Origin: Chitinophagaceae bacterium
GTDB lineage: Bacteria > Bacteroidota > Bacteroidia > Chitinophagales > Chitinophagaceae
Direction: 5' to 3'
Assembly (NCBI GenBank): GCA_947451935.1
Contig: CANGBH010000021.1
Coordinates: forward strand, 1 to 36,262
DNA: 36,262 nt
Of this stretch, positions 1 through 36,262 are shown piece after piece. The notes beneath the pieces were generated by a model. It worked only from the letters and a program-made list of their open reading frames with translations. It did no database searches and had not been told where the DNA came from. Every line of letters starts with the position of its first letter. Position 1 is the stretch's first letter. The translations under genes and the position numbers were made by a program.

Positions 1-1208
1 AATGCGGTACCATCGGCAGATAATTTCGTTACAAAAATATCTGTCCCACCAAGTGAACCGACCCTATCATTATTAAGTGTTGGAAAATTTGCAGACGTTG
101 TTCTTCCTAGAATGACAGGATTTGCTTGTTGATCAACATAAATGCTATGAGGAAATTCATCACCACTTCCACCCAAATAAGTAGAAAAAATTCTAGCACG
201 ACCATCTGGGCTAAATCGAGTAAGTGATACATCCACTCCACTGATATTAGCTTGGCCATCGCCACCAGCAAATGTAGACTGGAACGCGCCTATGGAAGTA
301 GGATAGCCCGTTCCGAATACAATTCCTCCAGCATATAAACTGCCATCAGGACCAGGTGCTGCGGTGAAACCCCAATTGCTTGCTCGGCTTCCTGTATACG
401 TTGAAAAAATTAAAATTGGATCTATGATTAAAGGAACAGAAGCATCATAAGACTTTAGATTAAATTTTACCTGCGACCCAATTACTTTATAGTTGCAGAT
501 AACAATTTTCTTCTGGCCATTAATAATTTGATACGCATAAGGAGATAATTCCTTTGAATCGCCAACAGATGTTTTGATAATCAAATCTCCATTTTTAACT
601 GCCAGTTGCTCTACGCCATCATATTGCATAACAATGCGCGAAGGATCTGCTCCAGGCTGAATGGTGAAATCATACTTCATTTGATTACCATTAGAATAAT
701 AACGAATATCTATACCTGGATAAAGATCATGCTGAATGATACTTCCAAAACTTTTAACTCCTTTCTTCCACCGAGTAGGGTCATCACCAATAAAATAATT
801 GGATACTTCTCCAGTAAATTTATCAGATTCAAAATTAGGTGATGAAGAACTGCCTTTGAATTGAACTGTATAGGCATGAGAATGAAGAATTAATTTAGCG
901 CTCGATTCTCTTTCAGACTCACCTTCTAACATACTTGCCTTAATCCTAACAGGTATCTTCCTTTCAGGAGAATGACCATGCATGTATTCCATTACTTCCT
1001 TAAAATCCGAAGGGTCATTTTTCAAAATGGTGTACCCTTGAGGCTGGATGAAAACAGTACCGTCGCCAATAGTACTCTTGTAATTGAAGTTTTCTTTCCA
1101 TTGGCCTTGATTTTCAATAAAATCTAAGGCATAGTAGGATTGTGCTTCAACAACAGAAGTTTCTAGCACTAATGTAAAAAAGAAAACAAGGAAAAAAGAA
1201 CCCTTCAT
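1..1208 (-). CDS. DUF7948/SBBP-repeat secreted protein, N-terminal part (cut by window edge)
   Basis: The reading frame opens at an ATG at 1208-1206 and runs without a stop to the left edge, so about 402 N-terminal residues are present and the C-terminus is missing. Residues 1-22 are a Sec signal peptide ending in EA before QSYYALDF. The mature protein begins with FIENQGQW, the hallmark of the DUF7948 N-terminal domain of Bacteroidota surface proteins. From about residue 255 there are SBBP-type beta-propeller strands such as FSTYTG, FSTYLGGSGDE and TDIFVTKLSADGT. Relatives usually continue through further propeller repeats to a gliding-motility-type or type IX secretion sorting domain, which would lie outside the window. 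It starts 57 bp after recG on the same strand, with a weak hairpin between. Family assignment is firm; the function, probably adhesion or a surface role, is inferred. Confidence 0.85.
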   Translation of the reverse strand, partial: MKGSFFLVFFFTLVLETSVVEAQSYYALDFIENQGQWKENFNYKSTIGDGTVFIQPQGYTILKNDPSDFKEVMEYMHGHSPERKIPVRIKASMLEGESERESSAKLILHSHAYTVQFKGSSSSPNFESDKFTGEVSNYFIGDDPTRWKKGVKSFGSIIQHDLYPGIDIRYYSNGNQMKYDFTIQPGADPSRIVMQYDGVEQLAVKNGDLIIKTSVGDSKELSPYAYQIINGQKKIVICNYKVIGSQVKFNLKSYDASVPLIIDPILIFSTYTGSRASNWGFTAAPGPDGSLYAGGIVFGTGYPTSIGAFQSTFAGGDGQANISGVDVSLTRFSPDGRARIFSTYLGGSGDEFPHSIYVDQQANPVILGRTTSANFPTLNNDRVGSLGGTDIFVTKLSADGTA

Positions 1209-1227
1209 GATAACAAATTAACCATCT

Positions 1228-1249
1228 GAAAATAGGATTTAATCCCTAT
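1228..1249 (-). terminator. possible recG terminator
   Basis: On the minus strand, ATAGGGAT and ATCCTAT pair across a TAA loop (1232-1238 with 1242-1249, one bulged G) and are followed by TTTTC. The hairpin lies directly after the recG stop and before the next start. It is short and AT-rich, so readthrough into the SBBP gene is likely. Confidence 0.35.
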
Positions 1250-1265
1250 ATGAGTTGTTAATAAT

Positions 1266-3317
1266 TTAAGATATTCTACCCCAAGCGGTTTTGCCTTGTT
1301 CATACTGCAAAAAATTCTTCAAAGCTGCGTTTTCATGTTTAAGCAAATCGGGGTCATTCGTTAATAAACCATCCACTTCAGCCTTAGCTTTTTCTAATAT
1401 TCCACGATCATCAACTATGTTGGCTAGCTTGAAATTCAAAGCCCCACTTTGCCTAGTGCCTTGAATATCTCCAGGACCCCTAATTTCAAGATCTTTCTCT
1501 GCAATTTTAAATCCATCGTTGGTTGCACACATTATCCCAAGACGATCTTTCGCCTCTCTACCCACCTGACTACCTGACAATAGAATACAATAACTTTTTT
1601 CACTGCCTCGTCCAACCCTACCTCGAAGTTGATGCAATTGACTTAATCCAAATTTTTCTGCACTTTCAATCACCATTACGGATGCATTAGGAACATTAAC
1701 ACCTACTTCAATAACAGTTGTGCCAACCATAATCTGAGTTTCCTTTTGTATGAACCGCTGCATATTAATCTCTTTTTGATCCGCTGGCATACGACCATGT
1801 ACCATACTTATCCAATACTGTGGTTCAGGAAACCATGCCTTTACATTTTCATACCCCTTCATAAGATCTTCATACTGCAACTTTTCACTCTCTTCAATCA
1901 ATGGGAAAATAAAATAAATCTGTCTACCTGATGATATTTCTGATCGAATAAAATCCATTACCTGTGGCCTGGCATCATCTAATCGGTGAACAGTATGAAT
2001 TGGTTTTCTACCTGGCGGCAATTCATCTATAACGCTATAGTCTAAATCTCCGTAGGCTGTCATCGCTAATGTTCTAGGTATTGGAGTAGCAGTCATCACC
2101 AATACATGTGGAGGAACGTTACTTTTTTGCCATAGCTTAGCCCGTTGTGCCACACCGAATTTATGTTGCTCATCAATTACTGCTAGACCAAGATTTTTAA
2201 ACTGAACAGTTTCTTCAATCAATGCATGCGTTCCGATAATAATTTGAACTTTTCCTTCAAGTATTTGTGCTAATATTTTTTTCCGTTGCGCTGCTTTTGT
2301 AGAACCCGTCAACAAGACTACTTCCAATTCAAGTGGAGATAGCATTTCACTAAAATTATCAAAATGCTGTTTTGCAAGAATTTCTGTTGGAGCCATGATG
2401 CAAGATTGAAAGCCATTGTCAATAGCAATCAACATCGCCATCAAGGCTACAATCGTTTTACCACTTCCTACATCTCCCTGAAGCAATCGATTCATCTGCT
2501 TCCCCGTTCCCATATCTTGACGAATTTCTTTTAACACTCGCTTCTGTGCGCCAGTTAACGGAAAAGGCAATAATTGATGATAAAAATCATTAAAGTACTT
2601 ATCCACTTTAGAGAACATGATGCCTTTGGAAAAACGATGACGGGCTGAGCGTAACATACCCAAACGCAATTGAGCCATAAAAAATTCTTCAAACTTAAGT
2701 CGGCTTATTGCTTGATTTTTCTTTTCAATGGTTGGAGGAAAATGAATATTTCTAAATGCTTCCCATCGCGACAAAAATTTTTCCTTGATTAAAATATCAC
2801 TCGGCAAATTTTCTGGAATATCTTTTTCTGAAATCAATTGAAACAACTGTTCAGTTAGCTTCCCCATTGCACGACCATGAAGGCCTCTGGCTTTAAGTTT
2901 TTCGGTCACAGGATAAATAGGGTCAAGAAAATTCTTTACCTCTGTTTTCGAAGATTGAATAGCCTCCATTTCTGGATGAGTAATCTGTGGTTTCCCTAAA
3001 AAAAATCCAAGCTTACCAAATATTAAATATTCTTGTCCAATTGATAATGACTTTTGTACCCACGTAATTCCTTGAAACCATGTAAGCTCAATAATTCCTG
3101 TTCGATCACGTAATTGCGCAACAAGTCGCCTACCTCGTTTTTCGCCAGCTGTATTCATCGAAATCAGCACGCCTCTAACTTGAACGTGATCCATTTGAGG
3201 CGTAATCTGTCCAATAGGTTGTACAGTAGTTCGATCCAAATGCCTGAATGGGAAATGAGTAAGCAAATCTCCAAACGTAAAAATCTCTAACTCCTTTTTA
3301 AGTAAATCTGCTCTCAA
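1266..3317 (-). CDS. recG: ATP-dependent DNA helicase RecG
   Basis: Superfamily 2 helicase that remodels stalled replication forks and Holliday junctions. Visible motifs are Walker A (GDVGSGKT), the DEQH box (VIDEQHKFG), motif III TATPIPRTLA, and the RecG/Mfd-type LRGRVGRG motif, followed by the usual C-terminal region (RGPGDIQGTRQSG). The N-terminal OB/wedge domain precedes the helicase core. The start is a problem. The given start is a TTG at 3317-3315, but the conserved family N-terminus YLKGVGP lies just upstream in the same frame. That frame is open back to a TAG at 3434-3432 and contains no ATG or GTG. An ATA at 3359-3357 sits where Met is expected, before LSNPIEYLKGVGP. True translation probably begins near 3359 at a non-canonical codon, or there is a sequence error. 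The product is otherwise full length. Confidence 0.95.
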   Translation of the reverse strand: MRADLLKKELEIFTFGDLLTHFPFRHLDRTTVQPIGQITPQMDHVQVRGVLISMNTAGEKRGRRLVAQLRDRTGIIELTWFQGITWVQKSLSIGQEYLIFGKLGFFLGKPQITHPEMEAIQSSKTEVKNFLDPIYPVTEKLKARGLHGRAMGKLTEQLFQLISEKDIPENLPSDILIKEKFLSRWEAFRNIHFPPTIEKKNQAISRLKFEEFFMAQLRLGMLRSARHRFSKGIMFSKVDKYFNDFYHQLLPFPLTGAQKRVLKEIRQDMGTGKQMNRLLQGDVGSGKTIVALMAMLIAIDNGFQSCIMAPTEILAKQHFDNFSEMLSPLELEVVLLTGSTKAAQRKKILAQILEGKVQIIIGTHALIEETVQFKNLGLAVIDEQHKFGVAQRAKLWQKSNVPPHVLVMTATPIPRTLAMTAYGDLDYSVIDELPPGRKPIHTVHRLDDARPQVMDFIRSEISSGRQIYFIFPLIEESEKLQYEDLMKGYENVKAWFPEPQYWISMVHGRMPADQKEINMQRFIQKETQIMVGTTVIEVGVNVPNASVMVIESAEKFGLSQLHQLRGRVGRGSEKSYCILLSGSQVGREAKDRLGIMCATNDGFKIAEKDLEIRGPGDIQGTRQSGALNFKLANIVDDRGILEKAKAEVDGLLTNDPDLLKHENAALKNFLQYEQGKTAWGRIS

Positions 3318-3382
3318 AGGACCAACTCCCTTCAGATACTCAATTGGATTGGATAATATAGTTGATTGATATGCTATGTTGT

Positions 3383-3414
3383 CAAAATTAATGCATTCAT
3401 AGTGAGTATTGAAA
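3383..3414 (-). promoter_or_regulatory. candidate recG promoter
   Basis: The minus strand carries TAATTTTG at 3390-3383, an exact match to the Bacteroidetes -7 consensus TAnnTTTG. TTTC lies 20 bp upstream at 3414-3411, close to the -33 TTTG. A transcript from here would start near 3375, shortly before the ATA codon proposed as the ancestral recG start. Confidence 0.4.
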
Positions 3415-3491
3415 CATGAAAACGAAAACAGCTACAAAAGATATGAGGATTAAAGAAAGCTGTATTTTCGTGATCTGAAATGAATTGATAC

Positions 3492-3947
3492 ATGGAGAAC
3501 GAAACAACGTGGCAACTCAAGAAATTTAACGAGCTATCCCCAAAGGAAGTATATGAAATCTTAAGACTTCGTAGCGAAGTCTTTGTCGTAGAACAAACCT
3601 GTGTTTTTTTGGATATGGACAACCGCGATTTTGATTCACATCACCTGCAAGGTAGAGTAGATGGAAATTTAGTAGCCTATGTCAGAATTCTTCCGCCGGG
3701 TTTAGCCTATAAAGAGCCGTCAATTGGAAGAGTGGTGAGCTCTCCTGCTTACAGAAAAATGGGTGCTGGCATAGAACTCATGCAAAAGGCAGTAAAAGAA
3801 ACGCTTAATTTATACGGCGAAGTTCCAATCATGATTGGTGCTCAGTTGTATCTGAAAAAATTTTATGAAAAATTCGGATTCCGTATGTGCAGCGATATTT
3901 ACATGGAAGATGAGATTGAGCACATTAAAATGATCAGAGAGATTTAA
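3492..3947 (+). CDS. ElaA-like GNAT family N-acetyltransferase
   Basis: A 151-residue single-domain acetyltransferase that should transfer acetyl from acetyl-CoA to an unknown amine. The N-terminal block LRLRSEVFVVEQTCVFLDMD is the ElaA signature, matching the family's RxxVFVVEQ-C-x-DxD pattern. The acetyl-CoA binding segment is represented by IGRVVSSPAYRKMGAGIELM, with G-rich turns where GNAT proteins hold the pyrophosphate. The C-terminus (LYLKKFYEKFGFRMCSDIYMEDEIEHIKM) is also typical. Length equals that of family members. It is divergent from recG and is followed by an outer-membrane protein gene 66 bp downstream. The physiological substrate of ElaA proteins is not settled, so no pathway is assigned. 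Confidence 0.92.
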   Translation: MENETTWQLKKFNELSPKEVYEILRLRSEVFVVEQTCVFLDMDNRDFDSHHLQGRVDGNLVAYVRILPPGLAYKEPSIGRVVSSPAYRKMGAGIELMQKAVKETLNLYGEVPIMIGAQLYLKKFYEKFGFRMCSDIYMEDEIEHIKMIREI

Positions 3948-4013
3948 TATTGTCCTTGAAAAAAAGATAGAATAATTATCTCTATTAACGAACAGAATCA
4001 TACACCCAACCCT

Positions 4014-4991
4014 TTGAAAGCATTATCTACCCATATACAACAATATGTATATCGCTGTATACTTATCGCTCTTTCAATGATAATCTATTTTCAAGTGGGA
4101 TTTTCTCAAATACATAATCAACTTGAGTATGGCTTTTCATGGGGGTCAACAAAATTTATTGGCGACATCAATGGAAACAGCCCTAGTGATAAGTCGTTTA
4201 GTGGGATTAAACATAATTTACTGTCACGCTATATCACAGGAGTCTATGTTGGCTATCACCTAATAGATCCAATCACCATCACAGCATCAATAAATAGGGG
4301 GAGAATTGATGGAGCAGATAGTCTTGAAACAAAAACTGGAGCTTTAGCAGACCTCAGAAAGGGAAGAAGTCTGATGTTTAAATCTGCCATAACGGAAGCA
4401 ACGCTTTCAGCTGAAATTGACGCTATTGGAATTATTACTAATTCGTCCACTGATTTACAACATAAATTTAGGCCTTACATAACATTAGGTATTGGATTAT
4501 TTCATTTCAACCCACAGGGTGAATATATTCATCCAGATGATTCAAAAAGCTGGGTCTACTTGAAGCCCCTTAGAACTGAAGGGCAAGGCATGCCATCACA
4601 CCCTGAGAGAAAAGAATACAACCTAACTCAATTTACTACGCCAATTGGGCTTGGCATAAAATATTATTTTTCAGCTAGCATATATGCTTCAGTTGAATAC
4701 CTATATAGAAAAACATTTACTGACTATCTAGATGACGTCAGCACAAGGTATATCGCTAATCAAGATTTTATCAATCACTTTGGGGCAGGAAATAGCACCA
4801 CTGCAATAGCCATTCAAATGGCCAACAAAGCGGCGTTTAAAAACGGTGGCATCGCACCTCCATCATATGATGTAAATTCAAAAAGAGGTTCACCTCAGAA
4901 AAAAGATGCATACAGCTCTATATCGATTAAAATTGCTGTTATGCCGTGGGGGATAAACAGAAGGGTCAAATCACTCCGATGCCCAATCTAA
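4014..4991 (+). CDS. outer-membrane beta-barrel protein, DUF6089-like
   Basis: A 325-residue secreted protein. The N-terminus has a basic start and a hydrophobic stretch (CILIALSMIIYFQVGFS) ending near residue 31, a plausible signal peptide. The mature part has alternating beta strands with aromatic edges, for example NQLEYGFSWGSTKFIGDING near the start and RPYITLGIGLFHFNPQGEY in the middle, the pattern of DUF6089-type outer-membrane barrels of Bacteroidota. The start is TTG at 4014; the only nearby in-frame ATG is at 4077 (residue 22), which would remove the basic n-region, so TTG is preferred. The last residues are basic and do not end in an aromatic residue, unlike many barrels. Function unknown; the family match is moderate. 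Confidence 0.7.
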   Translation: MKALSTHIQQYVYRCILIALSMIIYFQVGFSQIHNQLEYGFSWGSTKFIGDINGNSPSDKSFSGIKHNLLSRYITGVYVGYHLIDPITITASINRGRIDGADSLETKTGALADLRKGRSLMFKSAITEATLSAEIDAIGIITNSSTDLQHKFRPYITLGIGLFHFNPQGEYIHPDDSKSWVYLKPLRTEGQGMPSHPERKEYNLTQFTTPIGLGIKYYFSASIYASVEYLYRKTFTDYLDDVSTRYIANQDFINHFGAGNSTTAIAIQMANKAAFKNGGIAPPSYDVNSKRGSPQKKDAYSSISIKIAVMPWGINRRVKSLRCPI

Positions 4992-5014
4992 AAAAATTGT
5001 CTAAAATGTATTTC

Positions 5015-5057
5015 TGAAATATATCGAAATGAATAAATATTCGATATCATTATTTCA
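5015..5057. terminator. hairpin between convergent genes
   Basis: ATATCGAA (5021-5028) pairs with TTCGATAT (5040-5047). An outer TGAAAT/ATTTCA pair (5015-5020 and 5052-5057) extends the symmetry. It lies between the ends of the barrel gene and the nucleotidase gene, where a bidirectional terminator is expected, but there is no good U-tract. Confidence 0.35.
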
Positions 5058-5577
5058 AAAACATGGTAGCAGCCTCTTTCCAATTATTGATGCGCTCATA
5101 GCCTTCAACATCTCTGTTGTGCAATGCTGAATATAATAAAGGCTTCCCCTTGAAATGGATGAGGTTTTTTAAATGATCGTCTATCATGTAATCTCCTGCG
5201 ATCATTTTCTTATCACCACATAAAACAAGTTGTTTCCAAGAGAAATATGGAAAATTTTCCATTAGCCAATCATGCTTGTCTTTCAACGAATTCGGAAATT
5301 CAACGGCTGCAGATACGATGTATATTTCATATCGCTTATTCATCTCTTTTAATACGTCTACTGCATCATCCATCACGGGAAGATTTCTAAAAAAGCCTTC
5401 GGCAAAAAGTTTTTCTCTAACGAGTTGATGATGCTGCTCAGGAAATCCACCCATCCAGGTGCCTCCTTTAATATTTGCATAGTTTACTTTAATGTCATGT
5501 GCTCTTTCATACCAATTGGCTATTTCTGCCAATGGATCTGCAATCACCTCATCCATGTCAATGATAATTCTTTCCAT
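5050..5577 (-). CDS. 5'(3')-deoxyribonucleotidase (NT5C family)
   Basis: HAD-superfamily phosphatase of 175 residues, the normal length for the NT5C family, which dephosphorylates deoxyribonucleoside monophosphates and so limits dNTP pools. The N-terminal IIIDMDEVIAD carries the two catalytic aspartates (D7 nucleophile, D9 acid/base). IVSAA (motif II, Ser/Thr) follows in the middle, and a conserved Lys region plus DYMIDDHLKN supplies the acidic motif IV that holds Mg2+. It begins 6 bp after uvrA on the same strand, so the two are almost certainly co-transcribed. That links a nucleotide-clearing enzyme to excision repair, although the pairing may be incidental. Confidence 0.9.
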   Translation of the reverse strand: MERIIIDMDEVIADPLAEIANWYERAHDIKVNYANIKGGTWMGGFPEQHHQLVREKLFAEGFFRNLPVMDDAVDVLKEMNKRYEIYIVSAAVEFPNSLKDKHDWLMENFPYFSWKQLVLCGDKKMIAGDYMIDDHLKNLIHFKGKPLLYSALHNRDVEGYERINNWKEAATMFLK

Positions 5578-5583
5578 TACAGT

Positions 5584-8442
5584 TTAATTTAATTCATTTC
5601 TTAAAAACTTCGCAGTGTGGCTTGTCTTTATTTTTACTAGCCCTTCTGGATTTCCTTGATATAAAATTGTGCCCCCACCTTCACCCCCTTCAGGCCCAAG
5701 ATCAATAATATGGTCAGCTACTTTAATCACATCCATGTTATGTTCTATAACCAACACGGTATTTCCTCGATTGACCAATTTATTCAATACTGTCAATAAA
5801 AGTTTAATGTCTTGGAAATGCAAGCCCGTTGTTGGCTCATCTAAAATATAAAACGTTTTTCCTGTATCTTTTTTCGATAACTCAGTCGACAATTTTACAC
5901 GCTGTGCTTCACCACCACTCAATGTTACAGCAGATTGCCCAAGTGTGATATAACCCAAACCAACTTCTTGCAACACTTTTATTTTTCTGTATAAATAAGG
6001 TATATGTTGAAAGAATTCCACTGCCTCATCGACCGTCATATCAAGCACATCACTGATAGATTTCCCTTTATACCGAATCTCTAGTGTTTCACGATTATAC
6101 CTTTTCCCATTGCATTTTTCACAATGAATATATACATCAGGAAGAAAATTCATTTCAATAACACGGAGTCCACCTCCTTCGCATAACTCACATCGTCCAG
6201 CTTTAACGTTAAATGAAAATCTACCTGCGGTATACCCTCGAATTTTCGCTTCCGGCACTGATGCATACAACTGCCTAATTTCTGTAAAAAAATTACAATA
6301 GGTTGCAGGATTACTTCGCGGGGTTCTGCCAATGGGAGACTGGTCGATCTCAATTACTTTATCAATATGCTCAAGCCCCTCAATTTTTTTATAGGCTAAT
6401 GGATCGGCTTTAGAATCATAGCAATGTTTACTCAGCAAAGGATATAAGGTCTCGCTAATCAGTGTAGATTTTCCACTTCCACTCACTCCTGTTACAACAA
6501 CAAATGTTCCAAGCGGAAGATGAATATCAGCTCCTTTCAAATTATTTCCACTTGCACCGAGCAAAGAAAGGAATTTGCCATTCCCATTTCTTCTCTCTGT
6601 AGGAACTTCAATCGTTTTTTCATTATTCAAATATCCTGCCGTCTCTGAATTCGATTCACATACTTCTGTTGGTGTGCCCTGTGCAACAATTCTTCCACCA
6701 TGTATACCAGCACCCGGACCAATATCAATTAAATGATCTGCAGCCAACATGATGTCTTTATCATGTTCCACTACCAAAACGCTATTGCCTATATCGCGCA
6801 AATTTTGCAATGCTCCAATCAACTGTTGATTATCACGCTGATGCAATCCAATAGAAGGCTCGTCCAATATATACGTAATGCCTTGTAACTGAGATCCTAT
6901 CTGTGTCGCTAAACGAATACGCTGAGATTCACCACCACTAAGGGTTCGCGTTGGCCGGCCTAATGAAAGATATCCAAGTCCTACGTCCAACAAAAACCCA
7001 AGCCTACTTCTAATTTCTTTCAATATATCTTTTGCAATAAGTAGCTGCTTACTATCTAACCGTTTCTCAAGATTCAAAAACCAATCATTGAGTTTTATTA
7101 AATTCATTTCAGCTAGTTCTGCAATATGTTTTCCATCTATTCTAAACCACAAACTTTCTGTTTTCAATCGTGTTCCATTACACGCAGTACAAGGTTTCAA
7201 TGTCATGAATTTTTCTGCCCACTCTCTTACTGCATCACTTGAACTTTCAGAAAACCAGCGAATGATCATTGCAGCAACACCTTCATATTCTTGCTTAGTA
7301 TTTTCATTTGTTGATTCTGCACCCTCTTGTAATACACCCTCTTCATTTCCAAATAAAACAAGATTCAAAATATGTTGCGGAAGATTTTCAATAGGAAGCT
7401 TTAAACTGAACTTGTGTTTTTTAGCCAATTGCTCAATGGTCTTGTATGAATAGGAGTCCCTTGCTTCTCCTAATGGAATAATTGCACCATCAGCAATTGA
7501 AATCGTTTTATCTGGAATGATAGATTCTAGGTCAATCGCATACTGTTCTCCTAAGCCTTTGCAAGCAGGACAAGCCCCATAAGGCGAGTTGAAGGAAAAG
7601 CCATTAGGACTAGGTTCTTCATAAGATAGTCCAGTCTCGGCACACATTAATTTTTTACTATACTGAACCACGCGTTCAGCATCATGAACCAAAATAAAAA
7701 TAAGGCCTTTACCAATCTGAAGTGATTGTCTGACACTTTGAGTAATACGTAATTTCATGTCATCCGTTACTGCAAGTCTGTCAACCACCACTTCAATATC
7801 ATGTATTTTATACCTGTCAACCTGCATTTTAGGAACCAAGTCTTTCAGATCTCCATCTACTCGTACCTTAACGAATCCTTTCTTCCTAACTTCTTCAAAT
7901 AATTCTCGATAGTGGCCCTTTCGACCTCTAATCATTGGAGCCAGAATGGTTATTTTTTTATCGGCCAGTTTTGCATATAAATCAGATACAATTTCTTCAT
8001 CGGTAAACTTTACCATCTTTTTACCTGTATGCATGGAGTATGCATCACCAGCACGAGCAAAAAGCAAGCGAAGAAAATCATATACCTCTGTTACCGTTCC
8101 AACGGTAGACCTAGGGTTTCGATTGGTGGTTTTTTGTTCAATTGAAATTACAGGCGACAATCCGCTAATTTTATCAACGTCCGGACGTTCCATTTCCCCC
8201 ATAAATTGACGAGCATAGGTCCCAAAGGTCTCCATATAGCGCCTGTGTCCCTCAGCATAAATGGTGTCAAATGCCAGGGACGATTTGCCGCTACCGCTGA
8301 TACCGGTAATGACCACCAACTTATTTTTGGGTATATTTATGTCGATATTCTTGAGGTTATGCGCACGAGCTCCAATCACTTCGATAATATCCTCTACAAC
8401 ATCAGTCTTCTTTTGTTTCATTCCAATTTTATTCAATGCCAA
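5584..8442 (-). CDS. uvrA: UvrABC excinuclease subunit A
   Basis: Damage-recognition ATPase of nucleotide excision repair, 952 residues, full length. It has the duplicated ABC architecture. The first Walker A is GISGSGKS at residues 47-54, with signature LSGGESQR and Walker B ILDEPSIGLH. The second Walker A is GVSGSGKS, with signature LSGGEAQR and Walker B ILDEPTTGLH. The C-terminal zinc finger is intact (CELCEGGG...CEKCNGKR). The first zinc finger is incomplete: its second half, CPACKGLG, is present, but the first CxxC is reduced to CAET. From memory this is common in Bacteroidota UvrA. The start could also be M8, which changes only a short disordered tail. It leads a two-gene unit with the nucleotidase gene. 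Confidence 0.98.
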   Translation of the reverse strand: MALNKIGMKQKKTDVVEDIIEVIGARAHNLKNIDINIPKNKLVVITGISGSGKSSLAFDTIYAEGHRRYMETFGTYARQFMGEMERPDVDKISGLSPVISIEQKTTNRNPRSTVGTVTEVYDFLRLLFARAGDAYSMHTGKKMVKFTDEEIVSDLYAKLADKKITILAPMIRGRKGHYRELFEEVRKKGFVKVRVDGDLKDLVPKMQVDRYKIHDIEVVVDRLAVTDDMKLRITQSVRQSLQIGKGLIFILVHDAERVVQYSKKLMCAETGLSYEEPSPNGFSFNSPYGACPACKGLGEQYAIDLESIIPDKTISIADGAIIPLGEARDSYSYKTIEQLAKKHKFSLKLPIENLPQHILNLVLFGNEEGVLQEGAESTNENTKQEYEGVAAMIIRWFSESSSDAVREWAEKFMTLKPCTACNGTRLKTESLWFRIDGKHIAELAEMNLIKLNDWFLNLEKRLDSKQLLIAKDILKEIRSRLGFLLDVGLGYLSLGRPTRTLSGGESQRIRLATQIGSQLQGITYILDEPSIGLHQRDNQQLIGALQNLRDIGNSVLVVEHDKDIMLAADHLIDIGPGAGIHGGRIVAQGTPTEVCESNSETAGYLNNEKTIEVPTERRNGNGKFLSLLGASGNNLKGADIHLPLGTFVVVTGVSGSGKSTLISETLYPLLSKHCYDSKADPLAYKKIEGLEHIDKVIEIDQSPIGRTPRSNPATYCNFFTEIRQLYASVPEAKIRGYTAGRFSFNVKAGRCELCEGGGLRVIEMNFLPDVYIHCEKCNGKRYNRETLEIRYKGKSISDVLDMTVDEAVEFFQHIPYLYRKIKVLQEVGLGYITLGQSAVTLSGGEAQRVKLSTELSKKDTGKTFYILDEPTTGLHFQDIKLLLTVLNKLVNRGNTVLVIEHNMDVIKVADHIIDLGPEGGEGGGTILYQGNPEGLVKIKTSHTAKFLRNELN

Positions 8443-8504
8443 AAAGGTCTATTCTCGCACTACCTATAAAATAAGGTAGAATGACCAATTAAGCTCATTT
8501 TAAT

Positions 8505-8512
8505 CAAATTTA
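8505..8512 (-). promoter_or_regulatory. candidate -7 element of the uvrA promoter
   Basis: TAAATTTG on the minus strand matches TAnnTTTG exactly and lies 63 bp upstream of the uvrA start. No TTTG is found at the optimal 19-bp distance, so the call is tentative. The leader also contains a 6-bp hairpin (8460-8465 with 8474-8479). Confidence 0.35.
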
Positions 8513-8561
8513 ACACTCATCAAACGATTCGGTTTAACTAATTCTGTTAATAGAATAATCA

Positions 8562-8592
8562 TTTGAAGATTTGGCATTATTATATAACTTTG
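8562..8592 (+). promoter_or_regulatory. promoter of the metX-hom operon
   Basis: TTTG at 8562-8565 and TAACTTTG at 8585-8592 are separated by exactly 19 bp, a perfect Bacteroidetes sigma-ABfr promoter (-33 TTTG, -7 TAnnTTTG). Transcription should start near 8598, about a dozen bases before the riboswitch P1 stem. Confidence 0.75.
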
Positions 8593-8610
8593 CCCTAGTT
8601 CTTTAATTTT

Positions 8611-8718
8611 CTTATCCAGAAAGGCAGAGGGAATTGGCCCGATGAAGCCTTGACAACCTGTTCCCCTAGCGGCTAATAAGGTGTCAAATCCAGCTCCGCC
8701 CTAATGGAGGTAGATAAG
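8611..8718 (+). promoter_or_regulatory. SAM-I (S-box) riboswitch
   Basis: S-adenosylmethionine-sensing leader of the metX-hom operon. P1 is CTTATC (8611-8616) with GATAAG (8713-8718). The P2/kink-turn core contains AGGCAGAGGGA and the invariant GGCCCGATGAAGCCTTGACAACC. P3 is TGACAACC with GGTGTCA, and P4 is CTCC with GGAG around 8694-8709. This arrangement is diagnostic of SAM-I. High SAM should stabilise P1 and allow the downstream terminator to form. Confidence 0.95.
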
Positions 8719-8762
8719 TCGGATCTCTTCGCTTGATATCATTCTAAAAATCACAGTGAACG

Positions 8763-8791
8763 CTCATCTGACTTCAGGTGGGTTTTTTTTT
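8763..8791 (+). terminator. riboswitch-controlled attenuator terminator
   Basis: CTCATCTG (8763-8770) pairs with CAGGTGGG (8775-8782) over an ACTT loop and is followed by nine T residues (8783-8791), just before metX. A competing antiterminator is visible: AAGTCGGAT (8716-8724), which overlaps the 3' strand of P1, is complementary to ATCTGACTT (8766-8774) with one G-U pair. Confidence 0.88.
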
Positions 8792-8817
8792 GCCTTGCGG
8801 AGAACATTGAACAAAAA

Positions 8818-9834
8818 ATGAAAAGTATTAGATCAACATATTATTTTAAAGGCGAATTTTCGCTTGAATCCGGTAGAAGTATCAGTGATTTCCACTTGGC
8901 CTATACCACACATGGCAACTTGTCCCCCAACAAAGACAAGGTGGTATGGATTTTTCAGGCCATGACAGCCAATAGTGATCCTGCAGAGTGGTGGCCAGGT
9001 ATGGTTGGAGAAGGTAAATTTTTCGACCCTAATCAATTTTATATCGTTTGTGTTAATACGCCAGGCAGTTGCTATGGAAGTAGCGGCCCGTTAGATATCA
9101 ATCCAGCTACCAATACCCCTTATTACAGAAACTTTCCTTTTTTCACACCTCTTGATATGGCTAAAGCCTACGATCTATTGAGGATTGAATTAGGCATTGA
9201 CGACATATTTTTAGGAATTGGCAGCTCCTTGGGTGGACAACAATTGCTAGCATGGGCAGGTATGTCTCCCAGCTTATTCAAACATATTGTACCGATTTCA
9301 ACTAATGCTTTTCAATCGCCTTGGGGAAAAGCATTCAACGCATCACAAAGATTATGTATTGAAGCAGACCCTACTTGGTATGAAGAAAAAGCAGATGGCG
9401 GAATGGAAGGTATGAAAGTGGCTCGTGCAGTAGCATTATTAAGCTATCGCAGCTACGAAACCTACGAAAAGACACAACAAGACCCTAAGGAGGCAGTTGA
9501 AAATTTTAGAAGCGATTCATATCAAAAATACCAGGGAGAAAAACTGAGTAAACGATTTAATGCATATAGTTACTATATGCTATCCAAATCATTAGACTCG
9601 CACCATATGGGCAGAGGGATTTTTGATGCAGAAGAATTGCTACGTAAAATAACCTCGAAATGCCTAATCATTGGCATTTCATCAGACCTATTATTTCCAG
9701 TGAGTGAGCAACGATTCATCGCCGCCCACATACCAGGAGCAAAACTAGAAATCATAGAGTCCATGTATGGCCACGATGGTTTTTTATTGGAAGATGAAAC
9801 GCTTACGACACTTTTAAAAAAATTTATAGCTTAA
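8818..9834 (+). CDS. metX: homoserine O-acyltransferase (MetX family)
   Basis: Alpha/beta-hydrolase-fold enzyme of 338 residues that acylates homoserine, normally with acetyl-CoA, to commit it to methionine synthesis. The nucleophile elbow is GSSLGG with Ser137. The catalytic Asp lies in ISSDLLFPVSEQ and the His in YGHDGFLLE near the C-terminus. Family segments LAYTTHGNLSPNKDKVVWIFQ and NTPGSCYGSSGP match the MetX substrate pocket. It lies directly behind the SAM-I riboswitch and attenuator and 12 bp before hom, so it should be switched off when SAM is plentiful. Whether it prefers acetyl- or succinyl-CoA cannot be decided here. Confidence 0.96.
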   Translation: MKSIRSTYYFKGEFSLESGRSISDFHLAYTTHGNLSPNKDKVVWIFQAMTANSDPAEWWPGMVGEGKFFDPNQFYIVCVNTPGSCYGSSGPLDINPATNTPYYRNFPFFTPLDMAKAYDLLRIELGIDDIFLGIGSSLGGQQLLAWAGMSPSLFKHIVPISTNAFQSPWGKAFNASQRLCIEADPTWYEEKADGGMEGMKVARAVALLSYRSYETYEKTQQDPKEAVENFRSDSYQKYQGEKLSKRFNAYSYYMLSKSLDSHHMGRGIFDAEELLRKITSKCLIIGISSDLLFPVSEQRFIAAHIPGAKLEIIESMYGHDGFLLEDETLTTLLKKFIA

Positions 9835-9846
9835 ACTATATTAACG

Positions 9847-11106
9847 ATGGGAGCAGAAAAAAAATTAGTCATTGGACTATTCGGATTCGGAGTTGTTGGG
9901 GAAGGTCTTTATAAAATCCTGAAACAAACTCCTTCGCTAAAAGCGAGCATCAAAAAAGTATGTATTAAGAATACTACAAAAAAGAGAAACGCACCACCCG
10001 AATTGTTTACATCAGATATGTACGACATTCTAAACGATCCAGAAATCAATGTGGTAGTTGAAGTAATCAATGACAGTGTTGTAGGCTTCGAAATTGTATC
10101 TAACGCATTAAAGAATGGCAAAGATGTTGTAAGTGCAAGCAAGAAAATGCTTTCTGAACACCTACCAGAATTAATTGACTTACAAAACTCAACTGGCAGA
10201 TCACTACTTTATGAAGCATCGTCATGTGCATCTATTCCAATCATCAGAAACTTAGAAGAGTATTACGATAACGATCTTCTTCATTCAATTAAAGCCATCG
10301 TGAACGGTTCTACCAATTTCATTTTGACTAAAATGTTTGAAGACCAATTGAATTTTAAAGAAGCATTGCTTCTTGCTCAACAACTTGGTTTTGCAGAATC
10401 TGATCCAAGGCTAGATATTGAAGGATTTGATGCCGTAAGCAAATGGATTTTACTTCTAACTCATAGCTATGGCATCAGCAGCACGATAGATGACTTACTG
10501 TTTAATGGCATAGCCCAGATCCACGAATTGGATGCGGGTGTAGCTCAAGCTAGAAATCAATCTATTAAACTTGTTGCCCAAGCAAAGAAATTACTAAATG
10601 GGAAAGTCGCTACATTCCTATTGCCCCAATTCATAGACCATAACGATCAATTGTATTTCGTAAAAAACGAATACAATGGTGTTGTAATAGAAAGTGGATT
10701 TTCCGACAAACAATTTTTCTATGGAAAAGGAGCAGGAAGCTTCCCTACTGCATCTGCGGTATTGAGTGATATTTCTGCGCTTCGATATAGCTATCGATAT
10801 GAGTACAAGAAAAAAAATCAACAAACACCAGCAGAATTAAGCTCCGACTTTCACCTCAGAATTTACATCAGCTTTAAGTCGCTTGCTGATATTCCAAAAG
10901 AAGAATTCTCAAGCGTGGAAGAATGGCACTCTGGAAATGAACGCAGTTACCTGATTGGAACAATGCCATTCACTTCATTACTGCACAAAGACTGGTGGAA
11001 GAAAAATGGAACATCATTAATTTTAATGCCCGATCCAATAATAGAAGACATGGATATCAAAGAACTAAAAAAGATGAGCTTATCATTAGCTGGACTTGAA
11101 ATCTAA
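9847..11106 (+). CDS. hom: homoserine dehydrogenase
   Basis: NAD(P)-dependent enzyme of 419 residues that reduces aspartate semialdehyde to homoserine, the shared precursor of methionine and threonine. The N-terminal Rossmann fold shows GFGVVG at residues 13-18. The catalytic domain has NGSTNFILTKM and the family hallmark GFAESDPRLDIEGFDAVSKW, which includes the catalytic Lys/Asp region. The C-terminal 80 residues form an ACT-like regulatory end (FHLRIYISFKSLAD...), as in Bacteroidota homologues. It is the second gene of the riboswitch operon, so both supply and acylation of homoserine respond to SAM. No sulfhydrylase gene (metY/metB) follows. Confidence 0.96.
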   Translation: MGAEKKLVIGLFGFGVVGEGLYKILKQTPSLKASIKKVCIKNTTKKRNAPPELFTSDMYDILNDPEINVVVEVINDSVVGFEIVSNALKNGKDVVSASKKMLSEHLPELIDLQNSTGRSLLYEASSCASIPIIRNLEEYYDNDLLHSIKAIVNGSTNFILTKMFEDQLNFKEALLLAQQLGFAESDPRLDIEGFDAVSKWILLLTHSYGISSTIDDLLFNGIAQIHELDAGVAQARNQSIKLVAQAKKLLNGKVATFLLPQFIDHNDQLYFVKNEYNGVVIESGFSDKQFFYGKGAGSFPTASAVLSDISALRYSYRYEYKKKNQQTPAELSSDFHLRIYISFKSLADIPKEEFSSVEEWHSGNERSYLIGTMPFTSLLHKDWWKKNGTSLILMPDPIIEDMDIKELKKMSLSLAGLEI

Positions 11107-11144
11107 ACGTGAATTACATAAAGAAATCATCTTGGATACAAAGC

Positions 11145-11177
11145 AAAAAAAGAGAGACTAAATAGTCTCTCTTTTTT
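11145..11177. terminator. bidirectional terminator between hom and the Asp-box gene
   Basis: AGAGAGACT (11151-11159) pairs with AGTCTCTCT (11164-11172) over AAAT, flanked by A6 on the left and T5 on the right. It can therefore terminate both the metX-hom operon and the convergent Asp-box protein gene. Confidence 0.88.
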
Positions 11178-11200
11178 ATTTGATCTAATTACTCAACTAC

Positions 11201-14200
11201 TTATTCCGGCAACAATACGTGATCAATATTTAATGACCTACATAATGAATTAAAGTTAGATACCTCTTGACTTAACAATTGATTCATGCCGGTTTTATAG
11301 CTCATCCATTCTTCGTGCAACTCATTAAATCGTAATTCTTGACCTGCAGTAACATATGGAACCGTTCCTCCAACTTCACCATGAACAAAAATAAAATTGG
11401 CACTAAGCTTGTTGACAAAATTGATAACATCATCATACGATTGACTCTTAGATTGAATCAACTGTTCTTCCCACTTACCCGCTTTGTCAATAATAGATTT
11501 ACCTATAGCAACTAACGGTGCCTTTGTTGTATCGCCTCCAACCAACTCGTTTAGGTTTTGAATCTGCTTCACCAAATTTCTCATCTTTACTACGCTCACA
11601 TGTATATCAGTTACATCAGCTTCAATCTTCTTTAACAATTTATCTTGTGTTGCATAATCTGCTTCAGAAGCTTTTATTCTTGGGTCTGCCTGCAAAACAA
11701 AAGGAGTTGTTTGTGCAGCACCATCAACAGTAAGCGTAATGCTATATTTACCTGGAGCAATCCTTCCGCCAGCATAACTTCCTTCGATATACACATTATC
11801 TATCGTTGGCATATTCATACGCCTAAGATCCCACACAAAACGATTAAGTCCTTTTTTAGCAGTTAACAACGGCTCAGCCTGAACACTGTTGTTGCTTGTT
11901 TTGCGTTCAGGTGCTTTGTTACTGAATGATCTAACTGTATTTCCTGATGCATCCTTAACAACAAGGGTTATACTCTTCACTGAATCGGCTTGTTCACCAA
12001 GGTGATAGTAAACCACAGCACCTGTTGCAGGATTGGAAGAGGTAGTTACAGGGTAGTCTTCAACTGCATCATCTGAACGATTCGCATCAAATGAACTGTA
12101 TCCTGAAACACGATATGTATTCACGACTGGAATTAACTTAGCCGTCTCTTTTTGCTCTGACTGAAATGTTCTAATAGGCTCTAGATCATCTAAAACCCAG
12201 AAGGCCCTTCCTTGCGTAGACGCGATAAGATTACCCTTATGCAACTTCAAATCGGTAATCGGCGTAACAGGAAGATTCAATTGAAATTTTTTCCAATTGG
12301 CACCATCATCATACGAAATATAAAGTCCAGTTTCAGTTCCTGCATAAAGCAAGCCTTTACGTTTCCCATCTTCTCGTACAACGCGAACGAATGCACCATA
12401 AGGAATACCATTTACTATTTTAGTCCATGTCTTTCCATAATCCGTGGACTTATATATAAACGGTGTGAAATCATTGTACTTATACTTATTAGCCGATACA
12501 TAAACTGTTGCTGGATCTGTTGGAGAAACCTCAATGGAATTGATTAATCCTTTATCAAAATCCTTTGGTGTGATATTTGTCCAGTCCTTTCCACCATTAC
12601 GTGTAACATGCACTAGTCCATCATCACTTCCAGTGTAGATAACACCATTTTCTAAATCAGATTCTATCACATACGATATGGTGCAATAGTTTTCTCCACC
12701 AGCACCTTCATTAGTATACGGATACCCACTAATGCCCATCTTGCTGGTATCGTGTGTAGTAAGATCAGGAGAAATAACTTCCCATGATTTACCCATATCT
12801 TTTGTTTTGAATAGACGGTTGCCTGCATGATAATAGACATTGGATTCATGCTTAGAATACAGAATTGGTGCATTCCAATTAAATCTGTACTTCATGTCTT
12901 TAGGTTGCATCGCCTGGTATTGCACAGGATGAATCATTACACCAACTTCTTCTCCTGTTTCACTATCTAAAATACCAACAGTTCCTTGGTAGCTTCCTCC
13001 CATTACATAGCGAGGGTTATTTGGATCGAATCCCAAGAACGCAGATTCTCCACCAGCAGAGTAACTCCACTGCCTATCGGTAATGGAATAACCAGTTGTA
13101 TTTCTGCTCGCAATTTTTACTGAAGTATTATCTTGTTGACCTGCATAGATATTATAAGGAAACAAGTTGTCTACACTGATTCGATAGAACTGCGCAGTAG
13201 GTTGATTATTTTGCGTAGACCATGACTTGCCTCCATTAAATGAAACGATAGCACCACCATCATCAGATATAAGGAGGTTGCGATTGTTATCTGGATTAAT
13301 CCACAATTGATGATAATCACCATGCGGACCTCTGATATTAGACCAGCTAGCACCACCATCAGTAGATTTAAGCGCTTCAGATCCCATTACATAAACGGTA
13401 TTTTCATCTTTCGGATCTGCAAACGTTTCAATATAATACCAAGCTCTAGAAACAATGCGATGATCTTTACTCACACGAGTCCAATTTGCTCCACCATCAT
13501 TAGAAGCAAACAATCCACCTTGCTCTTTTTGTGTATCACTTTCAACCAATGCATATACTTTATTTGAATTTGCTCTGGAGACAGACACACTCATCTTACC
13601 TAACTCATTAGGCAATCCCTTTTGAATCTTTTCCCAGGTCTCACCGGCATCGTTACTCTTATACAAGCCGCAACCCTTACCTCCACTCTGCATAGCCCAT
13701 GGTAATCTTCTATGATCCCACATAGCAGCATACAATACACGGGGATTATTCATGTCCATATTTAAGTCTACGCATCCTGTATTTTCATCTACATAGAGAA
13801 TCTTTTTCCAAGTTGCTCCTCCGTCTGTTGATTTATATATTCCTCGCTCTTCAGTCGGCCCGTTCAAAGCACCTTGTGCTGCTACATACACTACATCAGG
13901 ATTGTTCGGATGAATTCGAATGTTGGCAATATGGCGAGTCAATTCTAAACCAAGGTGCTTCCATGTTTTACCACCATTCGTTGATTTATAGATACCATCA
14001 CCATATGATGTCATCACCCCACGTGGAGCATGTTCTCCCATTCCCACATAGATTACATTGGGGTCAGATTCTGAAACAGCCACAGCACCAACTGATCCTG
14101 TATTGAATGATCCGTCTGAAATATTTTTCCAAGACTGCCCAGCATCTTCTGTTTTCCAAACACCACCACCCGTTGAACCCATATAATAAACCAAGGGATT

Positions 14201-14416
14201 TCCTTTAACACCACTTGATGTTACGGATCTACCTCCACGAGTTGGTCCAATATTTCTCCAAACCAATGGCTTGAAATACGTATTCAGATCAACTGAAGTA
14301 GCTTCAACAGCTTTTACTTTCGACGATTTTTTTTGCGCTACGAGAGAAGTAGTAAAAAATATAACCAATGACAATGTAAACAACATGTATTGCTTAGCCC
14401 CTTTAATGTGTATCAT
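11201..14416 (-). CDS. large secreted Asp-box (VPS10/sortilin-like, BNR) beta-propeller protein
   Basis: A 1071-residue protein with a signal peptide cleaved near residue 27 (FTTSLVAQ). It opens with [17 protein letters not shown], typical of the WD40/YVTN/BNR-like, VPS10-related proteins common in Bacteroidota. I count about eleven Asp-box motifs (SxDxGxTW type), among them [48 protein letters not shown] and STDYGKTW, which should form two propellers over residues 50-760. A beta-sandwich-like part follows ([28 protein letters not shown]...), then a helical C-terminus. No catalytic residues are evident and there is no obvious type IX sorting domain. It is the last gene of the SusC-SusD-phosphoesterase strand, behind a strong hairpin. 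Activity unknown; it may bind or process a polymer or protein. Confidence 0.85.
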
Positions 14417-14450
14417 GCATCAAATTTTATTGAACACCTAAGTTAAGAAA

Positions 14451-14491
14451 ATAGCGGAGAGGTCAATCATCTTGATCAACCTCTCCGCTAT
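14451..14491 (-). terminator. hairpin between the phosphoesterase and Asp-box genes
   Basis: ATAGCGGAGAGGT (14451-14463) pairs perfectly with ACCTCTCCGCTAT (14479-14491), 13 bp. On the minus strand it is followed by a U-rich stretch (TTTTC). It should end much of the transcription from the genes upstream and leaves only 34 bp before the Asp-box gene start. Confidence 0.75.
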
Positions 14492-14509
14492 ATATTTTTA
14501 AAAAAGTCC

Positions 14510-17209
14510 TTATTTCTTCTTACTATAATGCGACTTACGCATATCGTCTTCATCATCCATCTCTGGACCTTTCATAACCGCTTTCCAATCTACATCACGA
14601 CGGTAACGCTTCATGGCATTTTTTGTATCAAATATGCGCTTATCGGGAAACTCAAACGTATAGGGTGAAAAATCAGGCTTGGGAGTAAAGAAATCCTGCA
14701 ATAAAGAAGCCGTTACATCATATTGATTGACATAAGGAACACCCAATATATTATATATTGTCTTGAGGATCGATCCAAAATTTGCATGGGTATGGGATAC
14801 ATAACCACGTTTAACATATGGGCCTGCAAGCATCAAGATGCTTCGGTGAGCATCCACATGGTCTGAGCCACCCTGAGGATCATCTTCTGTCACAATCACC
14901 AACATATTCTTCCAATAAGGAGTACGTGAAAGAAAATGAATAATCCGCCCAACCGCTAAATCGTTATCCGCTACATAGCTATGATCTGAATAGTAACCAT
15001 CTTCTGGACGCGGACCTGCGGTATGATCATTAGGAACCTGCATCGTAACTAATGAAGGCATTTTTGCCTTACCCGATAACCACATTTTTTTAAACTCTGA
15101 CTCAAATTGCTGCATCCTAAACTGGTCAGGAATATCCATGTTGAATCCTGCATAATTATGACTAGTCCTAGTAAACACTGCATTTTGCATAGGAACCATT
15201 ACAGCATGGCCAGCACCTGTTGCCGTATCCATCCACTCTTCACGCACGTGTGCAGTTTCATTGGCTTCACCAAAATTGTAAAACGAAACGCCCTTTCTTT
15301 CCAAGGCTTCCCACAATCCACCAATCTCAGCATAATCTTCTGGATCCATACTACCAGTTGATCCAGGATATCTTCTACCAGGAGCAGGAGATGCTAATTT
15401 TGCTGTTTTAGATGTCTTAGAATTGGCTTCTACCCATTCGTTTGGTATAACCCCCATCATCCAGTGATGACCATGTATAGAAGCATCACTATCGCAATAA
15501 AAATTATCTGAGAAGGCGTATTTTTTGGCAACCTTATGATGATTAGGTGTAATGTTTGCACCACGAATCGTATCCTTACCAATAACTACTGTTGCATTCA
15601 TCCCAAATCGAGCCATAGTTGAATCGCTTCTTGCCTGTTGCATCTGTCCGAAAATTTCATCGTATGTTCTATTCTCTTTCGTGATGTAAACAATATATTT
15701 TATGGGAGAAACAGATGATCCGGGTAATGAGGGTAGTGGATTATTAGTGTCTTGAACTTTCACCTCTTGGAAGGTTTGATCAATCACTTGTTTGGTATAT
15801 GCTTTCAATTGAGCTTCATCCGGAATGTTCAGATCCTGGAAAGTAGCCATTTGAATATCCCCAACATAACTTCCTTGTGGAGGCTCTACAAAACCAACTC
15901 CGCCATTTGGACCAGCACCAATGCCACGACTACTAATGATGTATAATTTATTTTGGGTTGGAGAAAGCTTAACACGTGTTGGTCCCCAACCTGTAGGAAT
16001 AAGTCCTACAGTTTCAGTCGAGCTAATATCAATTACAGCAACCGCATTGAATCCCAATAAGGCAACATATAGCTTGCTTTCATCAGGAGATAACGAAATA
16101 CCAAATGGTAATAACCCACGGTATTTATCAATGCGTGAATCAACATGAATAGGAATATGTTTAATGATTTTACCAGTGCGATAATCGATCATGGAAATAT
16201 TATCATTCGTTGCATTCGTAACATAAGCAAACTCTTTTCCTATAGCAATAGAGTTTGGACTAGCTCCTCCGATTACCTCTGCATCTTCAATCATCTCACC
16301 AACTAGGTTTCCCGTTTTAAGCTTTGCAGTAACTTGATTCGAAGTCAGGTCTATGGTAAAAACGCTCATAGACTCTACTGCATTGGGCGAACCAAGTCCA
16401 GGAATTTTCTTTCCTTCAACAACAGTACCGTTGATAGATTCTGGTGTATTGTGTCCGTATGGATGATGAGAAATCATCATCGAATCATAATTCGATAAGG
16501 TCATGCCTTCAACAAGGGGATATGCATACATACCAACATTGGCAACGACAGCTATTTTCTTATCTGGACTGATAGCTATACCAAAAGGTAGACGACCTAC
16601 TGGAATGGACGCCGTAACTTTTTTAGTTGATAAGTCAATTCTCACCATACGATAATTGGCTTGATCCAATACCAATAACTCGTTGTTTTGCTCATTGAAG
16701 AGTAGATCAGATGTAAAACTATCTTGATATAAAACATCGCCCACCTTGCCATCCAAACGAATTGAGTCTATAACATTCAGTGTTTCTATATTGTATACAA
16801 TTACGGTGCCTTTATCACCACCACTTAGGTAAATGGTTTTATTGTCTGAATTGAACGCAACACCAAGAAGTGATCCATTCGGAAAAGGTGATTTTATTTT
16901 ACCGGCATAATCGGGAATTCGAGTAGACTGTCCGTGCTCAAGATCAATAATGGTAAACACCCCATTGTGTAAGGTAACCGCACGCTTACCATTTGGAGAA
17001 ATCGTTAATCCATATGGGTCATGTGTTATTCTCATGACATCGCCAACTGGATTAACCAATCTACCACTTGGCAATACCGAAGCACTAGCTAGATTAACTT
17101 CTGCGAAACGATCTTTACCGGGAACTTGAAGTGTGATACGCTCTTGTGCTAAAATGAATTGGCAAAATAAAATGAAAATGACAGAGGTGGAATGCTTTAA
17201 ATATTTCAT
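14510..17209 (-). CDS. secreted YVTN-propeller/phosphoesterase fusion protein
   Basis: An 899-residue exported protein with a signal peptide at residues 1-21 (ILFCQFILAQ). Residues of about 40-470 are a YVTN/YncE-type seven-bladed propeller, with repeats such as LTISPNGKRAVTLHN, FGIAISPDKKIAVVAN and FGISLSPDESKLYVAL. Residues of about 505-860 are an alkaline-phosphatase-superfamily phosphoesterase of the acid phosphatase/phospholipase C type. The metal-site segments visible are KENRTYDEIFG, DNFYCDSDASIHGHHW, TEDDPQGGSDHVDAHRS and HTHANFGSILKTIYNILG. It should hydrolyse a phosphoester in the periplasm or on the surface; the substrate is unknown. It lies 99 bp behind SusD, with a terminator hairpin in the gap. 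The C-terminus is lysine-rich (SHYSKKK). Confidence 0.9.
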   Translation of the reverse strand: MKYLKHSTSVIFILFCQFILAQERITLQVPGKDRFAEVNLASASVLPSGRLVNPVGDVMRITHDPYGLTISPNGKRAVTLHNGVFTIIDLEHGQSTRIPDYAGKIKSPFPNGSLLGVAFNSDNKTIYLSGGDKGTVIVYNIETLNVIDSIRLDGKVGDVLYQDSFTSDLLFNEQNNELLVLDQANYRMVRIDLSTKKVTASIPVGRLPFGIAISPDKKIAVVANVGMYAYPLVEGMTLSNYDSMMISHHPYGHNTPESINGTVVEGKKIPGLGSPNAVESMSVFTIDLTSNQVTAKLKTGNLVGEMIEDAEVIGGASPNSIAIGKEFAYVTNATNDNISMIDYRTGKIIKHIPIHVDSRIDKYRGLLPFGISLSPDESKLYVALLGFNAVAVIDISSTETVGLIPTGWGPTRVKLSPTQNKLYIISSRGIGAGPNGGVGFVEPPQGSYVGDIQMATFQDLNIPDEAQLKAYTKQVIDQTFQEVKVQDTNNPLPSLPGSSVSPIKYIVYITKENRTYDEIFGQMQQARSDSTMARFGMNATVVIGKDTIRGANITPNHHKVAKKYAFSDNFYCDSDASIHGHHWMMGVIPNEWVEANSKTSKTAKLASPAPGRRYPGSTGSMDPEDYAEIGGLWEALERKGVSFYNFGEANETAHVREEWMDTATGAGHAVMVPMQNAVFTRTSHNYAGFNMDIPDQFRMQQFESEFKKMWLSGKAKMPSLVTMQVPNDHTAGPRPEDGYYSDHSYVADNDLAVGRIIHFLSRTPYWKNMLVIVTEDDPQGGSDHVDAHRSILMLAGPYVKRGYVSHTHANFGSILKTIYNILGVPYVNQYDVTASLLQDFFTPKPDFSPYTFEFPDKRIFDTKNAMKRYRRDVDWKAVMKGPEMDDEDDMRKSHYSKKK

Positions 17210-17230
17210 GATACAATTTACGAGTTATTG

Positions 17231-17267
17231 AAAAAAAATTGGCGAAACATTACTGTTTCGCCAATTT
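17231..17267 (-). terminator. strong rho-independent terminator behind SusD
   Basis: AAATTGGCGAAAC (17236-17248) pairs perfectly with GTTTCGCCAATTT (17255-17267) over a 6-nt loop. On the minus strand a run of eight T follows (17238-17231). It lies between SusD and the phosphoesterase gene and should make the latter depend on readthrough or on a separate promoter, which I do not see. Confidence 0.88.
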
Positions 17268-17308
17268 GGTTATTAACCTATTTCGTTGATCTCTTCATGT
17301 TTAGAAGA

Positions 17309-18898
17309 CTAACGTCCTAATAGCCACATAGCAGCATTGATATTATCATCACCGCCATATTGAGATTGTACCGCTGCCTTATAATTAGTAGGATTTGTAC
17401 TCAACTCATCTGAAGGATATTGAAAACGCAATGGAATTACACCACTGTTCCCAGTTCCTGATCCTGTAAGGAATTCTGGAACACCAGTTCTTCTCCACTG
17501 ATAATAACCCTCAAGCCCTGAATTACGTGCGAATGCAAGGTACTTTTGAGTAAGGATTTGATTAAGCCCAGTTTCTGTGTTACCATCATAAGCAACAGCA
17601 GGTTGAGCAAAATATTCAGTAAAACTAAAAGGTACAGTGTAAGAAATATAATCACCAGGACCGGTAGCACCATTTCTAACGAAAGTTACTGTATTGTCCC
17701 CATCAACTACCCCATAAAATTCGAATTCAGATTCAATGCCTTTTCTATACCAACTTTCTGCATCACCAGAAACCCAACCTCTGTTGATCGCTTCAGCAAT
17801 ATTGAAACAAAGTTCTGGATACCCTACCATGAAGGTGTTTTCGGCAGTATAACCATCATAATACCTTTTACGATTATACAAGGAAAGTTTGCCATTACCA
17901 GCAAGATCATACATCGTACTAAGATCCAAACCAGAGCTAGACCCAACAAAAGATCTAAAATCAGTATCCTCATATCCAAGACCTCTAGACGGCTCTCCTA
18001 CTTTCATTGCCCTAAGATCATGAAGATCAGAAAGTGTATTCACCCAAGTAGCAGCAAGATTCAGACGAGTGGCATCATTTCCAAGGTTAGAAGCATTGTT
18101 TGGATACTGATTGTAAGCCTGATTATATTCAAATTCTAAATTATCAGAAAGTCCTTCCAAAATTGGATATTTAGAAGAATTGGATAATACATCAGTAAAC
18201 AATTGACTCACTTTCAAGTCTCCATCAGTAGCAACATTGGATAGGTGAATCAATACCCTTAATTTAAAGGAATTAACCACCTTTTGCCAATGCTTTAATG
18301 CTTCAAGCGGAGTGGAAGCTCCAGAAATTTTTTCTTGGAAATAAATATCACCTTGAAGAGAAACGTCTGCATTATTTATCAAACCTGCAAGCATGGTATT
18401 TGACTCTTCTAATAACTGCAAAGACTGAATAAACACTTGCTTTTGAGTATCATATTTTGGAGTTGGATTCGCTAATCCTTGCAGTGCCTCAGACATAGGA
18501 AGATCTCCTACTTTTAAAGACATGTTTACAAAAATATAAGCTTTCAAAAACTTAGCTAAAGCAGCATATGGATTAGTTTCAGAACCAGTTGTCCTAAGTG
18601 CTTCTTTCTCCATAGCAACAATTGTATTCAAAGTGCCATATTGTAGTGTGGCAGAACCTGACCAATACTGATTATTTCCATAATACGTATAGTTACGGCA
18701 GGTAAATTGACTCCATCTTTCTTCGTCTCCATCAGGGAAAACAGGAATAGAAGTCAATACATTGCGAAGTAGCAGGTAAGGAGGAACAGCCAATGGCTTA
18801 TTCGGATTGACAGAATACTCGTCAAACTGTTTTGAACAACTACTCAAAAGCAGAATGACTGCAAGTAAAGCTGTTGTATAAAATTTAAAATTTTTCAT
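17309..18898 (-). CDS. SusD/RagB-family nutrient-binding outer-membrane lipoprotein
   Basis: Surface lipoprotein that captures a ligand and lids the SusC barrel. From the preferred start (MKNFKFYTT, 18898) the signal peptide ends in the lipobox LLSSC with lipidated Cys21; the mature protein begins SKQFDEYSVNPNKP, typical of the SusD-like_2 group. An alternative upstream ATG at 18922 would add eight polar residues ahead of the signal peptide and is less likely. The central part has TPR-like helices (LRVLIHLSNVATDGD, YPELCFNIAEAINRGWVSG), and the C-terminus (YYQWRRTGVPEFL...) matches the end of the family. Length of about 529 residues is normal. It follows SusC by about 45 bp and is transcribed with it. 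The substrate is not predictable from sequence alone. Confidence 0.93.
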   Translation of the reverse strand: MKNFKFYTTALLAVILLLSSCSKQFDEYSVNPNKPLAVPPYLLLRNVLTSIPVFPDGDEERWSQFTCRNYTYYGNNQYWSGSATLQYGTLNTIVAMEKEALRTTGSETNPYAALAKFLKAYIFVNMSLKVGDLPMSEALQGLANPTPKYDTQKQVFIQSLQLLEESNTMLAGLINNADVSLQGDIYFQEKISGASTPLEALKHWQKVVNSFKLRVLIHLSNVATDGDLKVSQLFTDVLSNSSKYPILEGLSDNLEFEYNQAYNQYPNNASNLGNDATRLNLAATWVNTLSDLHDLRAMKVGEPSRGLGYEDTDFRSFVGSSSGLDLSTMYDLAGNGKLSLYNRKRYYDGYTAENTFMVGYPELCFNIAEAINRGWVSGDAESWYRKGIESEFEFYGVVDGDNTVTFVRNGATGPGDYISYTVPFSFTEYFAQPAVAYDGNTETGLNQILTQKYLAFARNSGLEGYYQWRRTGVPEFLTGSGTGNSGVIPLRFQYPSDELSTNPTNYKAAVQSQYGGDDNINAAMWLLGR

Positions 18899-18943
18899 TT
18901 CATTATTTTTTATGCCTAACATTTAAATTCTTTAATTCTCAAT

Positions 18944-21900
18944 TTAGAATACAACGTTAACGTTGAATCCATAGCTTCTAGTGGTTGGAGATTGCAAGTT
19001 ATATTCCCTGCTGTTTCCACTGAAAATATCTCTACCAGAGTATTGATCCACATCCATGTCTTTAAACTTAGAAGGGAAGAAATACAATAGGTTACGTCCT
19101 ACTAACGATACATCAATTCGACTAATCAACGTCTTAGCAAAGTATTTTGTAGGCAGAGAATAAGAAATTACCACTTCACGAAGTTTCGCATAGGTCTTAG
19201 CTACACTTGTATGCTCAGCATCGTTAAAGAAAGAAGACACATAATCCTGAATATAAAGCACTTTAGATGCATTAGGTTGAAATTGCAATTCATTATAATT
19301 TTTAATAACCCCTGTTACATCGTCATATTGAATTTGAGCCCCATTGGAAATTTGTACACCTTCACCTATATAGCTACCTTCAAATCCAGGATCAGCATAA
19401 TGATGGAATTCATAATCCCTAGCTTCACCCACTTTGCCGGTTGCAGTATAAATTGAGCGGCCACCTTCAATACATTTTCTCAACACCCTGTCTTGTACAA
19501 GTCCACCCACTTTACCATCAAATTGAAAGCCAAGGCTGAATGACTTGTATGAAAATCTGTTGAATACAGACCAGCTCCATTTCACATCAGCATTTCCAAT
19601 GTATTGTGCTTTTGGAAGATACACAGGGTAACCAGAACCGTCATTAATAACCTGCCCATCTGGAGTTTTAGCAGTAACACCAGCATAAAGTTTATCAACT
19701 CTATCACCTTGATGGAACTGATAATTCTCAAAGTTAGATGGCAAATCCTTAAAAATTTCTTTATAGGTAGACCAGTTAACTAAAACATTCCAGTTCAAGC
19801 CATTTTTACTTTGAATCGGGGTACCAGATAATGATAATTCAGCACCAGAAATTTGAGTTTTGATGGCATTAGTAGTAAATCCAGTCAACCCAGTTGTTTG
19901 AGACAATGGAAAATCTCTAACATTTGGACCAAGAATATTACTGAAATACGTTGCACTAAAGCTCAATCGATTTTTAAGGAATTTAACATCTAAACCATAT
20001 TCCTTAGAGGACGTTTGAGAAGTTTGTGTATTAGGATCCAATGCATTTGTTGGAGCACTTGCACCAGTTGCATTATTATAATAATACCCAATAGTGTAAG
20101 CTGGATTTGACAAGGCAAAAGAAGGTCCTCCATAGGTTGATACATAAGGAGTACCGTAACCAAGTGGATAACTTGATGGGCCGATATATGGGCTTGTGCT
20201 TGGAGATTTTACTTGTGCATAGCTAGCCCTAACTTTCAAGAATGAAATCGCCTCTGGCAACTTAACATAATCAGAGATTACAGAAGCTAACGAAACTGAA
20301 GGGTAGAAAAAAGAATTACTTCCTGTAGGTTGAGCTGAATTTTTATCTAATCTACCTTGAGTTGAAATCGACAAATATTTATTTAAGTCAACATTCACAG
20401 AATAATACGAACTCAATACCAACATATTTGCAGCGTAATTTGATGCAATAAGAGGGAATAGTGAGTTAGAGAATGTATATAACTCTGGTATATTCAAATA
20501 GTCAGTGGTCACATAACTTGAATTATAGGAGAAATTTCTTGCATTCACACCACCAAAGGCGTCAACTACAATACCGTGACCAAAATTCTTGTTATACTTT
20601 ACAAGTCCTTCTATATTGTTATCAAACAATGAACGCTTGTCTTCACGATAATCACCTCTCCTCAAACCTCTATTATAAGGAGTAACTGAATATGGCATTT
20701 TTTCATTACGCATTACATCATTAGTACTGATGTTCGCTCTTAGTATTGCCTCTACACTAGGGCTAATCTTGTAAGTAAGAGCAGCAGTACCAAACACGTC
20801 ATTTTTATAATGTCCATGTAACCAATACTTGCTCGTGAACCATGGATTTGAATAACGCTGATACTCTGCAAACATTTGTTGTGTACCTACTTTACCAGGT
20901 TGCCACATTGCTCTGATGTCTGGAGCCATTACATCCCAATCAGCACCAGTCCAAATGGTCATATTGTATATATAACTTTGTGGACCATACGCAACATCCG
21001 GAATATTTGGAGTAAACTGACGGTTATAATTTAGACTACCTTCCAATTTTAATTTGCTAGTTAAGTTATAGCTAGCATTCAAATTGAAATTGGCTGTATT
21101 CAATTTTGTATTTGGTATAATACCTCTTTGATACGTTTGGCTCATTGACAACCTAATAGAAGATCTATCCGTTGTGGAAGATAAACTAAAGTTATTTGTA
21201 GTCAACAATCCAGCTTGAACAAAACGCTTCAAGTTATCTTTACCTCTAGCGATGTAAGGTGTTCCTTGTCTGATTCCAGTTACCGGGTCAATCGGACTAT
21301 CATATTGAGGGATAAGTTGCCCTTCAAATTTAGGCCCCCATACATCATAGTCACCATCATTTATACCACCACCTCTACCATCACCAAAAGCATATTGTGC
21401 CTTTTCACCACCACCATAAAGATCTTGTGTTTTAGGTAAAGCGAGAAATCCTTTATTGATTTGATTGCTTGAGTTGAATTCGATTGAGTAGCCTTTATTA
21501 TTTTTAGTACCTTTTTTAGTGGTAATCAAAATCGCACCGTTTTGTGCACGGCTACCATAGATAGCTGTTGCAGCTAATCCTTTCAACACTGTATATGTTT
21601 CGATATCATCAGGACTAATATTCCATGTATCTGATGTGATTGGCATACCATCTACAACGTATAAAGAGATATTACCACCACGAAGTGAAACTGCAGGAGC
21701 CCCTAACAACTCTTGGTTGATTGCAACATCCAGACCAGCAATCTTTCCTACCAATCCATTGATTGGATTTGGTTCTCTAGCTTTTACTAGTTCAGAACCT
21801 TTGATTTCCTGAACTGCGTATCCTAATCTTTTTGTTTCTTTCTTGATACCCAAGGCAGTAACTACCACCTCATTGAGTTCTTTGGTATCCACATCTACAG

Positions 21901-22192
21901 AGATGATTTGTACTGCAGATGATGTCACTTTGTATTCAAGTGATTTAATACCAACACCAGAAACAACTAATATGTCTCCAGCATTAGAGTTAATTGTAAA
22001 ACTACCATCTGCAGTAGAAGAAACACCATTGGTCTTTCCTTTTACCAAGATTGTAGCACCAGGAACACCCTGATTGTTTGCTGACGAAATAACCTTACCG
22101 CTGATCGCTTTTTGCGCGTAGGTAAACTGTGGCGTGAGGCCAGCCAGTACCAAGCAAGCGAAAAGCAAAATTTTGCTCATAAGCTGTTTCAT
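18944..22192 (-). CDS. SusC/RagA-family TonB-linked outer-membrane transporter
   Basis: A 1082-residue TonB-dependent receptor that imports the ligand bound by SusD. The signal peptide is residues 1-26 (TPQFTYAQ). A carboxypeptidase-regulatory-like domain at about 28-110 (ISGKVISSANNQGVPGATILV) is followed by the SusC signature ELNEVVVTALGIKKETKRLGYA. The plug occupies about 118-235 (SLRGGNISLYVVDGMPI, LKGLAATAIYGSRAQNGAILI) and a 22-strand barrel follows, ending in a C-terminal Phe. Length and domain order are normal. It is the first gene of the SusCD unit, with 480 bp of non-coding DNA upstream. No anti-sigma/ECF pair or SusR-like regulator is adjacent, so control is not evident. Confidence 0.96.
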   Translation of the reverse strand: MKQLMSKILLFACLVLAGLTPQFTYAQKAISGKVISSANNQGVPGATILVKGKTNGVSSTADGSFTINSNAGDILVVSGVGIKSLEYKVTSSAVQIISVDVDTKELNEVVVTALGIKKETKRLGYAVQEIKGSELVKAREPNPINGLVGKIAGLDVAINQELLGAPAVSLRGGNISLYVVDGMPITSDTWNISPDDIETYTVLKGLAATAIYGSRAQNGAILITTKKGTKNNKGYSIEFNSSNQINKGFLALPKTQDLYGGGEKAQYAFGDGRGGGINDGDYDVWGPKFEGQLIPQYDSPIDPVTGIRQGTPYIARGKDNLKRFVQAGLLTTNNFSLSSTTDRSSIRLSMSQTYQRGIIPNTKLNTANFNLNASYNLTSKLKLEGSLNYNRQFTPNIPDVAYGPQSYIYNMTIWTGADWDVMAPDIRAMWQPGKVGTQQMFAEYQRYSNPWFTSKYWLHGHYKNDVFGTAALTYKISPSVEAILRANISTNDVMRNEKMPYSVTPYNRGLRRGDYREDKRSLFDNNIEGLVKYNKNFGHGIVVDAFGGVNARNFSYNSSYVTTDYLNIPELYTFSNSLFPLIASNYAANMLVLSSYYSVNVDLNKYLSISTQGRLDKNSAQPTGSNSFFYPSVSLASVISDYVKLPEAISFLKVRASYAQVKSPSTSPYIGPSSYPLGYGTPYVSTYGGPSFALSNPAYTIGYYYNNATGASAPTNALDPNTQTSQTSSKEYGLDVKFLKNRLSFSATYFSNILGPNVRDFPLSQTTGLTGFTTNAIKTQISGAELSLSGTPIQSKNGLNWNVLVNWSTYKEIFKDLPSNFENYQFHQGDRVDKLYAGVTAKTPDGQVINDGSGYPVYLPKAQYIGNADVKWSWSVFNRFSYKSFSLGFQFDGKVGGLVQDRVLRKCIEGGRSIYTATGKVGEARDYEFHHYADPGFEGSYIGEGVQISNGAQIQYDDVTGVIKNYNELQFQPNASKVLYIQDYVSSFFNDAEHTSVAKTYAKLREVVISYSLPTKYFAKTLISRIDVSLVGRNLLYFFPSKFKDMDVDQYSGRDIFSGNSREYNLQSPTTRSYGFNVNVVF

Positions 22193-22672
22193 AAATTGAT
22201 TTTTACGTTTAAGATGCGAAAGTAGTTCCGTATTTGGAAGATTAAATATAAAGCATTTTATGAAATTGTTAACAATAAAAATAGCTGTGAATAAAAAGAA
22301 ATAAGTTCAATGCAGCGTTTTTAAAATCGAATCTAAAAAATTGAAAATCAATTATTTAAACCCATTGAAAAAAATAATTGGTGTTACTTTTTCTTTACTT
22401 GATAGCCACAGAAATATACTAATGTGTAGATCACACATATACTATAAAGTATGAACGTCTTGAAGTATCTATTGGTACTAAAAAATTGAAAATAAAAATT
22501 CAGGGAATGATTAGTGATTATCTTTTATAATCAGCATAAGTTTATTAATTACCGTACACTACCAATATATTAAATCATTCAGAAGGAAAAGAGTTATCAT
22601 AGATAAATAAATGGTGGTTATACTAAAGCTAAAATACTTAAAAGAAGAACTATCGATACTAACCTGTACAAA
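22193..22672. other. non-coding, AT-rich region upstream of susC
   Basis: 480 bp with no convincing gene on either strand. It contains the candidate susC -7 element (22217-22224), an inverted repeat ATGTGT-N5-ACACAT (22422-22438) and a weak hairpin GATTAT-N5-ATAATC (22516-22532). It also separates susC from the pentapeptide-repeat gene, whose transcription runs into it. Confidence 0.6.
22217..22224 (-). promoter_or_regulatory. candidate -7 element of the susC promoter
   Basis: TACTTTCG on the minus strand is one mismatch from TAnnTTTG and lies 25 bp from the susC start, giving a short leader. The -33 region is only ATTT-like, so this is tentative. Confidence 0.35.
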
Positions 22673-23239
22673 TCAATCAATAATTATATCATGCTTATAT
22701 AACAACCCATGTATAGACTGCAACGAGTGCTGTGACTTTTTAATTTTATTCCGATCCATATCAATAACATAATTATACGAGGTCCTGAAATCAACTTTTT
22801 CAAGATTGCTCTGATCAAATACAGCATTGGATAAATCACAGTTTTGCAACACGGATCCACTTAAATCACACTCGGTAAAATCTACATCAACCAAGGTTGT
22901 AGAAATGAATTTTGTATTTTTCAATTTAGCCTGGTAAAAAGATGAGTTAGATAGATTACTCTGTTCAAAAGAAAGGACCAAACCAAAGCTATTTACTGTA
23001 TCAAAAAATAATCCAATCATTTTACATTCCTTGAAAACAACTTCTCTGAATACAGTATTGACGAGTTTAACCAAACTCAAATTAGTTCCGATAAAAGTGC
23101 AATTGATAAAAATAAAATTAGATAAATCTACCTGTGAAAAATTACAATTCACAAAAGAACAATCCTCATACTCACCTAGCATAATGCCATCGCAAGTGAA
23201 ATCTTTATTTTCAAATTCGATATTATCAAATAACTCCAT
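22673..23239 (-). CDS. pentapeptide-repeat protein
   Basis: A 188-residue soluble protein made of A(D/N)LxF-type repeats, which fold into a right-handed quadrilateral beta-helix. Repeats run from about residue 8 to 150, for example CSFVNCNFSQVDLSNFIFIN and later LVDVDFTECDLSGSVLQNCD. A break near residue 80 (FDTVNSFGLVLSFEQ) splits the helix into two lobes. The C-terminal tail NKIKKSQHSLQSIHGLLYKHDIIID resembles the capping tail of Qnr/MfpA-size proteins, some of which mimic DNA and shield gyrase. Relatives with this tail are widespread and mostly uncharacterised, so gyrase protection is only a possibility. It follows an MFS transporter gene by 20 bp. No signal peptide. Confidence 0.88.
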   Translation of the reverse strand: MELFDNIEFENKDFTCDGIMLGEYEDCSFVNCNFSQVDLSNFIFINCTFIGTNLSLVKLVNTVFREVVFKECKMIGLFFDTVNSFGLVLSFEQSNLSNSSFYQAKLKNTKFISTTLVDVDFTECDLSGSVLQNCDLSNAVFDQSNLEKVDFRTSYNYVIDMDRNKIKKSQHSLQSIHGLLYKHDIIID

Positions 23240-23259
23240 GCATTAAACTATTAGGCTCA

Positions 23260-24540
23260 TCATTTTTTTACAACAATCAATGTAATCACGCCAGCTAGTC
23301 CAAGTGATACACCAGCAGCCATCAACCCTCCCCCCAAATCAAAATATGTTTTAAACCAAGTGAACATTTCTGGACTGATAAAACCTCCGATGTTACCAAC
23401 AGAATTAATCAACGCAATCCCAGCTGCAGCGGCTGTTCCAGTAAGCACCATAGCAGGCAGTGACCAAAAAATAGACAGTGCGCACATTAAACTAGTCGTG
23501 GCGATAGAAATCGCAAGCAAAACAAAAAAAGCATTGGCTACTTCAAGTCCACTCGCAACGAATGCGAGCATACTCACAAAACACGCTATTGCCACATGCC
23601 ACCTTCTCTCTCCATTTCGATCAGAATGTTTTGAGTACAGTATCATACCCACAGCCGCACAGGCCCAAGGTATAGATGCATAAAATCCGATTTCTAATTT
23701 GTTTTTCGTGATAGCATTTTCAATAATCTGAGGCAGCCAAAATGAGAGACCATATAGTCCAATCACGATGAAGAAATAAATCAACGCGAATAACCAAACC
23801 TTGAATGACTTAAAAGCATCCAGCACATCATGAAGTTTTTTATGTTTCTCCATATTCAACTGAAGATCTTCATCTAGATCTTTACTAATTATAGATTTTT
23901 CTTCATTGGTTAACCAAGTTGCTTTGTCAGGACGGTTAGTCAATAGAAACGGAATACAAAGTCCCATTAATAAACTTGGAACAGCTTCTATAATCAATAA
24001 CCATTGCCAGGATTTTAGTGTTGTAGAGTGTTGTGAAGTAGACATAATCCATCCACTAATAGGCGAGCCTACTATACCGGCAAAGTTAATGGCGATAAAA
24101 AAAAAGGCAAACATGCTTGCTCTTCTTTTTTGAGGAAACCAATACGTGAGGTATAAAATTATTGCTGGGAAAAAACCCGCTTCAGCTATACCCAATAAAA
24201 AACGCAATAGGTAAAAAGTAGTAGCACTATGGCTAAAAGCACAAAGCGCTGAAATCAAGCCCCAACTGACCATGATACGGGTAATCCAAATCTTGGCTCC
24301 GATTTTATGCATTAAAATATTGCCAGGAATTTCAAATAAGAAATAACCAATGAAGAATATACCAGCTCCGAATGAGAACACCTTATCTGTATACCATAGC
24401 TCTTCTTTCATGCCGAGTTTAGCGAAGCCTATATTCACTCGATCCAGATAAGCGAAAATATACGAGACAAAAAGTACAGGCATCAATCGCCATGCAACTT
24501 TTTTATAAATAGCGTCAGGAGTGGTTTGAGGCAAATTCAT
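23260..24540 (-). CDS. MFS transporter, anion:cation symporter (ACS) family
   Basis: A 426-residue, 12-helix inner-membrane transporter. The N-terminal region RLMPVLFVSYIFAYLDRVNIGFAKL is the signature of the ACS family (tartrate, phthalate, hydroxyphenylacetate and galactarate permease types). The loop 2-3 motif region is GNILMHKIGAKIWITRIMVSWG, and GIAEAGFFPAIILYLTYWFP marks helix 4. A charged cytoplasmic loop around residues 200-240 separates the two halves. Substrates of this family are usually organic anions carried with H+ or Na+. It probably forms a two-gene unit with the pentapeptide-repeat gene (20-bp gap). No catabolic genes are nearby to name the substrate. Confidence 0.9.
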   Translation of the reverse strand: MNLPQTTPDAIYKKVAWRLMPVLFVSYIFAYLDRVNIGFAKLGMKEELWYTDKVFSFGAGIFFIGYFLFEIPGNILMHKIGAKIWITRIMVSWGLISALCAFSHSATTFYLLRFLLGIAEAGFFPAIILYLTYWFPQKRRASMFAFFFIAINFAGIVGSPISGWIMSTSQHSTTLKSWQWLLIIEAVPSLLMGLCIPFLLTNRPDKATWLTNEEKSIISKDLDEDLQLNMEKHKKLHDVLDAFKSFKVWLFALIYFFIVIGLYGLSFWLPQIIENAITKNKLEIGFYASIPWACAAVGMILYSKHSDRNGERRWHVAIACFVSMLAFVASGLEVANAFFVLLAISIATTSLMCALSIFWSLPAMVLTGTAAAAGIALINSVGNIGGFISPEMFTWFKTYFDLGGGLMAAGVSLGLAGVITLIVVKK

Positions 24541-24674
24541 CTTGCTTAATTAGGTTGTATGTACACTAGAAACAATATATGACAAAGAGGTGATTTTATA
24601 GTAATAACCAAAGGTGAATAGGGTAAGCCGAAACAATTAAAGTGCATCAACAACTCTGATTGATTTCATAAAAA

Positions 24675-24700
24675 AAGAGCACCAATTTCTTGATGCTCTT
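24675..24700 (-). terminator. terminator of the tRNA operon
   Basis: On the minus strand AAGAGCATCAA (24700-24690) pairs with TTGGTGCTCTT (24685-24675) over GAAA, with one G-U pair, and runs into a T-tract (24676-24671). It lies directly behind tRNA-Pro. Confidence 0.9.
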
Positions 24701-24703
24701 GTG

Positions 24704-24777
24704 TCGGGAAGACAGGATTCGAACCTGCGACCCCCTGGTCCCAAACCAGGTGCGCTACCGGCCTGCGCTACTTCCCG
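24704..24777 (-). tRNA. tRNA-Pro (UGG)
   Basis: Complete cloverleaf of 74 nt. Acceptor CGGGAAG (24777-24771) pairs with CTTCCCG (24711-24705), discriminator A. The D-stem is GCGC/GCGC with GG in the loop. The anticodon arm is CCTGG-TTTGGGA-CCAGG, giving anticodon TGG. The T-arm is GCAGG-TTCGAAT-CCTGT with one G-U pair. CCA is not encoded (the next bases read CAC). It is the last gene of the operon, immediately downstream of the five pseudo-tRNA units, whose 5' portion matches it. Confidence 0.97.
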
Positions 24778-25244
24778 AACTGTATTTTACCTAACCGAAT
24801 TGAACGATTCGCATTCCTGCGACCCTCCCGACTCCTAGTCGGGATGCGGCATCTTCATGCGCTACTTCCCGAACTGTATTTTACCTAACCGAATCGAACG
24901 ATTCGCATTCCTGCGACCCTCCCGACTCCTAGTCGGGATGCGGCATCTTCATGCGCTACTTCCCGAACTTTATTTTTCCTAACTGAATCGAACGATTCGC
25001 ATTCCTGCGACCCTCCCGACCCTAGTCGGGATGCGCCATCTTCATGCGCTACTTCCCGAACTTTATTTTTCCTAACTGAATCGAACGATTCGCATTCCTG
25101 CGACTCTCCCGACCCTAGTCGGGATGCGCCATCTTCATGCGCTACTTCCCGAACTTTATTTTTCCTAACTGAATCGAACGATTCGCATTCCTGCGACCCT
25201 CCCGACCCTAGTCGGGATGCGCCATCTTCATGCGCTACTTCCCG
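24778..25244 (-). repeat. five tandem tRNA-Pro-derived units (pseudo-tRNA array)
   Basis: In transcript order the units are 25152-25244, 25059-25151, 24966-25058 (93 bp each), 24872-24965 and 24778-24871 (94 bp each), directly abutting. The first and third are identical, the second has one substitution, and the last two differ from each other by one base; the two groups differ by four substitutions and one indel. Each begins with the same 14 bases as tRNA-Pro (5' acceptor strand, U8/A9, 5' D-stem) and later shares GGGTCGCAGG. The anticodon arm is replaced by a 7-8 bp hairpin (TCCCGAC...GTCGGGA) with AGG at the tip. A T-loop-like GTTCGATTC (GTTCAATTC in the last unit) follows, then an AT-rich spacer. 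None has a 3' acceptor strand, so none can be a normal tRNA. The array lies between tRNA-Ser and tRNA-Pro on the same strand, inside one promoter-terminator unit. Confidence 0.93.
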
Positions 25245-25270
25245 AACTTTCCTTACAGTTTTGCTTTGTG

Positions 25271-25359
25271 CGGTGAGGGCGGGATTCGAACCCGCGGTAC
25301 AGAGTTACCCGTACGGCAGTTTAGCAAACTACTGATTTCAGCCACTCATCCACCTCACC
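25271..25359 (-). tRNA. tRNA-Ser (GCU)
   Basis: Class II tRNA of 89 nt. Acceptor GGTGAGG (25359-25353) pairs with CCTCACC (25278-25272), discriminator G. The anticodon arm is GTAGT-TTGCTAA-ACTGC, anticodon GCT. A long variable arm typical of serine tRNAs follows, and the T-arm is GCGGG-TTCGAAT-CCCGC. CCA is not encoded. It is the first gene of the operon, about 20 nt after the predicted transcription start. Confidence 0.96.
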
Positions 25360-25385
25360 GTATAAAAGAACAACTTTAAGGGTGG

Positions 25386-25416
25386 CAAATTTACTAAAGA
25401 CTCCCCAAACCTCAAA
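25386..25416 (-). promoter_or_regulatory. promoter of the tRNA-Ser/pseudo-tRNA array/tRNA-Pro operon
   Basis: On the minus strand TTTG (25416-25413) and TAAATTTG (25393-25386) are separated by exactly 19 bp, a perfect match to the Bacteroidetes promoter form. Transcription should begin near 25379 and read tRNA-Ser, the array and tRNA-Pro in turn. Confidence 0.75.
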
Positions 25417-25448
25417 AGAATTATATGCCGAACTTGAAAAAGAATGAA

Positions 25449-26882
25449 TTACATCGCAGCCAACTGCACTTTCTGCTGCAATTCCATAACACTTTCCCTG
25501 AACAAATTATCAGTATCCATCAAATCCTTGACAGTCTGACAAGAATGTATAACCGTAGTGTGATCTCTTCCACCAAAATGTTCTCCAATGGTCTTAAGAG
25601 AGTTTTTAGTGAAGATTTTAGAAAGATACATAGTGATTTGACGGGCTTGCACAATCTCACGCTTCCTGGTTTTCTGCAACAACCTGTCATAAGGCAAATC
25701 AAAAAACTCACATACCATTTTTTGAATGGTATCAATCGTAATTTCTTTAGAAGATGTTTTGATGAAATTCCTCAACACCTTCTTCGCCAAATCAAGATCA
25801 ATCTCACGCTTATTGAGAGAAGATTGTGCCAATAATGAAATCAACGCCCCCTCAAGCTCACGCACATTATTTTGAATGTTATACGCAATGTATTTAACTA
25901 CATCTTTAGGAAGATCAAGACCGTTATTCTTCATCTTCTTCTCAAGAATCTCTATTCGAGTTTCATAATCAGGAACCTGAAGATCAGCACTCAATCCCCA
26001 TCTGAATCGACTAAGCAAACGCTCCTGCAAGCCTTCCAAATCTTTTGGTGGCTTATCTGAACTTAATATTAATTGCTTACCAGATTGATGTAGATGATTA
26101 AATATAGCAAAGAATGCATCCTGCGTTTTTTCAGCCCTATTGAAAAACTGAACATCATCAAGAATCAATACATCAATCAATTGATAGAAATGTATAAAAT
26201 CATTGATGGCATTATTCCTGCTATGATCCTGGAACTGATTAATGAATTTTTCTGAACTCACATATAAGACCACCTTATTCGGATGTAATCGCTTCACCTC
26301 ATTCCCAATCGCTTGAGCAAGATGTGACTTACCCAATCCAACTCCGCCATAAACCACTAACGGATTAAATGATGTAGCACCAGGCTTTTCAGCAACTGTT
26401 TTACCCGCACGACGAGCAACCCTATTGCAATCACCCTCAACAAATGCCTCAAATGTATAAATCGGATTCAATTGCGAATCGATTTGCATCTTCTTAAGTC
26501 CAGGTATCACAAACGGATTCTTTACTTGGTTGCTTATAACCAATGGGAAATCCATTTCATTATTTGAAAATGTTTTGAACGACTGACCACTAACATCCAT
26601 AGTGAGTGGCTTGTTCTTCCCATTTCCACTATCCACCATGATTCTGTATTCAAGCCTTGCTTCTTTACCTAATTCGCGCTTTAATGTTTTGGAAAGAAGA
26701 TTGATGTAATGCTCTTCAATGTATTCGTAAAAAAACTGACTCGGCACTTGAATGGTAAGCACGTTATCTTTTATAGCAACTGGCTGAATCGGCTCGAACC
26801 AAGTTTTAAAGTGTTGCCACTCTACAATGTCTTTGATGATAGACAAACAATTGCTCCAAACTTTTTCAAATGCTCTCTCCAT
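25449..26882 (-). CDS. dnaA: chromosomal replication initiator DnaA
   Basis: AAA+ initiator of 477 residues that binds DnaA boxes and opens the origin. Domain I covers about residues 1-85 (FEKVWSNCLSIIKDIVEWQHFKTWFEPI), followed by a short linker. The AAA+ domain has Walker A GGVGLGKSH (179-187), Walker B LILDDVQFF (239 on), and a sensor/arginine-finger region with LQERLLSRFRWGL. The C-terminal DNA-binding domain ends with the DnaA signature GGRDHTTVIHSCQTV from residue 437. Start and length are normal. The gene is divergent from the DUF3127 gene across 544 bp. I see no cluster of DnaA boxes next to it, so the origin need not be here. Confidence 0.98.
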   Translation of the reverse strand: MERAFEKVWSNCLSIIKDIVEWQHFKTWFEPIQPVAIKDNVLTIQVPSQFFYEYIEEHYINLLSKTLKRELGKEARLEYRIMVDSGNGKNKPLTMDVSGQSFKTFSNNEMDFPLVISNQVKNPFVIPGLKKMQIDSQLNPIYTFEAFVEGDCNRVARRAGKTVAEKPGATSFNPLVVYGGVGLGKSHLAQAIGNEVKRLHPNKVVLYVSSEKFINQFQDHSRNNAINDFIHFYQLIDVLILDDVQFFNRAEKTQDAFFAIFNHLHQSGKQLILSSDKPPKDLEGLQERLLSRFRWGLSADLQVPDYETRIEILEKKMKNNGLDLPKDVVKYIAYNIQNNVRELEGALISLLAQSSLNKREIDLDLAKKVLRNFIKTSSKEITIDTIQKMVCEFFDLPYDRLLQKTRKREIVQARQITMYLSKIFTKNSLKTIGEHFGGRDHTTVIHSCQTVKDLMDTDNLFRESVMELQQKVQLAAM

Positions 26883-27426
26883 TAGTACTTATGCAGTTGT
26901 TTTGGTTTTTAAAAATTGGGGGCTGATCTTAAAGAAAATGAAAGTTGAAATAATCCCGAAAGCAATCTCTTCAATATCCTCTAAATATAAACTATTATTT
27001 CTTCTCTACCCTTTAAATCTTATCTAAAAAACTCTTTTTTTTGTGTAGCTAAAAAACAAGCCGATTAAATAAGTCAGACGGCGAATATATCGTCTGTTAA
27101 CAAATAAAAAAATTTTTTATTCTAGATTTTTTTTGGGGGGCACTGTTCACTGAAAAAATCGTCAAACCAAGCCGGATTTTCACGAAAAATCTCAGCAAAA
27201 TCAGAAAAAAAGTTTAGCATTTTTTATTTTTTTCAATAAAATTAGTTAATCAAACTAGCTAATCACTAGCAATCAGCTAAAACAGGCTTGTCAAATAGAA
27301 CTCCTGCCTAACCCGTTTAGACCATTTTGATTATGGCAATAACCTAGAACTGCCACCTAATTTTGTAGAGAAGGATTTTTTTTAACTCTTGAATTTATTG
27401 ATACCTTCGTTCAAATACATCAAGCT
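26883..27426. other. non-coding region between dnaA and the DUF3127 gene
   Basis: 544 bp, very AT-rich. It contains a hairpin CAGACG-N10-CGTCTG (27075-27096), an AT inverted repeat AATAAAAAA-A-TTTTTTATT (about 27103-27121), a T8G6 tract (27127-27140), a GATTTT-N5-AAAATC hairpin (27175-27191) and three imperfect 10-12 bp direct repeats of the CTAGCTAATCA type (27243-27275). No consensus DnaA box (TTATNCACA) was found on either strand. The promoters for the divergent genes must lie here. Confidence 0.6.
27402..27409 (+). promoter_or_regulatory. candidate -7 element for the DUF3127 gene
   Basis: TACCTTCG is one mismatch from TAnnTTTG and lies 17 bp before the ATG; TTTT occurs 19 bp upstream in place of TTTG. 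Tentative. Confidence 0.35.
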
Positions 27427-27807
27427 ATGGGATTCGATCTTACTGGAAAATTGGTTGCTAAATTTGAAACCATCCAACGCAGTGCCACATTCAAAACACG
27501 TGAATTTGTTGTTGAAACAAATGAAGATATCAATGGACGCACCATTACCAACTTTGTAAAGTTTCAGTCTGTCCAAGACAGAACAACCATAATCGACCGA
27601 TTCAATATAGGCGACACCATAAAAGTTCACTTCAATATCAAAGGAAGCAAGTGGGATAAAAACGGACAAACCAATTATATCACTAACCTTGATGCATGGA
27701 GAATTGAAAATATTGCCATGGGCACAGGTGGTGGCATAGAAGCTCCCCCAGCATTCTCTCCTGATCCTGAAAGCCAACATGGCGTTGCAGACGACTTGCC
27801 TTTTTAA
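27427..27807 (+). CDS. DUF3127 protein, OB-fold-like with SSB-type acidic tip
   Basis: A 126-residue protein of the DUF3127 family, which is common in Bacteroidota. Residues 1-95 form a strand-rich, OB-like domain: FDLTGKLVAKFETIQRS, then REFVVETNEDINGRTITNFVKFQ, then IDRFNIGDTIKVHFNIKGSKW. A flexible Gly/Pro tail (about 98-120) ends in ADDLPF. That ending closely resembles the acidic C-terminal tip of single-stranded DNA-binding protein (DDIPF), which docks repair and replication partners. This suggests, but does not prove, a role at single-stranded DNA. It is divergent from dnaA and lies 18 bp before the FAD-dependent oxidoreductase gene, probably in one operon. Confidence 0.9.
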   Translation: MGFDLTGKLVAKFETIQRSATFKTREFVVETNEDINGRTITNFVKFQSVQDRTTIIDRFNIGDTIKVHFNIKGSKWDKNGQTNYITNLDAWRIENIAMGTGGGIEAPPAFSPDPESQHGVADDLPF

Positions 27808-27825
27808 GCCAAAATTCCAACGTCT

Positions 27826-29433
27826 ATGCAGCAAGAGATCAATTTGCAACTTTCTCCGAAAGATGCCTCGAACCCTGCTGCGATTTCATTGGCCATAGCG
27901 GAATACCTTGGCAAAAAAACAACAGCGGTTACCGGTTTCCACTGCTTAAAAAAATCAATAGACGCTAGAAAAAGTACTGTATTAATCAACATGAAGGTCA
28001 ATGCCTTCATAGATGAACCTTTTTATACTATACCCAAAGCTGAATTTCATTTTCAAGACGTTCACCAGGCACAAAAAAAAACAATTATTGTTGGGGCCGG
28101 TCCAGCCGGACTATTTGCAGCACTAAAACTCATTGAACGAGGCATTAAACCAATCATCTTAGAAAGAGGGAAAGATGTTCGAGACAGAAGAAGGGACCTA
28201 GCTGTCTTGAACAAAGAAGGGATTTTAAATGAAGACAGTAACTACTGCTTTGGTGAGGGAGGTGCAGGCACTTATAGCGACGGCAAACTATACACTAGAA
28301 GTAGCAAAAGGGGGAATGTAGTCGAAATCCTACAATTGCTAGTTCACTTTGGTGCTGATGAAAATATCCTTTACACCGCCCACCCTCATATTGGAACAAA
28401 TAAACTCCCGAAGATCATTCAACAGATGCGTGAGCAGATCATCACTTCTGGAGGAGAAGTCCACTTCAACGAACGCGTCACAGATCTAGAAATCAAAAAC
28501 AAACGAATTTCAACAGTAGTATGTCAATCCGGAAACAAGTGGGATGCTGATGACCTGATACTCGCTACAGGACACTCTGCGAAGGACATCTATCAACTAT
28601 TATATAGAAAAGATATCTTGATAGAATCAAAGCCTTTTGCTTTGGGGGTGAGAATTGAACACTCACAATCTTTAATCGATACTATCCAGTACCATTGCCC
28701 AACCAACCAACCAAGAAATGAATTTCTTCCGCCAGCTTCATATCAATTGGTTGAGCAAGTAAATAACAGAGGAGTTTTTTCATTTTGCATGTGCCCTGGG
28801 GGTATCATTGCCACCGCATCCACTTCTCAACAAGAATTGGTAGTCAATGGATGGAGCCCCTCAAAACGAAATAATCCATACGCAAACTCTGGGATGGTAG
28901 TACAGATTAATTTGAATGATGCTGAACTACATCATTTAGGAAGCAATCATGAGATAGGCAAGATCCATTCCAAAAAGAATGAACCAAACCCATTTAGCTT
29001 ACACGACTTACAAGAATCAATTGAACGCAAAGCCTACCAAGCTGGAGGTGGATTATTTATTGCGCCTGCTCAACGCATGACGGATTTTGTAAACAAAAAA
29101 CACTCCACCACACTCCCCGAAAACTCTTACCTCCGGGGCGTAAACTCAGTAAAGCTAGATGAAGTGTTGCCATCATTTATATATGAATCATTGCAGCAAG
29201 CGCTGAAAGCCTTTGGGAAAAAAATGCGAGGCTATTTTACAGAAGAAGCGATTATTGTTGCTCCAGAAAGCCGCACTTCATCCCCCATTAAAATACCAAG
29301 AGACTCAGAAACACTAAGACACCCCCAAATCACAAATTTATTTCCATGTGCAGAAGGAGCAGGTTATGCAGGAGGAATTGTGAGTGCGGCCATGGATGGA
29401 CAAGCCGTTGCAATGAAATTAAGTGAAACGTAA
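27826..29433 (+). CDS. FAD-dependent oxidoreductase, COG2509 family
   Basis: A 535-residue uncharacterised FAD-dependent dehydrogenase. A small N-terminal domain of about 80 residues (ISLAIAEYLGKKTTAVTGFHCLKKSID), characteristic of COG2509, precedes the dinucleotide-binding motif IIVGAGPAGLFAALKL (G90, G92, G95) and the FAD-ribose acid in IILERGKDV. Family motifs follow: NYCFGEGGAGTYSDGKLYTR, the second nucleotide segment LILATGHSAKD, PFALGVRIEHSQ, and the C-terminal FPCAEGAGYAGGIVSAAMDG that closes the FAD site. No signal peptide. The reaction is unknown. The gene starts 18 bp after the DUF3127 gene, so both are likely expressed together. Confidence 0.93.
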   Translation: MQQEINLQLSPKDASNPAAISLAIAEYLGKKTTAVTGFHCLKKSIDARKSTVLINMKVNAFIDEPFYTIPKAEFHFQDVHQAQKKTIIVGAGPAGLFAALKLIERGIKPIILERGKDVRDRRRDLAVLNKEGILNEDSNYCFGEGGAGTYSDGKLYTRSSKRGNVVEILQLLVHFGADENILYTAHPHIGTNKLPKIIQQMREQIITSGGEVHFNERVTDLEIKNKRISTVVCQSGNKWDADDLILATGHSAKDIYQLLYRKDILIESKPFALGVRIEHSQSLIDTIQYHCPTNQPRNEFLPPASYQLVEQVNNRGVFSFCMCPGGIIATASTSQQELVVNGWSPSKRNNPYANSGMVVQINLNDAELHHLGSNHEIGKIHSKKNEPNPFSLHDLQESIERKAYQAGGGLFIAPAQRMTDFVNKKHSTTLPENSYLRGVNSVKLDEVLPSFIYESLQQALKAFGKKMRGYFTEEAIIVAPESRTSSPIKIPRDSETLRHPQITNLFPCAEGAGYAGGIVSAAMDGQAVAMKLSET

Positions 29434-29516
29434 ATCAACTATTTAACTTCGCCATTCATCATTATTTTCATCTACGTACAACTTTTACCCGTAATTTTTC
29501 ATCTGCAATCACAATT

Positions 29517-30449
29517 ATGGAACCCATTATAGAAGTTACATCGCTTAAGAAATATTTTGCTGGACAAAAAGCTGTAGAGAACATAAGCTTCTCTATAAAC
29601 AAAGGCTCCGTCTTCGGATTACTAGGCCCCAATGGAGCCGGTAAAACCACACTTCTTCGGATGATTACGGGCATATTTTTCCCAGATGAAGGAACCATTA
29701 CCCTTAACGGGAAAAAATTTGATCCACTACACGATAATCCGTTGATTGGCTATATGCCTGAGGAAAGAGGGCTATATAAAAAAATGAAAATAGGCGAGCA
29801 AGTGCTCTACTTAGCCCAATTGAAAGGCTTATCAAAAAAAGAGGCACTGGAAAATACCAAGAATTGGTTCATCAAGTTTCAAATGGAATCTTGGTGGAAT
29901 AAAAAAGTAGAAGACCTGAGCAAGGGGATGAGCCAAAAACTACAATTCGTTACAACAGTTGTACACAATCCCAAACTCATCATTTTAGATGAGCCATTTA
30001 GTGGACTAGACCCCGTGAATGCCAACCTCATTAAAGATGAAATATTTAGACTCGCACATGAAGGGGCAACTATCATCTTCAGTACTCACCGCATGGAACA
30101 AGTCGAAGAAATTTGCGACCATATCATCTTAGTCAACAAAGGAGAAAAAATTCTTGACGGCACTGTTGAGAATATCAAACAGGATTTTAAAGAAAATATT
30201 TTCGAGGTTGAATTTGACCAAAAAATATTGCCAGAACATACGGCCATTCACCTTTTTGATGTTATCAACGCGAAAGAAAAAAGTGTAACCATTCGAAAGA
30301 ATGCAGATTTTTCAAACAATGATATCATCAGTTACTTCATTCACAAAGGATTAAACATCCATTCCTTTAATGAAATTCTACCCACCATCAATGATATTTT
30401 CATAAAACTGGTACAGGGTAGTCCAGAAGCAAGGCAATTTCAACCATAA
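29517..30449 (+). CDS. ABC transporter ATP-binding protein, NatA-like
   Basis: A 310-residue ATPase of an ABC-2 type exporter. Walker A is GPNGAGKT (37-44), the signature LSKGM (133-137) deviates from LSGGQ as in NatA-type proteins, Walker B is LIILDEP (153-159), and the H-loop lies in FSTHRMEQ. A C-terminal extension of about 90 residues (DFKENIFEVEFDQKILPEHTA...) is usual for this group. The permease partner follows after 20 bp. NatAB systems were described as Na+ exporters, but most relatives have unknown substrates. Confidence 0.93.
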   Translation: MEPIIEVTSLKKYFAGQKAVENISFSINKGSVFGLLGPNGAGKTTLLRMITGIFFPDEGTITLNGKKFDPLHDNPLIGYMPEERGLYKKMKIGEQVLYLAQLKGLSKKEALENTKNWFIKFQMESWWNKKVEDLSKGMSQKLQFVTTVVHNPKLIILDEPFSGLDPVNANLIKDEIFRLAHEGATIIFSTHRMEQVEEICDHIILVNKGEKILDGTVENIKQDFKENIFEVEFDQKILPEHTAIHLFDVINAKEKSVTIRKNADFSNNDIISYFIHKGLNIHSFNEILPTINDIFIKLVQGSPEARQFQP

Positions 30450-30469
30450 CATCCGTCAAAATTTTATTT

Positions 30470-31801
30470 ATGCATAAGGTCGGCCTCATTATAAAAAGAG
30501 AATATACAACCAGGGTTAGCAATAAACGATTCATCCTTACTACTTTCTTAATTCCTGTTGTATTCATTCTGTTCATTGCGGGTTCAGTATACTTCGCTAC
30601 TAGTTCAAAAGAACAACTAACAGTAGCCGTTGCAAATGACCCTGGCTTCTTAAAATCCAATTTAAAAAGTGACTCAGGAAATGTCACATTCTCTTTTGCC
30701 GAAAATATTGATAGCCTAAATTATAAAGCAAAGAAGATTGATGCTATTCTCTATACAAGCGTTGTAAATGGAACTTTAGTGAGCAATCTGCATTCTGAAA
30801 AACAGATCGGCTTTGAAGCAACAAAATATATTGAAAGACAACTCAACAAAGCCGTTGAAAATAATATGCTTCAGGAAAGTGGAATTAATAAATCAACACT
30901 CGATTCGATCTCAAATGCATCAGAAGACAACGTGACGCTGACCAACATGGTGGAAGATGGTAAAGGAAAATCAAAAGAAGCAAACACGGGAATAGCCTAC
31001 GCCATTGGATTTGGCAGTGGATTCCTTATCTACATGACCATGTTTATTTTCGGTGCGATGGTGATGCGCGGTGTTGCTGAAGAAAAAACAAACCGTATTG
31101 CTGAAGTGATTGTTTCATCCTGCAAACCTTTTGAATTGATGCTAGGCAAGATAATTGGTATTGCCGGAGTAGGCCTTACTCAACTATTATTATGGATACT
31201 GCTTATGGCGGTGCTATCTAGCTCTCTGTCTATATTCATTCCTGCAGAAACATACCAACAGTTTCAACACGCACAGCAAGGTCAGGATGTACTCAATACG
31301 GCTACCGGCAATCCGATGGCCATTAAAATATTGCAAGCCAAAGCAGACTTCATCGATGGTGTAAATTGGTTCATGGTTATTGGATGTTTCCTTTTTTATT
31401 TTCTTGGAGGATACTTGTTTTATGCTTCCCTATTTGCTGCTATTGGAAGTGTAATCAATGAAGACCCTCAAGAAGCACAGGCGCTAATGCTCCCAATAAC
31501 CATGCCTATTATCTTTTCGTTTGTAATATTAAATAGTGTCCTAAGTAATCCCGGAAGCAATATGGCTGTATGGACTAGCATCATTCCATTCACATCACCA
31601 ATTATCATGATGGGTCGAATTCCTTTTGGCGTCCCAGGTACAGTACCCTATTGGCAACTAGCTGCCTCTATGCTAAGCCTTATTGGAGGATTCATGCTAA
31701 CCACATGGCTTGCTGGCAAGATATACAGAACAGGCATATTGATGTACGGGAAAAAAGTAACCTGGAAAGAAATGATCACCTGGACCTTCAGAAAAAATTA
31801 G
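30470..31801 (+). CDS. ABC-2 type transporter permease, NatB-like
   Basis: A 443-residue membrane subunit. One N-terminal helix (FILTTFLIPVVFILFIAGSVYF) is followed by an extracytoplasmic domain of about 130 residues. Five or so further helices come after residue 180 (GFGSGFLIYMTMFIFGAMVMRG, then GIAGVGLTQLLLWILLMAVL, then a C-terminal group). The cytoplasmic segment RGVAEEKTNRIAEVIVSSCKPFELMLGK is the conserved coupling region of the NatB/ABC2_membrane_3 family. It pairs with the ATPase 20 bp upstream, forming one exporter. Confidence 0.92.
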   Translation: MHKVGLIIKREYTTRVSNKRFILTTFLIPVVFILFIAGSVYFATSSKEQLTVAVANDPGFLKSNLKSDSGNVTFSFAENIDSLNYKAKKIDAILYTSVVNGTLVSNLHSEKQIGFEATKYIERQLNKAVENNMLQESGINKSTLDSISNASEDNVTLTNMVEDGKGKSKEANTGIAYAIGFGSGFLIYMTMFIFGAMVMRGVAEEKTNRIAEVIVSSCKPFELMLGKIIGIAGVGLTQLLLWILLMAVLSSSLSIFIPAETYQQFQHAQQGQDVLNTATGNPMAIKILQAKADFIDGVNWFMVIGCFLFYFLGGYLFYASLFAAIGSVINEDPQEAQALMLPITMPIIFSFVILNSVLSNPGSNMAVWTSIIPFTSPIIMMGRIPFGVPGTVPYWQLAASMLSLIGGFMLTTWLAGKIYRTGILMYGKKVTWKEMITWTFRKN

Positions 31802-31854
31802 TCAAATCGGTCAACGTTTAAACATTGGCATAATATTTGACGTAATCTTGCTAT

Positions 31855-33624
31855 ATGAAAATCCTCATTAGCTACCTTAAGCCATATAAATGGCTAGTTA
31901 TCCTTACGATGGTACTAGCCTCTATCAATACCGTCTTTTCACTTATAGACCCGATTATCTTTGGGAAGATTATAAAACTTGCTCAAGACACTAATAATCT
32001 CCAAGAGGCAGGAAAACCCTCTTTATGGAGTGACTTTCTAAAAGCAGTTGTTGTATTGCTTTGCCTATCTATGGGAACAGCAATGATGAGTAGAATTGCT
32101 AAAAACTTTCAAGACTACTTTGCAAACGTTGTCATACAAAAATTTGGAGCACGCATTTTTACAGAAGGATTGCAACATGCGATGAAGCTCCCTTATCAAG
32201 AGTTCGAGGATCAACGCAGTGGAGAAACCTTGAGTATCTTAACTAAGGTTAGGACCGATACAGAAAAATTCATCAATTATTTTCTTAATGCGCTTTTCGC
32301 CATTTTAGTTGGCATCACATTTGTATTCATTTATGCTTCACTATACATACACTGGTCGGTTCCTATTGCCTATGTGGGTGGAATTTTATTTCTTTCTCTT
32401 ATTACCAATGTATTGAGTAAGAAATTAAAAAGCATTCAAAAATCTATCGTTAGTCAAACCACCTCGCTTGCAGGCACTACCACTGAAAGTTTGCGCAACA
32501 TTGAATTGGTTAAAAGCCTTGGATTAACCCAACAAGAGGTGAAACGACTGAATGCAGACACATACAAGATTTTAACCTTAGAACTCACCAAGGTTAAACG
32601 AATCAGAAGCATTAGCTTTTTGCAAGGAACCATGGTAAACACTTTGAGGCAAGTAATTCTATTTCTTTTGATGTGGTTGATTTTTAAAGACAAGATGCAA
32701 CCGCATGAAATGGTTACGATGCAATTTTTTTCCTTCTTTATCTTTGGCCCACTTCAGGAGATCGGAAATATTATTCTTTCGTATCGTGAGGCAGAAGCCT
32801 CAATTGGTAACTACCATAGGTTAATGGAAAAAGAACCAGAGAAAGCACCCGATAATCCTGTGCCACTAGGAGATATTGAAACCCTACAATTCAATAAAGT
32901 TGGTTTTCAACACATCACTGCAAAGCAGAAAGCAATAGACAATATCAACTTTAGTGTTTCAAGAGGTGAAACAATTGCCTTTGTTGGGCCATCAGGTTCT
33001 GGGAAAACAACCTTAATGAAATTATTAGTTGGGCTATATAGACCACAAGAAGGAAATATTTTATACAATGGTCTTGATGAAAATGAAATAAACTTTGAAG
33101 ACCTCAGAAAACAAATTGGATTTGTAACCCAAGACACACAATTGTTTTCGGGAACTATAAAAGAAAATTTATTATTCGTTAACCCCACTGCAACTGACAG
33201 TGAGCTAAACGATGCGTTGAATAAATCTTCCTGCTTTAATTTATTAAACAGAGCAGACCAAGGACTCAATACCGTTATTGGAGAAGGTGGCTTGAAACTG
33301 TCAGGGGGAGAAAAGCAACGGATATCCATTGCAAGAGCATTATTAAGAAGTCCGCGCGTACTCTTATTTGATGAGGCCACATCAGCACTTGATTCCATAA
33401 CAGAAGAAGAAATAACAGATACCATTAGAGAAATCTCTTCTAGAAGGGAACAAATAACCCTATTGATTGCGCATAGACTTTCCACCATCATGCATGCTGA
33501 TAAAATATATGTACTTGAGAAAGGCGAAATCGTTGAAACGGGATCACACAATCAACTACTGGATGAAAAAGGACTTTACTATGCCATGTGGAGGCAACAA
33601 ATCGGTGAACGAAAGAAGTCTTAA
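31855..33624 (+). CDS. ABC transporter with fused membrane and ATP-binding domains, MsbA/multidrug type
   Basis: A 589-residue half-transporter expected to work as a homodimeric exporter of lipids or drugs. Six transmembrane helices occupy residues 1-310, with the type-I exporter intracellular loops (LPYQEFEDQRSGETLSILTKVRTD). The nucleotide-binding domain has Walker A GPSGSGKT (378-385), Q-loop VTQDTQLFSG, signature LSGGE (482-486), Walker B LLFDEATSALD from about 503, and H-loop AHRLST (539-541). It is 53 bp behind the NatB-like gene; an inverted repeat GTCAAAT/ATTTGAC (31801-31807, 31835-31841) lies in the gap. Whether it is the lipid A flippase cannot be told from sequence. Confidence 0.93.
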   Translation: MKILISYLKPYKWLVILTMVLASINTVFSLIDPIIFGKIIKLAQDTNNLQEAGKPSLWSDFLKAVVVLLCLSMGTAMMSRIAKNFQDYFANVVIQKFGARIFTEGLQHAMKLPYQEFEDQRSGETLSILTKVRTDTEKFINYFLNALFAILVGITFVFIYASLYIHWSVPIAYVGGILFLSLITNVLSKKLKSIQKSIVSQTTSLAGTTTESLRNIELVKSLGLTQQEVKRLNADTYKILTLELTKVKRIRSISFLQGTMVNTLRQVILFLLMWLIFKDKMQPHEMVTMQFFSFFIFGPLQEIGNIILSYREAEASIGNYHRLMEKEPEKAPDNPVPLGDIETLQFNKVGFQHITAKQKAIDNINFSVSRGETIAFVGPSGSGKTTLMKLLVGLYRPQEGNILYNGLDENEINFEDLRKQIGFVTQDTQLFSGTIKENLLFVNPTATDSELNDALNKSSCFNLLNRADQGLNTVIGEGGLKLSGGEKQRISIARALLRSPRVLLFDEATSALDSITEEEITDTIREISSRREQITLLIAHRLSTIMHADKIYVLEKGEIVETGSHNQLLDEKGLYYAMWRQQIGERKKS

Positions 33625-33625
33625 T

Positions 33626-33646
33626 AGCGAATCAAAGTTCGCTTTT
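33626..33646 (+). terminator. short terminator behind the MsbA-like gene
   Basis: AGCGAA (33626-33631) pairs with TTCGCT (33638-33643) over a 6-nt loop, followed by TTT (33644-33646; the run is TTTT counting the last base of the stem). It overlaps the 3' end of the convergent DUF2721 gene. Confidence 0.55.
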
Positions 33647-34096
33647 GACATCATCCTCTTCCTCTTTAAAATGAAGCACTCGATCTAGCACACTATGTGC
33701 AGATAATTCTTCCACCTCACTTAAGAGCACCTTAAGCGCAGATGTACTCTGGAAAATTTCAATCAAAGAAAAAATCAATGAAACCAATAATGACATTAAG
33801 CTAACAGCAAATAAAAAATTTGCTAACTCTGTCCATGCATTATAAATACAATACATGCAGATTACACAGAGTAAAAAACTGAATACGCCAGCGCCCTGCA
33901 TCATTCGGATATAGTTCAATCGCTTTCGTAAACTTTTTATCTGAAGTATGAGGTTAGCTTTGTTTTGAACCCGATTATAATCATCGAACAACTTTCTAAC
34001 TAAACTAGTAATAGCCAAAAACCGGTTGGTATAGGCCAACAGCAACAAACTAATTGCAGGAAAAAGTAATGCTGGAGTAGTAATTGAAATTTCCAT
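33632..34096 (-). CDS. DUF2721 family membrane protein
   Basis: A 154-residue integral membrane protein. A first hydrophobic segment is at about 8-27 (LLFPAISLLLLAYTNRFLAI). A cytoplasmic helical stretch with the DUF2721-type LRKRLNYIRMMQGAGVFSFLLC follows, then two closely spaced helices (about 70-90 and 93-115) and an acidic C-terminal tail. Length is typical. Function unknown for the whole family. It converges on the MsbA-like gene with only 7 bp between the stops and is 27 bp downstream of the lipoprotein gene. Confidence 0.88.
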   Translation of the reverse strand: MEISITTPALLFPAISLLLLAYTNRFLAITSLVRKLFDDYNRVQNKANLILQIKSLRKRLNYIRMMQGAGVFSFLLCVICMYCIYNAWTELANFLFAVSLMSLLVSLIFSLIEIFQSTSALKVLLSEVEELSAHSVLDRVLHFKEEEDDVKSEL

Positions 34097-34123
34097 AGTA
34101 CTACAAAGCTAATAAAGAAATTA

Positions 34124-34660
34124 TTATTGAATACTGACCTTGAAATCCAAGGCTAAGTCTGTATCACCAACAGTTACAAAATCATTCGCTTTCTTGTATC
34201 CAGGTTTATGCTTTAACGTAATTACTACGTTCCCCTTCCCTTGAGACTGAGTGGTCCATGTTGAATGAAGTCCAAATGGAAGTTGCGCTTGATCAAGGTC
34301 AAGATCCCGAATAACCAACCCATTTAGGGTAGATTGAAAATAAAATTGATGATCAGCAGATTCATCAGAAATTTCTGCTGATACATTGGTTATAGGAGTG
34401 GTACTCTCATTCAACAACTCCAACTCACATTGGTAAATTGTATTTGGAGATAATACGATTTCATCAAAACGTAGAGGAACATTACCCCCTTCACCATCAG
34501 GGTCATTGAATTCAAACACATGCTCATCACCAGAAATTGTTTCAGTCAACTTAACCCGAACAGTAGTAATCAATTCTCCTTCATTGGGATCCACTGGATT
34601 TTTTATACACGAAATCCCTGAAAAAAGGAGCATTAAAAAAAGTAACATGGTGTATTTCAT
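34124..34660 (-). CDS. small lipoprotein accompanying a TonB receptor
   Basis: A 178-residue lipoprotein with lipobox FSGISC (Cys18). The mature part resembles a family of short Bacteroidota lipoproteins regularly found beside TonB receptors. It has a TTVRVKLTE strand, the acidic DPDGEGGNVP segment, IVLSPNTIYQCELELLNE, an acidic/His stretch ISDESADHQFYF and a C-terminal beta sheet (GNVVITLKHKPG, LALDFKVSIQ). The acidic and His residues might bind a metal, but this is speculation. The gene follows the receptor gene by 9 bp, so the products likely act together at the outer membrane. Confidence 0.75.
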   Translation of the reverse strand: MKYTMLLFLMLLFSGISCIKNPVDPNEGELITTVRVKLTETISGDEHVFEFNDPDGEGGNVPLRFDEIVLSPNTIYQCELELLNESTTPITNVSAEISDESADHQFYFQSTLNGLVIRDLDLDQAQLPFGLHSTWTTQSQGKGNVVITLKHKPGYKKANDFVTVGDTDLALDFKVSIQ

Positions 34661-34669
34661 GTCGAATTT

Positions 34670-36262
34670 TTAAAAAGGGATTTTAACTTTAAGGGAAATA
34701 TTTCTTCCTCTATCCAATGAAAAATACCTGAATGCATTCATGTAATCACGATACGAAGTATTCAATAGATTATTCACTGAAAGAACAACATTAATAGTCC
34801 GCTTTTTAAAAACAACATCTGAATTTGCATCCAGATTAATCAAAGAATAAGCAGAGGGTGGTGACATATAATCAGACGCCATTTTTATTGATCCATCCGA
34901 TAATTTCACTTCTATGTTTCCGGTAGCTGGAATTCGGGTTTGCTCAGTTACATGCTGAAAGGCCACTTGAACAGAGGACTGTTTTAATTTTTTACCATCA
35001 GGAAAAATATATTCCAATTGCAATTCATATCGATCTGCAGGCATCTGAATCAACCATGTTTTTGCATGCTGATCATACGCACGAAGCAATGACCCTTTCA
35101 CATGAGACTTCACATGATTTCCTATCAAATAAGCAAAACTAAAATCTGCTCCAGATAAGATGGCATTGGTTTGGGCATAATTAAAGGCAGGAAACGCACC
35201 TCTTATGGTTAGCAAAGGAGGATATATCGGTTGCAAATAAATGAACCCATCGATCACTTTATTATAAATACCGAAATCCGCTTCAAACTTATTTTTATTA
35301 AACAATATAGAAGCCATGTTTGAGAATGCTCTCTCTACCTTTAACGATGGATCACCTTTTTCTATACGAGCTGCACCATGATGCAGCCCATTACTGAACA
35401 ATTCATTGACCTGGGGAGAGCGCCATGCTGTAGAAGTGGTAAATGACACCCTAAGGTATTCATTGAATCTATATGCCGCAACACCTGTGCCAGCAATTCC
35501 AGAAAACAATCTATTCCCATAGGGTTGGCCAGGAACAAGCACATTACCCATCAGCACATCATTTGGTGAAGCGTCATTATCCTTTATGGAAAAACGATTC
35601 TTTCTGTCGTAACGTAAACCCAATTCAAATTGCCACTGATTAAATTGGTATTTTTCAGCAGCCCAAAGTCCAATATCTATTGATTGATAACGTGGAATAA
35701 AATAACGATAATTGATAAAATTTGCCTGATGCATAGCATTCACACCTATTGAACCTTTAATTTTCTGATTGCTAAAATGTTCCCAAACCAAATCAGCCAT
35801 ATTGGTCAACAAATTCATTTGCAATTGAGGTGTTATGGTTGCACTGCTGCGCGTCACATCATATTCTTTTCGAATATTAAGCTGGGAAGACATCGTTAAA
35901 CTAAGTCTACTTTTATTTTTCTCTTCCGTATAAAACTTCAACTTTAAAAGATGGTGCTGAACAGATTGATATGGACGTTCTATTAAATAACTAAAATCTG
36001 CATCACGAATATATTCAGGAGGCTGTTTTGCTTGAATAACATTTTCAAGATCAGTGAGATTTCCTAAATGAGAACCAGTGAATATTCCGATTTTAGAATT
36101 GAAAACACTATAGAAAAACTCTGCTCCTTTTTTTTCTTTTCTCCAACCTGCCGTGGCAGACATGTTAAATTCTTCCACACCTGAATTCTTCATCCAATAG
36201 TCTGGTGTTCTGGCATTACCACCCCGCTTTACACTTCCTTGCAAACGCCAAGCAGTAGACCC
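34670..36262 (-). CDS. TonB-dependent receptor, C-terminal part (cut by window edge)
   Basis: The frame is open to the right edge, with in-frame codons upstream of the first possible TTG start at 36244, so this is the barrel half of a longer gene. About 530 residues are visible and consist of paired beta strands with large loops, for example FNMSATAGWRKEKKGAEFFYSV. YRFNEYLRVSFTTSTAWRSPQVNELFSNG is a well-known segment of siderophore, cobalamin and metal receptors. The protein ends in LNTSYRDYMNAFRYFSLDRGRNISLKVKIPF, a TonB-receptor C-terminus with terminal Phe. The plug and any carboxypeptidase-like domain lie outside. The lipoprotein gene follows 9 bp downstream. The ligand is unknown, possibly a metal or metal complex. 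Confidence 0.93.
   Translation of the reverse strand, partial: GSTAWRLQGSVKRGGNARTPDYWMKNSGVEEFNMSATAGWRKEKKGAEFFYSVFNSKIGIFTGSHLGNLTDLENVIQAKQPPEYIRDADFSYLIERPYQSVQHHLLKLKFYTEEKNKSRLSLTMSSQLNIRKEYDVTRSSATITPQLQMNLLTNMADLVWEHFSNQKIKGSIGVNAMHQANFINYRYFIPRYQSIDIGLWAAEKYQFNQWQFELGLRYDRKNRFSIKDNDASPNDVLMGNVLVPGQPYGNRLFSGIAGTGVAAYRFNEYLRVSFTTSTAWRSPQVNELFSNGLHHGAARIEKGDPSLKVERAFSNMASILFNKNKFEADFGIYNKVIDGFIYLQPIYPPLLTIRGAFPAFNYAQTNAILSGADFSFAYLIGNHVKSHVKGSLLRAYDQHAKTWLIQMPADRYELQLEYIFPDGKKLKQSSVQVAFQHVTEQTRIPATGNIEVKLSDGSIKMASDYMSPPSAYSLINLDANSDVVFKKRTINVVLSVNNLLNTSYRDYMNAFRYFSLDRGRNISLKVKIPF

Follow-up and report, generated by a model that had tools for sequence, protein, structure and literature searches.

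Five tandem tRNA-Pro front halves in a Chitinophagaceae genome, a probable footprint of tRNA-invading GIY-YIG elements

What has placed five incomplete copies of a tRNA-Pro gene, each abutting the next, between an intact tRNA-Ser gene and an intact tRNA-Pro gene in a Chitinophagaceae bacterium? Transfer RNA genes are the usual sites of integrase-type islands, which duplicate tRNA 3' ends, and group I introns with GIY-YIG homing endonucleases insert in tRNA anticodon loops. In the tyrT operon of E. coli, the rtT repeats are arranged in tandem, lie downstream and carry the 3' end of the neighbouring tRNA. REP palindromes are short sequences linked to a small DNA-cutting enzyme, the RAYT (Y1) transposase. 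The array considered here lies in a contig of 36,262 nt (the window, analysed at its full length), and it was compared with the rest of its genome and with other genomes. We propose that it is probably the nuclease-less footprint of a Bacteroidota family of tRNA-invading GIY-YIG elements, multiplied by recombination.

A single tandem array was found in the whole window (24764-25250, period 93, 5.2 copies, 97% matches by TRF). As the first-pass annotation of this DNA had described, it consists of five abutting pseudo-tRNA-Pro units of 93, 93, 93, 94 and 94 bp, all on the minus strand, in the gap between tRNA-Ser(GCT) and tRNA-Pro(TGG) (Table 1). The exact copy number of five comes from one draft assembly of 186 contigs. 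All five units open with nt 1-14 of tRNA-Pro, also as described, and the reported lack of the acceptor 3' strand was borne out when the units were read against tRNA-Pro. The annotation had placed the likeness to tRNA-Pro in the 5' part; this is correct as far as it goes, but the likeness extends to about nt 55, and where tRNA-Pro has its anticodon arm the units have a palindrome of 18-19 nt (TCCCGACT..GTCGGGA). The order within a unit is the acceptor 5' strand, a partly diverged D region, GCGCA (CCGCA in units 4 and 5), the palindrome (as TCCCGACTAGGAGTCGGGA or TCCCGACTAGGGTCGGGA, in 5/5 units), GGGTCGCAGG up to the T loop, and a leader-like spacer that ends as the tRNA leader does; the units are cut off in the T arm. 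The segment GGGTCGCAGG, thought to be common to all, is present in four units, but unit 2 carries GAGTCGCAGG in its place. Likewise, the units are highly alike as claimed, but pairwise identity is 92.6-100% (mean 96%), not 95-100%. The leader between tRNA-Ser and unit 1 ends in TGTAAGGAAAGTT, which resembles the spacer end inside units 1-3, TTAGGAAAAATAAAGTT, as read from the sequence. The units are not scored as tRNAs, because ARAGORN and Rfam (at the gathering score) find only the two intact tRNA genes, tRNA-Pro and tRNA-Ser, in this stretch.

Table 1. Positions in the window of the five units and the features next to them, in transcript order
Feature	Position	Strand	Basis or remark
tRNA-Ser(GCT), intact, upstream in transcript direction	25270..25359	-	ARAGORN; Rfam RF00005, 54.5 bits
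25-nt leader, tRNA-Ser to unit 1	25245..25269	-	sequence read
Unit 1, pseudo-tRNA-Pro 5' part, 93 bp	25152..25244	-	palindrome 25200-25217 replaces anticodon arm
Unit 2, pseudo-tRNA-Pro 5' part, 93 bp	25059..25151	-	palindrome 25107-25124
Unit 3, pseudo-tRNA-Pro 5' part, 93 bp	24966..25058	-	palindrome 25014-25031; identical to unit 1
Unit 4, pseudo-tRNA-Pro 5' part, 94 bp	24872..24965	-	palindrome 24920-24938
Unit 5, pseudo-tRNA-Pro 5' part, 94 bp	24778..24871	-	palindrome 24826-24844; abuts tRNA-Pro
tRNA-Pro(TGG), intact	24703..24777	-	ARAGORN; Rfam, 66.3 bits
Hairpin plus T run AAGAGCATCAAGAAATTGGTGCTCTTTTTTT, probable terminator after tRNA-Pro	24670..24700	-	sequence read

The exact pattern TCCCGACTN0-8GTCGGGA has no copy outside the array in this 2.56 Mb genome, and the palindrome was therefore rejected as a dispersed repeat of the genome. 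Across the order, 24 of 248 genomes contain a close pattern, which is dispersed in a few of them (43 copies in G266, 9 in G197). A strict pattern of D arm plus TCCCG palindrome, which can match only some types of tRNA and a single type of palindrome and is a weak gauge of prevalence, was found across the phylum at four sites in 3 of 395 genomes, all four near an intact tRNA-Asn; this count gives no support for high prevalence. Among plasmids, 215 records match the tRNA-Ser-to-tRNA-Pro stretch, none of them over 80% of it, and the 20 matches listed of these 215 cover tRNA parts only.

The hairpin plus T run after tRNA-Pro is near-identical in genomes G017 and G016, and upstream of tRNA-Ser and the array lies an ORF (25449-26882) which we take to be dnaA. 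No GIY-YIG gene (PF01541) was found on the contig of the array (C21), no integrase was recognised when the window ORFs were read by eye, and tRNA-Pro(TGG) has neither 3' repeats nor a displaced 3' half, the matches of at least 12 nt within 1.5 kb being all 5' pieces. Elsewhere in the window there is a SAM riboswitch (8609-8720, 77.5 bits) upstream of two ORFs (8818-9834 and 9847-11106) that are presumably methionine-pathway genes. An Rfam match to Plastid-psbl-rps4 (25271-25324, plus strand, 47 bits, below the gathering score) probably reflects tRNA-Ser, because it overlies the 3' part of that gene on the opposite strand. The other Rfam families matched in the stretch of the array were discarded, since besides tRNA there are only sub-gathering matches, e.g. 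PrrB_RsmZ and YrlA.

What the first-pass annotation overlooked is the palindrome in the anticodon arm and the presence of displaced tRNA halves at many tRNA genes, often with a GIY-YIG gene. In the window's own genome, 9 of the 28 tRNA genes, i.e. Pro(TGG), Pro(GGG), Ala, Phe, Leu(CAA), Lys and three Arg, have fragments of themselves (at least 12 nt) within 1.5 kb, all on the same strand and none on the opposite one. Judged by eye, a palindrome stands at the break in five of the nine (Pro(TGG), Ala, Arg(CCG), Phe and Leu(CAA)), in the anticodon arm, D loop or T loop, and the remaining four have no full palindrome (in Arg(CCT) it is partial only); the displaced tRNA-Phe and tRNA-Leu halves are interrupted exactly in the T loop. 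Of the four GIY-YIG matches in this genome, three are small and the fourth lies in a 599-aa frame that we take to be UvrC. Two of the small genes follow tRNA-Ala and tRNA-Arg(CCG) at distances of 52 and 106 bp, respectively; these are the only tRNA genes besides Pro(TGG) with an upstream 5' piece. The third small gene, a broken copy, follows tRNA-Lys at 1.3 kb and comes directly after a displaced 3' end of that tRNA. Between tRNA-Lys and that 3' end (G000:C9; L057/L110) there is also a 267-aa ORF, presumably encoding a protein of the endonuclease/exonuclease/phosphatase family. A low-scoring tRNA-Cys with anticodon ACA (38.9 bits) was noted at G000:C8:31292-31362 (L083).

To place these genes in a wider setting, GIY-YIG matches listed from 59 genomes were fetched with their flanks. 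Those whose open frame does not exceed 250 aa make up 88 small loci among the matches listed (L111-L220); three short matches listed (G061:C100, G082:C7 and G056:C17:21888) were left out. Among the matches listed, 47 of the 88 small loci have a tRNA gene within 500 bp, on the same strand in 47/47, and the nuclease gene lies downstream of it at 35 and upstream at 12; UvrC-size GIY-YIG controls (L133 and L201-L219, picked by an open-frame length of about 600 aa) have a tRNA gene within about 1.5 kb in 0/20. The other 41 small loci among the matches listed have no tRNA gene within 500 bp, and 29 of these belong to a separate clade. Displaced same-strand fragments are present at 41 of the 47 tRNA-adjacent loci (again among the matches listed), with one opposite-strand fragment in all. 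Fragments were scored where 12 or 14 nt matched exactly; one locus can contribute several, so that their counts are not independent events, and three places in L123 are counted twice. With this reading, the 52 upstream pieces include 43 5' pieces and 2 3' pieces, and the 53 downstream pieces include 36 3' pieces and 4 5' pieces. A palindrome with an arm of at least 6 stands at the break in 32/43 upstream 5' pieces and 21/36 downstream 3' pieces, compared to about 7% of random positions in the same loci; 26 of the 79 displaced halves lack a palindrome of this size.

In complete examples the parts follow one another on one strand: a displaced 5' tRNA half with a palindrome (often in the anticodon arm), a spacer, an intact tRNA of the same isotype, a terminator, a small GIY-YIG gene (open frames of about 75-160 aa), and a displaced 3' half with a palindrome and a terminator of its own. 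The 5' half may be repeated. At least two 5' pieces lie upstream of the intact tRNA in L123, L129, L154, L169, L170, L173, L179 and L183, of which L129, L154, L169 and L179 were identified as tandem ladders by direct reading and the other four by count alone (in L170, neither of the two 5' pieces has a palindrome). L154 carries four tandem 5' tRNA-Asn units with TCCCGTACCTACGGGA, followed by intact tRNA-Asn, terminator, GIY-YIG gene and 3' half with palindrome, and L179 is built in the same way with three 5' tRNA-Ser units. L169 has two 5' tRNA-Pro units and two GIY-YIG genes, with no 3' half found, and L129 has about eight 90-bp 5' tRNA-Asn units, two GIY-YIG genes and a 3' half without a clear palindrome. 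The ladder units measure 50-139 bp. At Pro loci in other families, G033 (L031/L032) and G059 (L112, an end-to-end pseudo-copy), the palindrome sits at the same position in the anticodon arm as in the array.

The nuclease lineages cluster by tRNA isotype. In a quick tree of 100 small GIY-YIG domains (79 columns, many unresolved forks), a supported branch has 29 rows without tRNA on one side and, on the other, all 59 rows with a tRNA gene (within 700 bp), 11 without and one unclear. Among rows of clear isotype (58 rows, 13 isotypes), isotype changes on the tree number 21, against a mean of 41.9 and a minimum of 37 in 300 shuffles; when each genome is allowed a single row per isotype (47 rows), there are 21 changes against 34.6, minimum 31. 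When a profile of three Asn-lineage proteins was run against named genomes, 65 loci were obtained, three of which coincide with records in the earlier unnamed set. Among the 62 new loci, 48 have a tRNA gene within 500 bp, on the same strand in 48/48 (33 Asn, 11 Ala, 2 Ser, 1 Tyr and 1 Arg), and 40 of these 48 have displaced fragments, none on the opposite strand. Taken together, 51 of the 65 named loci have a tRNA gene (51/51 same strand, 35 Asn, 11 Ala); in 10 of the 14 without a near tRNA, the match is at most 500 bp from an end of the available stretch. The record titles of 63 of the 65 name Bacteroidota or a group within that phylum, the other two giving only uncultured bacterium, and the chromosome of Flavobacterium sp. 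LPB0248 shows the full anatomy at tRNA-Ala. A phage source of the Asn-lineage protein was sought and rejected, as there was no match at E 1e-5 among 50,697 phage records. The second clade of the tree (29 rows; L114, L125, L134, L136, L137, L163 and others) comprises small GIY-YIG genes away from tRNAs. Direct repeats of at least 20 nt, some of them intergenic (e.g. GTCATTGCGAGG..), flank 13/29 of its loci, as they do 45/60 tRNA-clade loci and 0/19 UvrC-sized controls; this clade may be a REP-like partner system.

Homologous units occur in related genomes. The genus is represented by 41 genomes. Four carry an array, in 11 tRNA-Ser and tRNA-Pro are separated by a plain 12-30 nt, 4 have a contig end at tRNA-Ser (G002, G004, G018 and G014, at or within 56 nt), 6 have tRNA-Ser without a nearby same-strand tRNA-Pro and 2 have tRNA-Pro only, 14 being left out. 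The same array is present in G281 (at least four units, broken by the contig end) and G283 (three units). These orthologous arrays in two other assemblies, together with the fact that only units 1 and 3 of the five are identical, answer the concern raised with the first description that the array might be an assembly artefact. In the same gap of G284 there is an array of different design, with four 50-bp units and TCCCGCAGTTGCGGGA in the D arm. Because of this difference, ladders in the tRNA-Ser/tRNA-Pro gap would, by design, have arisen at least twice in one genus. On contig 112 of G284 (L224, about 240-340) lies an end-to-end tRNA-Pro-like stretch that ARAGORN does not call; both its anticodon arm and its T arm hold a palindrome, and it has a terminator-like hairpin. 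In five further genomes of the genus, small GIY loci adjoin a same-strand tRNA gene in 11 of the 13 fetched (of 15 found).

Could the ladder be a plain tandem duplication, i.e. an extra tRNA-Pro copy that decayed, losing its anticodon arm and 3' end, and whose leader-plus-5' half was expanded by slippage or unequal crossing-over, the nuclease family being unrelated? A decayed tRNA copy duplicated without any nuclease would yield a similar ladder, and the contig does carry no GIY-YIG gene. The first-pass annotation had offered an expanded tandem duplication, and in this it agrees with the comparison: copy number differs between three species (5, at least 4 and 3 units), and units are more alike within genomes (mean identity 0.96, 0.97 and 0.94) than between them (0.88-0.94), as expected from turnover by recombination. 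However, duplication by itself leaves unexplained the GC-rich palindrome at the same position as in the nuclease-bearing Pro loci of other families, the array of another design in the same gap of G284, and the displaced fragments at the other tRNA genes among the 9/28 of the same genome. We regard it as unlikely in this plain form.

The annotation had also suggested a structured RNA that takes part in processing tRNA or in controlling translation, and this found no support. A functional tRNA-derived RNA, acting as a decoy or regulator (e.g. by titrating RNase P or a tRNA-modifying enzyme, or by shielding tRNA from a nuclease), would fit the folding of single units, which is better than that of shuffled sequence (z -1.7 to -5.0), and the slightly lower variation of tRNA-derived columns (9/56 vs 13/38 spacer columns, p = 0.05); the hairpin at the anticodon position is paired in 50/50 cells, but without any variation. 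Against it, none of 30 predicted pairs shows double-sided change (a weak test with few, close sequences, ten distinct units from three genomes), at least two of the ten units fold differently, the 11 plain-gap genomes of the genus have 12-30 nt in place of any array, and no Rfam family but tRNA reaches the gathering score in the stretch of the array, tRNA doing so at the two intact genes alone. A function of this kind is thus quite improbable. Attachment-site remains of integrase-type islands using tRNA genes are barely credible, for although an integrase-like gene lies downstream of tRNA-Pro in G284 (judged by reading the DNA), here it is the 5' half that is repeated, in units of 50-139 bp with an internal palindrome, and no integrase was recognised among the window ORFs by eye.

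The reading of the array as a footprint of a tRNA-invading GIY-YIG element draws on a phage precedent. SegB, a free-standing GIY-YIG homing endonuclease found in tRNA gene clusters of T-even phages (PMC13096335; PMC2988022), is the closest known system and shares the small GIY-YIG gene beside tRNA genes. According to PMC13096335, SegB of phage T6 cuts inside tRNA genes, and RAWTSGAAC is the motif at 23 of the 83 sites mapped. The same paper reports that a tRNA segment is amplified in tandem only if both the nuclease activity of SegB and phage recombination genes are present. In our own reading, the SegB motif resembles the reverse complement of the T loop. SegB is phage-borne, and split tRNA halves or palindromes are not mentioned in the passages of PMC13096335 consulted, whereas the family described here is chromosomal in Bacteroidota, clusters by isotype and has displaced halves; the array locus itself differs from a SegB-type locus in having no GIY-YIG gene within 1 kb of tRNA-Pro.

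The anatomy, the strand bias, the isotype-clustered nuclease lineages and the repeated 5' or 3' ladders were observed directly, and the following steps could account for them. The GIY-YIG nuclease would cut the tRNA gene, by analogy with SegB in phage, and recombination between repeated tRNA halves would rebuild an intact tRNA and multiply the displaced halves. Selection would keep one intact tRNA, and the displaced halves, being non-essential, would lose arms to palindromes, which may be scars at the cuts or the element's own ends. The window would then have kept the 5' side alone, as five tRNA-Pro front halves without nuclease gene or 3' half. No host function would be needed to account for such a ladder, which is probably transcribed together with tRNA-Ser and tRNA-Pro and then trimmed away. 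The link of this particular array to the element family is suggested by anatomy only, because there is no GIY-YIG gene on the contig and no 3' tRNA-Pro(TGG) half in the flanks searched.

Three other systems share a part of this anatomy. Like rtT, the array is a tandem repeat carrying a piece of a neighbouring tRNA within its operon, but it repeats the 5' half, lies upstream and has a palindrome. The contrast with rtT drawn in the first description was apt, and the difference it pointed to is one side of a two-sided pattern. rtT itself is absent from the Rfam matches in the stretch of the array, and rtT-like 3' ladders lie downstream of tRNA-Ser and tRNA-Pro in G020 and G010. The G020 locus (L018, 1572-2355), of rtT-like layout, has at least 7.7 copies of a 101-bp unit downstream of tRNA-Ser; each unit has the 3' end of tRNA-Ser, a CCGCCGCGGCGG palindrome and a T-run hairpin, so that the copies form a 3' ladder. 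REP/RAYT systems likewise tie short palindromes to a small DNA-cutting enzyme, but the enzyme here is GIY-YIG and not a Y1 transposase, and the palindromes vary in sequence and sit inside tRNA arms. Group I introns combine a GIY-YIG enzyme with insertion in the anticodon region of tRNA, but at the present locus no intron was recognised, the split tRNA goes uncalled in tRNA prediction, and an intact gene lies next to it.

The intact tRNA was also compared for signs of recoding. Within the genus, the sequence of tRNA-Pro(TGG) is shared by 3 genomes with an array and 7 without; in an eighth array-free genome, G280, the call is the same but extends two bases further on its 3' side. This comparison covers these 11 genomes, array-free G022, G013 and G024, with a different tRNA-Pro, being left out. 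In tRNA-Asn, no column has a different majority base between rows with the nuclease (41) and rows without it (28). Seven of 43 tRNA-Asn genes near a nuclease gene have an anticodon arm unseen among 32 without one nearby, the latter having been chosen by likeness to one query and including 12 with displaced fragments. A recoded "rescue" tRNA, as in strict cleave-and-rescue, was thus not found for tRNA-Pro or tRNA-Asn, bar these 7/43 anticodon arms. As these comparisons show no recoding of the intact tRNA, the invasion steps proposed above do not explain how it escapes cutting.

The enzyme family and its link to tRNA genes in phages are already known; the split tRNA, the arm-replacing palindromes and the isotype-clustered chromosomal lineages are new. 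We found no description of this element family in a literature search that fell short of most subscription papers, so that one may have been published. With somewhat less than even confidence, we extend the proposal to selfish elements living on tRNA genes throughout the phylum, in which an isotype-bound nuclease would split the gene at an arm and persist by keeping or bringing an essential intact copy, the ladder in the window being what remains after nuclease loss. If this is true, the elements would be natural chromosomal relatives of replace-and-rescue gene drives, minus the recoding of the rescue copy in designed drives, and would account for a class of repeats at tRNA genes that may break short-read assemblies there. 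Repeats resembling tRNA near tRNA genes may be element scars, not regulatory RNAs. Cultured bacteria (Flavobacterium, Chryseobacterium and Pedobacter) would hold a chromosomal counterpart of phage SegB, and how an element repeatedly invades essential tRNA genes without killing the cell would become directly testable.
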